Below the pieces are notes generated by a model, which made no database searches, had not been told where the DNA came from, and saw nothing but the letters and a program-made list of their open reading frames with translations. From an uncultured Planctomycetaceae bacterium (GTDB taxonomy: Bacteria; Planctomycetota; Planctomycetia; Planctomycetales; Planctomycetaceae), in the NCBI GenBank assembly GCA_903858815.1, contig CAIOKE010000363.1, positions 1 through 64,000 of the forward strand: DNA of 64,000 nt, written 5' to 3'. The position numbers and the translations under genes are program-made. Positions 1 to 64,000 of the stretch are shown here, piece after piece; position 1 is the stretch's first letter; the number at the start of each line of letters is the position of its first letter.

Positions 1-88
1 GGTCGGGTGGTGCCCAGTCTTCCCGATGTGGCCCGAGGAATCGTAGACTTCGCCCGTGCTGTCATTCTTCTGAGAACGGATTCTCACC

Positions 89-1459
89 ATGCTGCGCGCG
101 ACTTTGCGGCCCCTGATGTGGTTTTTGGCTGTGTTTTGGCTTGCGGGACTGGCGTTGTCCTGTCCGTTTTGTCTGGCGCCGCCCCAGACATTCGCGGAGC
201 AGTTTCAGCTGTCGGATTTCGCTGTTGTGGCCGAGCTGGTGCGTGTGGACGCATCAGGTGTCAGCCAGCCTGGTCGCAGCCTGCTGAAGGTGCGTTCGAT
301 CCTGAGTGGGAAGCCGGATGATCTGCAGGCTTGTGGGCTGCAGTTGGCGGGTGGAATTGTGTATCCGGGGGAATTGACGGGGCAGTCCGGGGATCTGTTT
401 CTGCTGTATGGCGACCGGGGTTTACCGCAGTCTCCGCCTTTGCTGCAGACCTTCAGTTTATCTGACGGCACGGTGAAAGGGGGTTCGGTGACCCCGTTGG
501 CGGAGCCTGCCGGAACTGCGACCACGGTGTCAGTGGAGCCGGTTGACTGGACAGAGAATCTGGCGATCAGTGGTTTATGTTTTGGGTATTTGCAGGGCTT
601 GCCAGTTCGGTCTGGTCCGGCGTCCGAGCGATTGCGGTATTATGCGGGTCATCTGGAGTCTGAGGATGCTGAGGTGGCCGGGGATGCGTGGGCTGAATTT
701 GCTGGAGCGGCCTACGAGGACGTGAAGGCGAATCGGGATCTGTATCAACCTGCAAAGCTGCGGGCATGGATTTCGGATCCATTGGTCAGTCCTGAGCGTT
801 TGGGTTTGTATGGTTTGCTGTTGGGACTGAGTGGTGATCGGAGCGATGCGGATTTCCTGCGTGAGCGATTTCTGGATGGCGGCACGGGTGAGTTTCGGTT
901 TGGTGCGGAGGGTTTACTGGGGGGTTATCTGTTGCTGACCGGGGAATCGGGTCTGTTGCGGGTTGAGCAGGATTTTCTGGGTTCGAGTGGTCGGGACACG
1001 ATGCGTCTGGCGCTTGCGCAGTCACTGGATTTCTTTCGTGTTTACGAGCCTCGTGTGATTTCGGCGGAGCAGTGCAGTCGGTGTATGCGTCGTCTGGCGG
1101 CGGGTCGAGTGTTGCGATTCACGGCAGTCACCAGTCTGGCGCGCTGGGGCGACTGGGGGGCGTTGCCTGAGCTGATGCGTCTGGCGGATGCTGAACTGGG
1201 TCCGATCCGTCAGGTCTCTGTGGTGGAGGCGGGTGTGCGTGGGCAGCAGGGTGCAGCGCGTTTTGCGGGTGTGCGTCCGATTCTGGAGTTTGCTGAGCAG
1301 TGTTTGCGAGCGGGGAGTGTTGAGCAGTCTGATTCGGGTGTTGTGATTCGTCCGAGTGCAGAGCAGATGCAGCTGGCCGAGCGGTTTCTGCAGCGGGTGC
1401 GAGCCGAGCATCCGGAGCTGTTGCCGGCGGCTGAGCCGGAATTCGTGGCTCCGCAGTGA
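89..1459 (+). CDS. Secreted protein with HEAT-like helical repeats, function unknown
   Basis: 456-aa ORF, N-terminal hydrophobic signal (MLRATLRPLMWFLAVFWLAGLALSCPFC), first gene of a co-directional cluster. Confidence 0.7.
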   Translation: MLRATLRPLMWFLAVFWLAGLALSCPFCLAPPQTFAEQFQLSDFAVVAELVRVDASGVSQPGRSLLKVRSILSGKPDDLQACGLQLAGGIVYPGELTGQSGDLFLLYGDRGLPQSPPLLQTFSLSDGTVKGGSVTPLAEPAGTATTVSVEPVDWTENLAISGLCFGYLQGLPVRSGPASERLRYYAGHLESEDAEVAGDAWAEFAGAAYEDVKANRDLYQPAKLRAWISDPLVSPERLGLYGLLLGLSGDRSDADFLRERFLDGGTGEFRFGAEGLLGGYLLLTGESGLLRVEQDFLGSSGRDTMRLALAQSLDFFRVYEPRVISAEQCSRCMRRLAAGRVLRFTAVTSLARWGDWGALPELMRLADAELGPIRQVSVVEAGVRGQQGAARFAGVRPILEFAEQCLRAGSVEQSDSGVVIRPSAEQMQLAERFLQRVRAEHPELLPAAEPEFVAPQ

Positions 1460-1576
1460 TTTCCGCTCCGGAATGCCGAATTCCCAAGGAATCCGGTGGC
1501 ATGACAGCGGATTTCCGGTTCTACTTCGGGGAGTTGATTCGGGGCTTGTCCTTGTGTTTTTGAGGAGCGGACGTCG

Positions 1577-2683
1577 ATGCGGCAGCCGGCAGGTTTGACA
1601 GGGTGTATTGACTGGCGCTGTCTGTCTGTTCTGGTGGTGTTAAGTCTCTGTAGTGTGCAGTTTCAGGCATCGGTCAGTGCTCAGGATCCGCAGCTGCGTT
1701 TTGGTTCGGATGTGCCTCGTGAGGTCGAGCAGGTTTACGAGCGTGGCCTGAAGTGGCTTTCGGCGAATCAGACGGCGGATGGTACGTGGTCCGGTGGTGA
1801 CAGTGGCCCTGGGGTGACTGGGATGTGTGTGATGGCGTTTCTGGCCAGCGGTGAGGATCCGAATTTCGGTCCTTATCGTGAGCACATTCGGCGGGCGGTG
1901 CGCAGCATCATTCAGAGTCAGTCGGCTGAAACGGGTTTCTACGCGACGAGTATGGGCCATGGCAGCATGTATCACCATGGTTTTGCCTGTCTGGCGATGA
2001 GCGAGGTGTATGGGGTACTGGATGAGTCGACCCTGTGGTCGGGTGCGGAATCCGCGGGTGTTCAGGGTGGCGCAGGTGATCGCCGCAGTGTGGGTCAGTC
2101 ACTGGATCTGGCGGTGCGTGCTTCCGTGACGTCTCAGAAGAGTAATCCGTTTCATGCGTGGCGATATTCTCCGGATGCAACAGATGCGGACACTTCGGTA
2201 TCGGGCGCCGTACTGATGGGATTGCTGGCCGCGCGGAATGCGGGGATTCGGGTGCCTGATGAGGCGGTAGATCAGGCGATCGACTATTTCCGATCGATGA
2301 CGACGAACCGTGGTGAAGTGGGTTATTCGGGAATTGGTGGTGGTGGTTCAGCGAATCTGAAAGCGATTTCGGCGCTGGTGTATTCGATCAGTCGGCGGAA
2401 GGATCTGCAGGAGTACCAGTCGGTCCTGGGGCGGATCACGGCTGATCTGGAGCATCAGGAGTACAGTTACCCTGAGTACTTCCGTTATTACATGGCACAG
2501 GCATTGTTTCAGGGTGATTTTGAGTCGTGGCAGAAGTGGAATCGTCGGACGGCGAAGGAGCTGAAGGAGCAGCAGGGCGAGGATGGAAGTTTTGAGAGCA
2601 ATCACGGTCCGGCGTATGGAACGGCGATGTCGCTGCTGGCGATGGCCCTGAACTACAGGTTTCTGCCGATCTACGAACGCTGA
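1577..2683 (+). CDS. Prenyltransferase/squalene-oxidase-repeat (terpene-cyclase-fold) secreted protein
   Basis: Repeats such as GLKWLSANQTADGTWSGG...GMCVMAFLASGEDP and HGFACLAMSEVYG; signal-like N-terminus. Confidence 0.8.
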   Translation: MRQPAGLTGCIDWRCLSVLVVLSLCSVQFQASVSAQDPQLRFGSDVPREVEQVYERGLKWLSANQTADGTWSGGDSGPGVTGMCVMAFLASGEDPNFGPYREHIRRAVRSIIQSQSAETGFYATSMGHGSMYHHGFACLAMSEVYGVLDESTLWSGAESAGVQGGAGDRRSVGQSLDLAVRASVTSQKSNPFHAWRYSPDATDADTSVSGAVLMGLLAARNAGIRVPDEAVDQAIDYFRSMTTNRGEVGYSGIGGGGSANLKAISALVYSISRRKDLQEYQSVLGRITADLEHQEYSYPEYFRYYMAQALFQGDFESWQKWNRRTAKELKEQQGEDGSFESNHGPAYGTAMSLLAMALNYRFLPIYER

Positions 2684-2692
2684 GGTTGAGTT

Positions 2693-4990
2693 ATGGGCAG
2701 GCCTGGAACAGCGAGTTGGATTCTGTTGCTGCTGGGCGTTTTGCTGGCGTCTGAGCGGGCCGTGCTGGCTGCGGGTGCTGCGGAGTCAGCGTTGAGTGGG
2801 GTGCCGTCATTTCGGCATGAGGTGATGGCTGTTCTGTCGCGAGCGGGCTGCAGTCTGGGGACCTGTCACGGGAATCAGAACGGCAAGGGTGGTTTGCGTC
2901 TGTCGCTGCGGGGTCAGGACCCTGAAGCGGACTACATCACCCTGACTCGATCTCTTGGTGCGAGGCGAGTGAATGTGCAGCAGCCGGATGACAGTCTGCT
3001 GCTGCAGAAGCCGCTGATGCAGGTACCGCACGAGGGTGGTCGGCGTTTTGTGCGGGATTCGCTGGAGTATCGAGTGCTGCGGGACTGGATTGCTGCGGGG
3101 TTGCCGCGGGAATCGGGTTCTGTGGAATCCGAATTGCATCTGGTTCGACTGCTGGTTGATCCCTCCAATTCGACTCTGAGCGGTGCGCAGCGGACGGTGC
3201 AGTTGAGGGCGACTGCGGAATTTTCGGATGGGTCGCGGCGGGTGGTGAATGATCTGGCGGTGTTTGAATCGTCTCATCCGGGTGTGGCGGTCAGTGCGAC
3301 GGGAGAAGTGAATTTCGGAGACGTGAGTGGTGTGCGTCAGACGACGGTGACGGTGCGGTATCTGGATCAGCAGCAACCGGCTCGAGTGCAGTATTTTCCG
3401 GGCCGTGCGGATTTTCAGTTTGAGGCTCCTGCGGCGGTCAATGCGATCGACGTGGCGGTGTTTGGTCAGTTGCAGCGACTGCAGGTGAATCCGGTCTCGT
3501 TGTGCAGTGATGATGTCTTTGTGCGGCGTCTGTATCTGGATCTGACAGGTCAATTGCCGACTCGCCAGCAGGCGGAGTCATTTCTGGCATCGCGTGCGGT
3601 CGACCGCCGGTCGCAGCTGATTGATCAGTTGCTGTCGGCGGATGAGTTTGTGGACTTTCAGACTCTGCGGTGGGCTGATCTGCTGCGAGTTGAGGACAAG
3701 ACACTGGACACCAAGGGTGTCGCGGTTTTTCATCAGTGGATTCGAGAGAGTGTGCGATCGGATCAGCCGTTGAATGCGTTTGCGGCGGCGCTGATTGCTG
3801 CTCGGGGCAGCACCTATACCGAGCCGCCGACGAATTTCTATCGTGCGTTGAGAACACCCGAGGAGCGTTCGGAGTCAGCGGCGCAGGTTTTTCTGGGTGT
3901 GCGTCTGCAGTGTGCGCGGTGTCATAATCACCCTTTCGATCGCTGGACGCAGGACGATTATTACGGCTGGACGAATTTCTTTGCGCGGGTGGATTACAAG
4001 ATTCTGGAGAACCGACGGCGGGACATCAACGACAAGCATGAGTTTGATGGAGAGCAGTTGGTTTTCATGAAGTCTGTTGGTGATGTCAGGAATCCTCGTA
4101 CTGGTCAGCGTGCGGGACTGCGGTTTCCGGGGTCCGGGGACCAGCAGTTGGGTGCTGCTGGTGAGGAGGGAGTCGATCGTCTGCAGCTGCTGGCGGACTG
4201 GCTGGCCTCTGAGCAGAACGAGCGATTTGTGGCGACGCAGGCCAACCGGATCTGGCAGCAGTTGATGGGGCAGGGTGTGGTGGATCCGATTGACGATTTT
4301 CGGGGAACGAATCCGCCATCGAATCCTGAGCTGCTGGAGGTGCTGGTGCGGGAATTTCGGGCTGGTGGAATGCGGGTCCGTCCGCTGATGCGAATGATCC
4401 TGAATTCGGCAGTCTGGCAGTTGTCATCGGAGGCCGGCGGGGCTGTGGAAATTGCGGACGCCGAGATTGCTCCGCTGTTTGCTCGAACAGTACCGCGGCG
4501 GTTGACGGCTGAGCAGCTGCTGGATGCGATAGCGATGGTGGTGGAGGCGGAGCCGAGGTTTGGTGGTCATCCGGCCGGAGTGCGAGCGGTGCAGCTGGCT
4601 GGTGTGCGAAGCGGGGGTCATCGTTACAGTCGTCCGGAAACGGGTGATCGTTTTCTGGCCTTGTTTGGTAAGCCGGGACGAATTCAGACGTGTGAGTGTG
4701 AGCGTTTGAGTGAGACGACTCTGGCGCAGACGATGGAGCTGGTGAGTGGGCCGCTGGTAGCGGAGTTACTGTCGCGGTCAGAGAATCGCATCAGTCGGTC
4801 GCTGCGGTCGGGCGAGGCGACCGAGCGATTTGTGGAGGATCTGTGGTGGCGGGCATTGAGTCGTGCGCCGAGTGTGTCTGAGACGGAAGCGATGGTCCGG
4901 CATGTGGAGGCTCAGGCGGACCGTCGGCGGGGTCTGGAGGACGTGGTTTGGGCGATCCTGAATTCGAACGAGTTTCTGCTGCGGCGCTGA
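2693..4990 (+). CDS. PSCyt1-like + bacterial Ig-like + DUF1549 (PSCyt2) + DUF1553 (PSD1) protein
   Basis: CSLGTCHG motif near N-terminus, Ig-like segment, LQCARCHNHPFDRWTQDDYYGWTNFFARV, C-terminal VVWAILNSNEFLLRR. Confidence 0.9.
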   Translation: MGRPGTASWILLLLGVLLASERAVLAAGAAESALSGVPSFRHEVMAVLSRAGCSLGTCHGNQNGKGGLRLSLRGQDPEADYITLTRSLGARRVNVQQPDDSLLLQKPLMQVPHEGGRRFVRDSLEYRVLRDWIAAGLPRESGSVESELHLVRLLVDPSNSTLSGAQRTVQLRATAEFSDGSRRVVNDLAVFESSHPGVAVSATGEVNFGDVSGVRQTTVTVRYLDQQQPARVQYFPGRADFQFEAPAAVNAIDVAVFGQLQRLQVNPVSLCSDDVFVRRLYLDLTGQLPTRQQAESFLASRAVDRRSQLIDQLLSADEFVDFQTLRWADLLRVEDKTLDTKGVAVFHQWIRESVRSDQPLNAFAAALIAARGSTYTEPPTNFYRALRTPEERSESAAQVFLGVRLQCARCHNHPFDRWTQDDYYGWTNFFARVDYKILENRRRDINDKHEFDGEQLVFMKSVGDVRNPRTGQRAGLRFPGSGDQQLGAAGEEGVDRLQLLADWLASEQNERFVATQANRIWQQLMGQGVVDPIDDFRGTNPPSNPELLEVLVREFRAGGMRVRPLMRMILNSAVWQLSSEAGGAVEIADAEIAPLFARTVPRRLTAEQLLDAIAMVVEAEPRFGGHPAGVRAVQLAGVRSGGHRYSRPETGDRFLALFGKPGRIQTCECERLSETTLAQTMELVSGPLVAELLSRSENRISRSLRSGEATERFVEDLWWRALSRAPSVSETEAMVRHVEAQADRRRGLEDVVWAILNSNEFLLRR

Positions 4991-5000
4991 GGGAACCGAG

Positions 5001-6386
5001 ATGAGTGGTGTTTTGTCGAGAATGCGTCAGTTTCAGCGGCGGGACCTGCTGCGAGTGGGTGGTCCTGGTCTGCTGGGTCTGACATTGCCGCGCTGGCTGC
5101 ATGCAGATGACCAGCCAGCAACCGGTCTGCGGGCTCGGGCGAAGTCTGTGATTTTTCTGTTTCAGTGGGGTGGCCCCAGTCATGTTGATACGTTTGACAT
5201 GAAGCTGCAGGCGCCGGTGGGTTATCGGTCATTATTCAGTCCGATCGCCAGTTCGGTGCCTGGTCTGCCGGTGTGTGAGCATCTGCCGGAGACGGCGAAA
5301 GTGCTGCATCATTTTGCGCAGATCCGAACAGTGCACCATACGATGAATAATCACAATTCGGCGGGCTATACAGCGTTGACGGGATATGAGCCTCCGATTG
5401 ATGATCAGCGTCTGCGGGAGTCTCTTGATCTGTTTCCGGGGTATGGTTCGGTGGTGGCCGCGACGGCACCGGGGTCCAGTGATCTGCCTGCTGCGGTGGC
5501 GTTTCCGTATCAGATTTCTGATGGCAGTACGACTCCGGGGCAGCGTGCCAGTTTTCTGGGTAAGCAGCATGATCCGCTGTTCTTTCAGGACGATCCGAAC
5601 GATCCGGGGTTTCGATTGAGTCAATTGAGTCTGCCGGCGGGCGTTTCGCTGGATCGTCTGGGCAGTCGTCGTGGTCTGCAGCAGCTGATCAATTCGCAGT
5701 CACGGCAGCTGGATCAGTCTGCGGCGGCGACCGGGCTGGATGCGTATTATCGGCGTTCGCTGGAGCTGTTGAATTCGGACCGTGTGCGGCAGGCGTTTGA
5801 TGTGTCTGGTGAGCCAGAGGTGCTGCGTGAGGCGTATGGTCGGACGACATACGGGCAGAGCTGTCTGCTGGCGCGGCGATTGGTGGAGCATGGAGTGAAA
5901 TTTGTGACGGTCTACTTTGCTCCCAGTATCGGCGGGCGCAGCAAGACGGATGGTGGCTGGGATACTCATGGTTTTGACAATACTCGAATGTATGAAATTC
6001 TGCCGGCGCGGCATCTGCCGCTGACGGATCAGACATTGCCGACACTGATTCGAGATCTGAGTGAGCGGGGTCTGCTGGACGAGACTCTGGTGGTGTGGAT
6101 GGGTGAGTTTGGTCGAACTCCGAAGATCAACGACAGCATCAGTCGGGATCACTGGCCGAAGTGTTATACGGTGCTGATGGCTGGCGGCGGGATTCGGGGT
6201 GGAGCGGTCTATGGTTCTTCGGATCGCTATGGTGGGGTTCCGGATCGTGATCCGGTATCAATTGGTGATCTGGCGGCGACGATGTATTACGCATTGGGAA
6301 TCGATCATACCCGGGAAGTTCATGACAACCTGAATCGTCCGTTGCCGCTGGCCCGAGGTCGCGCGGTGACGGAGATTTTCGGCTGA
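5001..6386 (+). CDS. DUF1501 protein with twin-arginine-like N-terminus
   Basis: QRRDLLRVGGPGLLGLTLPRWLHA leader; [50 protein letters not shown]. Confidence 0.9.
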   Translation: MSGVLSRMRQFQRRDLLRVGGPGLLGLTLPRWLHADDQPATGLRARAKSVIFLFQWGGPSHVDTFDMKLQAPVGYRSLFSPIASSVPGLPVCEHLPETAKVLHHFAQIRTVHHTMNNHNSAGYTALTGYEPPIDDQRLRESLDLFPGYGSVVAATAPGSSDLPAAVAFPYQISDGSTTPGQRASFLGKQHDPLFFQDDPNDPGFRLSQLSLPAGVSLDRLGSRRGLQQLINSQSRQLDQSAAATGLDAYYRRSLELLNSDRVRQAFDVSGEPEVLREAYGRTTYGQSCLLARRLVEHGVKFVTVYFAPSIGGRSKTDGGWDTHGFDNTRMYEILPARHLPLTDQTLPTLIRDLSERGLLDETLVVWMGEFGRTPKINDSISRDHWPKCYTVLMAGGGIRGGAVYGSSDRYGGVPDRDPVSIGDLAATMYYALGIDHTREVHDNLNRPLPLARGRAVTEIFG

Positions 6387-6401
6387 CTGTGGCGGACTGT
6401 A

Positions 6402-9400
6402 ATGAGGATGACTGAGATGAGCGTGCAGATCTGTTGGCTGGTATTGTTGTGGGCTGCTGGGGGTGCCGTGGGGCAAGCAGCGTCAGGTCTGCAGTCTGAT
6501 TCCTCTGCGGTGGTGGAGGAGTCAGCAGATGAGGTCGTCGCGGGCTGGCAATTTGATGCCGTGGCTGATGGTTTTTCGAGTTCGCGGGGTGGTTTGCAGC
6601 TGGTGGACGCGAAGGGAACTCCGGGATTGCAGACCGCCGGTCCTCGACCGCCTGAGTTTCCCGGATTTTCGGCGGAGAATCGCGGTTTGCAGCTGGATGG
6701 GCGGTCATGGCTGCAGTTTGCGGATGATGTGCAGGGGCGTTTGAGTTTCGAGTCGGGGTCTGTGATCAGTCTGGAGGCGTGGGTACAGACGTCATCGCTT
6801 AAGGATGGTCAGCAGGTGTATCTGATTGGCAAGGGGCGAACAGGTCGAGCGGGCATGAAGAAGGAGAATCAGAGCTGGGCTCTGCGTCTGCGTGGGATGG
6901 GTGGAACAGCGCGGGTGAGTTTCCTGTTTCGATCGGCCGATATTCCGGCGGGCACGGATGCTGGCGGGCAGGCAACGGCGGCGGTTGCTGGTGAACTGCA
7001 TCGCTGGAATTCGAATGCGGGATTTGCCGTGGATGGTGAATGGCATCACGTGGCATTGTCGTTCCGCTTTGGCAGCTCCGAGGCTCCGGTGGCGTGGATT
7101 GATGGCGAGCCGACAGATGGTGCGTGGGACATGGGTGGCAAGACCAGTTCGCGGGGGCCTTATGTGGATGATGATCAGATCTGGATTGGCTCTTCGATGG
7201 GTGGCAACCCGGACAGCAGTTTTCAGGGTGTGCTGGATGGCGTGTTGGTTCATCGGCGAATGCTGACGGATGCAGATATTGCTGCTCGGTGGCAGACGAC
7301 GCGGAAGGCGGAGTCGTTGCCTGAGCTGCTGGCCACTGAGCTGACTCGCGGGGTGGTGACGGTGGATGTGCGTGAGCATGTGAAGCAGTCTGATCCGTGG
7401 AATCGTGAGCGGACACGGATCACGATGCGATGGGAGCAGCCGGTCATGGCACTAACGCGGTTGCCGCGGAAGTATGTGGCGGGTGGGCTGATAGGTGATC
7501 GCAGCAATCCCTGTGTGGTGCGGCTGCGCACGATTGTCAGTACTGCGGAGCAGACGACGCAGGTGCTGCTGCGGGCGCGCAGTGCGACGCGGCTGCTGAT
7601 TGATGGTCAGGAAGTGGCGAAGCTGAATCTGCTGCCTTATGCATCTGACGGGCATCAGGAAGTGCCGGTTCCTCCGGAGCCCTTGTATTCGCAGATGCAT
7701 CCTGTGCAGGCGGGTGATCAGGAGGTAACAGCGGGGGTTGTGCTGACAGCGGGCGAACATCTGATTGAGCTGGAGACGCTTGCTGGCGGAAAGAACATGC
7801 GAGTGGAGCTGGGGGAGACTCTGGTTGCCCTCGGGTCAGCCCAAACGGGATTCAGGGTGCTGTCGGGTGCGGGCGAGGGTGATTCGCTGGATGAGGCGGG
7901 ATGGCGTCAGCTGCAGCGGGAGCAGCAGGAGTTTCTGGTGCAGATTGAGTCAGCGGAACGCGGGCGACAGGGGGCAGCGGAGTCGGAGTACTGGAGTCAG
8001 CGACATGCGGTGGTACGTGGCCTGATTGGAGCCGATGCGGCAGAGATTGCACCGGCGGACGTGGATCGACTGCTGTTGAAGACGTTGTCCGAAGAGGGAT
8101 TGCAGCCGCGACCGGTGGTGGATGATCTGACATTTCTGCGGCGTCTGGCGCTGACGACGGTGGGAGTGATTCCGACGCCCGAGGAGCGGGCGTGGTTTAT
8201 GGCGCAGCCTTTGAGTCGTCGGCGAGCCGAGGCCGTGGATCGTTATCTGGCGGATTCTCGATGGGCTGATCACTGGGTGTCTTACTGGCAGGATGTATTG
8301 GCTGAAAATCCGGGGATTCTGAAGCCGGAACTGAATAATACGGGTCCGTTTCGCTGGTGGATTTATGAGTCGTTTCTGGACAACAGGCCTACGGATCGCT
8401 TTGCGACAGAGCTGGTGATGATGCGTGGCAGTCGCCTCGGCGGTGGTCCGGCGGGTTTTGCGATGGCGTCGCAGAATGATGTGCCACTGGCCGAGCGTTC
8501 AATCGTACTGGGGGCGGCGTTTGGGGCACGGAATCTGAAGTGTGCTCGCTGTCATGATTCGCCGGTGAATGAAGTTTCGCAGAAGCAGTTGTTTGAGATG
8601 GCGGCGCTGTTGAACCGGGGGTCGATCAGCATTCCGGCGACCAGCAGTGTACCGAAGGGTCCTGATGGTGAGCGGAACAGTCGAGTGACGGTCAGTATCG
8701 AGCCTGGCACGGTTGTGCCGCCGGCATGGACGCTTGGTCGGGCGTCGGAACCGGGGGATCTGCTGTGGCAGCAGTTGCTGCGAAGTCCGGGGGATTCGCG
8801 TGAGCAGCTGGCACTGCATCTGACGCATCCTGTGACGTCGGACTTTGCGGAGGTGATGGTGAATCGCCTGTGGTCGCAGTTGTTTGGTCAGGGACTGTTG
8901 AGGGATCAGGATGACTGGGCGGGCAGCCGCGCAGTGCATGCGGAGTTACTGGAACTGCTGGGGCGTCAGCACATGTCTGTGGGATATGATCTGAAGTCGA
9001 CGGCCAGACTGCTGCTGCTGACGGAAGCGTGGCAGCGCGAAGCGGCACCAGAGGATGCTCCGGTGGCACGATTCTTCGGTGCGGTGACACTGCGACGCAT
9101 GACGGCTGAGCAACTGGTGGATTCGCTGTATGCGGCGGTGGGCAAGGGGTTTGATGCGGAGTTGCTGACGCTGGATCCGGAGGGGCGTCGTCCGGATGAT
9201 TCGTTTTTGAATCTGGGTCAGCCGCAGCGCGCGTGGCAGTTATGTTCGCTGTCGAATGAGCGTGATCGTCCGGCGCTGGCGTTGCCGGTGGCTCAGAGTC
9301 TGGTGGATCTGCTGTCGGTTTTTGGCTGGCGGGATTCTCGTCCGCATGGGTTATCCGTGCGTGATGATCAGGCGACGGTTCTGCAGCCACTGACACTGGC

Positions 9401-9809
9401 GAATGGCAATGCGGGTCACAGGCTGGTGCAGTTCAGTGACAATTCGGCGGCCACTGAGCTGGCAGTTACGGCGAGCAGTCCGGAGCAGCTGGTGACGGAG
9501 CTGTTCCGTCGAATTCTGACGCGGGATCCGCAGCCTGAGGAACTGGAGCAGATGGCGGGTGAGCTGCGGGAGGGTTTTGGGGACCGCATGGTGTCGGGAG
9601 CTGAGAGGAGACCGCCGGTCGCTCGTCGAAACTCTGTCAGCTGGTCCAATCATCTCAACAAAGAGGCGACGAAGCAGAAGCAGCAGCAGGAGGAATCTGC
9701 GCGTGAGGGTGATCCACCGACGCTGCGGCTGCAGGAGAGCTGGAGACTGGCGGCAGAGGATGTGGTGTGGGTGCTGCTGAATACTCCGGAGTTTGCCTTT
9801 GTGCCGTAG
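6402..9809 (+). CDS. LamG/concanavalin-like + DUF1549/DUF1553 protein
   Basis: 1135 aa; LamG-like SLEAWVQTSSL...DGEWHHVALSF; LKCARCHDSPVNEVSQKQLFEMAALL; C-terminal VVWVLLNTPEFAFVP. Confidence 0.85.
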   Translation: MRMTEMSVQICWLVLLWAAGGAVGQAASGLQSDSSAVVEESADEVVAGWQFDAVADGFSSSRGGLQLVDAKGTPGLQTAGPRPPEFPGFSAENRGLQLDGRSWLQFADDVQGRLSFESGSVISLEAWVQTSSLKDGQQVYLIGKGRTGRAGMKKENQSWALRLRGMGGTARVSFLFRSADIPAGTDAGGQATAAVAGELHRWNSNAGFAVDGEWHHVALSFRFGSSEAPVAWIDGEPTDGAWDMGGKTSSRGPYVDDDQIWIGSSMGGNPDSSFQGVLDGVLVHRRMLTDADIAARWQTTRKAESLPELLATELTRGVVTVDVREHVKQSDPWNRERTRITMRWEQPVMALTRLPRKYVAGGLIGDRSNPCVVRLRTIVSTAEQTTQVLLRARSATRLLIDGQEVAKLNLLPYASDGHQEVPVPPEPLYSQMHPVQAGDQEVTAGVVLTAGEHLIELETLAGGKNMRVELGETLVALGSAQTGFRVLSGAGEGDSLDEAGWRQLQREQQEFLVQIESAERGRQGAAESEYWSQRHAVVRGLIGADAAEIAPADVDRLLLKTLSEEGLQPRPVVDDLTFLRRLALTTVGVIPTPEERAWFMAQPLSRRRAEAVDRYLADSRWADHWVSYWQDVLAENPGILKPELNNTGPFRWWIYESFLDNRPTDRFATELVMMRGSRLGGGPAGFAMASQNDVPLAERSIVLGAAFGARNLKCARCHDSPVNEVSQKQLFEMAALLNRGSISIPATSSVPKGPDGERNSRVTVSIEPGTVVPPAWTLGRASEPGDLLWQQLLRSPGDSREQLALHLTHPVTSDFAEVMVNRLWSQLFGQGLLRDQDDWAGSRAVHAELLELLGRQHMSVGYDLKSTARLLLLTEAWQREAAPEDAPVARFFGAVTLRRMTAEQLVDSLYAAVGKGFDAELLTLDPEGRRPDDSFLNLGQPQRAWQLCSLSNERDRPALALPVAQSLVDLLSVFGWRDSRPHGLSVRDDQATVLQPLTLANGNAGHRLVQFSDNSAATELAVTASSPEQLVTELFRRILTRDPQPEELEQMAGELREGFGDRMVSGAERRPPVARRNSVSWSNHLNKEATKQKQQQEESAREGDPPTLRLQESWRLAAEDVVWVLLNTPEFAFVP

Positions 9810-9820
9810 TGCGTGGCCTG

Positions 9821-10450
9821 CTAAGTGCTGAGCCTTACAGCAGCGGCGATGCGGGCATTCAGAGTGTCGATCGCGGGCTGATTTTCGGTAAGCCATGGGA
9901 TGCACAGGTGGGCGTGGACTCGACTGGGTTCAACGAAGGCTTCGTGCATTGGCCGAACGGTCTGCTGGTACTGGTGGGCTACGGACTGCAGTGAGCGGCC
10001 GCGTTCGCTGGTATCGCGGAGTGTTCTTCTGAGCAGTCGCAGGTCAGCGGGAGTGTCTACGAAGATTCGCAGCTGCAGTCGCTGGCATAATTCCGGGACA
10101 GCGAACAGCAGGATGCCTTCCAGCAGGATCACGGGTGCCGGGTGTATGGTGGTGGTCTGTGTCAGCCGGCGATGAGTTGTGTAATCGTAAACAGGCTGTT
10201 GAATGGGCTGACCTGTCAGCAACTGATCCAGATGTTGCAGCAGCAGGCTGTTGTCGAGTGACTGTGGGTGATCCCAGTTGCCGCTGCCGTCAGGAAGTCG
10301 AGGCAGTTGTGGCAGGTCGTGGTACCACGCATCGTGTGTCAGTCGGCAGATATGAGCTCCGCAGGGACCGGAGCAGAGTCGATCGGCGAGTGTGGATTTG
10401 CCTGATCCGGAGCCTCCGGCAATTCCCAGCAGCAGTTGTGGTACAGGCAT
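9821..10450 (-). CDS. udk: Uridine kinase-like P-loop kinase
   Basis: GIAGGSGSGKSTLADRL Walker A; VILLEGILLFAVPEL; RRTLRDTSERGRS. Confidence 0.85.
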   Translation of the reverse strand: MPVPQLLLGIAGGSGSGKSTLADRLCSGPCGAHICRLTHDAWYHDLPQLPRLPDGSGNWDHPQSLDNSLLLQHLDQLLTGQPIQQPVYDYTTHRRLTQTTTIHPAPVILLEGILLFAVPELCQRLQLRIFVDTPADLRLLRRTLRDTSERGRSLQSVAHQYQQTVRPMHEAFVEPSRVHAHLCIPWLTENQPAIDTLNARIAAAVRLST

Positions 10451-10575
10451 CAGGAGGGAGACCTTGTCTGGAATGTGTGATGAGGACTTGCGGATGAGTT
10501 CTGAATGATGTCTGATGTGATGCCCGGTTCACAAGTCTGCCGCATTGCAGGTGTTTGCCGGGATCAGGGGTCTGA

Positions 10576-10980
10576 GTGGAATACCGAGTCCTAAGGAGTG
10601 TGGTGATGGCGAAGGCGCATGGCGAGAGATTTCTTCAGATAGTCGATCGGGCGCGAGTTGAGATCAGGGAGTGTACGATTGAGGAAATGTGTGCTCGGCG
10701 AGCAGCGGGTGATTCATTCCTGCTGCTGGACGTGCGTGAAGAGAGTGAGTTTGCGGCGGGGCGGATCCCGGGGGCTCGACATCTGGGCAAGGGAGTGATT
10801 GAGCGTGACATTGAGGAAGTGGTACCGGATCCAGCGACACCACTGGTGCTGTACTGTGGTGGTGGTTATCGGTCAGCGCTGGCGGCATTGAATCTGAAGC
10901 TGATGGGCTACACGTCAGTAATTTCGATGGACGGCGGATTTCGGGGCTGGAAGGAGCGGGGCTTACCGATCGAGAGCTGA
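10576..10980 (+). CDS. Rhodanese-like sulfurtransferase domain protein
   Basis: LLDVREESEFAAGRIPGARHLGKG and active-site loop LYCGGGYRSALAA. Confidence 0.9.
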   Translation: MEYRVLRSVVMAKAHGERFLQIVDRARVEIRECTIEEMCARRAAGDSFLLLDVREESEFAAGRIPGARHLGKGVIERDIEEVVPDPATPLVLYCGGGYRSALAALNLKLMGYTSVISMDGGFRGWKERGLPIES

Positions 10981-10981
10981 C

Positions 10982-12406
10982 TCAGAGATTGAAATCCTGA
11001 TCGCTCATGGGGCTGTAGTTTTCGAATCGCATGAATTCCTTGCGCCATGTGAGTCGAATGATGCCGGTGGGTCCGCTGCGGTGTTTTGCGACGATGATTT
11101 CAGCTTCACCGGGGCGATCTTCGGGGTCATAGGCATCGGGTCGATGCAGGAACATGACCATGTCAGCATCCTGTTCGATGGCACCGCTTTCGCGGAGGTC
11201 AGCGAGTCGGGGTCGTTTATCTTCGCGCAGTTCGACACCGCGGTTCAACTGAGCGAGTGCCACAACGGGGACTCGTAGTTCCTTAGCGAGGAATTTGAGT
11301 CGTCGTGAGATGCCTGCGATCTGCTGTTCGCGGGGTGCGTTCTTATCTTCCGGTTCGATGAGCTGGAGGTAGTCGATGATGATGATTCCGAGAGCTGATC
11401 GGCGGTGCAGCCGCCGTGCGAGTGCGGCGACCTGGGTCATGGTGCGACCGGGTTTATCATCGATGAACAGGGGCAGTCGTGCGAGGTCATCTGAGGCTTT
11501 GACGAGCTGCATGTGCTGATCTTCGCTGAGGTTTCCGGCACGCAGATCGTGTCCATTGATTTTTGCGGTGATGGCGAGGAAGCGTTCGGCCAGTTCGAGG
11601 TTGGACTGTTCGAGGCTGAACAGCAGGACGCCTTTACCGGATTTTCGGGCAACGGCTTCGGCGATGTTGCAGACGAGAGCGGTTTTGCCCATGGATGGGC
11701 GTGCGGCCAGAATAATGAGTTCGGTGGCCTGAAACCCGGTGGTTTGTTCATCGAGATCCCGGAAGCCGGTGGTGATTCCGGTGACATCGCCGGTTTTGCG
11801 CAGTCGTTCGTCGATACGGTTGAAGGCATCCATCAGGATATCGCTGATGGCGATGCTGGCGTTTCCACCTTGTTCTTCGACGATACTGAAGACGCGTCGT
11901 TCGGCGGTCTGCAGCAGAGATTCCACGTCATCGGAAGCGTTGTAGCAGTCGGCAAGGATTTCTGTGCAGGCATAGATCAGGCTGCGCTGCATCCACTTGT
12001 CGCGGACAATATCGGCGTAGTAGCGAACATGTGCTGCGTGAGGAACGGTTTCAAGAATTTCGGCGAGGTAAGCAGGGCCTCCGATCACCTCAAGTTCGTT
12101 GCGACGGATCAATTCTTCGGCCAGTGTGATGGCATCAATTCCGCGGACGCCGGCTTCGTAGAGCTTGTGCACGGCGGCATAGATTTTCTGGTGGGCATCG
12201 CTGTAGAAGTGTTCGGCTTTAAGTGATTCGCCGACTTCATCGATGGCTTCATTCATGAGCAGGATACTGCCCAGAACGCTTTTTTCTGCATCCAGGTTCT
12301 GCGGTGGCAGCCGCAGTTTGTCATCGGCTGCCGCCTGCCGGGACTCTGAGTTGTTATTTCGGCGAGAGCGTCTGGGACGTGATTCGCCGGGGTTATCAGA
12401 GGGCAT
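10982..12406 (-). CDS. dnaB: Replicative DNA helicase DnaB
   Basis: LPPQNLDAEKSVLGSILL; LIILAARPSMGKTALVCNIAE; DYLQLIEPE; REQQIAGISRRLKFLAKEL. Confidence 0.97.
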   Translation of the reverse strand: MPSDNPGESRPRRSRRNNNSESRQAAADDKLRLPPQNLDAEKSVLGSILLMNEAIDEVGESLKAEHFYSDAHQKIYAAVHKLYEAGVRGIDAITLAEELIRRNELEVIGGPAYLAEILETVPHAAHVRYYADIVRDKWMQRSLIYACTEILADCYNASDDVESLLQTAERRVFSIVEEQGGNASIAISDILMDAFNRIDERLRKTGDVTGITTGFRDLDEQTTGFQATELIILAARPSMGKTALVCNIAEAVARKSGKGVLLFSLEQSNLELAERFLAITAKINGHDLRAGNLSEDQHMQLVKASDDLARLPLFIDDKPGRTMTQVAALARRLHRRSALGIIIIDYLQLIEPEDKNAPREQQIAGISRRLKFLAKELRVPVVALAQLNRGVELREDKRPRLADLRESGAIEQDADMVMFLHRPDAYDPEDRPGEAEIIVAKHRSGPTGIIRLTWRKEFMRFENYSPMSDQDFNL

Positions 12407-12426
12407 AGCGTTGAGCCGTGGGTGTG

Positions 12427-12461
12427 TGAAAAATCCCCAGGCAGAGGGCTGCCTGAGGATT
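12427..12461 (-). terminator. Rho-independent terminator between rplI and dnaB
   Basis: Arms AATCCCCAGGCAG (12432-12444) and CTGCCTGAGGATT (12449-12461), one mismatch; minus strand continues into a T tract. Confidence 0.7.
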
Positions 12462-12517
12462 CAGGAAATGGGCAACGTGCAGAAGCAGTGAGTACTGATT
12501 TCTGCTGGCGACTGTGA

Positions 12518-13006
12518 TCAGCCGCTGGTGGCTGAGGGTACAACCCAGACCTTGACTTCGGACTGTACCTTTTCGTGGAACTTCAGTTTCACGGTGTACA
12601 TGCCGAGTTCCTTGATGGGGCCTTCAAGCCGCACATGCTCGGCTTCGACAGGATGTCCGGCAGCCTTGAGGGCTTCGCTGATGTCACGAGCGACAACTGA
12701 ACCGTAGAGGTGGTTGTCGGAGGTGGCGTGAGCTTCGATGGTGGCGCTGTACTTGCTGACCGCTTCGGCAACCTTCTGCAGCTGCTTGATGCGTCCGGCT
12801 TCCAGTGCTGCCAGCTTCTCGCGGTGTTTTTCAACCATCCGCTTGTTGTGCTCGGTGGCTACAGTGGCCTTGCCCTGGGGCAGGAGGAAGTTGCGAGCGT
12901 ATCCGGGCTTAACTCGGACAATGTCACCACGTTTGCCAAGATTTTCGACGTCGTGGACAAGCAGTACTTCGACGTTTCGGGAAGAAGGAGCAGTCGTACC
13001 AGCCAT
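12518..13006 (-). CDS. rplI: 50S ribosomal protein L9
   Basis: VEVLLVHDVENLGKRGDIVRVKPGYARNFLLPQGKA. Confidence 0.96.
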   Translation of the reverse strand: MAGTTAPSSRNVEVLLVHDVENLGKRGDIVRVKPGYARNFLLPQGKATVATEHNKRMVEKHREKLAALEAGRIKQLQKVAEAVSKYSATIEAHATSDNHLYGSVVARDISEALKAAGHPVEAEHVRLEGPIKELGMYTVKLKFHEKVQSEVKVWVVPSATSG

Positions 13007-13079
13007 TGCAAAGATCCTTGGTTCAGAACGCCTGTAAGGAGGCTACCGAGTTTTCGGGTTGAGTATTGAGGGATGGATT

Positions 13080-13592
13080 TCAGAATGGGACGTCGTCGTT
13101 GCCGGCGGGCATGTCATCGTAGAAGGTCTGGTCAGGGCCACGACCGCTGTCCGCGGCAGCAAACCCATCGTTGGACTGTGGTCGGAATGACTGAGCCCCG
13201 CCAGATCGCTGGGCCCCACCGCCGCCGCCACCAGCGCCCCCGCCGCCACCATCACCGCGACCACCAAGCAGCTGCATGCTGTCGGCGACGACCTTCAGTT
13301 TGGAGCGTTTCTGACCGGTTTCCTTGTCGTCCCACTTGTCCATCTGCAGGCGACCTTCGATGAGTGCCGGGCGACCCTTTGAAAGGTATTCGCCAGCAAT
13401 CTCTGCGGTTCGTCCCCACAACGTAATGTCGATAAACGACACTTCCTCACGGCGTTCGTTTGAGCGTTTATCCGTGTAGTTGTGGTTGATTGCCAGAGTG
13501 ATGTCGCAGACTGCCGTGCCCCCGGTGGTGTAACGCACCTCAGGGTCACGGGTCAGATTGCCCATCAGAATGACTTTGTTGAACGAGGCCAT
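13080..13592 (-). CDS. ssb: Single-stranded DNA-binding protein
   Basis: MASFNKVILMGNLTRDPEVRYTTGGTAV; Gly-rich linker; acidic tip DDVPF. Confidence 0.97.
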   Translation of the reverse strand: MASFNKVILMGNLTRDPEVRYTTGGTAVCDITLAINHNYTDKRSNERREEVSFIDITLWGRTAEIAGEYLSKGRPALIEGRLQMDKWDDKETGQKRSKLKVVADSMQLLGGRGDGGGGGAGGGGGGAQRSGGAQSFRPQSNDGFAAADSGRGPDQTFYDDMPAGNDDVPF

Positions 13593-13650
13593 TGAAGACT
13601 CCGGACCACATTGGATTAAGACGGCGGTTTCAGGCAGACCAGTCAGGACA

Positions 13651-14046
13651 TCATTCGATGTCGGCAGCCGGTGCTTCCTGCTGAGCCGGCACAGCGCCGG
13701 TCAGGGCGTTGACGTTGGCATCGAAGATGCTTTGTGGGTGACGGATGACCATCTGTCGGATGATCGTTTCACTGAGATGGCTTTGGCGGACCAGCGTCTT
13801 CATGCCGGAACCAGGCATCGTGAACATGACGATGTAATGCAGGCCCTTTTTCATGCCATTGATTTCATAGGCCAGTTTGCCGTCGGCCCATGGGCGATGA
13901 GCGACAACTTCTGCACCGGCTCGTTTGAGCACGTTCATAATGTCACCGATCACGGCATCCGGGTCCGTCGCAAATTTGCCACTATCGACCAGAAACATGC
14001 CTTCGTAATTATGCGGCTTCACGACTTTTTGAACTGCGACAGTCAC
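13651..14046 (-). CDS. rpsF: 30S ribosomal protein S6
   Basis: NYEGMFLVDSGKFATDP; AHRPWADGKLAYEINGMKKGLHYIVMF; position next to ssb. Confidence 0.93.
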   Translation of the reverse strand: MTVAVQKVVKPHNYEGMFLVDSGKFATDPDAVIGDIMNVLKRAGAEVVAHRPWADGKLAYEINGMKKGLHYIVMFTMPGSGMKTLVRQSHLSETIIRQMVIRHPQSIFDANVNALTGAVPAQQEAPAADIE

Positions 14047-14104
14047 GGAACTGCTGCTCCCTGTAAAAACACCCGGTGACGAATCAACCGACTTGAATTG
14101 ATGC

Positions 14105-14677
14105 TCAGGAATCGGACGACTTGTTGTACCGATTCATGACCTCTGTCAGACCACTGCTGACCCAGAGCCGAATGGAATCTGCCGAGCAGTCCAGCGATTG
14201 CTGAACCTGCTGCAGCTGATCCGCACGGAACCGTGCCAACACCCAGTTCACCGGATCCATCTGATCCGGCGGACGTCCGATACCCAGTCTGAGTCTTGGC
14301 ACCTGTTCAGTGCCCAGCTTTTGCAGGATATCGGCCAGCCCCTTCTGGCCCCCGGAAGACCCGCCAGCACGCCAGCGAAGTCTGCCCAGAGGCAAATTCA
14401 TATCATCACAAACGACAACCACATCAACAGGTTCAACCTGATAAAATCGCAGCAGCGGCTGAACACACTGGCCACTGCAATTCATAAAGGTCAATGGTTT
14501 CACAAGCAGAACTTTGTGTCCGTCCGCCTGTACCTGCTGTATCTGTCCCTGAAACTTCAGTTGAGGTTTCTCAGCGTGCCACAACTGGGCCAGCCGATCC
14601 ACCACATCAAATCCGACATTATGGCGAGTACCAGTGTACTGTGACCCCGGATTCCCCAGCCCAACGACCACTTTCAT
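14105..14677 (-). CDS. pth: Peptidyl-tRNA hydrolase
   Basis: MKVVVGLGNPGSQYTGTRHNVGFDVVDRL; KPLTFMNCSGQCV; GQKGLADILQKLGT. Confidence 0.97.
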   Translation of the reverse strand: MKVVVGLGNPGSQYTGTRHNVGFDVVDRLAQLWHAEKPQLKFQGQIQQVQADGHKVLLVKPLTFMNCSGQCVQPLLRFYQVEPVDVVVVCDDMNLPLGRLRWRAGGSSGGQKGLADILQKLGTEQVPRLRLGIGRPPDQMDPVNWVLARFRADQLQQVQQSLDCSADSIRLWVSSGLTEVMNRYNKSSDS

Positions 14678-14694
14678 TGGAATTCAACAAGCGT

Positions 14695-15252
14695 TCAGAC
14701 GGCCTTGCGAGGATCGTAAAGTTCGACCATGACAGTGTCACCCGCCGTCACCAGCACCGCATGCTCTGGCAACTGCAGGTCTGAGGCCTTAATGACATCG
14801 CCGAGCCCCAAAGCACCAATCCTGACCGGAATGGACTTGGGAATTCGGTAGTCCGGGCAGTCCACCCTCACTCGCTTGGAGTGCTGCTTCAGGATACCAC
14901 CGTCCTTCAGACCGGCCGGCTCGCCACGCAGTTCAAGCACAACGTCCACAGTGGCACGACCGGCCGGGTTCACCCGACGCAGGTCCACATGCAGCACCTT
15001 CGTACTGAATACGTCCCACTGCAGCTCCTGGACAACGGCCTTGTCAACCGCACCGTCCAGTTCGACGTCCACAACCGAGGACCGATCAGCAACCAGCTTG
15101 TCCACAACTTCTGCACAGATCGAAACGGAAGCGCCGGGCTTTCCCAGACCATACAGATTGGCCGGAACTCGACCAGCAGCACGCACCAGGCGAGCACCCT
15201 TCGAGCCCGGTAACTGACGATGCTCGACCTTCAACAACAGATCTTCCGACAT
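14695..15252 (-). CDS. rplY: 50S ribosomal protein L25/Ctc
   Basis: Start chosen at MSEDLLLKVEHRQLPGSKGARLVRAAGRVPANLYG; LHVDLRRVNPAGRATVDVVLELRGEPAG; longer ORF to 15321 is open. Confidence 0.9.
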   Translation of the reverse strand: MSEDLLLKVEHRQLPGSKGARLVRAAGRVPANLYGLGKPGASVSICAEVVDKLVADRSSVVDVELDGAVDKAVVQELQWDVFSTKVLHVDLRRVNPAGRATVDVVLELRGEPAGLKDGGILKQHSKRVRVDCPDYRIPKSIPVRIGALGLGDVIKASDLQLPEHAVLVTAGDTVMVELYDPRKAV

Positions 15253-15682
15253 TGAAACAACCCCGAAAAAATCCACATCGACTGAATATGTGTGAAAGCA
15301 ATCTGGGAAATCAAAAACCACTGGTCAGTACGGCCACTGGAACACCGCAGTGCGGATGGAACCAGCGATGTTCGGCTGCAAAGCCCAGAATTCCACAGCT
15401 TTTGTGGCAATTTCCAGCCGATGCCGAGCAAACGCACAGCAAAAAAAACCAGTTATTCACCCGGCCAAAGAACCAAACAAATCAACTACTGACTACGAGG
15501 GCGCGCAAAATCACCCTCGGAAAGTCGAAACCGCTCAGCATATCGCGTGAGAATTCCAGCTTCAACAGAAGTTCTGGGAGTTTCGGGGAAATCGCAGACG
15601 TGGGCATCCAACGACGTCAACACAACAAGCCACACCCAATCAACTCCAGCAATACAACGGGGGCGTGCTGTTTAAATGTTCA

Positions 15683-16081
15683 TTATGCGGCGTCGCGCAA
15701 GACGTCGTCAATCACCTGACGACGACGCAAACGTCGACGGACACGACTCATCCAGCGGTCGTCGTCCTCAGTCGCCTCACGGAAAAACGAACCAGCCAGC
15801 AGGCGATAAAAGAATAACAGTGTAAAGGCCCCGAAAACCGCGGCAAAAAAGCCCTTGAAGCTGATTGGATCAATGGATGCGTCACGCCAGAAGAACAGCG
15901 CCGTGCCACAGCCCACCACGCTGCCACCAATCCCAATCAGCATCGTGGCGACGGCGCCGCCGGGGTCGCGACCGGGCATGATAGCCTTCGCTGCCAACCC
16001 GGTCAGCGTACCAAAGCCCACCCACCGCAACAGCTCGTTCACACTGGTTCGCAGTATTTCCATCAGCTCAGTTTCGGTCAT
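15683..16081 (-). CDS. GlsB/YeaQ/YmgE-like small membrane protein
   Basis: GFGTLTGLAAKAIMPGRDPGGAVATMLIGIGGSVVG, hydrophobic helices. Confidence 0.65.
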   Translation of the reverse strand: MTETELMEILRTSVNELLRWVGFGTLTGLAAKAIMPGRDPGGAVATMLIGIGGSVVGCGTALFFWRDASIDPISFKGFFAAVFGAFTLLFFYRLLAGSFFREATEDDDRWMSRVRRRLRRRQVIDDVLRDAA

Positions 16082-16267
16082 CCAGGCACGTCTCCTGCTG
16101 CGAGCAGTCTTCAGCGGTTCCCCGCGCAGGGCGCAGCATGAACCTTCACAGGACTGGCAGTTTTATCGGCAAGGTCCCCGCAGACTGCTCAATTTGTGCT
16201 GGCTGTGTGGCGAATTCTTTCCGCGGACGTGGCGGCGACCGGGCAGTTCGGCAGAAACTGCCGCTGG

Positions 16268-16501
16268 TCAGTCAGAAATCCAGCAGAAGCGGGGCACGAG
16301 CTGGCCGGCCACGGTGACCTGCTCCTGAAACATCGCCAGCGGGCGGACCCACAGGGAGTGGTCGCCATAATCTGTGCGGTAGACGACCAGCAGTTCGCGG
16401 GTCTCTGAATGCGTCGCGACTCCGAGCACGACGTAGTCCTGTCCTTTGTAGTGTCGGTAGCGACCGGGGCCGGGGAAATCAGGCTGGGTGTTGGAGTTCA
16501 C
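16268..16501 (-). CDS. DUF1653 protein
   Basis: GRYRHYKGQDYVVLGVATHSETRELLVVYRTDYGDHSLWVRPLAMFQEQV. Confidence 0.8.
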   Translation of the reverse strand: MNSNTQPDFPGPGRYRHYKGQDYVVLGVATHSETRELLVVYRTDYGDHSLWVRPLAMFQEQVTVAGQLVPRFCWISD

Positions 16502-16541
16502 GGTGGGCGTCGGTTATCTGCGAGTTGGCGTGGCTGAGGGA

Positions 16542-17639
16542 TTATTCGAGGAATGGGTCAAAATCAAAAGGTGGTGTCGTGGGCTGTGGCTGTTTGGGGG
16601 TGGTGTCCACGGTTGCCGCTGGTTGAGAGCGAGTGGAAGAGGTTTCAGCTGTGTTAATGTTGGGGAAGCCGGGGTTGCGGACGAATTCTGTCAGTGCCTG
16701 AGCAGCGCTGGTGGCGACTTTTTCGAAAGTACTGGGTTGTGCGTCAGCGGTCGTTGGGTGATTGCTTTCGGACGCGTTGGCAAGTCGGACCTGCTGAGCC
16801 TGGTCGAGCAGTGACTGGGCGTGTTCTTCCAGCGAGGCCGTGACTTCCTCGAACACCGGCAGTGTGCTGGTCTGTGGTGGCAGTTGTGGGCGCGTCGCGG
16901 GTGCGGTTTCGCTGCTGAGGTCGCCGAAGATGCGTTTTTCGATTTCTTCGGCCTGTTGTCGCAGGAGTGCAGCAGCCGGGCTTTCGCTGTTGCGGGGAGA
17001 GTTTGCAGGTGTCGGCAGGGTGACTGGCGGGGTCTCAGTGGGTTTGTTTCCGGACAACCCCTGTTGCACGTCGGAGTCTGTGAATCGCGAGTTATTCTGG
17101 GCTGGTGAGGCGCGGCGGAACGGGTCAGCCGGAGTTTTTCCACCGGGGAGCGGTCGAGGTGTGACGGCATTAAACGGGATCGCACGCTGCTCCTGCGTGG
17201 GCGAGTCGATTACGGGTTTTTCGGTTTTTACGATCGTGTTTTCGGCTTTCTTTCCGGGCAGTCGTGTGCGCGTGCGTTCGAGGAAGCCGCGAAATTCATC
17301 GAGAGTGGCGGAATTCTCTGTGAGTGAGTCTTTGAGTGCAGATGTGACGGAATCACTGATGAGTTCGCCGGAGCCATTGGCGAGTATTGCGCGGGCGAGT
17401 TCCGGGCGATCCTGCCAGCGTTCGGGAGTCCAGCTGCGGATATCTGTGTAGGTGAGTCCGAGGGACTGCTGGGGTGTGCGTGGCAGCACTTTGAAGCCGC
17501 TGTCAGTTCGCAGGACGTGGAACTGCAGTGCGAAGAACATGGTTGCGGCGCCGAGCGAGGTGCCGACCAGAAATGGCTTGATTCTGCTCACGGGAGTTTC
17601 CTGATCTCTCGGGGAGGCAGTCTGCGGGATAGTCTGCAT
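16542..17639 (-). CDS. Hypothetical protein with one N-terminal TM segment and Pro/Thr-rich linker
   Basis: 365-aa ORF; FLVGTSLGAATMFFALQF TM; low-complexity C-terminal part. Confidence 0.6.
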   Translation of the reverse strand: MQTIPQTASPRDQETPVSRIKPFLVGTSLGAATMFFALQFHVLRTDSGFKVLPRTPQQSLGLTYTDIRSWTPERWQDRPELARAILANGSGELISDSVTSALKDSLTENSATLDEFRGFLERTRTRLPGKKAENTIVKTEKPVIDSPTQEQRAIPFNAVTPRPLPGGKTPADPFRRASPAQNNSRFTDSDVQQGLSGNKPTETPPVTLPTPANSPRNSESPAAALLRQQAEEIEKRIFGDLSSETAPATRPQLPPQTSTLPVFEEVTASLEEHAQSLLDQAQQVRLANASESNHPTTADAQPSTFEKVATSAAQALTEFVRNPGFPNINTAETSSTRSQPAATVDTTPKQPQPTTPPFDFDPFLE

Positions 17640-17960
17640 ACTGCGGGGGACGCAGTGGGGCAGCGGTGTGCAAACCTACCACGTGTCAGAGTCAGACTTT
17701 GGAAGAAGTCCCGGGGGTCGGTGAAAAGGAGTGAAAAAGAAAATGGGGTGCCCGTCTGTTCTTTGCAGTCGGCATATCTGTCAGTTTCGGACCGTGTTTA
17801 CTGAGTGTTGCGGTCGCGAGGTGATTGTGTGAGTTGTGCCGAGGCTGCAGTTTGCGCCGTGGTTGGTTTTGTGTCGTGGGGATCTTATGCTGGCGGACTG
17901 AAGTGGCGGGAATGCGGTGATTTTCCGGCTTTCGTATTTCGGGTAAGGGGGGTTGTTTTT

Positions 17961-19232
17961 ATGGCTGGAGAGTCGACATTGGACGGGCCCCGAGCTCGAG
18001 GCAGTCTGTGGGCGTGGTGGGTCAGTGTGCTGCTGCTGCTGGCGACGATGCTGAACTACATGGACCGTCAGGCATTGTCAGTGATGTCGAAACGGATTAC
18101 GGGTGAGCTGCAGATTTCAAACGAGCAGTATGGTGATCTGGAGTTTGGTTTTGGGGTGGCCTTTGCGATGGGGTCGCTGTTGTTTGGTGCGATCGCGGAT
18201 CGCTGGTCGGTGCGATTATTGTACCCGGGTGTGCTGCTGGCGTGGTCAGCGATGGGTGTGCTGACGGCGTGGTGCAGTAGTTTTTCTTCGCTGTTGTTGT
18301 GTCGTGTGCTGCTTGGTTTTTTTGAATCGGGTCACTGGCCGTGTGCATTGCGGACCACGAAGACGATTCAGTCGGGCAGTCAGCGTCTGATGGGGAACAG
18401 TATTCTGCAGAGTGGCGGGGCATTGGGTGCGATTATCACGCCATTGCTGGTGCTGTCGATGCTGGGTCAGCAGGCGCAGGCTGGGGCGTGGCGATTTCCA
18501 TTTCAGGTGATAGGCAGTCTGGGCGTGGTGTGGGCTGTGGTCTGGTTGCTTTCGGTGCAGTGGCATGATTTGCCGGCGGCGAACGCCGGTGGGGGCAGTG
18601 TGGAGGATTCGGGGCGGCACTGGCTGGAGGAGTGTCTGACGAGTCGCAGATTCTGGGCGCTTGTTCCGGTGGTTATTGTGCTGAATATTACGTGGCAGTT
18701 GATTCGAGCGTGGCTGCCAAAGTTTCTGCAGGAGGGTCGTGGAGCGGCAGAGGATTCGGCATTGTTTTTCAATTCGCTGTATTTTGTGGCAGCGGATGTG
18801 GGTTGTCTGGCGGCGGGAGCGGGTGCATTGACTCTGGCTCGTTGGGGCTATTCGGCTCATGGGGCCCGGCTGCGGGTTTTTGGTTTGTGTGCCCTGTGCA
18901 CGGCTCTGGCGGTGGTTGCGGCAATGTTGCCGCTGGGCTGGGGACTGTACAGCGTGTTATTGATTGTGGCAGCAGGTTCGCTGGGGTTATTTCCCTGTTA
19001 TTACTCGATGTCTCAGGATCTGAGCAGTCGGAATATGGGGAAGGCGGCCGGCATTCTGAGTGCGATTGGCTGGCTCACGGCTTCTCCACTGCAGAAGGTG
19101 TTTGGCCGAGTGGTGGATCGGACGGGTCGTTACGACGAGGTGCTGGCTGCGGTGGGGCTGGCGCCGCTGCTGGGTTTGGTGTTTCTGTGGCTGCTGTGGC
19201 CGGATCAGGAGGGGGGGGAGAGAGGCGGTTGA
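17961..19232 (+). CDS. MFS transporter (sugar acid/anion:cation symporter-like)
   Basis: Start at MAGESTLDGPRARGSLWAWW; LNYMDRQALSVMSKRI; repeated TM segments; ORF open from 17805. Confidence 0.85.
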   Translation: MAGESTLDGPRARGSLWAWWVSVLLLLATMLNYMDRQALSVMSKRITGELQISNEQYGDLEFGFGVAFAMGSLLFGAIADRWSVRLLYPGVLLAWSAMGVLTAWCSSFSSLLLCRVLLGFFESGHWPCALRTTKTIQSGSQRLMGNSILQSGGALGAIITPLLVLSMLGQQAQAGAWRFPFQVIGSLGVVWAVVWLLSVQWHDLPAANAGGGSVEDSGRHWLEECLTSRRFWALVPVVIVLNITWQLIRAWLPKFLQEGRGAAEDSALFFNSLYFVAADVGCLAAGAGALTLARWGYSAHGARLRVFGLCALCTALAVVAAMLPLGWGLYSVLLIVAAGSLGLFPCYYSMSQDLSSRNMGKAAGILSAIGWLTASPLQKVFGRVVDRTGRYDEVLAAVGLAPLLGLVFLWLLWPDQEGGERGG

Positions 19233-19365
19233 GTGTTGCGGTTCGTAATTGGGTCCGGGGGTCGGTATACTTCCGGCGGGTGATTTCGGTGCAGTGCTGC
19301 CGGGCCAGTTGTGTTGTGCTGGCTGCGTAGTTTGGCGGCTGTTTTTGTGGGGACAGGGCGCAGCG

Positions 19366-20313
19366 ATGAACAGCAAACGAGCGATGGCCCAGCTGCTGAA
19401 GCATCTGACGGGTCTGGGCGTGACGCATCTGCCGAAGGTGGAGTTACCGGTCCGTCGGCCGGGAGCTGAGGCAGCATCGGGGCCGGCAGACCGGGGCTCC
19501 GGTGTGGCGGGTCGTGCCGGAGGGGTTGCCGGGGGGGGTGTCGGAGCGGCCGGAGAAGCGGGTGTGGGTGCAGCCGGTGTTCGCCGACCGTCGAAGCCGG
19601 CGGCAGGTACGAGTGCCGCGGCTGGATTGCAGCCTCTGCGGCGTGTGTCTTTGCCTGAGTCTGGCGGAACCGGGGGTGGTGTGCGTCGTCCGGACGAGTT
19701 GCCGGAGGTGGGTCGGTTATTGGCTGGTCCTCTGGAGACGGCGGTCGAGCGTCAGGAGGCGGCGTGTGCACTGGCTCAGATCGTGGCTGGTTGTCAGCGT
19801 TGTGCGGAATTATCTGAGCGGCGGACTCAGACGGTCTTCGGTGTCGGGAGTGTCATGGCGGAGATTATGTTTATTGGTGAAGCTCCGGGTCAGGAGGAGG
19901 ACGAGCGGGGTGAGCCATTTGTGGGTGCGGCCGGTCAGCTGATGGATCGGATCATTGGAGCCTGTCAGCTGCGTCGAGAGGACATCTATATCTGCAACGT
20001 GCTGCGTTGTCGTCCTCCGGGCAATCGGACTCCGGCACCGCAGGAGGCGGCGAACTGTCGGGAATTTCTGGACGCACAGATTCAGATTGTCCGACCGAAG
20101 TACATTGTGTGCTGGGGTGCGGTGGCGGCTCAGAATCTGCTGGGTGTAACGACTTCGATATCGAAGCTGCGTGGTCAGCTTTATGAATACCGGGGTGCGA
20201 CAGTGCTTGCGACGTATCATCCATCGTACCTGCTGCGGACTCCGGCGGCGAAGAAGGATGTGTGGGAAGATATGAAGCTGCTGATGCGTCAGCGGGGCGT
20301 GGAGCTTTCCTGA
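19366..20313 (+). CDS. Family 4 (Fe-S) uracil-DNA glycosylase
   Basis: GCQRCAELSERRTQTVFGVGSVMAEIMFIGEAPGQEEDERGEPFVGAAGQLMDRII; CNVLRCRPPGNRTP; ATYHPSYLLR; start chosen at MNSKRAMAQLLKHL. Confidence 0.92.
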   Translation: MNSKRAMAQLLKHLTGLGVTHLPKVELPVRRPGAEAASGPADRGSGVAGRAGGVAGGGVGAAGEAGVGAAGVRRPSKPAAGTSAAAGLQPLRRVSLPESGGTGGGVRRPDELPEVGRLLAGPLETAVERQEAACALAQIVAGCQRCAELSERRTQTVFGVGSVMAEIMFIGEAPGQEEDERGEPFVGAAGQLMDRIIGACQLRREDIYICNVLRCRPPGNRTPAPQEAANCREFLDAQIQIVRPKYIVCWGAVAAQNLLGVTTSISKLRGQLYEYRGATVLATYHPSYLLRTPAAKKDVWEDMKLLMRQRGVELS

Positions 20314-20374
20314 GGGGTGTGGTGTCGGCGTGAGCCGGATGGATGCTGGCTGTGTTGATGCTGAGGGGGAGTAA

Positions 20375-21508
20375 TTGATGGCTGGGCGGCGTGAACCGGA
20401 TCGGGGTCAGGCATCCGTATCATCGGGCGAGCGGTTGTTATCGCTGGATGCGCTGCGTGGTTTTGACATGTTCTGGATCATGGGCGGGGATACTCTGGCT
20501 GTCGTTGCGCTCAGTATGCTTCCCTTTCCGGCGGCAAAAGCGCTGCGGTGGCAGTTTGAGCATGTGGAGTGGGCGGGTTTTGTGTTCTATGATCTGATTT
20601 TCCCGCTGTTTCTGTTTCTGGTGGGGTGTGTGATACCGTATTCGCTGCAGAAGTATCAGTCTCAGCCAGGTGCTGCAGCGTGGCGAATACTGCGGCGTGT
20701 GGTGTTGCTGGTGCTGTTGGGTTTGGTAGCGAACGGATTATTGAACCTGCGTCCGGACAGTCTGCGATACTGTGGTGTGCTGCAGCGAATTGGTGTGTGT
20801 TACGGGGTGGCGGCATTTTTCTATCTGCGATTTCGTGTGCGAGGCCTGTCGTTGCTGACAGCGGGGATCCTGCTGGGATATTGGGCGGTCCTGGCGCTGG
20901 TACCGGCGCCGGGAGGTAATCCTGGGGATTACACGAAGGCGGGTAATCTGGCTGGCTGGCTGGATCGTCGATTGTTGCCGGGTCAGATTCCTGCGCAGTG
21001 GTATGGTTTTGGGGACAACGAGGGTTTGTTGTCGACGATTCCGGCGGTGGCGACAGCGTTGCTGGGCGTATTGGCCGGTGTGTGGCTGAAGAGCGGTCGA
21101 TCGGGGTTTCTGAAAGCGGCTGGTCTGGCGGCAGCCGGAGTGGTTCTGGTGTTTGCGGGTTATGAGTGGGCGCGCTGGTTTCCGATCATCAAGAACATCT
21201 GGACCAGTTCTTTTGTGCTGGTGGCCGGGGGTTTCAGTCTGTTGCTGTTGAGTGTGTTTTATCTGGTGATCGATGTGTGGGGTCTGCGTCGTCCGGCGTT
21301 TTTCTGGGAGGTGATCGGAGTCAATGCGATCGCGATTTACATGGTGCCGCGATTCGTGGAATTCGACAACATCGCCGGTTTTTTTCTGGGTGGTCTGGCA
21401 GTGCGTTCCGGGATGTGGGGTTCGCTGATTATGGCGACGGGCGCGATTGCGGCGCAGTGGCTGTTTCTGTGGTGGTTGTATCGCAGCCGGACTTTTCTGC
21501 GTTTGTGA
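20375..21508 (+). CDS. Heparan-alpha-glucosaminide N-acetyltransferase-like (DUF5009) membrane protein
   Basis: LSLDALRGFDMFWIMGGD; FVFYDLIFPLFLFLVGCVIPYSLQK; RILRRVVLLVLLGLVANG. Confidence 0.85.
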   Translation: MMAGRREPDRGQASVSSGERLLSLDALRGFDMFWIMGGDTLAVVALSMLPFPAAKALRWQFEHVEWAGFVFYDLIFPLFLFLVGCVIPYSLQKYQSQPGAAAWRILRRVVLLVLLGLVANGLLNLRPDSLRYCGVLQRIGVCYGVAAFFYLRFRVRGLSLLTAGILLGYWAVLALVPAPGGNPGDYTKAGNLAGWLDRRLLPGQIPAQWYGFGDNEGLLSTIPAVATALLGVLAGVWLKSGRSGFLKAAGLAAAGVVLVFAGYEWARWFPIIKNIWTSSFVLVAGGFSLLLLSVFYLVIDVWGLRRPAFFWEVIGVNAIAIYMVPRFVEFDNIAGFFLGGLAVRSGMWGSLIMATGAIAAQWLFLWWLYRSRTFLRL

Positions 21509-21531
21509 GCTGGTTTGTGGCGGGCTGTTGA

Positions 21532-22476
21532 TCAGCTGTTTTGTTGATGCAGTTCAGCGGCCAGTCGCAGGGCACCTTCTGCGGCGTTGTGTACGACAGT
21601 GACGACAGGGCAGTATCGTTGATTGTGACTGAGGTGCTGGACGACGGCCTGCAGCAGGGCGGGTTGTTGTGTCAGGACGGCACCGGCAGCGGCCAGTGGA
21701 AGCTGTTGTGGCAGTTTCAGTCGGTCAGCGACGGTGCGTGCCATCACGGCAAGGTCTCGGCCGGCATTTGAAATGATGCTGCTGGCGACGGCATCGTCAG
21801 CCTCGGCGAGTGTGAAGGCCAATGGTGCAAGTTCGGCAATCAGAGCGCGAGGGATTTCTGCGGAGTAGATGCGAGCGACGAGGTCGGAGGCGGTGCTGAT
21901 CTGCAGTTGTTCGCAGACCGCGGGAGCAAGTGCGGTGAGGGGGCCGCGACCATCGGCTGCGCAGACGACGGCTTTGAGAACGGCTGAACCGATTGCCCAG
22001 GCGCTGCCTTCATCACCCATCAACCAGCCCCAGCCTCCGGCGCGGGTGGAGTCCCCGCTGGCATTGCAGCCCCAGGCGAGTGATCCGGTCCCGGCGATGA
22101 GTGCCACACCGAATCCGGTGCCCGTGCCGGCGGAGAGCAGTGGCACGGCATCATTGACGACGCGAACATGGTCTGCGAGTCGGGCTTCGGAGGCCCATTG
22201 CAGGACGACACCGCGGTCGGAATCACGGTCGGCCCCGGCCAGTCCGAGGCAGGCGGCAGCGACTGTGCAGCGCGGCAGACCGGACTGTTCGAAGGCCGCA
22301 TTGACGGCGGCATCGAGATTCTGCATGGCGAGCAGCGGGCCCACAGCTCGCTGATTGGACGGGCCGGCAAAACCAGTGGCAAGAATCTGTGCAGGATTGG
22401 CGGCAGCTGCCAGCAGGGCTCGCGTTGTGGTGCCACCACCATCAATACCCAGCAGCAGTAAAGTCTCATCAGGCAT
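21532..22476 (-). CDS. BadF/BadG/N-acetylglucosamine kinase-like ATPase
   Basis: Start at MPDETLLLLGIDGGGTTTRALLA; ALIAGTGSLAWGCNASG; AGGWGWLMGDEGSAWAIG. Confidence 0.9.
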   Translation of the reverse strand: MPDETLLLLGIDGGGTTTRALLAAAANPAQILATGFAGPSNQRAVGPLLAMQNLDAAVNAAFEQSGLPRCTVAAACLGLAGADRDSDRGVVLQWASEARLADHVRVVNDAVPLLSAGTGTGFGVALIAGTGSLAWGCNASGDSTRAGGWGWLMGDEGSAWAIGSAVLKAVVCAADGRGPLTALAPAVCEQLQISTASDLVARIYSAEIPRALIAELAPLAFTLAEADDAVASSIISNAGRDLAVMARTVADRLKLPQQLPLAAAGAVLTQQPALLQAVVQHLSHNQRYCPVVTVVHNAAEGALRLAAELHQQNS

Positions 22477-22523
22477 GACGGGTGTTTCGGAAACAGGGAG
22501 CCGGCGTGAACTGCCTTCGAAGT

Positions 22524-25500
22524 CTAGTGACCGGAGCGGGTATTGAGGAGTCGATCGATGTGAGTTCTTCCGAGCAGCTGCGATTCTGCCAGCAGTTGCC
22601 AGCGATAAAGTCGTCCGAGGACGCTGTTGGATCGTACCGGAACCTGCAGGGTGACGGTCAGGGGCAGGCTGTCCAGTGTGTAGGCACTGAGCTGGCTTCC
22701 GGTCTGGTTGTGTTTCAGCAGGGCGGCAATTTTCAGCAGGCTGCTGAACCATGCCGGGAAGTCTTCGTTGTAGAGATGAATGGAAGCTTCGATGAGCTGC
22801 AGGGTGGCATCGTCACGATTCTGATTGAGCTGACGAGCGTGTGTGATTGACTGCAGGGCTGCATCGGGCAGTCCATTATGAATTTCAGCCAAAGCACGGG
22901 TTTGCCATGCCGCCGGGGAGGCTGGCAGTTTCCGGGTCGCCTGCTGGGCGGCGTCCAGTGCCAGTGCAGCGCAGCGGATATCTGCGAAACCCAGCAGCAG
23001 CCAATGGATTTGGTTGAGATCGTTGATTGTGGTTGGGGCCGGTTGCCATTGATCAGAGTTCCGGGTTGGAGAGTCTGGTCTGTCAGCGCCGCCGGTGCGT
23101 TGCAGGCGATCATTCAGCAGTCGCAGAACCAGCCCGGTGAAATTCGACTCTGCGGCGTCTTTCAGGGACGCCATGAGTTCCCGAGTGCGAGCGGGTGTTT
23201 CGACCTCGCTGAGAGCCAGCAGTTCGTTCAGCAGGCAGGAGGGGTGTTGTCCGGCTGCAGGTGATTGCTGCAGCAGCTGCAGGGCCTGTTGAGGCTGCTT
23301 CTGCCGCAGCAGCAGTGAGGCCTGCAGTGCAGTGACGGAGGGGCTGTGAGCATCCAGTTGCTGCAGCCAGTGCAGGGGCTGTCGGACCACGTCATAGCAG
23401 CCCAGTTCCAGTGCATCGCAGCAGAAATTTGCGAGGAGCGGAGTCAGTGTGGAGCTGGCGCTGTTGTGAGTGGCGGGAGTGCTGCGGATCCAGCGAGCCA
23501 GCAGGTTGAGTGTTCTGGCGGGCAGGGGTGTGGTGACGGGAGAGAACCTGAGGTGGCTGACGCCGGCAGTTTGTGGGGTGTTTGGGGGAGTGCCGGGTGC
23601 AGCAACCGGAATACGAGGCAGTCCGGCCTGGGAGTAGGCCTCGGCCAGTTCCGGCAGATTGATGCAGAAGAGGCTGCTGGATGTCTGACCGATGGAGTGG
23701 ATGAACAGTCTCTGATCATGATCGGCAAACAGCACGTTTCCGGTATGGTCGGCTTTCAGTGGCAGAGTCATGAGGATCTGTCCGGAGGGTACATCCAGCA
23801 GTTGCAGTTCGCGCTGCAGCTGATGGCAGCAGCAGACGGCCAGCATTTTCCCGGAGCTTGAGAAATCCGCGAACTCGGCGGCAGCGGGCAGCGAGAACAG
23901 GAGGCTGCTGTCAGCAAGCTGGCGAACCTCGGACTGCAGGGCAGGGGAATCTGGATCGGGAATCGTCAGCAGCACCAGTTTTTCGTCGGGAGAAAACGTG
24001 GCACTGGTCCCTTTTGGAAATTCATCGCGGGCAGTCCGGGTCTGGCAGTCAAACAGGATTGAGGTGGCTTTGCGGCGAGAGCAGAGTAGGTAACGTCCGG
24101 AGCTGCTGACGGAAATGATGGACGCCAGATCTGACGGCAGCAGTTGCACGGCAAAGGGGTTGTCAGTGGGGCTGCGCTGCAGTTGACCGGTCAGACTCTG
24201 GGTGAAGATCCAGCGTCCATCCGGAGACAGTTTCTGCATTTCACAGCGAAAGGGCAGTCTGAGGCGTGATTCTGTCTGCAGCAGCAGCGTGTTATTATCT
24301 GTCAGCTGCGGGTGAATCTGCCAGATGGAATTTCCGCGAGAATCGGCTGAGGTCAGACCGGTTTCTGACCACATCAGCTCAGAAACGTATGGCAGAGCTG
24401 ACGTGCGTTCGATGGGCAAATCTGCAGCGAACGTGGTGCCGGTCTGAAGATTCAGCAGCAGGCCTGGAATGCCGCGCACATTGGCGGCGACAAAAGGCAG
24501 TTGTCTGGAAGCTGTTATGCTGGGTGTGGAAATGAATCCCGGCTGATCGACAGAGATTTCGCGAATGATTTCCGGATCATTGAGGCGGGCTTTGACGACG
24601 TGACCATCGTGCCAGAGCAGCCCGATGTCATTCCCGCTGAGGCTCCATGCATGATCCACACCTGTGCTGCCCCAGATCCACGGAGCGGTCAAGGTGTATC
24701 CATCGTCGATTCTGGTCAGCAGCAACGTCGGCTGTCGGCTGGCCACAGAGGACCACGCGCTGGCAGCCAGCCAGCGTCCATCGGGTGAAAATCGGCAGTG
24801 GGTCAGGCCCACGCTGGCAGCAAAGGTTTTGATCGGTTTCAGTGACGGCCATGCGACAAGTTCTATTTCCATCAGTTCATCATGGAATGCCATCTGCTGG
24901 CCTGACGGATGCCAGTCAAAGCCCGAGATGCCGTGCCGAGGCAGTCGCTGTTCCACAAGTCCGGTCTTCAGATTCAGGAAGCTGATTTCGTGATATGGGC
25001 CTGCGATGACAGCGAGGATGGGCTGATGCGGGTGTGGTCGCAGCTGCAGTTCCAGCAGCGGTCCGACACAGGGGTAGTGCTGCAGCAGGGTCCCTGTCTG
25101 CAGGTCAAATCGCAGGATGGAGCCATCAGCGTCGGCGGCAACGAACTGTTGCCCGCCGGGAAGGAAGGCGAGGCCGGTGGGGGATGTGCCGACAACCTTC
25201 CAGCGGAGGACCGGATTGTCAGCCGTCAGATCCCAGCAGGTCAGTTGCTGAGGAGTTTCGGGAGTCTGCTGTTCGTCCGGTAATTTCGGAGCGGGGCCAC
25301 TGACCAGCAGACAGCAGGCATCCTGTGAGACGGCATAGTCGAGCGGACGGATGTGCTCGGGAATTGTGGCCAGCAGTCGACCGTCGTTTTCCGCATCACG
25401 CACATTCAGTTTTCCATCGGCTGTGCTTTCGATGATTCTGCGGAAGTCGCGGGAGACCGTATAGGACTTCAGATTCCAGGCGCGGGGGACTTCCGGCACA

Positions 25501-26999
25501 AGAATTTCGGGGGTATCGAGGATGGAGGTCAGGCTGCTGCGGTATTCCTCGAGGAGGTAATTGAGTGCCGGAGTCTGCCGAATGATCTTCATGGCTGCGG
25601 CATAGTTGCTCAAAGCTCGGGTGCGTTGTCCGGGCTGTCGGGAGCTGGCGATGTCAATAGCTTCGGTGATCAGCTTCCGGCAGGTGCTTTCCTGTTCGGC
25701 CCGATACAGGTAGCTGTTGTAGATCAGCAGTGTGAACAGAGAGGCCAGCAGGACCGTGGTGAACAGGATCGAAGCAGTGAAGGTTTTGTGCTGACAGATG
25801 AGTCGCCATGCCAGTTCCGGTGTGGCGACGGGGCGGGCCATGATGGGGCGTCCATCCACGAATCGCTGCAGGTCATTGGCGAGTTCCTGAGCGGACAGGT
25901 AGCGGTCCTGTGGCTGCAGTGCCATGGCCTTTTCGGTGATGACGATCAGGTCGCGGGGGATATCGGGATCGTGGCTGCGGAGCGGGGGGTATTCACCGGT
26001 GCGGATGCGCTGGCGCAGGCTGCGTGGGCTGTCGTCACTGAAGGCGGGCGTCAGGGCCAGCATTTCGTAGAGTGTGACACCGAGTGAGTACACGTCTGAG
26101 AGTTTTGTAGCTTCGCCGTCACAGTGTTCCGGTGACATGTATCGCAGGGTTCCGGGGGCCTGCCCGGGCAGGGAGATGGCGGCACGTTCGGAGCGTCGCG
26201 CCAGCCCGAAATCTGTCAGCCAGATGCGGTGACTGCCATCGATGAGGAAGTTGGATGGTTTCAGGTCACGGTGCAGAACATTGTGTTCGTGGGCGAAGTG
26301 GACGGCGGTGGCTGCCTGCTGCATCCACTGAGCGATCCGGCGATAGCCATGTGCCGGAACCTCGCGACAGTACTTTTTCTGTGCTGTGCTGTCGTGGCGT
26401 GAAGTGGCGGAGCTCTGCGGGGGTGTCGCTGGGGAGGGCGCGGGTGCTGGTGTGAGTGCCCCCGGCGATTTTCTGCGAACACTTCCGCGCTGTTGTTTCC
26501 AGAGGTCTATGATCGTGGCCAGCGAGCAACCTTCGATGAACTGCATGATGAACCACGGTCGTGGGGCATCAGAGTGAATTTCATGCACCGGGACAATGTG
26601 GTCGTGGACCAGCAGCGAGGCGATGCGGGCTTCTTCGAGGAAACGCTGGCTGGAGTTGCCCCATCCGGATGTCTGGTGCTGCAGAACTTTGATGGCAACG
26701 GGGCGGTCGAGGCTGAGCTGGTGGTATTTCCAGACGGCACCCATGCCTCCGGAACCGATCAGTTCGATCATCTGCAGGTCAGGGCCTGTTTCCGGCGGTT
26801 GTGGTGTGGGAGATTGCTCGCTGGAAACTTTTACCAGTCCAGTGATTGTTTTGAGAAATGGCAGGAGGTGTTCGGCCAGTTGTGGGTATTTGCGAGCGTA
26901 CTCAGAGGGTGTCGGTTGTTCACCGTTACGGAGGCGTTCTTCAAACTCTTCAGCAATCTGATCCAGCAGCAGGTCCTCTGAGGATGATGTCGTGCTCAT
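22524..26999 (-). CDS. Large Ser/Thr protein kinase with C-terminal beta-propeller-like and TPR-like regions
   Basis: 1491 aa; VLHRDLKPSNFLIDGSHRIWLTDFGLARR; GTLRYMSPEH; TM around ILFTTVLLASLFTLLIYNSYLY; repeated FSPDGRWL-type motifs. Confidence 0.93.
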   Translation of the reverse strand: MSTTSSSEDLLLDQIAEEFEERLRNGEQPTPSEYARKYPQLAEHLLPFLKTITGLVKVSSEQSPTPQPPETGPDLQMIELIGSGGMGAVWKYHQLSLDRPVAIKVLQHQTSGWGNSSQRFLEEARIASLLVHDHIVPVHEIHSDAPRPWFIMQFIEGCSLATIIDLWKQQRGSVRRKSPGALTPAPAPSPATPPQSSATSRHDSTAQKKYCREVPAHGYRRIAQWMQQAATAVHFAHEHNVLHRDLKPSNFLIDGSHRIWLTDFGLARRSERAAISLPGQAPGTLRYMSPEHCDGEATKLSDVYSLGVTLYEMLALTPAFSDDSPRSLRQRIRTGEYPPLRSHDPDIPRDLIVITEKAMALQPQDRYLSAQELANDLQRFVDGRPIMARPVATPELAWRLICQHKTFTASILFTTVLLASLFTLLIYNSYLYRAEQESTCRKLITEAIDIASSRQPGQRTRALSNYAAAMKIIRQTPALNYLLEEYRSSLTSILDTPEILVPEVPRAWNLKSYTVSRDFRRIIESTADGKLNVRDAENDGRLLATIPEHIRPLDYAVSQDACCLLVSGPAPKLPDEQQTPETPQQLTCWDLTADNPVLRWKVVGTSPTGLAFLPGGQQFVAADADGSILRFDLQTGTLLQHYPCVGPLLELQLRPHPHQPILAVIAGPYHEISFLNLKTGLVEQRLPRHGISGFDWHPSGQQMAFHDELMEIELVAWPSLKPIKTFAASVGLTHCRFSPDGRWLAASAWSSVASRQPTLLLTRIDDGYTLTAPWIWGSTGVDHAWSLSGNDIGLLWHDGHVVKARLNDPEIIREISVDQPGFISTPSITASRQLPFVAANVRGIPGLLLNLQTGTTFAADLPIERTSALPYVSELMWSETGLTSADSRGNSIWQIHPQLTDNNTLLLQTESRLRLPFRCEMQKLSPDGRWIFTQSLTGQLQRSPTDNPFAVQLLPSDLASIISVSSSGRYLLCSRRKATSILFDCQTRTARDEFPKGTSATFSPDEKLVLLTIPDPDSPALQSEVRQLADSSLLFSLPAAAEFADFSSSGKMLAVCCCHQLQRELQLLDVPSGQILMTLPLKADHTGNVLFADHDQRLFIHSIGQTSSSLFCINLPELAEAYSQAGLPRIPVAAPGTPPNTPQTAGVSHLRFSPVTTPLPARTLNLLARWIRSTPATHNSASSTLTPLLANFCCDALELGCYDVVRQPLHWLQQLDAHSPSVTALQASLLLRQKQPQQALQLLQQSPAAGQHPSCLLNELLALSEVETPARTRELMASLKDAAESNFTGLVLRLLNDRLQRTGGADRPDSPTRNSDQWQPAPTTINDLNQIHWLLLGFADIRCAALALDAAQQATRKLPASPAAWQTRALAEIHNGLPDAALQSITHARQLNQNRDDATLQLIEASIHLYNEDFPAWFSSLLKIAALLKHNQTGSQLSAYTLDSLPLTVTLQVPVRSNSVLGRLYRWQLLAESQLLGRTHIDRLLNTRSGH

Positions 27000-27298
27000 A
27001 GGTACCTGCTTTCGGCGTAATTGACAGGATTGCTGTGGGGCGAGCTCTCAGGGTGTATCAGGGTAAAGCCTAATTCTGGTGTGCTGAAAAGCAAGGGAAT
27101 GGCGGATTGTGGTGGGTGTATACCGGCAGAGATTCTGACGTACCTGCGGGTTGTGCGTCCGGGATCCTGTTTGCGGAGCCGTTTTGTGTGGCCTCGGGAT
27201 TGTGATTTGTGTCAACTGCTGCAATCCTACAAGTCGATCTGCAGCAGGCTGGATGTCTCGGGATGCGACGCGAACGTGGACGAATTGTCGGTAACAAC

Positions 27299-27958
27299 AT
27301 GACTGAACAGCGTAGCGATGATGAAGTGTTGCGGCTTTTTGAGGCGGCGCTTGCGGGTGATCTGCAGGCCTTCGGGGATCTGTTACAGATTTTTCGTCCG
27401 CAGTTAACAGCCTTTCTGGATCAGCGTATCGGTGCTCTGCTGCGAGTGCGTGCGGACGCCTCTGATGTGGTGCAGGAGATTGCACTGCGGGGGTTGGGGG
27501 GTACGGCATCAGTTCAGTTTCTGCGGTCTCTGGGGCCGCTGGGTTGTCTGAAGATTCTGGCCAGTCATCGTCTGGCAGAGGTGTGTCGTCGAACTTTCAG
27601 TGAGCGGCGAAATCCGAATCGGGAGCATGGTGGGGATTCGGCGGGTTCGCAGAGCTTTGCTCTGGCTGAGTGGTTTGTGGATTCGCTGCCATCGCCCTCA
27701 GAAGTCGCACAGCGATCAGAGGAGGTTCTGCTGTTATGGGAAACGTTGAATAGTCTGGAGCCGGATGATCTGCAGCTGCTGATCTGGGTGTATTTTGAGC
27801 AGAGGAAGCGACGTGAAGTCGCGGAGCTGCTGGGAATTTCCGAGGATACAGCCCGCCAGAGAGTCAGGCGGGCTGTATCGAAACTGACCGTTCTGATGAA
27901 TCGTCGGGGTTTTGGTGAGCCGCCGGACTGGAAGTCCGCGGGGGTCGATGTGGATTAG
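27299..27958 (+). CDS. ECF-type RNA polymerase sigma factor
   Basis: MTEQRSDDEVLRLFEAALAGDLQAFGDLL; DASDVVQEIALRGL; EVAELLGISEDTARQRVRRAVSKL. Confidence 0.88.
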   Translation: MTEQRSDDEVLRLFEAALAGDLQAFGDLLQIFRPQLTAFLDQRIGALLRVRADASDVVQEIALRGLGGTASVQFLRSLGPLGCLKILASHRLAEVCRRTFSERRNPNREHGGDSAGSQSFALAEWFVDSLPSPSEVAQRSEEVLLLWETLNSLEPDDLQLLIWVYFEQRKRREVAELLGISEDTARQRVRRAVSKLTVLMNRRGFGEPPDWKSAGVDVD

Positions 27959-29156
27959 TGCAGTCAGGAGTGCAGGTGCAGTGTCAGAAGAGCCGGTTGT
28001 GCGAATGGGAGAGACGTCTGCTGGCGTAACCCGTCCCAGTGTGTCACCGATCTACCAGACCACAGCGTTTGACGTGCCTGATCTGGAAATTCTGCAGCAG
28101 CTGTATACCGGTCAGTTGACGGGTGACATCTACACTCGTGACAGCAATCCCGGGATGCGTGCGCTGGCGCAGTCGATTGCCGATCTTGAGCAGACGGAAG
28201 CCGGGGCAGTGTTTGCATCCGGCATGGGGGCACTCGGCAGTATTTTTCTGACGTTGCTGTCGGCCGGTGATCATGTGCTGACAGCGCAGTCCTTGTATGG
28301 CAAGACGCTGCAGCTGGCTTCGCGGATGCAGCGTTTCGGGATTTCTGTGTCGGCCTTTGATGTCAGCAGTCCCGATCAGCTGACGGCCCAACTGCAACCC
28401 AATACTCGCTTTGTGCTGGTGGAGACTGTGGCCAATCCGCTGCTGGAGGTGGCCGATATTCCGGCCCTTGTCGCGGCAGCCGGTGCTGTGCCGTTGATTG
28501 TCGATTCCACCTTTACAACTCCGGAACTGATTCGTCCGTGTGGACTGGGTGCCGCAGCCGTAATCCACAGTGCATCCAAGTATCTGAATGGTCATGGCGA
28601 TGTGATGCTGGGAGTTGCTGCGGGCAGTGCTCAACTGATGGCTCGACTGAATGAAACGGCCAGTGTCTTCGGTCAGAACGCGAATCCCTTTGAGTGCTGG
28701 CTGACGCAGCGAGGCCTGCGGACGCTGCCGCTGCGTATGCGGCAGATCTGCAGTACAGCGGGGCGACTGGCACAGTTTCTTGCGACTCATCCAGCCGTCC
28801 TGAAAGTCCATCATCCGTCGCTGCCGCAGCACCCTTCGCACTCGCTGGCGGGGCGCATGTACCCGCAGGGGACCGGGGGAATTATTGCGATTGAGCTGCA
28901 GACGGGCGGTCGCACGGGTATTGAGACTGTGAATCAGTTCATGCACAGCGTCCCGCAACTGCCGTTCTCACCCACACTCGCTGATGCACGCACGACACTG
29001 TCCCACCCGGCGCTGACATCGCATCGTTTTCTGTCGCCCGAAGTGCGGTCTGCTGCAGGAATCTCCGACGCGCTGCTGCGAATTTCGGTTGGCCTGGAAC
29101 CGCTGGATGTGCTGGTGCAGGAATTTGATGCGGGCCTGAAGACCCTGCTGAAATAG
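27948..29156 (+). CDS. Cys/Met-metabolism PLP-dependent enzyme (cystathionine gamma-synthase/lyase family)
   Basis: SPIYQTTAFDVPDL; ASGMGALGSIFLTLLSAGDHVL; HSASKYLNGHGDVMLG PLP lysine; start uncertain (27912, 27948 or a downstream GTG). Confidence 0.9.
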   Translation: MWISAVRSAGAVSEEPVVRMGETSAGVTRPSVSPIYQTTAFDVPDLEILQQLYTGQLTGDIYTRDSNPGMRALAQSIADLEQTEAGAVFASGMGALGSIFLTLLSAGDHVLTAQSLYGKTLQLASRMQRFGISVSAFDVSSPDQLTAQLQPNTRFVLVETVANPLLEVADIPALVAAAGAVPLIVDSTFTTPELIRPCGLGAAAVIHSASKYLNGHGDVMLGVAAGSAQLMARLNETASVFGQNANPFECWLTQRGLRTLPLRMRQICSTAGRLAQFLATHPAVLKVHHPSLPQHPSHSLAGRMYPQGTGGIIAIELQTGGRTGIETVNQFMHSVPQLPFSPTLADARTTLSHPALTSHRFLSPEVRSAAGISDALLRISVGLEPLDVLVQEFDAGLKTLLK

Positions 29157-29159
29157 CGG

Positions 29160-30323
29160 TCAACGCGGCGCCGGCAGCAGGCGGTGCAACAACTGATCGT
29201 ACTGATCAATGCAGTTCAGCCAGCTACAGTTTCGGCGGATCTGCAATTCTGCTTCACGCGCCATGCGGTCTGCTTTATGGGGCTGAGTGATCTGCATCAG
29301 CAGGGCAGTCGCAAGGCGTTCCGGGTTGCCGGGTTCGAACAACCGACCGGTCAACTGATCGTCCACAAGGTCCAGGCAGCCGTCGACTGCCGAAGCGATG
29401 ACCGGAGTACCAGCGGCCTGGGCTTCCAATACCACATTCGGCAGACCTTCCCAGCGAGATGACAGGACCACAACGTCTGCCATCCGAATCAGGCTGGCGG
29501 CATCCTGACGCCAGCCGGCAAACTGCACAACTTCTTCAAGACCGTGAACCCGAACTCGCTGTTCCAGCAGGCTTCTTAACCGACCCTCACCCACCAGCAG
29601 CAGTCGCACCTGCCGAGGCAGAACAGACTGCTGTGCGTACAGCATGCGGAAGGCCTGCAGCAGAGTTTCCGGATCCTTCTGCGGTTCCAGCCGACCGACG
29701 CTGAGAATCACATAGCTGGAATCATCGTAACCGAACTGTCCGCGATCTGCGGGTTCAAGTTGCGAGAGTGTTTCCCAGTCCACACCATTGCGAATAACGG
29801 ATATTCGCGAATCTGACAGGCCACTGATTTTCTGATGGGCTGCGGACACCTGCTCGCTGACAGCGACGCAGTGAGTTGTCCAGCGGGCTGTCAGTCGTTC
29901 GGTGAGTGCCACGGGCAGACGCCGATCCGCCACGCGGATACCCGAGATATGGACGGGGACGCCCGCCAGTCGACAGCCGATACGACTGGCGACATTTGCG
30001 TGATGCAGAAAGGACAGCACAGCATCGGGTGGCTGAGCCCGAAAGCTGGCCGCCAGTCGAAAGGGGGCTCGGATATCGGCGAAACCACCGCAGTTCAGAG
30101 TCTGCACCGGGATTTCGCGATCCTGCAGCTCCTGCACCAGAGGCCCTGCACCGCGCAGACAGATGACGCGCAGATTCCACCCAGCGAATGCCAGACCGCT
30201 GGCGAGGCGCACGAAGGCCCTCTCTGCACCACCAATGTCCAGTTCGGTGATCACCATACAGATCGAAGGAGTCGTGCGGCTGTTCTGAGACACCCTGGCT
30301 GCAGTTTCAAGTGAAGACTTCAA
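29160..30323 (-). CDS. GT4-family glycosyltransferase
   Basis: ELDIGGAERAFVRLASGL; VILSVGRLEPQKDPETLLQAF; SSRWEGLPNVVLEAQAAGTPVIAS. Confidence 0.93.
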   Translation of the reverse strand: MKSSLETAARVSQNSRTTPSICMVITELDIGGAERAFVRLASGLAFAGWNLRVICLRGAGPLVQELQDREIPVQTLNCGGFADIRAPFRLAASFRAQPPDAVLSFLHHANVASRIGCRLAGVPVHISGIRVADRRLPVALTERLTARWTTHCVAVSEQVSAAHQKISGLSDSRISVIRNGVDWETLSQLEPADRGQFGYDDSSYVILSVGRLEPQKDPETLLQAFRMLYAQQSVLPRQVRLLLVGEGRLRSLLEQRVRVHGLEEVVQFAGWRQDAASLIRMADVVVLSSRWEGLPNVVLEAQAAGTPVIASAVDGCLDLVDDQLTGRLFEPGNPERLATALLMQITQPHKADRMAREAELQIRRNCSWLNCIDQYDQLLHRLLPAPR

Positions 30324-30414
30324 TGGATTTCAAACCGATCCGCGAGAAACGTGGGGGCCAAAATGATACCTTGCACAGCAGCAACTGCCAGTACCCCTGC
30401 AAATTCCTGGAAGA

Positions 30415-31533
30415 TTGAACGATTTTATGGCCACACCGGATCCGGACCTGCTGTCCACGTGGCAGTTTCAGCTGCCAGAACATCTGATTGCCAGTCGCCC
30501 CAGTGCTGCTCGTGATGATTCACGACTGATGATTCTGGAACGCGGTCGTGGCACAATCACTGATGCCTCAATCCGCGACCTGCCCGGACTGCTGAATGCA
30601 GGAGACCTGCTGGTGTTCAATAACACGCAGGTAATTCCAGCTCGATTATTTGGGTTTCGTGAACAGACCGGGGGCCGCTGGGAAGGCCTGTATGTGGAGT
30701 TAACGGAAGCAGGGCAATGGGTGCTGCTGTGCGAGACGCGGGGGCGACTGCAACCGGGTGAACGCATTCTGGTGGTGCCTGCAGACCGCTGGCAGAGCAC
30801 AGACATGGGGCCGGAAACTGCCCGTCGTGACTGCCGACTGACATTGACTCTGGGAGAGCGCAGGACGGATGGAAGCTGGCTGGCGATTCCAGATGACTCG
30901 CGTCCGGTGGTGCAGCTGCTGGAAGAAAATGGGTCGCTGCCATTGCCACCGTACATGAAACGTCGGATCGCGGATGAGACGGACCGCGAGCGGTATCAGA
31001 CGACGTATGCCAGCCAGCCAGGGGCGGTGGCAGCACCGACAGCCGGTCTGCACTTCACCCAGCAGCTGTTGCAGCACTGCAGTGATCGCGGAGTGGAACG
31101 CACCGAGTTGACGCTGCATGTCGGGCCGGGCACCTTTCGGCCGGTGACAGCCGAGCGATTGTCGGAACATGTGATGCATGAGGAGTGGTGTCGGCTGCCG
31201 GAATCCGCCGTCCGTGCGATTCGACAAAAACCCCCGGCCAGCAGGCTGGTGGCGGTGGGCACGACATCTGTCAGAACTCTGGAAGCTGCGGCCGCAGCCA
31301 CAGGAAATGAGTTTCCCGTGGAGTGGCAGGGGCGGACGGCACTGTTCATTCGGCCAGGTTATAAGTTTCAAGCGGTCGGAGGCCTGCTGACAAACTTTCA
31401 CCTGCCGGGGTCCACTCTGCTGGCACTGGTGGCAGCATTTGCCGGTTTTGATCTTGTGATGGATGGATATCTGCGGGCCATAGAGAAACAGTATCGATTT
31501 TACAGCTATGGAGATGCGATGCTGATACTGTAG
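30415..31533 (+). CDS. queA: S-adenosylmethionine:tRNA ribosyltransferase-isomerase
   Basis: FQLPEHLIASRPSAARDDSRLMIL; LVFNNTQVIPARLFG; AAPTAGLHFTQQLL; NFHLPGSTLLALVAAFAG. Confidence 0.96.
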   Translation: MNDFMATPDPDLLSTWQFQLPEHLIASRPSAARDDSRLMILERGRGTITDASIRDLPGLLNAGDLLVFNNTQVIPARLFGFREQTGGRWEGLYVELTEAGQWVLLCETRGRLQPGERILVVPADRWQSTDMGPETARRDCRLTLTLGERRTDGSWLAIPDDSRPVVQLLEENGSLPLPPYMKRRIADETDRERYQTTYASQPGAVAAPTAGLHFTQQLLQHCSDRGVERTELTLHVGPGTFRPVTAERLSEHVMHEEWCRLPESAVRAIRQKPPASRLVAVGTTSVRTLEAAAAATGNEFPVEWQGRTALFIRPGYKFQAVGGLLTNFHLPGSTLLALVAAFAGFDLVMDGYLRAIEKQYRFYSYGDAMLIL

Positions 31534-31567
31534 GTTTCTGCGTATTGGCTGGTGGAAGGTCTGAACA

Positions 31568-32152
31568 ATGAACGGATGGCGACGACTCCTCGTATGGATA
31601 GTTTGTGCTGCCATTGTCGGCGGCAGCAGTCTGCAGGCGGCGGAGGAGAGCTGTCGACAGGTGATGGCACCGGTGCGTGACATCGCCGTGCGACAGGGAG
31701 TGTTGCAGGGAGTGGTGGTAGACCGGCAGGCAGTGCCTGTGGCGGGGCATCGGGTGCGGCTCCATGCGGGTACTGCGCAGGTGGCTGAAGTGGTCACGGA
31801 TGCTGCGGGCCGTTTTCGGATACATGGTGTACGGCCGGGTTTGCATGCCGCAGGTCCGGGTACTTCCAGATTGCCGATCCGTTGCTGGGATCTCAGCAAA
31901 GCCCCTGGGAATGCCCCACGGCAACTGGTCTTTGTAATGGATCAGTCTGTTGTTCGCGGTCAGTCGGGCACAGAGGGTTGTGGCGAGGACTGCGGGGAAT
32001 CGTGTGGCGAAGGTTGTGGCGAGGGGGTTGCTGCGGGCGGCGTTGCCGCAAAGCGGAACCTGACTATGGCAGCATTGCTGCTGGCTGCAGGCGGTACGGC
32101 TGCGGTCATTGCAATTTCGCAGAACGACGACGATGCTCCAGCCAGTCCCTGA
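31568..32152 (+). CDS. Secreted protein with carboxypeptidase-regulatory-like domain, Cys-Gly-Glu repeat and C-terminal TM
   Basis: LQGVVVDRQAVPVAGHRVRLHAG...TDAAGRFRIHGVRPG; CGEDCGESCGEGCGEG; MAALLLAAGGTAAVIAISQNDDD. Confidence 0.7.
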   Translation: MNGWRRLLVWIVCAAIVGGSSLQAAEESCRQVMAPVRDIAVRQGVLQGVVVDRQAVPVAGHRVRLHAGTAQVAEVVTDAAGRFRIHGVRPGLHAAGPGTSRLPIRCWDLSKAPGNAPRQLVFVMDQSVVRGQSGTEGCGEDCGESCGEGCGEGVAAGGVAAKRNLTMAALLLAAGGTAAVIAISQNDDDAPASP

Positions 32153-32196
32153 GTCTGCGACGGCAGCATTTGTCTGAGACAATATGAAACAGCGAG

Positions 32197-32225
32197 CGCC
32201 GGCGGGGATCTTCCGGCGTTTTTTT
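32197..32225 (+). terminator. Rho-independent terminator after the 31568-32152 gene
   Basis: CGCCGG ... CCGGCG stem followed by TTTTTTT. Confidence 0.75.
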
Positions 32226-32441
32226 ACGCGCATCGGTGAAATCCCCTGCAATCGGCACAACCTGACTAAACGGCACGGCCGGAATAATCCGATGAAAAGG
32301 ATTAAGTGTTGTTGTCATTGCAGGCAGGCATCAGCGACCGTCGGCGATCGGGCGTGGCTTTGCGAGGTTTTCGCGAAGCGTGCAGTACTGCAGTGAAGGC
32401 AGCAGGTTACGTGAAGCCTGCCCAGTACAAGGAATACGACG

Positions 32442-35400
32442 GTGAAGCGTCAGGGCATAGTTGCAGCAGGGGCTATCGGAGCCGCGACCTCGATTTGCGT
32501 GTTGTTCAGCCAGCATATGCGGCTGGGGGCATCGGAAGAGGCGCAGAAATCATTTCGCGAGGCCGTGCGGAAGGGTCCGTCGCAGGAGCTGGTAGAGCAG
32601 GAGGATGGTATCCGCCTGAACTACTTCGATTCCACCTGGGACAAGGTGCTGAAGAATCTGGCGGAAAGCCAGGACCTGCAGCTGGTGATGAAGCGCGTTC
32701 CTCCGGGTCGATTTGCGCGTCGCGATCGGACTCGCTATGACCTGAATTCAGCGATTCGCATTTTGAACACGGAGCTGGAACCTCAGGGCTTTCGGCTGCT
32801 GAATCAGAATGGTTTTTTGATTGTGCTGGATCTGGACGAGGCGCGAACGGAGTATGCTCGGCCCCGGTTGTCAGAAGAGTCGGCGCGTCGTCGTGCGACA
32901 GCCCCGGCTGCTCTGCATGACAGTGTTGAACAGTTGGCGGAAGGATCCGGGGATGCCCCGTCAGCCTCTGCCACGACTCGCAGGGCTGCTCCGTCGGCGG
33001 CATCGAAGTCCGGGCGTGTTCAGCCTGCTGGTGGACGTCAGCCGTCAGCGACGAGCAGTCGGATTCGACCGGTTTCCGGGACTCATCGATCATTGCTGCA
33101 GGATGCAGCTGCCGCCGCAGCAACCGAGCAGGAAACCCTGTCTCTGAAGGCCGGCAACGCAGCAGACGTTGCGCGGACTTTGTTTGTGGTGTTTCGTGAT
33201 CGTGCCGAGCTTGAGAAGCCTGGTCTGAACGGGTTGCCGGGTTTCGTGGTTCGCAGCAACCCGGCGGAAGGCAGTGCGGCCGAGCCGTCTGTGATGTTCC
33301 GCGTAGGGATTGATCAGTACGAAAATGCTCTGATCGTGGAAGCTCCGACGCAGCGACTGGCCCATCTGCGAAAGCTTGTGACAGATCTGGATCGACCGGC
33401 AGACGCGTCCGGAGAATCGACAGTCAAGGTCGTCCCGGGCAATAATATTCCAGCGAAGGCAGCTGAGCAGCTGAATCAGCAGATTCACCAGCTGGTATCA
33501 CTGGCAGACGAGCAGCGTCAGGAAGCTCCTGCTGATGAGCCTCGTTCGCGGACACTGGCCGGTGACGGCGAGGATGGTCCGGCGATTAATCTGCGAGGTG
33601 ACGTGACCATTCAGGCACTGGAGGATCTGAAGCTGCTGCTGCTGAAAGGCAATGCAGCGGATGTTGAGCGAGTGGAGAAGATTATTCAGCAGCTGGAGAA
33701 GGTCAGCGTTGGTTCGCTGCCCAGTGTGCACCTGCTGACACTGGAGAATGTGGATTCGGAAGCGCTGGCTGCACTGATGACCGACGTCTATGAGCAGCTG
33801 GCTGAGCTGCGTCAGCGGACAACCGGCAACAATCAGAAGACGGCGGCCTTCCTGCCTGTGGTGCAGCCCAACGCTCTGCTGATCATTTCTTCGGAAGTGG
33901 AACGCGAATCGATTCTTGAGCTCGCGACCAGTCTCGACAAGCCACTGTCTCCGGATCTGGAGTTTGAGGTTTTCCCGCTGAAGAGTGCAATTGCTTCGCA
34001 GGTCGTGACATCACTTGAGACCTTCTATGCGGATCGTCCGGGACTGGGGACGTCACTGCGCACCTTTGCCGATGTCCGCACCAATTCCGTGGTTGTGCAG
34101 GCGCGACCCAATGAGCTGGCGGAAGTCGGGCGTCTGATCGAGCGGATTGATCGGGATGAGCCGGCGGCGGCATCGCGGATGAAGGTGATTCGCCTGAAGA
34201 ACGCTGTCGCTGAGGAGCTGAGTACAACGATCAACCAGGCCCTCCAGGCGGTGATTTCTCCGCCACAGCAGAACGCGACTCAGGGCGGTGCCGGTTTCGG
34301 AAATACTCAGGGAGCGCAGGAGCTGCGTGACAATAAGTCTGTGGCAGTGGAGTTTCTGTCGTCGGCGGGTGGAGTGCAGGAGCTGATTCGATCGGGGATT
34401 CTGGCCGATGTTCGCGTCAGCTTCGATGCTCGTTCCAACAGCCTGATTCTGACCGCTCCGGAAGCCAGCATGGGACTGCTGGAAGCCCTTGTGGCAGAGT
34501 TGGATCAGACGCCCGGAGCAGTGTCCGAAATCAAGGTGTTTACGCTGCAGAACGCAGATGCACAGCAGTCTGTCGATCTGCTGACCACACTGTTTGAGAG
34601 CACCAATACGGAAGATCAGCTGGGCATTCAGCTGGCTGGTACGGAAGGTTCCCCCAGCAGCCTGATTCCACTGCGATTCTCTGCGGATATTCGCACCAAT
34701 ACGGTGCTGGCGATCGGCAGTGCGGAATCCCTGAGTGTGGTGGAGGCTGTTCTGCTGCGACTGGATTCTGACGATACTCGCCAGCGGACAACCACAGTGA
34801 TTCCGCTTCGCAACGCTCCGGCAGACCTCGTTTCCCAGTCGCTGCTCGATTTCCTGGAACAGCAGCAGTCACTGCAGACCAGTTCGGAAGACCTGATCAG
34901 TAACATTGAACGAATCCGCCAGGAAGTCCTCGTTGCACCTGACACCAACAGCAACTCGCTGATCGTGAGTGCGTCTCCGCAGTATTTCGATCAGGTGATT
35001 CAGATTATTGATCAGCTGGATGCTCAGCCACCTGAAGTTGTGATTCAGGCGCTGCTGGTCGAGGTCAGCCTGGATGCCACGGACGAGTTCGGGATTGAGC
35101 TGGGATTTCAGGATCCCCTGCTGTTTCGTCGCAGTCTGAACAGTACACCCGGGCTGAATTTCAATCAGACCAATATTGCTCTGGGAGCGAATGCTGCCGG
35201 GAACAACACCGGCAACGTTGGTACTCAGGGACTGTCCAACTTCTCCCTCGGTCGTCAGAACAGCGATCTGGGCTTTGGTGGATTTGTATTCTCAGCACAG
35301 TCCGATGCGGTCAGTGTGCTGCTGCGAGCCCTCGCGTCTCGTCGTACGGTGCAGGTGCTGAGTCGGCCACAGGTTCGGACGACGCACAATAACGAAGCGT

Positions 35401-36098
35401 TTGTGACTGTGGGCCAGCTGGTACCGGTTGTAAACGGAGTCACTCAGAACGGTCTTGGAACAGCGAATCCAAACGTCCAGCAGCAGCAGGTCGGGATTAC
35501 ACTGCGAGTTACCCCACGAATCACTCCGGATGGCGTGATTGCGATGAGCGTGTTTGCTGACAAGAGCTCTCTCGCGGGCACCGGGGTACCAATTTTCACG
35601 AGTGTGGCGACGGGGACCATCGAATCTCCGATCATCAATCAGTCACAGGCAGTTACCACGGTCAACGTGCCAAACGGCCAGACGATTGTCATCGGCGGGA
35701 TGATTACGAAGAAGGATGAGACGCTTGAGCGTAAGGTACCGTGGCTGGGAGACCTGCCGATTGTGGGTCGCGCCTTCCGCTATGACGGATCCACTTCAGC
35801 AAGGACCGAACTGCTGATCTTCCTGACACCGCGGATTGTGCTGAGTGATCTTGATTCCGAACTGATCAAGCAGGTGGAATCGGAACGGATGCACTTCATC
35901 GAATCTGAGGCTGAGGCAATGCATGGTCCGCTCTACAGTGTCCCCGGAGCAGCGGGAGCTGAAGGCGGCGATGCGGGCATTCAGGAAGGCGATGTACTGA
36001 CTCCGGACAGCCCGGTCGAACAGTTACTGGAGCCTGGCAAAACAGCGGTACCTCCAGTGCCGCAGGCTGAACCCGGACCAGTCACTCGAAAACGATGA
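32442..36098 (+). CDS. GspD-like secretin (type II/IV pilus family)
   Basis: Several N/NolW-like repeats; C-terminal secretin core VLSRPQVRTTHNNEAFVTVGQLVPVV...ITLRVTPRITPDGVIAM...IVIGGMITKKDETLERKVPWLGDLPIVGRAFR. Confidence 0.93.
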   Translation: MKRQGIVAAGAIGAATSICVLFSQHMRLGASEEAQKSFREAVRKGPSQELVEQEDGIRLNYFDSTWDKVLKNLAESQDLQLVMKRVPPGRFARRDRTRYDLNSAIRILNTELEPQGFRLLNQNGFLIVLDLDEARTEYARPRLSEESARRRATAPAALHDSVEQLAEGSGDAPSASATTRRAAPSAASKSGRVQPAGGRQPSATSSRIRPVSGTHRSLLQDAAAAAATEQETLSLKAGNAADVARTLFVVFRDRAELEKPGLNGLPGFVVRSNPAEGSAAEPSVMFRVGIDQYENALIVEAPTQRLAHLRKLVTDLDRPADASGESTVKVVPGNNIPAKAAEQLNQQIHQLVSLADEQRQEAPADEPRSRTLAGDGEDGPAINLRGDVTIQALEDLKLLLLKGNAADVERVEKIIQQLEKVSVGSLPSVHLLTLENVDSEALAALMTDVYEQLAELRQRTTGNNQKTAAFLPVVQPNALLIISSEVERESILELATSLDKPLSPDLEFEVFPLKSAIASQVVTSLETFYADRPGLGTSLRTFADVRTNSVVVQARPNELAEVGRLIERIDRDEPAAASRMKVIRLKNAVAEELSTTINQALQAVISPPQQNATQGGAGFGNTQGAQELRDNKSVAVEFLSSAGGVQELIRSGILADVRVSFDARSNSLILTAPEASMGLLEALVAELDQTPGAVSEIKVFTLQNADAQQSVDLLTTLFESTNTEDQLGIQLAGTEGSPSSLIPLRFSADIRTNTVLAIGSAESLSVVEAVLLRLDSDDTRQRTTTVIPLRNAPADLVSQSLLDFLEQQQSLQTSSEDLISNIERIRQEVLVAPDTNSNSLIVSASPQYFDQVIQIIDQLDAQPPEVVIQALLVEVSLDATDEFGIELGFQDPLLFRRSLNSTPGLNFNQTNIALGANAAGNNTGNVGTQGLSNFSLGRQNSDLGFGGFVFSAQSDAVSVLLRALASRRTVQVLSRPQVRTTHNNEAFVTVGQLVPVVNGVTQNGLGTANPNVQQQQVGITLRVTPRITPDGVIAMSVFADKSSLAGTGVPIFTSVATGTIESPIINQSQAVTTVNVPNGQTIVIGGMITKKDETLERKVPWLGDLPIVGRAFRYDGSTSARTELLIFLTPRIVLSDLDSELIKQVESERMHFIESEAEAMHGPLYSVPGAAGAEGGDAGIQEGDVLTPDSPVEQLLEPGKTAVPPVPQAEPGPVTRKR

Positions 36099-36107
36099 CC
36101 ACTGACG

Positions 36108-36896
36108 ATGCACAGGCGAAAGATGGCGATGATGGAATGTGATGCTGCAGGTATGCCGACTCGCCCCCGACGGCGAACCACAGGACTGCGTCAGGCGGTG
36201 CGTGGTTTGCTGCTTGCGGGTGTGTGTCTTGCCGTCGGATGCACATCGACTGGCTCCCTTTTCAAAAGTCCTGTGTCGGTTATCCGGGATCCCGGTCAAC
36301 TGATCGGTCGCTCCTCCTTTGAACGTGACGTCGTGAAGGTCGTGGCACTCTGGGAGTCGGCCCACGGCAAGGGTGTCGATGGAAAGAACTGCCGTGGTTT
36401 TGCCGGGCAGGTACTGTTCTTCGGTCCCCAGGTGGAAACCGCTGTGCGGGTGCATGGAACAGTTCGCATCACGCTGTATGACCAGTATGATCCGGAGGCG
36501 GAAGAGGAACCGGAGCCGCTGCATACATTCGAGTTCACTCCGGAAGCCTGGGATGTGCATCGTGGCGAAGGAACGCTGGGACATTCCTACAGCGTATTCA
36601 TTCCGTACGTGAACAGGCATCGCAATCAGGTCAACTGTGCCCTGCGTGTGGATCTGGTACAGGCTGACGGACGAGTTGTCTCGTCGCGAGACACGGAAAT
36701 TCTGCTGCCAGGGCGTGACACAAAAAATGTCGCTGCAGCCCGCACAAGGGGCTTTATCCAGGAGCGTCGGATACCGGATGTTGAAGCAGCCGGGGATGCC
36801 GTTGCAACGGCCCCTGAAGATGGTGCACAGACACCACTGCCCGTCGCTGAAAAGTCGTCGCTGAAAGCCGTGACGATCCCACTGCCCCGACGCTGA
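36108..36896 (+). CDS. Putative lipoprotein downstream of secretin
   Basis: RGLLLAGVCLAVGCTSTGSLF lipobox; starts 9 bp after the secretin stop. Confidence 0.75.
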   Translation: MHRRKMAMMECDAAGMPTRPRRRTTGLRQAVRGLLLAGVCLAVGCTSTGSLFKSPVSVIRDPGQLIGRSSFERDVVKVVALWESAHGKGVDGKNCRGFAGQVLFFGPQVETAVRVHGTVRITLYDQYDPEAEEEPEPLHTFEFTPEAWDVHRGEGTLGHSYSVFIPYVNRHRNQVNCALRVDLVQADGRVVSSRDTEILLPGRDTKNVAAARTRGFIQERRIPDVEAAGDAVATAPEDGAQTPLPVAEKSSLKAVTIPLPRR

Positions 36897-36921
36897 CTGC
36901 ACAGCACACGCAGCCCACAGG

Positions 36922-36942
36922 CCGCCGCGCAGCGCGCGGCGG
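36922..36942. repeat. 9-bp GC-rich hairpin downstream of the lipoprotein gene
   Basis: CCGCCGCGC AGC GCGCGGCGG, perfect inverted repeat; no T tract. Confidence 0.6.
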
Positions 36943-36986
36943 GAGACTCACCGTTCCTGGTTGCTGTTGTCGCGTCCTCTTTGGAA

Positions 36987-37057
36987 GGGCGAAGCTCCGG
37001 CTGAGCCGTGCAGCCTGTCAGGGCGCTGGGGATTTCGGCTCGGCGGGAGCCTCGCCC
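36987..37057. repeat. REP/MITE-like imperfect inverted repeat
   Basis: Arms GGGCGAAGCTCCGGCTGAGCC (36987-37007) and GGCTCGGCGGGAGCCTCGCCC (37037-37057); intergenic. Confidence 0.65.
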
Positions 37058-37555
37058 TCCCGAGTTTGCGGGAGTCTTGCCGTTACAAGGGGTGGTGTGG
37101 CCCTGAAACACCGGGCACCAGTTCTGTGACATTCTTTCAGAGAGTCCCCGTTGGCTGCCACCGCGGGCTCGCCTTTGGATGCTTTGGCCATTGGTTCTTT
37201 TCGCGGCCCTCGCGATTCAAAAACTTCCGGACATCGCGTCCATCATTCTCCGCTGTGCTCGCTGTTTGCCGCTCGAAAACTGGGCTTTCCTCAATTCCCC
37301 CCAGCGCTGTATGCTTCCGTCAGCGCTTCGGCAGAATTTGCCGGTCGGGTCCTGAATCCGTCCGATTCTGCCGGAACGGTACACCGATTGCACTGCAGAA
37401 CTGACCCACAGGCAAAGCAACTTCAGCAAGCCGGAAACCCACAAAAAAAGGGATGTTTTTCGGGGTTTTCGTGACTGTTGTTTGCAGTTTTTACAATCGT
37501 CGTGGGGCAGTTTTTGTAAGAGTTACAATCGAAAACTCAGGCATGGAAGCCACCT

Positions 37556-39130
37556 ATGAAAACTCTGTTGCTGTTTCTGGCCCTGTTTTCAGCCACAGCC
37601 TGTGCTGATGAGCCGACGCCTGAAGTTGAGCTGCTGGACTTCACGGCCAGCTACTGCAAACCCTGCCAGCAGATGCTGCCGATCCTGAAACGGATGCAGT
37701 CGGACGGATTTCCTGTTCGCCAGGTGGACATCACGGAGAATCCGGAACTGGCAAGACAGTACCGCGTCGAGGCCGTGCCTTCCATGATTCTGCTGATTCG
37801 TGGCAGGGAAACAAAGCGGTTCGTCGGGCTGACCGAGGAATCGTTGTTGCGGCGATCTCTGAACGATGCGGCGCGTCAGGTGGATAAAGAAAATCGCGCT
37901 GCCGAAGCCCAGCGTGCGGCGACTGTTGAGCCTGCCGCACCAGCTCCGGAAGTCGCTGAAAAATCTTCCGGCAGGTCGCTCGGTGATCTGTTCGGGAAGA
38001 TGTTTCCACGTTGGGGGCGAGCAGCACATGAGCCGATTATTCGCGGGCAGTCGCCCGAGCTGCCCGGCGATCGCAGGGGGCAGGAGCTGGCGGCTGTCGC
38101 GACAGTTCGAGTGACTGTGGAAGGTACTACAGCTGATGAAGGTCTCAAGGTTCGCGAAACAGGCACGGGCACCATTATTCACAGTGCGGCCGGGGAATCT
38201 GTGATCCTGACCTGCTCACACTTCTTCCAGGGACTCGACGTGAAAAGCACTCGGACTACTGTGGAGGCCTTCACCGGGGGTGAGGCACAGCAGTTTCCGG
38301 CACAGGTCATCATGGGCAATCATCGACTGGATCTGGCGATTCTGAAGATTCAGCCGGGCAGAATTCTGCCGGCCATCAGTCTGGCTGAGGAAGTTCCGGA
38401 ACTGACTGCTGGCGAAGAGCTGGTCAGCTTTGGGTGTGATGCAGGTGCCGAACCATCAAAGCTCAGCGTGACGCTGGTGGATCAGGATCGCTACGACGGT
38501 CCAGGCAATCTGATTTGTTCGAAAGCCCCGGCCAGCGGACGGTCGGGCGGTGGGCTTTACACGGCAGCCGGGCAGTTGGTCGGAATCTGCAGTTGTGCCA
38601 ATCGAAATCTGGCCGAAGGGTTGTATATGTCCCGCGGGGCAGTGGCCGAGCTGCTGAGCAACGAACGGCTGAGCTGGCTGCGGGAACTGATTGAGACAAC
38701 CGGGACGGCGAAGCAGACACCCACGGCTGACGAGGGGCTGGCAGAAACTGACAAAGTCGCTGCGGATACGGCATTCAGTGATCTGCTGGAAGAGCCCTTT
38801 CGTGAGCAGCCGGAAGTGGCTGACGAGACTCTGGCAGGATCGGAATCGGAAACTGAGGGCTTTCCGGAGATCGCCGGGCCCGGTACTGCTGAGACGGCAC
38901 CGGGGCTTGCAGCGGGCGGGCCTGAAGTGACCGTGATCATTGACGACCGGCAGCCGGGAACGCAGAAGAAAGTAATCGTGATTCCGAGGGCATCGCCGTG
39001 GCTGATGGAAATGCTGACGGGTGACAAGGCGGAAGTGAATGCCCCGGCGGCTCCAGCGGTTCGTCGCTCTGCTGCCAAAAAACCGACTCCTGACGCATCG
39101 GCGGCGGCCGAAGCACGGTATCCGCAGTAA
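37556..39130 (+). CDS. Secreted thioredoxin-domain / trypsin-like serine protease fusion
   Basis: Signal MKTLLLFLALFSATACA; VELLDFTASYCKPCQQMLPILKRM; TCSHFF, RLDLAILK and SGRSGGGLY as candidate protease triad. Confidence 0.8.
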   Translation: MKTLLLFLALFSATACADEPTPEVELLDFTASYCKPCQQMLPILKRMQSDGFPVRQVDITENPELARQYRVEAVPSMILLIRGRETKRFVGLTEESLLRRSLNDAARQVDKENRAAEAQRAATVEPAAPAPEVAEKSSGRSLGDLFGKMFPRWGRAAHEPIIRGQSPELPGDRRGQELAAVATVRVTVEGTTADEGLKVRETGTGTIIHSAAGESVILTCSHFFQGLDVKSTRTTVEAFTGGEAQQFPAQVIMGNHRLDLAILKIQPGRILPAISLAEEVPELTAGEELVSFGCDAGAEPSKLSVTLVDQDRYDGPGNLICSKAPASGRSGGGLYTAAGQLVGICSCANRNLAEGLYMSRGAVAELLSNERLSWLRELIETTGTAKQTPTADEGLAETDKVAADTAFSDLLEEPFREQPEVADETLAGSESETEGFPEIAGPGTAETAPGLAAGGPEVTVIIDDRQPGTQKKVIVIPRASPWLMEMLTGDKAEVNAPAAPAVRRSAAKKPTPDASAAAEARYPQ

Positions 39131-39298
39131 GCTGTCGGTGGGGCAGTTGTCGGCTGCATAATCCTCAGAATCGATTTAAAAGGCCGTGTTCAGCCTGAAC
39201 TCGCAGGGGCCTGACGATTTTTCGGAACTGGAACCACGAAAAACTCTGTACTTGTTTCCGCGGGAATTCCGAGTATACTGAGCCGACCGAAAACGGAT

Positions 39299-39387
39299 GG
39301 AGAGATGGCAGAGTGGCCGAATGCGCATCATTGCTAATGATGTGACTCCAGAAATGGGGTCCGAGGGTTCGAATCCCTCTCTCTCCG
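39299..39387 (+). tRNA. tRNA-Ser (anticodon GCT)
   Basis: GGAGAGA...TCTCTCC acceptor stem, anticodon loop TTGCTAA, long variable arm, GGTTCGAATCC T-loop. Confidence 0.95.
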
Positions 39388-39452
39388 TATAATTTGCTGG
39401 CTGGGTGACTACCGTTCATCTGGTGCTCTGCAGATTCAGATTGCTTACCTCA

Positions 39453-39479
39453 GCCCGCAGCCACTGCGGGCTTTTTTTT
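39453..39479 (+). terminator. Strong Rho-independent terminator downstream of tRNA-Ser
   Basis: GCCCGCAG CCA CTGCGGGC stem followed by TTTTTTTT. Confidence 0.9.
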
Positions 39480-39506
39480 GGTCTGGCCGATTCCACTGCA
39501 GTGTAA

Positions 39507-40775
39507 GTGATGTCACCGTCTGAATCAGAAGATTCCGCGATCGTTCCGTTTTCAAGTCGCCTGCAGGCGCGACTTGAAGCGCTGTCTCTGCAGGGACAAC
39601 GCCGCGAAAAATCCGTGTTGCAGCGAACATCCGCGGTCCACTGTCAGGATGGGACGCAGGAACTGATCAGTTTCGCCACCAACGACTACCTTGGTCTTTC
39701 CTGTGACCAGCAGGTTCGGCAGGCGTTTGCCGAGGCAGCCGGCTGGCAGGCCGGCGCTGGTGCCAGCCCACTGGTCGCAGGACGCAGTGCAGTTCACGGG
39801 CAGCTTGAGCGGCACCTGGCCAGGCTGGAAGGCACTGCTGATGCCGTGCTGTTCGCCTCCGGGTACGCCGCTAACGTGGGCACACTGATGGCCCTTGCCG
39901 GACCTCGGGATCTGATCTTCTGTGACCGTGAGAACCATGCCAGTCTGGTCGATGGCTGTCGCGCATCACAGGCCCGCTTCTGTGTCTATGACCGGCAGCA
40001 GCCGGAACGACTCGAACGCAGCTTGTCACGTCGCAGGCAGGATTATGAACAGGTCTTTCTGGTCACGGACACTGTGTTCAGCATGGATGGATCGCTGGCC
40101 GATCTGCCGCTGCTGTCCGGACTTGCTCAGACATGGCATGCAGAACTGGTGGTGGACGAAGCGCATGCAACGGGTGTCTTCGGCGCAGCAGGGCAGGGTG
40201 TGTGTGAACTGCAGGGTGTGAAACAGCACGTGTCAGTGCGACTGGGAACACTCAGCAAGGCCGTGGGATGTCTCGGAGGTTTTGCGGCCGGCAGTCAGCC
40301 AACGTGCGACTGGCTGTGGAATTCCGCCCGCAGTCAGTTCTTTTCGACGGCACTGCCACCAGCGGTCTGTGCTGCGGCGTTACAGGCCCTGCAGATTCTG
40401 ACGTCAGATACGGAACGCCGGCAGCGATTGCAGCAGCGAGCTCGGCTGATGCGGCAGCGCCTGCAGGAGGCTGGTCTGCAGCTGGCCGGGTTCAGTGGAG
40501 CTGCTGCTGATCAGCAGCGTTTGAACCGCGACGACAGTCCGATTGTGGGAGTCCTGCTGGGTTCTGAACAGGCCGCAGTCAATGCCTCAGCAAAGCTGCG
40601 CGACGCCGGCTTTCTGATCCCCGCAATTCGCCCGCCAACAGTACCCGCAGGAACTTCAAGACTGCGGATTTCTGTCTGCAGCCAGCATTCACAGCAGCAG
40701 ATTGAAGACGCCGCGGCCGCTGTCGTGGCAGTGACGCGACAATCATCGGCTGCTCGCACACGGCCTACTGAATGA
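39507..40775 (+). CDS. bioF: 8-amino-7-oxononanoate synthase-like alpha-oxoamine synthase
   Basis: [70 protein letters not shown]. Confidence 0.85.
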
Positions 40776-42165
40776 CAAAGCTCTGACCATACTTCGGAAT
40801 CACCGGCAGTTCGTCACTGCAGTCGGTGGCCAGATCGGCCAGTGCCTGAGCCGCCGCCGATTCACCGTGCACGATGTACGTTTCGCCGGTACCACCACGC
40901 TTCTGCAGTTCCCCAAACCACCAGCGGAAATCATCCGCATCCGCGTGCGCAGACAGACCATTCACGACTTCAATGCGCGCTCGAACCGGAATTCGTCTGC
41001 CGAAAATACTGACTTCCGGACGAAGCTCCACCAGTCGACGACCCAGTGTGTGCTCAGCCTGAAAACCAATGATCATGACAGTGTTGCGCTCGTCATCGAG
41101 GGAGTGTTTCAGGTGATGCACCACTCGGCCGTTTTCACACATGCCCCCGGCTGCGATGATCACCAGCGGACCCGAGGTGCGGTTCAGGGCCATACTCTCG
41201 TCCTGCGACCGCACATACGTCAGCCCGGGAAAACTGAAGACATCATCATCCTGCTGCAGGGATCGCTGAACGTCACTGTCCATGTCATCCGTGTGATGTC
41301 GATGGACGTCGGTCAGGCGAGTTGCCAGCGGACTGTCGATGAAGACCGGCACGCGACAGAGTGAATTGCGATTCTGCAGCTCATTCAGCAGGTAAGCCAG
41401 CATCTGAGTTCGTCCCAGACTGAAGGCCGGAATAACCACGCGACCGCCAACCTCCGCCGCCCGACAGATGATCCGCTGAAGTTCGTCACTGACGTTGGCG
41501 GTATCGGGATGCTGACGATTGGCGTATGTGGATTCGCAGATCAGCACGTCACAACGCTCTACCGTCTCAGGATCCATCAGCAACGGCTGCTGACGTCGGC
41601 CCAGATCGCCCGTGAAGACCACTCGCCGGACCTCGCCCGCATCCTGCAGCTCCAGTTCGCTGATGGCAGCCCCCAGCACATGCCCGGCATGCAGAAATCG
41701 CAGCCGGACGCCAGGCGCTATCTGCTGCCACTCATGCATCGCCTGAGGTTCAAACAATTTGGCGGCATGGCGAGCATCGTCTTCCGTGTACAGTGGACCC
41801 GGTATGTGATCACGCTGACGATATCGCTTCCGCTGCTCATAGGCTGCGTCCTCCTCCTGAATGCGAGCACTGTCGCGAAGCATGATGGCGGCAATGTCCG
41901 CGGTCGGTGCTGTGCAGCAGATCGGTCCACGAAAACCGGCTTTCCAGAGTCCTGGCAGATTGCCACAGTGATCAATGTGAGCATGCGACAGAACGACCGC
42001 ATCCAGATTTCGCGGCTGGCAGCGGAAAGTCTCGTTGCGAGGCCGGCAATCCTCCTCCCGACCCTGGAACAACCCGCAGTCAAGCAGGATGCGAGCTTCG
42101 GTGGTTTCCAGCAGATGCTGGCTGCCGGTCACTTCACCGGCAGCTCCAAGGAATGTCAGTTTCAT
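40765..42165 (-). CDS. MBL-fold / beta-CASP RNase-like metallohydrolase
   Basis: Start at MKLTFLGAAGEVTGSQHLL; LSHAHIDHCGNLPGL; GLSAHADADDFRWWFGEL. Confidence 0.93.
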   Translation of the reverse strand: MKLTFLGAAGEVTGSQHLLETTEARILLDCGLFQGREEDCRPRNETFRCQPRNLDAVVLSHAHIDHCGNLPGLWKAGFRGPICCTAPTADIAAIMLRDSARIQEEDAAYEQRKRYRQRDHIPGPLYTEDDARHAAKLFEPQAMHEWQQIAPGVRLRFLHAGHVLGAAISELELQDAGEVRRVVFTGDLGRRQQPLLMDPETVERCDVLICESTYANRQHPDTANVSDELQRIICRAAEVGGRVVIPAFSLGRTQMLAYLLNELQNRNSLCRVPVFIDSPLATRLTDVHRHHTDDMDSDVQRSLQQDDDVFSFPGLTYVRSQDESMALNRTSGPLVIIAAGGMCENGRVVHHLKHSLDDERNTVMIIGFQAEHTLGRRLVELRPEVSIFGRRIPVRARIEVVNGLSAHADADDFRWWFGELQKRGGTGETYIVHGESAAAQALADLATDCSDELPVIPKYGQSFVIQ

Positions 42166-42617
42166 GTTTCCGGTCTCGGTTGCGTGGGTGGCGGCCAACC
42201 CCAGCGATGCAGGATGCTCCATTCGAGCATGTACATGCGATCAGTTTAAGGGGGTTCGGCAGGAGATACATTCAGATTTGGGCGAACATTTTCCGGAGTG
42301 CGTGCGTAAAGCGTGTTTTGATCGCACTTGAAGCCGTTTGCGTGGGTGCCTTTCGGGGTATCTTGCGGTATTTTCGGGCAGTTTTCCGTTCGGTATCTCG
42401 TCGGTATTTTCGCGTGTTCTGCTGGTTTCCCTGCGTCAGTAGCGGGGAAAAGTGGGATTTTTTGGCAAAATTCGGGTGGATTCTGGCGAAGATTTGTTCA
42501 ACGGCTGATGTATTTATGGTTAGTCTGGACGTTTTTGCTGTGCCGGTTTGTTGTGCAGCGGTTCAAAACCGGGGCTAAGACCTGGCAATTGCAGTTGTCG
42601 CCGTGTTTGGAGTTGTC

Positions 42618-44378
42618 ATGAGATTCGCTGGTCTGAAATCAATTGATCTGCTGCACAGCATTGTAACCCGGGACGGTGTTCTCAGTGGTTGTGGGATTGT
42701 GGTTTCGGCGGTGCGGCGTGTTGTTTTGTCAGCGGTCGCGGTGATTCTGGTGGTTGCTCCGGGATCTCTGATTGCGGACGAGCCTGCAGACAAGGCAGCA
42801 AAGCCGTCGGCTTCCAGCAGTGAAGCAGCAGCGGCAGCGGGTGAGGTTTCTCTGGGCGAATTCATTGACCAGCAGATTCGTCAGGGCTGGGCTGACAACG
42901 AGATCGAGGCTTCCCCGCTGGCTGCTGACGAGGAGTGGGTTCGTCGTGTGTATCTGGATCTGGTGGGTCGGATTCCGACGTTGACAGAGGCTCGTGAGTT
43001 CATGAACGACAAGAATCCTCGCAAGCGAGCCATGCTTGTGGATGCTCTGCTTGAGCACGAGGACTACGTGCGGAACTTCACGACAATCTGGACGAACAAT
43101 TCGATCGGCCGGGGTGCTCCGCAGCGTGTCAGTCGCACGGGTATGGAAAAGTTCTACCGCGAGGCGTTTGCGAAGAACCGTCCATGGGATGAAATTGTGG
43201 TGGACATTCTGACGGCATCCGGCCACTACGAAGAGAACGGTGCGGTCAACTACATTCTGGCTCAGATGCAGATGCCGGACGACGCTGTTCAGCTCACTGC
43301 CATGACGACTCGACTGTTTCTTGGACTGCAGGTCCAGTGCACTCAGTGTCACAATCATCCTTTCAACAAGTGGCAGCAGGACCAGTTCTGGGAGTTCAAC
43401 AGCTTCTTCCGGCAGGTCGACAAGCGTGACCATCGCAAGCTGGACCCGAAGACGGGTCGTCAGGTGGACGACTATTCTGAAGTGGTTTGGAAAGAGTTCA
43501 CGGGTCCTGTGTACTACGAGAAGCGCAGTGGCATGATGCAGGTGGCATTCCCGCGTTTCCAGGGCCATGAAGTGGATCCTGGCGTTGGTGTTGATCGACG
43601 AGCTGAACTGGCGAAGCTGATCACGGAACCGGCGGGTGACGAGCCGGCACAGCTGGCCCAGGCGATGGTGAACCGCACATGGAGTCACTTCTTCGGCTAC
43701 GGGTTTACTCGACCTGTCGACGACATGGGTCCGCACAATCCGGCCAGCCACCCGGAATTGCTGAAACGACTGGCTCGCGAGTTTGTGGCAGCCAACTATG
43801 ACGTGAAGCAGTTGGTTCGCTGGATCGTTTCGACCGAAGCTTATCAGCTCAGCAGTCAGTACAGTGAGAAGAATCGGATCGATGATCCGGCGGCAGGTGA
43901 AATGCCGCTGTTCAGCCACATGTATCTGAAATCGATGCAGGCTGAGCAGCTCTATGATTCACTGATTGTCGCCAGCAATGCTCATCAGTCGGGTAACGGC
44001 AGCTGGAGTGCTCAGGAAGAGCAGCGCCGTCGCTGGATGCAGCAGTTTGTGGTGGCTTTTGACAATGACGAAAACGACGAGTCGACGACATTCAATGGCA
44101 CGATTCCTCAGGCGCTGATGATGATGAACAGCGAACTGATCGATAAGGCCTGCAGTGTTGAGCGGGGCAGCTTTCTGTTTGAGCAGATGAGCAGCCCCGG
44201 CGCAGAGACTCAGAAAATCAACGACCTGTATCTCGCCGCTCTCACTCGAAAACCAACTCGAGCTGAGATGACGAAGATGCAGAAGGCGCTGGCGCGTTAC
44301 GGTAACGCAAAGCTGAATGGATATCAGGACATGTTCTGGGCACTTTTGAATTCCAACGAGTTTATTTTTATCCACTGA
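42618..44378 (+). CDS. DUF1549 (PSCyt2) + DUF1553 (PSD1) protein
   Basis: [75 protein letters not shown]. Confidence 0.93.
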
Positions 44379-44416
44379 AACAGTTTTTTAACCTTCCGGG
44401 ATCAGCAAGAGGTGTA

Positions 44417-45721
44417 TTGATGTCACTTTGGAACAACTACGGAATGAATCGTCGCCATTTCATGCAGCACATGGCGACAGCCGCAGCAACGATCCCGGCG
44501 ATGAATTTCCTGTCGCATGTGCAGGCGAATGCTGACGTGCTGAAAAGCAGTCAGAAGTCCTGTATTCTGATGTGGATGGGTGGTGGTCCGCCGACAATCG
44601 ATATCTGGGACCTGAAGCCGGGTTCGAAGAACGGTGGCGAGTTCAAGCCGATTGATACGGCGGCGTCCGGAGTACAGATTTCCGAGCACATGCCGGAAAC
44701 AGCGAAGGTCTTCGGGGATCTGTCGCTGGTTCGCTCCATGAGCACTCGGGAAGCCGACCATGGTCGTGGTCGCTACTACATGCAGACTTCCTACGTGCCC
44801 AACCCAACGGTCGTACACCCGACCTTCGGTTCGGTTGTCAGCTATGAAATTGGCCGCAACCGCAAGGCTCTTGAGATCCCCGCCTTCGTCTCTGTGGATG
44901 GCGGTGCTGGTCAGGCTGGCTTCCTTGGCATGACACATGCTCCGTTTGTTGTGGACAACACGGGACGTATTCGGAATGAGCCTTCAGAAGAAAGCCGTCA
45001 GCGACTGGGTGCTCGCCTGACGATGCTGGACGAAATTGAAGCCGGTTTCATGAACTCCCGTCGTGGCGAGCTGCCCAAGGCTCATCAGGACGTCTACAAG
45101 AATGCTGTCAACCTGATGACATCTCGTCAGATGGTGGCATTCGACGTAGCGAAGTCAGATCCGACGCTGGGTCTGGAAGCTGAATCCGATGCAACTCGGG
45201 ATGCCTATGGTCGCAACGGGTTCGGTCAGGGCCTGTTAATGGCTCGCCGTCTGGTGCAGGTTGGCGTGCCGTTTGTGGAAGTGAACATGGGTGGCTGGGA
45301 CCTGCATGCCGGCGTGTTTGATACTCTGAAAAACCAGCGTCTGCCGCAGCTTGACAAAGGGATTTCAGCGATCACAGCCGACCTGAAGGCTCGTGGTATG
45401 CTGGACAATACCGTTCTGGTGTGGATGGGTGAATTCGGACGTACTCCACGCATCAACCAGGACGTCGGTCGCGATCACTGGGCGGCATCATGGAGCGTGA
45501 TGCTGGGTGGTGGCGGTCTGAAGAACGGCCAGGCGGTTGGTGCGACTGACAAAGACGGTCTGCAGATCGCTGACGGCAGCAAGGCATACCTGCCTGGCGA
45601 CATCTGGGCCACGGTTGCTCATGCCATGGGCATTCCGATCAACACGGTGCACACATCGAAGCGTGGCCGTCCGATGAAGCTGGCCAACGGTGGTACTCCG
45701 ATCCAGGAACTGATTGGCTGA
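44417..45721 (+). CDS. DUF1501 protein with Tat-like leader
   Basis: [76 protein letters not shown]. Confidence 0.93.
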
Positions 45722-45778
45722 GCCAACGGTGCCGGGGTTGCCTGAGGAGACCTGGGCACTCTTTGGAAGAATTCGGGC

Positions 45779-45806
45779 ATGCCCGGTCCCTTGCGGGGCC
45801 GGGCAT
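45779..45806 (+). terminator. Terminator-like hairpin between DUF1501 and ECF sigma genes
   Basis: ATGCCCGGTCCC TTGC GGGGCCGGGCAT, 12-bp stem with one G-U, followed by TTTGT. Confidence 0.6.
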
Positions 45807-45830
45807 TTGTCTGGAATCAGCGAGCGGTGA

Positions 45831-46397
45831 ATGAGTGACGCAGCAGCCGAAAATGAGGCGTCGTCTGGGTCGGTTTCAGGCGGACCGAATGAAGAATTCG
45901 TCCGTTTGTTTACCACGGTCCAGCGGTCGCTGTATGTCAGCATTCTGCCTATGGTGCACACACCGGCGGACGCCGAAGAAGTGCTGCAGGAGACGAACGT
46001 GGTGATTCTGAGCAAGTGGGCTCAGTTTCGTCCGGGCACCAATTTTCTGGCGTGGGCCCGCGCGATTGCTCGTCTTGAAGTCCTGCGTTTTCGTCGTCGC
46101 AGTTTTCATCGGGTGCAGTTGCTGGATGATGATGTGATTCATTTGATCGCTGAGAGGCTGGAAGCGGAACAGGTCAACCTCGAAGAACACCGAGAGGCGT
46201 TGGTGCACTGCGTGGGAAAACTTCGTCAGCAGGACCAGGATCTGATACGTCGGCGATACTCGCCCGGAGCCAACGGCGATCGTGTGGCGGGGGATCTTGG
46301 TCGTCCAGCCAATTCAGTCTATCAGTCACTCGGGCGTATACGTCGGATGTTGGTGGAGTGTGTACGTCGGCGGTTGGCGGAAGGGGGTGCCACATGA
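45831..46397 (+). CDS. ECF-type RNA polymerase sigma factor
   Basis: NEEFVRLFTTVQRSLYVSILPMVHTPADAEEVLQETNVVILSKWAQFRPGTNFLAWARAIARLEVLRFRRR. Confidence 0.92.
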   Translation: MSDAAAENEASSGSVSGGPNEEFVRLFTTVQRSLYVSILPMVHTPADAEEVLQETNVVILSKWAQFRPGTNFLAWARAIARLEVLRFRRRSFHRVQLLDDDVIHLIAERLEAEQVNLEEHREALVHCVGKLRQQDQDLIRRRYSPGANGDRVAGDLGRPANSVYQSLGRIRRMLVECVRRRLAEGGAT

Positions 46398-48559
46398 CAG
46401 CGTCGGGAATGCAGTCAGACGCAGTTGCGCCTGAATCCGAAGAGCTGCTGCGGCTTGTGAATCTCTGGTGCGAAGGCGAACTGGGTCAGGAGCAGTTTGA
46501 GCGGATGCAGCATCTGCTGCGGTCTGACGCGTCACTGCTGTCCCTGTTCGTCCGATTTATGCACGTCCATGCCGGTCTCGTCTGGGATGCCGGCCGAATC
46601 CTTGTGGACCCTGACGAGAAGGTTGGTCTGGCAACTGCGGCTGTGGCCTGCGTGTCTGATCCGGACCTGTTATTTGTGGCACCTGAGACTGTTGGTCGGC
46701 AGCACCGGCGGTCGTGGGTACTGGCAGCGGGTATGGCCTGCTCGCTCGTACTGGCCGGCGTGGTGGGCTGGCTGGCTGGTCGGCAGCCGGAGTCAGTACC
46801 TGTCGTAGCCCAGGTGGCAGCTGAGCAGTCAGCCGGTGCGGCTTTGCCGACGCAGCAAGTAGCGTCCAGCGGTGCGGTCGTGGGGAACAGTGCGGTCAGC
46901 GGGGAACTGGTTCGCAGTGAGCGTGCCCCGTTGCAATTGAACGGATTGGCTCCTGCGAAGTCGCCGGCAGTAGCCGTCGAGCCGACGTCCGTTGCCGATG
47001 TCGCTGTGCAGCAGCGATCGGTTTTGGATGCCACCGTGATTGCTCAGATTGACCAACTGCTGGAACGCAGTTGGTCTGAAAATGGAATTGAGCCTGCTGC
47101 CGCTGCCAGTGACTACGAGTGGGTCCGGCGGACTCATCTGACTCTGACCGGCAGAATCTCAACGGAGCAGGAGACAGCTCAGTTTGTGCAGTCCGCAGAT
47201 GCTCTGAAGCGACAGAAACTGGTCAGCAGCCTGGCGGCGGATCCGGCCACAGCCGAGAATCTGGCTGAGACATGGACGCATCTGCTGATCGGTCGCAGTA
47301 ATGCGCGAAAGGTGGATCAGGATTCCTTATGGAGTTTTCTGCGTGAGCAGTTCGGTGACAATCGACCGTGGATGGAGACGGTAGGTCGTCTGATTTCGGC
47401 TGAGGGGCGCAGTGATCGTCAGGGTGAAACCAACTTTCTGCTTGCCCATCTCAATGACCAGGCAACTCCGGCAACCGCCGTAACGGCGCGGTTGTTTCTG
47501 GGGCGACAGGTCCATTGTACTCAGTGTCACGATCATCCATTTGTGCGTGAGCGTCGGCAGGACGAGTTCTGGGCGCTGAATGCCTTTTTCAAGCAGGCCG
47601 TGCGAGAGCCGATTGGGAAATCGGATGCAATGTCTGCGACGGTCTGGTCACTGCATGACGCTGGTGGCGAAAGCATGGCGTTTTATGAAAACCTGCGCGG
47701 GCAGCAGAAGGCAGTCCTTCCGGAATTTGACGGGCAGGTAGTTGATGCAACAGGTTCCCGACGGGCCGCGCTGGCAAAACTGCTGGCAGAAGATCAGCAA
47801 CTGCAGGTATCCCGCGCGATGGTCAATCGCGTGTGGGCCATGTTTTTCGGGTATGGCTTTACCAGTCCGATTGACGACATCGGCCCGCACAATCCGGCCA
47901 GTCATCCTGAGCTGTTTGATTACCTGACGAAGGCCTTTGCTGACTCCGGTTATGATCTCCGGCGGCTGATGACCTGGATCGCGATGTCGCGAGCATTCAG
48001 CCTGTCCAGTGAGCAGTCTGAGAAGCTTGCGACAGCAGATGATCCCCAGGAAGGTGGCATGCCCTTATTCGCTCGCATCTACCCGCGTCCGATGGGGCCT
48101 GAGCAGGTTTATGATTCGCTGCGGACCGCTCTGACGTCACTGACTGGTGACGGGCGTAAGGCGACTCAGAGTGGCAGCATTCGACATCGTCGTGCGTGGG
48201 TCGAGCAGTTTGTGCGTGCGTGGGGTACGGATGACAATGAGGAGTCTCTGGTCTTCGGCAGCGATATTTCCCAGGCTCTGTTGATGATGAACGATCGGGA
48301 TCTGGAACAGGCAATTCCTCGTGTGGCTGAGACATTAGTCACCGCAGGGGCTGGTGAAGGAGCGGTGGCCTCAGCTTCACTTCGGCATCTCGCTCTGGGA
48401 ACTCTGAACCGCGAGCCGACGGAACAGGAAGAGCGAGTGTTTCGCAACCGTTACCGCTCATTGGTCCGCAGTATGCCACCGCAGGAGGCGATGAAGACGG
48501 CGGCAGAAGACATGTTGTGGGCTTATCTGAACAGCAGCGAGTTTGTGTCGGTGCACTGA
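46394..48559 (+). CDS. Anti-sigma-like N-terminus + TM + DUF1549 (PSCyt2) / DUF1553 (PSD1) fusion
   Basis: ATGA overlap with sigma gene; EELLRLVNLWCEGELGQEQFERMQHLLRSDASLLSLFVRFMHVHAGLVW; TM SWVLAAGMACSLVLAGVVGWLAG; VHCTQCHDHPF. Confidence 0.85.
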   Translation: MTASGMQSDAVAPESEELLRLVNLWCEGELGQEQFERMQHLLRSDASLLSLFVRFMHVHAGLVWDAGRILVDPDEKVGLATAAVACVSDPDLLFVAPETVGRQHRRSWVLAAGMACSLVLAGVVGWLAGRQPESVPVVAQVAAEQSAGAALPTQQVASSGAVVGNSAVSGELVRSERAPLQLNGLAPAKSPAVAVEPTSVADVAVQQRSVLDATVIAQIDQLLERSWSENGIEPAAAASDYEWVRRTHLTLTGRISTEQETAQFVQSADALKRQKLVSSLAADPATAENLAETWTHLLIGRSNARKVDQDSLWSFLREQFGDNRPWMETVGRLISAEGRSDRQGETNFLLAHLNDQATPATAVTARLFLGRQVHCTQCHDHPFVRERRQDEFWALNAFFKQAVREPIGKSDAMSATVWSLHDAGGESMAFYENLRGQQKAVLPEFDGQVVDATGSRRAALAKLLAEDQQLQVSRAMVNRVWAMFFGYGFTSPIDDIGPHNPASHPELFDYLTKAFADSGYDLRRLMTWIAMSRAFSLSSEQSEKLATADDPQEGGMPLFARIYPRPMGPEQVYDSLRTALTSLTGDGRKATQSGSIRHRRAWVEQFVRAWGTDDNEESLVFGSDISQALLMMNDRDLEQAIPRVAETLVTAGAGEGAVASASLRHLALGTLNREPTEQEERVFRNRYRSLVRSMPPQEAMKTAAEDMLWAYLNSSEFVSVH

Positions 48560-48563
48560 GTCT

Positions 48564-49586
48564 TCAGGAAATTGGCGCGGGCTGCCGATCCAGAGCAAAT
48601 CGAGCGTGTTCGAGGAAGCAGCGAGTTGCTTCGAGGGCCGTCTGATCAGACATCAGAAAGCTGTGCAGCCTTGGGATTCGCAGAAAGTCGGCAGCGCCTT
48701 TCAGACGCGTACTGGCAACCGTGACTGTACCGTCATCATCGCCCGGCAACAACTGGTTAAAACCTTCGTCGTCGCCGCGACCACCAGCGATGACTCCGAA
48801 CGGAAATGCCGGCACTGGAAGGCTGGCCACTGTACTGTCTGCGCCACCGGCTAACTCCTGTCCGGCCGGTCCCCAGATGGCCCGAAACAGGAAGAACTTC
48901 TTCAGCATGCCAGCCAGTTCAGCACCGTAATTCGGCGTGCCCATCATGATCAGGCGATGGAAGCGTGGGTCTGGCTGGTCCTGCAGCATACGCCGCACTA
49001 CCAGGCCTCCCATGCTGTGCACCACGAAGCTGATTCGGTCGGCAGCTTTGAGCGATTGAACGACCTGTCGCAGATAGTCGGCACAGTCTGCCAGTGAGAC
49101 ACGAGTGCTGGGGTAGTCAAACGGGACGCAGAAAACAGGCTGATCTGCGAGGGCTTTTGCCACGGCGCCCAGTGATTTCGACGAACGCCCGATGCCATGA
49201 ATCAGAATGACAGCATGCCCGCTGTCCTGAGGCAGCTGTCGCATACGACAGATAGTATCGAGCATCCTTTGGCAGTCGGCTTCGGTTCCCGAGGCGAATC
49301 GGCGATCTGTGGCATCAAGCAGGCGAAAATGACCGGTAAAAACATTTCGCTGAATACGAAAGCCACTACGGAATGTGACGTCTCCCCAGAACTGACGTCC
49401 TCCAAGAGTCGGCAGACCCGGCTGAGGTATCTGTTCTGCAGAGTCTTCCGGGGTGGGCATATCAGGGGAATCAGCAGGGTTTGAGGAACTCATTTCGTCC
49501 GCTGACAGGATGCCTGATGACGGACCACAGCAAGTCGCGACCACTGAGGCCATTCCGGCTAACAGTGTTCGACGCTGGATCTTCAT
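48564..49586 (-). CDS. Alpha/beta hydrolase (lipase-like)
   Basis: AVILIHGIGRSS; VVHSMGGLVVRRML nucleophile elbow; signal/Tat-like N-terminus. Confidence 0.85.
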   Translation of the reverse strand: MKIQRRTLLAGMASVVATCCGPSSGILSADEMSSSNPADSPDMPTPEDSAEQIPQPGLPTLGGRQFWGDVTFRSGFRIQRNVFTGHFRLLDATDRRFASGTEADCQRMLDTICRMRQLPQDSGHAVILIHGIGRSSKSLGAVAKALADQPVFCVPFDYPSTRVSLADCADYLRQVVQSLKAADRISFVVHSMGGLVVRRMLQDQPDPRFHRLIMMGTPNYGAELAGMLKKFFLFRAIWGPAGQELAGGADSTVASLPVPAFPFGVIAGGRGDDEGFNQLLPGDDDGTVTVASTRLKGAADFLRIPRLHSFLMSDQTALEATRCFLEHARFALDRQPAPIS

Positions 49587-49618
49587 CAGAAATGTCCATA
49601 CAGCAGAATGGAATTATG

Positions 49619-52600
49619 TCAGGAAAACAGCAGTTCCAGATCTTCCACGGACAGGTCTTTCAGAACGTTACTATTGTCATCACCGGCAAGGATCGCGTCA
49701 GCCAGCTCGCGTTTCTGTTTCTGCAGTTCGGCAATCTTCTCTTCGACTGTGTCACGGCAGATCAGACGGTACGCGAAGACGGTGCGAGTCTGTCCGACGC
49801 GATGCGCTCGGTCAATCGCCTGCGCTTCGACGGCGGGATTCCACCAGGGGTCCAGTAGAAACACATAATCCGCAGCTGTCAGGTTCAGACCGAGGCCCCC
49901 GGCCTTCAGACTGATCAGGAACACCGGGCAGTCGGGATCATCCTGAAAATGATTCACTCGCGCTTTGCGGTCGCGAGTCTTACCGTCAAGGTATTCATAG
50001 ACAATCCCCTGACGGTCAAGATGTTCCCGCAGAATGCTGAGCATGCTGGTGAACTGCGAAAACACAAGCGCCTTATGCCCTTCCGCAATCAGCTCCTGCA
50101 GGTGCGGCACGAGGACGTCCAGTTTGGCATACGGTTCGGATTCGTCACCGCGTTTCAGCAGGGCCGGATGGCAGGCAGCCTGTCGCAGTCGCAGCAGAGC
50201 TTCCAGCACGTGCATGCGAGTCCTGGCAATTCCCTGTTCCTGAACCATTCCCAGCAGTGAATCACGATAATGCAGTCGCAACTCGTCATACAACCGTCGC
50301 TGCTCTGGTTCCATGTCGCAGACGATGGTCTCTTCCAGCCGATCCGGCAGTTCGGCGGCGACCTGCTTCTTGGTACGCCGCAGAATAAAGGGCCTCAGAC
50401 CCTTGGCCACCATCTCACGCGACTCACGGCTCTCCGGATCGGCGATATGCGTCCTGAAGGCGGTACTGCGACCCAGCATCCCCGGATTCAGGAACTCAAA
50501 GATCGACCACAGATCACCAGCATTGTTTTCGATCGGAGTACCGCTGAGAGCAAGTCGGAAGTTGGCCTTCAGCAGTCGAGATGCTCGAGCGATCTGCGAC
50601 GACGGGTTCTTGATGGTCTGAGCCTCATCGAGAACGACATAGTCGAAATCGATGTCCTTCAATACCGCAATGTCACGCCGGACTGTGCCGTAGGTCGTCA
50701 GAATCAGATGGTGTCGACTGAAGTCCGCACGCGAATTGGCACGCTCAAGACCCGTGTACTCCATAACTTTCAAAGTGGGAGCAAAGCGGGCACATTCACT
50801 GGACCAGTTGAACATCAATGATCGCGGCACAACCACCAGTGATGGTGGCGGTGTTTTCACATCCTGCAGTCGACGCAGCAGCATCGCAAGAAACTGCACC
50901 GTCTTACCAAGACCCATGTCGTCAGCAAGACAGCCACCGAAATTGAAGTCACCAAGAAACTTCAGCCAGGATAGACCCTCGCGCTGATAGCCACGGAGCT
51001 GACCAACAAACGTATCCGGAACTTCGACCTGCTCAAGCCCGCTGAAGTTGCGGAATCGCTCCCGCATCCGCTCGAACCCCGCATCGATTTCCACGGAATC
51101 CTGAGCCGCCAGCAGAGCATCCAGCAGGGCAGCCTGCGAAGTGGAAAACCGCAGACCATCTTCCGTGGCCGTCCCCAGACCGGAAATCATGCCGATCTGC
51201 TCCAACCACTCCTCCGGAAGAATCCCCAGCGATCCATCATCCAGTCGGACAGTGGAGTCGCCACGTTCAAGAGCACGCAGCAATTCGGGAAACGAAACCG
51301 AACGACCCTCAAAATCCACGTCCGTGTGCACGTCGAACCAGTCCGTGTCGGAACTGACCCGGAATCGCAGCGCACCCGCCTGTCGAACCTTGCTGCCGTC
51401 CGCAAAGACGTTCCAGCCACCTTCGACCAGCTCCCGGACCGCACGCCCCAGATCACGCCGAGCAATTTCCACGTTGACCGTCTGCTTCAGGTCACCCAGT
51501 CGACGACGAAATCCCGTCTGCCGCAGTCGCTCCCAGCAATGACCCTCAAAACTGCGGTCCCGAATAATACAGCGATTGCTCTCACGCTGGACCACAGCCC
51601 AGCGAGCACTACTGCCAGAAACCGGCAATCCCAGATACTCAAAAATGACTTCCGCATTCAGCGAATCGTTGCGCCAGCGAGTTGTCGGAGGAGCGGAAAT
51701 GCGGAGCATCGGCTGAGGCTGCACACGGACCTCCTCCAACTGTAGCTCCTTCGGAAGATCCAGTCGCGGCAACGAAGGAATATCCAGCAGTCGATCCACA
51801 AAATCATGCTGATCCGACAGCGGAATCTGCAGCGGTCCGGCAACTGACAAACCCCGCATCCACTCTGGTGCACCAAAATCACGCAGCACCGCAATGCTGT
51901 CACTGGTCACAACGAAGCCACCCGGAATCACCAGTGGTACTTCCGAAAGTTCCAGAACTTCGTCATTACGCACCAACAGACCACTGACTCGCCAGCCCTC
52001 TGCCTCCGTGTCCCGACGCACTCGAATCGTCAGCTCCCACGGCTCACTGTCATCCCACGTCAGATGCTGCTGCCCAGCTTCATCACTGTTCAGGATTCGC
52101 AGTCGACCACTGCGACACATGTCCGGCAGAATTAACTGACCCAGTTCCCAGGGTACCTGAAACCGATGCGCCGATGTTCGCAGCTCTGCCTGCTGAGTCG
52201 ACCAGTTGGTACGCTCCGGAATCGCACCCGCCAGATACGACAGAAATGTCCGGTCGTCCTCATGCTCAATCTGATCCAACTCGCCCGGACGCACCTTCAG
52301 AGGCTTGATCTTGCCCCACTGACCGCCCGCCCGCCGCTGTCGCTGCGATGCCTGAATCACCAGCTTGCCGGATTCACGGCTGGCTTCAATATCCACCTCG
52401 TAAAAGATCTGCCGCTCTTCCGAATCACCACCTTTACGAGCATCCGGAGTTCCACTCATTTCACCCGACAGCTCGGCCAGACGCGCCTCCCACGGGCGAA
52501 TCGGGCGGACCGGAGCAGCCGGACGAGCCTTCGCACGACCACGCGGCAACCGTGATTCACCCTCAGGATCAGGACCCGCAGCTTCCAGATCGTCTGAAAT

Positions 52601-52933
52601 CAACGGCTGACTCACGGACGGTGCCACAAACGGCAGCAAACGGCCCGGACGGATCGCCGGATTCACAAATCCACGCTGATCCGCCGCCAGCACAGTACCC
52701 CACAAATGCTTGCAGGATTTGCTCTTCGTAAACTGCTCGCAGGTGCAGAACAGGCTGATGTCCTCGGGTTGATAGCGCAGCTGAGTCTGATACTCAGCAC
52801 CATCCACTACCACTCCAAAAACATTCTCTGAAGTCACGCGGATCAGCGAAACCCGCTCAGCTTCAATATACGCCGCACCGCGATGGCGCAAGTCCGCCCT
52901 GAATCGCGACTGCAATAGCTCAGCCAGTGTCAT
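49619..52933 (-). CDS. SNF2-family DEAD/DEAH helicase with SWIM zinc finger
   Basis: FCTCEQFTKSKSCKHLWG SWIM motif; LADDMGLGKTVQFLAML; VLDEAQTIKNPSSQ; DRAHRVGQTRTVFAYRLI. Confidence 0.95.
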   Translation of the reverse strand: MTLAELLQSRFRADLRHRGAAYIEAERVSLIRVTSENVFGVVVDGAEYQTQLRYQPEDISLFCTCEQFTKSKSCKHLWGTVLAADQRGFVNPAIRPGRLLPFVAPSVSQPLISDDLEAAGPDPEGESRLPRGRAKARPAAPVRPIRPWEARLAELSGEMSGTPDARKGGDSEERQIFYEVDIEASRESGKLVIQASQRQRRAGGQWGKIKPLKVRPGELDQIEHEDDRTFLSYLAGAIPERTNWSTQQAELRTSAHRFQVPWELGQLILPDMCRSGRLRILNSDEAGQQHLTWDDSEPWELTIRVRRDTEAEGWRVSGLLVRNDEVLELSEVPLVIPGGFVVTSDSIAVLRDFGAPEWMRGLSVAGPLQIPLSDQHDFVDRLLDIPSLPRLDLPKELQLEEVRVQPQPMLRISAPPTTRWRNDSLNAEVIFEYLGLPVSGSSARWAVVQRESNRCIIRDRSFEGHCWERLRQTGFRRRLGDLKQTVNVEIARRDLGRAVRELVEGGWNVFADGSKVRQAGALRFRVSSDTDWFDVHTDVDFEGRSVSFPELLRALERGDSTVRLDDGSLGILPEEWLEQIGMISGLGTATEDGLRFSTSQAALLDALLAAQDSVEIDAGFERMRERFRNFSGLEQVEVPDTFVGQLRGYQREGLSWLKFLGDFNFGGCLADDMGLGKTVQFLAMLLRRLQDVKTPPPSLVVVPRSLMFNWSSECARFAPTLKVMEYTGLERANSRADFSRHHLILTTYGTVRRDIAVLKDIDFDYVVLDEAQTIKNPSSQIARASRLLKANFRLALSGTPIENNAGDLWSIFEFLNPGMLGRSTAFRTHIADPESRESREMVAKGLRPFILRRTKKQVAAELPDRLEETIVCDMEPEQRRLYDELRLHYRDSLLGMVQEQGIARTRMHVLEALLRLRQAACHPALLKRGDESEPYAKLDVLVPHLQELIAEGHKALVFSQFTSMLSILREHLDRQGIVYEYLDGKTRDRKARVNHFQDDPDCPVFLISLKAGGLGLNLTAADYVFLLDPWWNPAVEAQAIDRAHRVGQTRTVFAYRLICRDTVEEKIAELQKQKRELADAILAGDDNSNVLKDLSVEDLELLFS

Positions 52934-53470
52934 AGGTCAGCAAGTATCTGTATCAGTGGGAATCCAGTCGTTGAAATCAGCACCGCCATTCGCGACTGCG
53001 AACTCACGCTGCCAACAAGGCAATGACTACACTCCTGAAATTCTGTGGAGGCTGCTTCAGAACAGCCATGGACCCGCCCCTTCAATGCCCATCGCTTCTG
53101 AAAACGATTGACACTGACGCCCGCCGTCCACTGCAGCTGCTGACGATCAAACCCAGACCCGTGACGTCCTGTCCCACCGGCTGATCGCCCGCATTACAGC
53201 GGACCGCGAAGCCTAATCAATCAAAGACCCCATGACCAGAACAGCTCGCCGGATTCGCAAACTCAGCAGCAGCTCAGCGCATAAAAAACCGGATCGAAGA
53301 GAAAAGAGCAGCCTCCGTGCCAAAATGCCATCCATGAATGAGCTTTTTGGCCTGCCGCCAGTTCCTGTTGAGTGAGCCGGCTGCGGAAAATCAAGGTTTT
53401 CCCGAGCTGTCTACGCCCTCTTCTGCTTCGATCCGTTCTGCGTCCACGTGAAAACAGGTTTTCTGCGTCC

Positions 53471-53944
53471 TCACTCGGTCAAATGCTTGAATAACTGGCC
53501 AAATTCCGGCATCTCGTCCCGCAAAACCGCATGCCACGCATCAGGTTGCCAGATCTCAACACAAATCACTGCACCCACCACCACCAACTCACCACCCGCC
53601 GCACAACCCAAAAACCCCCGAAAACCCTCGGGAATCAACAGCCGCGAGCGATTCGCCAGACGCACAGTCTGATGACGAGTCGACAACAAACGACCCAGAC
53701 GCTGCACTTCACCCCAACGCTGCTCCATCCGGCCAGCGTCAATCTTCTGCTGCAATAACGCTACGCCACTCTCCAGACGCTGCTGCCACAAACCCGGACG
53801 CCACAGACTGATACAGCCCGCCCGCTCCTTCGCCAGAATTACGTCGCCCGTCTCGTCTGTCACCATTTCCGCCAGCTCAGACGGAAGCATCAGGCGAAAA
53901 CGATCGTCCATCGTTCGCCAATACTCGCCCCTGAGCAACATCAC
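53471..53944 (-). CDS. mraZ: MraZ-family transcriptional regulator
   Basis: [39 protein letters not shown]...[22 protein letters not shown], matching the two AbrB-like MraZ repeats. Confidence 0.8.
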
Positions 53945-54068
53945 GGCTTCCCCGCGGAAAGAACAACCCCATCAACACAGCTGCCAGAAAATACCCGGCA
54001 AAAAACCGCGCAGACAGCGCCTCTTCAGCCTACAGGGCAGAAAACCCACTTTCAACAGTATTTCAAAG

Positions 54069-54101
54069 ATCATTTTGGGATTAAGTCCCACAAAACGATC
54101 T
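54069..54101. promoter_or_regulatory. Palindrome upstream of mraZ (possible operator, or terminator of the 54200-55117 gene)
   Basis: GATCATTTTGGGATTAAGTCCCACAAAACGATC; inverted TGGGA/TCCCA core with 5-nt spacer. Confidence 0.45.
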
Positions 54102-54199
54102 AACAATACGCAGTTGGGGGATGCTCGGCAAGGATCCGCTGCTCAACACCAATCAGATTTTTCCGATTGTGTCGAAAAAAGACGCTTTTCAGACCGAAA

Positions 54200-55117
54200 T
54201 TAGGGCTTTTCCGCGATCACGACAGCACCCGGAGCAAGGAATACGCCCAGCGTGTGCCACAACGCTGTCCCTAACCCGAAACTCAGCTTTACAGGCAGAC
54301 TGGTGTGATCGCTGTGAATCGCACCTCGGGGTGTCGCGCTGATCACCCGAAACCCCGTTTGTTCCAGCAAACTCAGCATACTGCCCAAAGGCATTGAGAA
54401 ACGATGGTCGTTGACTGCCCTGCGCAACAGCTTCTGACCGGCAGCCGCAGTCACCTGCTGCAGTCGAGCCCCGATCGTTGCCAGCCACGACTTGTCAACC
54501 ACTCGCATCACCAGCAATCCGCCCGGCTTCAGGCGGTCAAAAATCTGCCGCAGCTCGGCCGGCTGATCCGGCCAGTAAATATTTGCATCCAATACTGTGA
54601 CCACATCAAGTGGTTCTGACAACAATGTGAATTCCGCAGCTCGACTGCACACCTGGGCCTGAAAACCCAGTTTTTGAACGTGTTTCACGGCCGACGGAAC
54701 AATATCGTAGCCCACGACATCGAACCCGGCAGCGGCAGCGGCCTGCAGAAAACCGCCATAGGCACAACCAACGTCCAGCAGGCGACGACCAGTCGGACTG
54801 ACCAGTCGACAGATACTGCCCAGAATGGACTGATACATCCGCTCTTTGAATTCATTCAACTGAGCACCCTGCTCAGCATCACCCCACGTCATTTGCTCCG
54901 TATGCTGGACCTCGGATTCCAGCGCGTACTCTCGATCCATGAAGTAGGAGTGGCAGTCGGAACACCGCAGCCAGTTCGTCTCTCCACGAGCATTACTGAA
55001 CTGCCACGCATACGAGGCGGATTCCGCCGTCGCACCACAGGCCGGGCAGCAGGTTGTCCGGGTAGCTGGTCGGCCGCGTTCAGCAGTGACTGGTGGCAGA
55101 GGTCTGACGGCAGACAT
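54200..55117 (-). CDS. Class I SAM-dependent methyltransferase with zinc-ribbon N-terminus
   Basis: CCPACGATAES...CSDCHSYF; LLDVGCAYGGFLQAAAAAGFDVVGYDI; LKPGGLLVMRVVD. Confidence 0.88.
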   Translation of the reverse strand: MSAVRPLPPVTAERGRPATRTTCCPACGATAESASYAWQFSNARGETNWLRCSDCHSYFMDREYALESEVQHTEQMTWGDAEQGAQLNEFKERMYQSILGSICRLVSPTGRRLLDVGCAYGGFLQAAAAAGFDVVGYDIVPSAVKHVQKLGFQAQVCSRAAEFTLLSEPLDVVTVLDANIYWPDQPAELRQIFDRLKPGGLLVMRVVDKSWLATIGARLQQVTAAAGQKLLRRAVNDHRFSMPLGSMLSLLEQTGFRVISATPRGAIHSDHTSLPVKLSFGLGTALWHTLGVFLAPGAVVIAEKP

Positions 55118-55513
55118 CTCAACGGGGTCCTGACGATTCTCGATAAGTCCAGCCGATACGGGCGGCTGGCGGACGGGGGGCAGTATCGGGCAGATTTCCT
55201 GAAGGTGTCAATACAGGTGTGCTCGCTGGCCGAAACCGGTCCTGTCAGGAATTCAATTTGAAAAAACAGAGGTTTTTTATCGGCATTTTCTGCCGACCGG
55301 GCGTGTGTGCTGGTTCTGCCAGTGAGGGCTGGAGCCGATCCTGCGGATTAGTTGGAAATCGGCCGTGCACCGGGGCAGGGTGCGGCGAGTTGCTGTCGCG
55401 GTACGCAGATTCCGTCCGACAGGTTGATTCTGCCGTGCTGCTGACCTACCCTGTACACTGCTCGAAATCGTCACAGACTCCTCGGTAAGGCTGCTTCTCA
55501 TTCGGAACACTTT

Positions 55514-56086
55514 ATGATTCTCAGTGGCAGCGAAATCAAAGCTCGGCTTGGTAACGACATTCGGATCGAGCCGTTCAATGAGGATCAGTTGAATCCCAAC
55601 AGTTACAACCTGCGTCTGCATCATGAATTGCTGGTGTACGAAGAAATTGTGCTGGACATGCGTCGCCCCAATCGGTTTCGACGCCTCGTGATCCCGCCGG
55701 ATGGTCTCGTACTGCAACCGGGTCAGATGTATCTGGGACGCACTATCGAATATACAGAGACTCGCAATCTGGTTCCGATGCTGGAAGGTCGTTCATCGAT
55801 TGGGCGGCTGGGTATGTTTGTGCACGTGACCGCGGGCTTCGGTGACGTGGGCTTCTGTGGTTACTGGACGCTGGAGATGATTGCGATCCAGCCCATACGA
55901 ATTTATCCGGGCGTGCAGGTCTGTCAGATTTTCTACCACACGGTGGAAGGCGACATCACGGAATACCACGGTGGCAAATATCAGAAGAACAGCGATATCC
56001 AGCCCAGTTTCCTGTTCAAGGAGCTGACGCAGCGTGAGGATCGCCAGAAGACGCTGGGTTTTGATGAAAGCCCTGCTGGTGGCTGA
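55514..56086 (+). CDS. dcd: dCTP deaminase
   Basis: MILSGSEIKARLGNDIRIEPFNEDQLNPNSYNLRL; EGRSSIGRLGMFVHVTAGFGDVGF. Confidence 0.93.
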   Translation: MILSGSEIKARLGNDIRIEPFNEDQLNPNSYNLRLHHELLVYEEIVLDMRRPNRFRRLVIPPDGLVLQPGQMYLGRTIEYTETRNLVPMLEGRSSIGRLGMFVHVTAGFGDVGFCGYWTLEMIAIQPIRIYPGVQVCQIFYHTVEGDITEYHGGKYQKNSDIQPSFLFKELTQREDRQKTLGFDESPAGG

Positions 56087-56119
56087 GTCTGTCGCGGCAC
56101 TGGTCCAGGGAGCATTGCG

Positions 56120-58042
56120 ATGTGTGGCAAGGGCTTGTTGGCAGCGTTGTTGCTGGTCTGTGGCTGGCTGATTCCGGGGCGTATGGTGCATGCGGCTCCT
56201 CAGTCACCCCCGAACATCGTGGTCATCTTCGTGGACGACCTGGGTTACGGGGACATTGGTCCCTATGGGGCTGTAAAACAGAAGACTCCGGCTCTGGATC
56301 GCATGGCGGCTGAAGGTCTGCGTCTGACGTCCTTCTATTCGGCCCCTGTATGTTCTGTCGCCCGTGCTCAGCTGCTGACCGGCTGTTATGGATCGCGAGT
56401 CTCTGTGCCGGGGGTGTATTTCCCCGGTTCCGCACAGGGGCTGAATCCCGCAGAGAAAACGATTGCTGAGTACCTGCGTGAACGCGGATATCGGACAGCC
56501 TGTATCGGGAAATGGCATCTGGGTGATCAGCCTGAATTTCTGCCGCTGCAGCAGGGCTTTGATCGATATCTTGGGATTCCGTATTCGAATGATATGCAGC
56601 GAAGAGCGTTGACTGGTGGCGAGGGAGTGGTCCCGCTGGTGCGGGATAACGCAGTGGAGCGACTGCTAAAGGATGCAGACCAGAGTGATATCACTCGGTT
56701 GTACACCGCAGAGGCGCTGCAGTTTATCCGGGATGCTGGTGATCAGCCGTTCTTTCTGTATCTGCCGCACACTGCGGTGCACACACCGATCTGGCCTGGG
56801 CCAGCCTTTCGGGGCCGTTCAGCTAACGGGCGATTTGGTGACTGGGTTGAAGAGGTGGACTGGAGTGTCGGGCAGATTCTGGATGAGCTGCGAGCACGCA
56901 GGCTGGAGAGTCGGACGCTGGTGCTGTTTACCAGTGACAATGGTCCGTGGCTGATTCGAGGGGCGGACGGTGGCAGCGCGGGTCCGCTGCGAGGTGGCAA
57001 GGGCAGCACGTGGGAAGGTGGCGTGCGAGTGCCGACTGTGGCGTGGTGGCCAGGACGCATTCCAGCGGGACTCAGCTGTGACCGCATTGCCGGGACAATT
57101 GATGTGCTGCCGACCTGTGTGGAATTGTCCGGTGGGACTCCCGAGCCCGCTCGTACTCTGGACGGACGCAGCCTCGTGCCAGTGTTATTTGAGCCTGCAG
57201 CGAATGGTGCAACGGAGCAGGGCGGTCGTGACTGGCACGCGTATTTCTCCGGGTACAATCTGCAGGCCGTACGACGAGGACCATGGAAGCTGGCTGTGGC
57301 TGCGCAGCCCGCGACGGCAACAGACGCCACGGACAATCCTCAGGTGATTCCGCGCCTGTACAATCTCGAGACGGATCGCGGCGAGCAGCGGAATGTGGCT
57401 GCCGAGCATCCCGAGCTGGTGCGCGAACTGCAGGTGCTGGCTGAGCAGGTGGTCGCTGAGATCGGAGGGAACGAACCGCAGCAGCGTCGTCCGGCGGGCA
57501 GCGTGAAGCAACCTCGAACATTGTATCCGGTGGAGGAGCCTGAAGCAGGGCAGCGAAAGGCAGCGACAGCTGGCCCATTCCGGGCTCTGGAGCTGACAGA
57601 ACCGCGCAATGGTCTGAGTCTGAGTGGTCGTAATGCACCCCAGATCGCCGGTCGTGCATTTCGGATTCAGCTGCAGTTTCAGCGCGAGTCCGAATCCGGG
57701 GTACTGGCAGCGCAGGGTGGCACAGCAGTGGGCTGGTCCCTGTGGCTGTCAGCCGGTCAGCCTGTGTTTTCTGTGCGGATGGGTGAAACGCTGCTGGAGG
57801 TCCGCGGTCCGCAGACGGTGGCTGGTCGCATGACTGAACTGACGGCCGAGCTGCAGGCTGATGGCAGGCTGCGTCTGACGGTTGCCGGTGAGCAGGGAGT
57901 CGAGCGGGCGGGCGCCGGAGTCCTGCAGCGACAGCCGCAGGAAGATTTTTGTGTGGGCACCGACAATGGGCAGCCGGTAGCACAGTATGCTGCCGGAGAG
58001 TTTCGGGGGCGCATTCAGCGAGTGCGGGTGACTGCACCGTAA
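56120..58042 (+). CDS. Secreted sulfatase with C-terminal LamG-like region
   Basis: NIVVIFVDDLGYGDIGPYGA; PVCSVARAQLLTGCYGSRV; GKWHLGDQPEFLPLQQGFD; FTSDNGPWL. Confidence 0.9.
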   Translation: MCGKGLLAALLLVCGWLIPGRMVHAAPQSPPNIVVIFVDDLGYGDIGPYGAVKQKTPALDRMAAEGLRLTSFYSAPVCSVARAQLLTGCYGSRVSVPGVYFPGSAQGLNPAEKTIAEYLRERGYRTACIGKWHLGDQPEFLPLQQGFDRYLGIPYSNDMQRRALTGGEGVVPLVRDNAVERLLKDADQSDITRLYTAEALQFIRDAGDQPFFLYLPHTAVHTPIWPGPAFRGRSANGRFGDWVEEVDWSVGQILDELRARRLESRTLVLFTSDNGPWLIRGADGGSAGPLRGGKGSTWEGGVRVPTVAWWPGRIPAGLSCDRIAGTIDVLPTCVELSGGTPEPARTLDGRSLVPVLFEPAANGATEQGGRDWHAYFSGYNLQAVRRGPWKLAVAAQPATATDATDNPQVIPRLYNLETDRGEQRNVAAEHPELVRELQVLAEQVVAEIGGNEPQQRRPAGSVKQPRTLYPVEEPEAGQRKAATAGPFRALELTEPRNGLSLSGRNAPQIAGRAFRIQLQFQRESESGVLAAQGGTAVGWSLWLSAGQPVFSVRMGETLLEVRGPQTVAGRMTELTAELQADGRLRLTVAGEQGVERAGAGVLQRQPQEDFCVGTDNGQPVAQYAAGEFRGRIQRVRVTAP

Positions 58043-58051
58043 CTTGTCTGC

Positions 58052-58453
58052 TCAACTGCCGGCAGACTGCAGCACGGCTTCTTCCACGTAGATCGGCAAC
58101 ACGGGGTTGTGGTGCACAGCCACCGCGATGCCATCACTGGGACGACAGTCAATTGGAATCACTTCTTCGCCAACGCGGATTTTCAGCGATGCGTAGTAGG
58201 TGTGATCCTTGAGTGACGAAATAATAAGTTCTTCGAAGCGTCCCTGCAGTGCTTCGACGATGTTGCAGATCAGCTGATGCGTCAGTGGTCGAAAAGGTGC
58301 AGCTTCAAGGAGTCGACGATTGATTGCAGCCGCTTCGGTCTGCCCGATGACAATCTGCAGCGAGCGTGATCCACCGGATTCCACCAGCTGCACCCAGTGC
58401 TGATCGTTGAGATCGCAGTCGACGATACGAGAAAGTTCCATGCGAACAGCCAC
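58052..58453 (-). CDS. Bifunctional nuclease (DUF151) family protein
   Basis: VIGQTEAAAINRRLLEAAPFRPLTHQLICNIVEALQGRFEELIISSLKDHTYYASLKI; IDCRPSDGIAVAVHHNPVLPIYVEEAVL. Confidence 0.9.
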   Translation of the reverse strand: MAVRMELSRIVDCDLNDQHWVQLVESGGSRSLQIVIGQTEAAAINRRLLEAAPFRPLTHQLICNIVEALQGRFEELIISSLKDHTYYASLKIRVGEEVIPIDCRPSDGIAVAVHHNPVLPIYVEEAVLQSAGS

Positions 58454-58509
58454 TGAAGAGCTCCTGGGTTCCCGTGCCCAAAGTCAATTGAAAACTGAGC
58501 CGAACAAGG

Positions 58510-58542
58510 GACCCGCGATGCTGTCCTGCAGGATCGCGGGTC
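58510..58542 (-). terminator. Hairpin downstream of the DUF1080 gene
   Basis: GACCCGCGAT ... ATCGCGGGTC perfect 10-bp inverted repeat; no clear T tract. Confidence 0.5.
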
Positions 58543-58557
58543 GTCTGAGTCTGCATA

Positions 58558-59187
58558 CTACTTCAGGCGACGAACCTTGAGGTTGCGGAAGTAGACCTTG
58601 CTGTCCGGGTCATGTGCCTGCAGGGCAAACGTGCCATCGCCCAGCCGACGTTCAAATTCCGGTGAAAATGCCGGCTTACCTTCCGGCTCCGTGTAATCGA
58701 CAGTGATCTTGTCATTGATTTTGATCACGATATGTCGCCCTTCAACACGGATGGATGTTTTGTACCACTGGTTGTCCTGCAGTCCGGGATTCGGAATATC
58801 GACAACGCCATACAGGCTGCCGGACTTCTTCGGGTCGGACTGCGTGACGTTGACCTGGCATTCGAGGCCATAGCGGGGCCAGCCGGTTTCCTGATAGCGA
58901 GTATGGAAGTAGATGCCTGCGTTACTGCCGGGCGTGGTCATCACTTCGCATTCAAATTCGAAGTTTTTGAAAGTCTCTTTTTCTGCGGCGTAGAACAGGT
59001 GACTGCGCGGGCCGTGGCAGACAAGGGTCCCATCCGCGACTTTCCACGAGTCCTGGTTTTCGCTGGCTTTCCAGCCTTCCAGCGATGTTCCGTTGAACAT
59101 GGTCTTCCATTCACCGTCTTTATCGGCGGCGATGGCTGTGCCGAGAGTAAGCAGGGCAGCGGTAAGCAGGAGGGTAATACGCAGCAT
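58558..59187 (-). CDS. DUF1080 (3-keto-disaccharide hydrolase-like) secreted protein
   Basis: Start at MLRITLLLTAALLTLGTAIAADKDGEWKTMFNGTSLEGW; NAGIYFHTRYQETGWPRYGLECQV. Confidence 0.92.
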   Translation of the reverse strand: MLRITLLLTAALLTLGTAIAADKDGEWKTMFNGTSLEGWKASENQDSWKVADGTLVCHGPRSHLFYAAEKETFKNFEFECEVMTTPGSNAGIYFHTRYQETGWPRYGLECQVNVTQSDPKKSGSLYGVVDIPNPGLQDNQWYKTSIRVEGRHIVIKINDKITVDYTEPEGKPAFSPEFERRLGDGTFALQAHDPDSKVYFRNLKVRRLK

Positions 59188-59372
59188 GAGTAATCTCCGA
59201 TGGGCGGGAAGTACAGAATTGCCGGGCAGACTACCGAATCTTTCCCGGGGATGCCAGATGCTGTGGATTTCGGCTGCGAAATCCCCGGTTATTGCCCGCG
59301 GGCGATCGGCATGGTATGTTGGGCACCACGAAAGTGGCTGTTCTGGCGAAAACCCTCTGAAAAGGGCTTGCG

Positions 59373-60749
59373 ATGCTGAATCTGACCGGCAACGGGACTG
59401 CTCATACCTGCGACGGGACAACTCGTCGTGACTTCATGCAGGTCGGCTCGCTGGGGGTGTCCGGCCTGTCATTAAGCGGATATCTGCAGGCGGAAGAGCA
59501 GGGACAGGTGGCCAGTGGCCACGAAGAACGGTCCTGCATCATGATCTTCAATCTGGGGGCTCCCAGTCAGCTGGACACCTTTGACATGAAGCCCGAAGCT
59601 CCGCTGGAAGTGCGGGGCCCGTTCAAGCCCATAGCAACGGCCGGCGACTATCATCTGTCCGAAATCCTGCCACGGCATGCACAGATTGCTCAGCATCTGT
59701 CACTCGTTCGCAGCTGTCATCATACTGGGGCTGCGGTTCACGACGCCGGCTGGCAGATGATGCAGACCGGACGACAGTTTCAGGGTGGCGTGAATACTCC
59801 GCATGCCGGTTCCGTAGTCAGTTATCTGCGCGGGCGACGGTCCGACCTGCCTCCGTTTGTCGTACTGCCCGAAACAATGGGCCGTGGTGGCGGTAATCTG
59901 CCGAACGGTCAGGCCGGGGGATTTCTCGGCAAAGCGAATGATCCCTTCGCTCTGATGGCTGACCCGTCGAAACCGGACTTCCGAGTTCCCGACCTCCTGC
60001 CTCCCGCGACACTGCCCGAGGTGCGTCTGGATCGCCGTCGGCGACTGCGGGATCTCGTGGATTCCGCAGTACAGGATTTTGCGGCGACCGAAAATGCCGA
60101 GATGATGGGGCGGAACTTCGAAGCAGCGTGGCGACTGATGTCCAGTCCGGCAGCCCGTAATGCCTTTGACCTGCAGCAGGAACCGCACAGTGTTCGCGAA
60201 CGTTACGGACTGAATCGATTCGGTCAGTGCTGCCTGCTGTCTCGTCGTCTCGTGGAGGCGGGGGTCCGGTTTGTTACAATCAATACCTTCCTCACGGTGT
60301 TCGACGAATTGACCTGGGACATTCACGGCTCAAAGCCGTTTACCTCGATTGAAGGCATGCGCGACATTGTCGCTCCACTGTATGACCAGGGCTACTCCGC
60401 TCTGCTTGAAGATCTGCATCAGCGTGGTCTGCTCGGTAATACTCTGGTGTGCAATCTGGCCGAATTCGGCAGGACTCCCAAAGTCAATCCGGCAGGTGGA
60501 CGGGATCACTGGCCGCAGTGCTTTACCGTCGGCTTTGCAGGTGGTGGAGTTCGTGGCGGTCGAGTGGTCGGGGCCAGTGATCCGATCGGTGGTGTGCCGG
60601 CCGATCGTCCGGTGCAGCCGGGTGATATTATCGCTACCATCTTCCACAGTCTGGGCCTGAAACTGGACGCACATCTGCCGGGTCCCGCAGGTCGTCCTTT
60701 CCCGCTGGTCGACTTTGGCTATCGGGAAATCCACGAACTGTTTGCTTAG
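59373..60749 (+). CDS. DUF1501 protein with Tat-like leader
   Basis: TRRDFMQVGSLGVSGLSLSGYLQAE; IMIFNLGAPSQLDTFDMKP; LAEFGRTPKVNPAGGRDHWPQCFTVGFAGGGV. Confidence 0.93.
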   Translation: MLNLTGNGTAHTCDGTTRRDFMQVGSLGVSGLSLSGYLQAEEQGQVASGHEERSCIMIFNLGAPSQLDTFDMKPEAPLEVRGPFKPIATAGDYHLSEILPRHAQIAQHLSLVRSCHHTGAAVHDAGWQMMQTGRQFQGGVNTPHAGSVVSYLRGRRSDLPPFVVLPETMGRGGGNLPNGQAGGFLGKANDPFALMADPSKPDFRVPDLLPPATLPEVRLDRRRRLRDLVDSAVQDFAATENAEMMGRNFEAAWRLMSSPAARNAFDLQQEPHSVRERYGLNRFGQCCLLSRRLVEAGVRFVTINTFLTVFDELTWDIHGSKPFTSIEGMRDIVAPLYDQGYSALLEDLHQRGLLGNTLVCNLAEFGRTPKVNPAGGRDHWPQCFTVGFAGGGVRGGRVVGASDPIGGVPADRPVQPGDIIATIFHSLGLKLDAHLPGPAGRPFPLVDFGYREIHELFA

Positions 60750-60767
60750 GCTGCCGCCTGCCGCCCG

Positions 60768-61589
60768 CTACTTGAACTGAAAGATGTCGGCAGTTGGCAG
60801 ATCCTCAAGGGACTTCAGTCCGAACACACTGAGGAACTTCGCTGTTGTGCGATACGCGATATCAGCGCGTTTCGCCCCTGTGCGTTCAATCACCAGCAGC
60901 TGCAGTCGCAGCAGCTGCCGCATTGCTGCCTGCCATGCCGGCTTTTCCACCTTCTTCAGATCTTCGGTGCTGACCGGCTGATTCCACGCTATGAACGCCA
61001 GAACTTCCAGTGTCTCAGGTGCCAGTTTCACATCGCGGGGGCCGGTGCCGAAGGTGCGAGTGCTGACATCGGCAAACTCCTCACGCAGTTCCAGGCGATA
61101 CCCGCCTTCGTACATGCGGATTTCGTAGGGGCGGTGTTCCCGGGACCATGTCTGGTTCAGCACGTCGATAATCGATACGACGACGCGGCTGTCCACATCC
61201 TGTCCGATCATGGAAGCCAGCCGGCGAGCTGTCAAAGAGACTTCGCCACCCACAAACAGCGCGGCTTCGATGACCTCCCGCGGAGTAACTCGCCGCACAC
61301 CCTCCACCAGCAGCGTCTGGCTGTGCTGTTCGGCAGCCGCGCCGGCCTGCAGATCCTCGGCCAGCTGTGCTCCGATCGACAGTCCGACAGCCGTCGACGT
61401 GTCCTCACTGACAGCTGGCTCAGCGAAGTCCACCAGAGCTGACCCGATCTGCTGTTCAGCGGCATCGAGGGCTTCCAGCGCCTGGCGATAGGCCAGTTCA
61501 ATATCACTGAAATCCAGAGCCTGCTCGCCGTCCGCTTCATCCTGCAGTGACTCGGCAGGATCATCCGGGTGAAATTCCGAAGGCGACAT
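60768..61589 (-). CDS. scpB: Segregation and condensation protein B
   Basis: REVIEAALFVGGEVSLTARRLASMIG; PETLEVLAFIAWNQPVSTEDL; YRTTAKFLSVFGLKSLEDLP; start chosen at MSPSEFHPDD. Confidence 0.88.
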   Translation of the reverse strand: MSPSEFHPDDPAESLQDEADGEQALDFSDIELAYRQALEALDAAEQQIGSALVDFAEPAVSEDTSTAVGLSIGAQLAEDLQAGAAAEQHSQTLLVEGVRRVTPREVIEAALFVGGEVSLTARRLASMIGQDVDSRVVVSIIDVLNQTWSREHRPYEIRMYEGGYRLELREEFADVSTRTFGTGPRDVKLAPETLEVLAFIAWNQPVSTEDLKKVEKPAWQAAMRQLLRLQLLVIERTGAKRADIAYRTTAKFLSVFGLKSLEDLPTADIFQFK

Positions 61590-61614
61590 GCTGACAGGTC
61601 CGGATCTGCAGTGG

Positions 61615-63390
61615 TTATTCGGCTTCGAGATTCTCTTTGGAGAAGGCGGCCATTTCTCGACCAATGAACCGCAGCAGGCCGGTGTCGATGCTGATCGAAG
61701 TCAGCAGATGGCCAGCTTCAGCGCGGATATCCACGATCAGCGAATCATTGCCCTTCTCGAAGGACTCAAGTCCTCTCGCACGACTGCGTTCAGCAGCTTT
61801 CCATGCGGTCAGAGCTTCACGCTCCTTCGGTGGCGTCTGTCGGCTGTAGTAGTCACTCATCTGGCGGGCCCATGGCAGCAGGGCAACTTCCAGATGCACA
61901 GCGGCAGGTGTGGCAGCCGGTGGAGCCAGAGCAGCGACCGTCTTTTTCAGATTGTCGAGCGCATTTTCGCCGGACGCCAGCCACACATAGTCCTTGCCAA
62001 CAGCCACAAACGTGTCTCGGCGGGTTCCAAACAGGCGGTCAAACACATCCAGCAGACCCTCACCCAGCTGGACTCGATGAATGACATAGTCACCCGCCTT
62101 GTCGACGTTGAGTTCGACCTGGGTGCCGGGGTGCATGTCCTTCATCCGCGGCAGGATTTCGGTCAGAGTCGCGGCATTCGCTGCGTTGTAGGCCCCGATA
62201 CTGTTGAAACCGCCCTGACCATCGGGCACTGCTTCAACAAAGATGTTCATCCAGCCTGAGTCGATACCGGAACGCAGATGAGTGACAATATCGGTGACGA
62301 CACCATCGATGGCTTCCTTTTCGGAGGCCGGACGCTGACTGCCGTTCTTCAGCTTGGCCGAGACTTCGTCACGGACCAGATTGAGGAAGGATGTCATACC
62401 GGCCTTTCGCATGTCGTCAATCGGATGATTGATGCGCAGTGACAGGGCAGAACCGGGCAGACGGGCAATACCAGCAAAAGCATCCGGGCGTGTATTGAAC
62501 TGCTGCAGAGCAGTGGCCAGCGCCGTTCCGGAAATCGCCGCAAGATCCCCCTGCACACTCACCTTCGGAGTGGCTGCTGCACTGTGGTCCATCTGCAGGG
62601 AAATCTGCAGAGTCTCGGATTCTGCGGTCGCACGTTCCACCTCATCCAGCATCAGGTTGCTGGACAATTTTCGCATCTCGAACCGCGTGGCTGTTTCATC
62701 CGGCCGCTTCTGCATCGCATCCATGGTGGTCTTGCGACTGGCAGTAAACGAGCTGCGACGATGCTTCTGTGCCGCTTCAGTCACATCCGGATTGATGAGC
62801 TGCATGACAGCGCCGCTGCCCGCTGCGGAATCCACCGCTTTCTTCGCCAGCGTCAGTTCCTTCAGCTGTGGCAGGCTGCTGCGAGTTGAAGACATGGAGA
62901 GAATCAGGTAATCGACGTCAGCCAGGACTTTCATCCAGCCCACATCCTCGGTCGCCGCGGTGCCAGGGGTGCTTTCCTGATCTGAATCCAGAGTCATATT
63001 GAACTGGTACAGCGAGGTATCTTTCGCGTCCCGCTTCAGTTCATATCCCAGGCCTTCGACATTGTCGCGAAACGTCTGAAAACCCCCGTCCAGCGGCAGT
63101 GCGACGAGGTAACCCGAGGGTGTCATTCCGGCCAGCAGCTGCACCTGAAAGGGACGGCTTCCGTCGATGCCAGCGACAAATGTGTCAATAAAATCCTCAA
63201 TGTTCGACCATTGCTTCTGGTCAGCAGGCGTGCCAAGGTCGAGGAGTGACTTGAGATCCTTTTTGAGCACCTGAAAACCGGGGTGCTGAATGGTAATCTG
63301 CGGGTCCTGTGGTGTCTGGGCGATTGCCGGACGGGTGCAGCAAAGAAGCAGGGCAAGTGCAGGGGCGAGGCGGGTGATGAGATTCATCAT
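61615..63390 (-). CDS. Hypothetical secreted protein
   Basis: 591-aa ORF with signal peptide MMNLITRLAPALALLLCCTRPAIA; no recognised catalytic motif. Confidence 0.7.
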   Translation of the reverse strand: MMNLITRLAPALALLLCCTRPAIAQTPQDPQITIQHPGFQVLKKDLKSLLDLGTPADQKQWSNIEDFIDTFVAGIDGSRPFQVQLLAGMTPSGYLVALPLDGGFQTFRDNVEGLGYELKRDAKDTSLYQFNMTLDSDQESTPGTAATEDVGWMKVLADVDYLILSMSSTRSSLPQLKELTLAKKAVDSAAGSGAVMQLINPDVTEAAQKHRRSSFTASRKTTMDAMQKRPDETATRFEMRKLSSNLMLDEVERATAESETLQISLQMDHSAAATPKVSVQGDLAAISGTALATALQQFNTRPDAFAGIARLPGSALSLRINHPIDDMRKAGMTSFLNLVRDEVSAKLKNGSQRPASEKEAIDGVVTDIVTHLRSGIDSGWMNIFVEAVPDGQGGFNSIGAYNAANAATLTEILPRMKDMHPGTQVELNVDKAGDYVIHRVQLGEGLLDVFDRLFGTRRDTFVAVGKDYVWLASGENALDNLKKTVAALAPPAATPAAVHLEVALLPWARQMSDYYSRQTPPKEREALTAWKAAERSRARGLESFEKGNDSLIVDIRAEAGHLLTSISIDTGLLRFIGREMAAFSKENLEAE

Positions 63391-63617
63391 GGTTCACCGA
63401 AGTCTGTTGTGGGGATGCCGGACAAGTTCCGGCTGCTGACGCTGCATTCTATTCCAGGATTTCAAATCGGGTAAAGACTGGTTCCAGTGGCCGGGTCGGC
63501 TTGAGATTGCCGGGGTGAATGGGTAGGAAGGGGGGTGAGGCGAATTCCCGTCTGCTGCAGCGGCCGATCGGCAGAATTTTCCTGAACACTGACAGTTGTA
63601 AAAGACGTGGAAGCGAC

Positions 63618-64000
63618 ATGCCTCGCGATTTTCTGAAGGGCGCTCGGGATTTCTACGATGTCATCGTGATCGGCAGTGGTCTGGCCGGTCTGACGTCGGC
63701 CAATATTCTGGCACGGCAGGGCTACAGTGTCCTGTTGCTGGAGCATCACTATCAGCTGGGGGGGATGGCGACATGGTTTAAGCGTTCGCGAGGCCACATC
63801 TTTGATATTTCGCTGCATGGTTTTCCCTACGGAATGATCAAAAGCTGCCGCAAATACTGGTCGCAGGACATTGCGGACTCGATCGTCCAGTTGAAGGGGA
63901 TTCGTTTTGAAAATCCGCAGTTTTCCATTCGCACGACGTTCAATCGTGAGGACTTTACGCGACTGCTGATTGAGCATTTCGGGATCAGCGGCGAAACAGT
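63618..64000 (+). CDS. FAD/NAD(P)-binding oxidoreductase (phytoene desaturase / carotenoid isomerase-like), truncated by window end
   Basis: Translated by eye: [70 protein letters not shown]; absent from ORF track because no stop lies in the window. Confidence 0.85.

Follow-up and report, generated by a model that had tools for sequence, protein, structure and literature searches.

Class I anti-sigma factors such as RseA/MucA and RsiW consist of an N-terminal helical anti-sigma-type domain, a single transmembrane (TM) helix, and an exported sensor part, and they are encoded in an operon with an ECF sigma factor. In planctomycetes, sigma factors resembling the family TIGR02989 are paired with partner proteins that carry FecR and LamG or FecR and WD40 domains, likewise with one TM helix, and the two genes are adjacent or overlapping. 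Planctomycetes also commonly carry gene pairs encoding a PSCyt2-PSD1 protein and a DUF1501 protein, which, where seen in other families, mostly come without a sigma/anti-sigma pair. PSCyt2-PSD1 and DUF1501 are among the most amplified families of unknown function in planctomycetes, and we know of no function for either. An ECF sigma factor and a PSCyt2-PSD1 gene have already been connected in Rhodopirellula baltica, where heat, cold, and salt induce the sigma factor RB10049 (PMC2754498). According to the same paper, Studholme et al. (2004) suggested that this factor regulates RB10051, a protein with PSD1 and PSC2 domains. The sigma/PSCyt2-PSD1 neighbourhood is therefore not new as such. The passage of PMC2754498 on these genes presents them as a regulator and its target and states no anti-sigma fusion, and our literature search retrieved no paper naming the anti-sigma fusion, the four-gene operon, or the two origins described below, although the ECF classification literature may hold prior notice of the fusion.

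We analysed a 64,000-nucleotide stretch of DNA (the window: contig CAIOKE010000363.1, positions 1 to 64,000, of an uncultured Planctomycetaceae bacterium, assembly GCA_903858815.1). The original prediction for this window concerned an ECF sigma factor gene (here S) translationally coupled to a gene (here F) for a membrane anti-sigma protein fused to a PSCyt2-PSD1 module. We found that these two genes form the tail of a four-gene operon, A-B-S-F, which begins at position 42603 and did not figure in that prediction. Its features are as follows:

42486..42513, + strand: ECF-like promoter motif GCGAAGA-N16-TGTAT (GCGAAGATTTGTTCAACGGCTGATGTAT), 90 nt before the listed start of A
42603..44378, + strand: gene A, predicted exported PSCyt2-PSD1 protein of 591 aa (Pfam PSCyt2 and PSD1)
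44417..45721, + strand: gene B, DUF1501 protein (Pfam DUF1501, E 1.3e-93) of 434 aa if counted from the listed TTG, an uncertain start, carrying a Tat-type RRHFM signal
45831..46397, + strand: gene S, ECF sigma factor of family TIGR02989, 188 aa
46394..46397, + strand: ATGA overlap of the S stop and the F start
46394..48559, + strand: gene F, 721 aa, with a predicted anti-sigma domain, TM helix, disordered linker, and PSCyt2-PSD1 module
46430..46654, + strand: four-helix domain resembling class I anti-sigma domains but lacking zinc ligands, residues 13-87 of F (AlphaFold2 [AF2], Foldseek, and hhalign)
46718..46777, + strand: TM helix, residues 109-128 of F (full AF2 model; hydropathy and positive-inside rule in orthologs)
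46790..47005, + strand: disordered, predicted exported linker, residues 133-204 of F (pLDDT <50)
47045..47599, + strand: PSCyt2 (DUF1549) domain, residues 218-402 of F (Pfam E 2.5e-32, 113 bits)
47516..47530, + strand: CTQCH motif, residues 375-379 of F
47759..48445, + strand: PSD1 (DUF1553) domain, residues 456-684 of F (Pfam E 1.7e-31, 109.9 bits)

The product of S scores 137.2 bits against TIGR02989 (Sig-70_gvs1), above the cut-off of 124.55 and over model positions 1-158, which places it in that family. The layout that had been read from the letters of F, with N-terminal helices, one TM helix, a DUF1549/DUF1553 module, and a CTQCH motif, was borne out throughout, as was the ATGA overlap with S.

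To our question of how the operon is distributed, gene B provided the anchor; conservation within the operon is highest for this gene (63-98% identity in the alignment of orthologs). Scanning named genomes with the B alignment yielded 504 relatives; we retained the best 80 loci, which are named as Planctomycetaceae, Fuerstiella, Gimesia, Schlesneria, and Planctopirus hydrillae, along with some less specific or doubtful names. The order A-B-S-F is maintained in the wider loci of many genera of Planctomycetaceae. S and F lie downstream of B in 67 of the 80 loci, and most of the remaining loci stop too soon past B. In 47 of these 67, as in the window, the start of F precedes the final base of the sigma stop codon by exactly 3 nt, a count in which overlaps are favoured since ortholog starts were picked as the codon nearest to the sigma stop. 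The recurrence of S followed by F at DUF1501-anchored loci, together with this shared overlap, argues against a chance pairing. Of the 123 Planctomycetaceae genomes covered by a search across the class, at least 95 contain F in full length (94 full-length matches listed, starting at model positions 1-8, plus one more). The prevalence of the fusion, on which the original prediction had been silent, can therefore be stated: the S-F operon is conserved family-wide, and the fusion also occurs independently in other families.

Some loci depart from this arrangement. Six of them (L133, L170, L173, L179, L180, and L194) have B, most with A, and no adjoining S-F, so S-F is not obligatory for the A-B pair. 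At locus L153 (8856-10952), which is probably identical with L098, an in-frame stop (TAG in genome G023) divides the N-terminal part of F from its PSCyt2-PSD1 module, reflecting either a split gene or a sequence error. Longer variants with a weaker match to F, 898 and 817 aa in length, are found in Planctopirus hydrillae (L184:9403-12096), where a gap of 147 nt separates the variant from the sigma gene, and at L174:4751-7201.

The proposal that the N-terminus of F is anti-sigma-like drew no support from existing domain models, as the Pfam and NCBIfam anti-sigma models gave no real match to the N-terminus of F or to 53 ortholog N-termini, and the lone E. coli RseA sequence gave nothing when compared by hhalign. 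Support came instead from profile comparison. Beside other TIGR02989-like sigma factors of the same family, the FecR proteins with LamG or WD40 domains begin with an N-terminus homologous to that of F followed by a TM helix, and hhalign matched the N-terminus of F to the N-termini of these FecR/LamG-type partners with a probability of 99.2% (E 2e-19). The partner N-termini in turn matched a zf-HC2 anti-sigma profile, for which we used 20 zf-HC2 anti-sigma-type proteins from the phylum, at E 4e-6. Compared directly to this profile, the N-terminus of F scored 24.9 (P 6e-4) in a gapless alignment of 46 columns that sets CEGEL of F opposite LDGEL, while the controls reached a maximum of 15.0 in 150 column-permuted comparisons and 8.3 when reversed. 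These profile alignments indicate that the N-terminus of F is homologous to those of FecR/LamG-type sigma partners and, through them, to zf-HC2 anti-sigma domains.

Structural predictions point in the same direction. The AF2 model of residues 1-130 of F places four helices (13-26, 32-44, 46-70, and 73-87) ahead of the TM helix, with pLDDT >90 over approximately residues 11-60. When this model was searched against 350,542 PDB chains with Foldseek, the plausible matches of highest probability were to the MucA:AlgU complex 8z6g (probability 0.69-0.72), and the same search also listed 6in7 (MucA) and 5wuq (RsiW, from the RsiW:SigW complex). A complete lack of similarity to anti-sigma folds, which would have counted against the original prediction, was thus not observed, cytoplasmic MucA and RsiW being the nearest of the plausible matches; as their E-values of 0.6-4 are not significant and the search had no other helical domain as a control, we take this as supporting evidence rather than proof. 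The zinc motif Hx3Cx2C of the ZAS subgroup is absent from residues 13-87 of F and is not conserved in the alignments.

The topology of F is also that of a class I anti-sigma factor. In the full-length AF2 model (mean pLDDT 79, pTM 0.71) the C-terminal domains are confident. The TM helix is present in all 67 F orthologs, and the flanking charges predict an N-in/C-out orientation in 65 of them, giving F a single TM helix with a cytoplasmic N-terminus, encoded by a gene adjacent to and coupled with that of an ECF sigma factor. F differs from RseA/MucA and RsiW in having no zinc ligands, a very remote sequence, and a large exported PSCyt2-PSD1 module, and we identified no counterpart of an RseB-like partner, a role that B or A might play. 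F most likely has anti-sigma activity toward S, and this step of our interpretation is firmer than the feedback step discussed below.

The FecR connection also raises the possibility of F being a FecR-like dual regulator, whose N-terminus would be needed to activate S after signal-driven cleavage and would not be a plain inhibitor. The closest homologs of the N-terminus of F do sit on FecR-domain proteins paired with TIGR02989-like sigmas, and the first 59 aa of E. coli FecR are indispensable for sigma activity (PMC7406223). However, when the FecR domain (PF04773) was sought in the exported part of F with Pfam, only PSCyt2 and PSD1 were found; the FecR-type partners, in contrast, export FecR with or without LamG or WD40, and the examples we saw do not lie behind an A-B pair of this subfamily. 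An inhibitor and an activator are inseparable by sequence alone. We regard dual regulation as rather unlikely.

In an anti-sigma protein of this kind, the exported part would be the sensor. Both Pfam domains in the exported part of F score above the gathering threshold, making F a member of the PSCyt2-PSD1 family, and its CTQCH motif has the CxxCH form of c-type cytochromes, with both cysteines and the histidine invariant in 53 aligned F orthologs. The original prediction had accordingly suggested a possibly heme-binding sensor, a reading in which heme attached at the exported motif, or its redox state, would set the activity of S. The invariance of the motif, the predicted export of the domain to where c-type heme is attached, and the naming of the domain family as cytochrome-like (PMC5615132) are all consistent with this. 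But CxxCH is found equally in A and in the proteins of other families, and remote paralogs have it as CxQCH or CARCH; a motif shared by almost the entire PSCyt2-PSD1 family is not a sensing feature. In addition, a Foldseek search of the full-length F model against the PDB matched no cytochrome or other fold despite the confidently modelled C-terminal part, and a PDB sequence search with F and B retrieved no relatives. Heme sensing by F is not supported beyond the presence of the motif, and we consider it improbable; what stands of the original prediction is the pairing of an ECF sigma factor with a membrane anti-sigma protein bearing an exported PSCyt2-PSD1 module. The stretch AHLNNxAxPATA preceding CTQCH was considered as a signature gained by F and rejected, since the A-type proteins of other families have similar residues there, and it looks ancestral.

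The window's own genome contains about 100 PSCyt2-PSD1-type match segments. Within it, the exported part of F has its closest paralog in A of the same operon, which is 40% identical to residues 211-721 of F, compared to 33% for the next in the genome. A tree computed from 71 PSCyt2-PSD1 modules unites those of F in a single clade (support 100/98), whose sister group (99/96) is formed by the A modules from the same family. The tree indicates that the exported module of F is a duplicate of A, one copy of which then came to carry the TM helix and N-terminal domain. F and A have 55 common positions conserved at ≥97%, including CxxCH, so F is not a decayed copy and could be active and not only a sensor.

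Sigma genes with TM-PSCyt2-PSD1 proteins occur in other families of the class as well (L185-L191), with a DUF1501 gene directly 3' in L185 and L191. The modules of these fusions group with the A-type proteins of their own families, and a single origin of all fusions was rejected when they were constrained to one clade (p-AU 3e-14). Their N-termini have a different motif, LLDxxLEExLGGxxPPDLTxxIL, to which Pfam assigned nothing convincing in the N-terminal region, and which is possibly a different sigma-binding or anti-sigma element. Five of their sigma factors were scanned and scored 81-99 bits to TIGR02989, below the cut-off. The fused architecture thus has at least two origins, with different N-termini, and such recurrence argues for a functional tie between the exported PSCyt2-PSD1 module and the ECF sigma factor. 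RB10049/RB10051, which resembles S-F in that an ECF sigma factor is proposed to regulate a PSCyt2-PSD1 gene, may be an instance of the independent fusion of other families.

F might also be simply a PSCyt2-PSD1 protein anchored in the membrane and regulated as a target of S, with helices at its N-terminus that are a mere cytoplasmic tail binding no sigma factor. This would fit the retention by F of the family core shared with A and the reading of RB10049 and RB10051 as sigma and target in the passage cited above, but seems very improbable to us in view of an N-terminus that is homologous to those of the FecR-type partners and connected to anti-sigma domains, the translational overlap of S and F, and an architecture that arose twice with different N-termini.

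We next consider what S might transcribe. The motif upstream of A in the window has counterparts among the A orthologs: the form RCGAASA-N14-18-TGT precedes A in 19 of 63 orthologs, where 0.7 would be expected from shuffled sequences, and a relaxed form in 33 of 63 (2.5 expected), counts that are partly fitted given that the consensus was derived from these same sequences. About half of the A orthologs are without the motif. A dyad search of the gap between B and S found no repeated promoter motif. S may recognise the promoter upstream of A, the two being linked only by position. We also considered a genome-wide regulon based on this motif and rejected it, as 25 matches in the window's own genome versus 12 for a backwards control is not selective.

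Taken as a whole, the explanation we favour, and consider probable, is that S and F are an ECF sigma factor and its single-pass anti-sigma factor, with an exported copy of A sensing the state of A and B in an autogenous feedback loop. The cytoplasmic N-terminal domain of F, of the zinc-less class I anti-sigma type, would hold S inactive, and the exported PSCyt2-PSD1 domain would serve as the input. That a membrane protein carries a duplicate of an exported protein from the same operon suggests that the cell monitors the exported system with that copy. A and F would each partner B, and F may sense free B, assembly, substrate, or redox state. Upon a signal, F would change or be cleaved in its disordered linker, releasing S, and the released S would transcribe the operon from the ECF-like promoter upstream of A. 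In this picture, gene order, fusion, coupling, topology, the homology of the N-terminus, the duplication from A, and the promoter motif are computational results, and anti-sigma activity, export, the partnership with B, the sensed state, cleavage, and autoregulation by S are proposals built upon them. The feedback step itself is a tentative proposal. We are similarly cautious about the more general idea of an exported PSCyt2-PSD1/DUF1501 system being monitored by a duplicated subunit that was fused at least twice, after separate duplications, via a single TM helix to different sigma-controlling domains and that drives autogenous expression, which is conceivable but falls short of being likely.

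The operon ties an A-B pair to a dedicated sigma/anti-sigma switch that was reinvented in other families, and in doing so offers a transcription read-out. In a tractable planctomycete, such a read-out could be used to test the ligand, partner, or redox state of the module.

Two further loci of the same genome are worth recording. The only other TIGR02989 sigma factor above the cut-off in this genome (L104:5940-7510, on contig C176) overlaps by 4 nt with the gene for a 347-aa protein whose N-terminus is anti-sigma-like and which also has a TM segment, with an exported part to which Pfam matched nothing. Within the window itself, a second cluster of the same protein families lies at positions 2693-9809 on the + strand and encodes a PSCyt2-PSD1 protein (2693-4990), a DUF1501 protein (5001-6386), and a LamG-PSCyt2-PSD1 protein (6402-9809).
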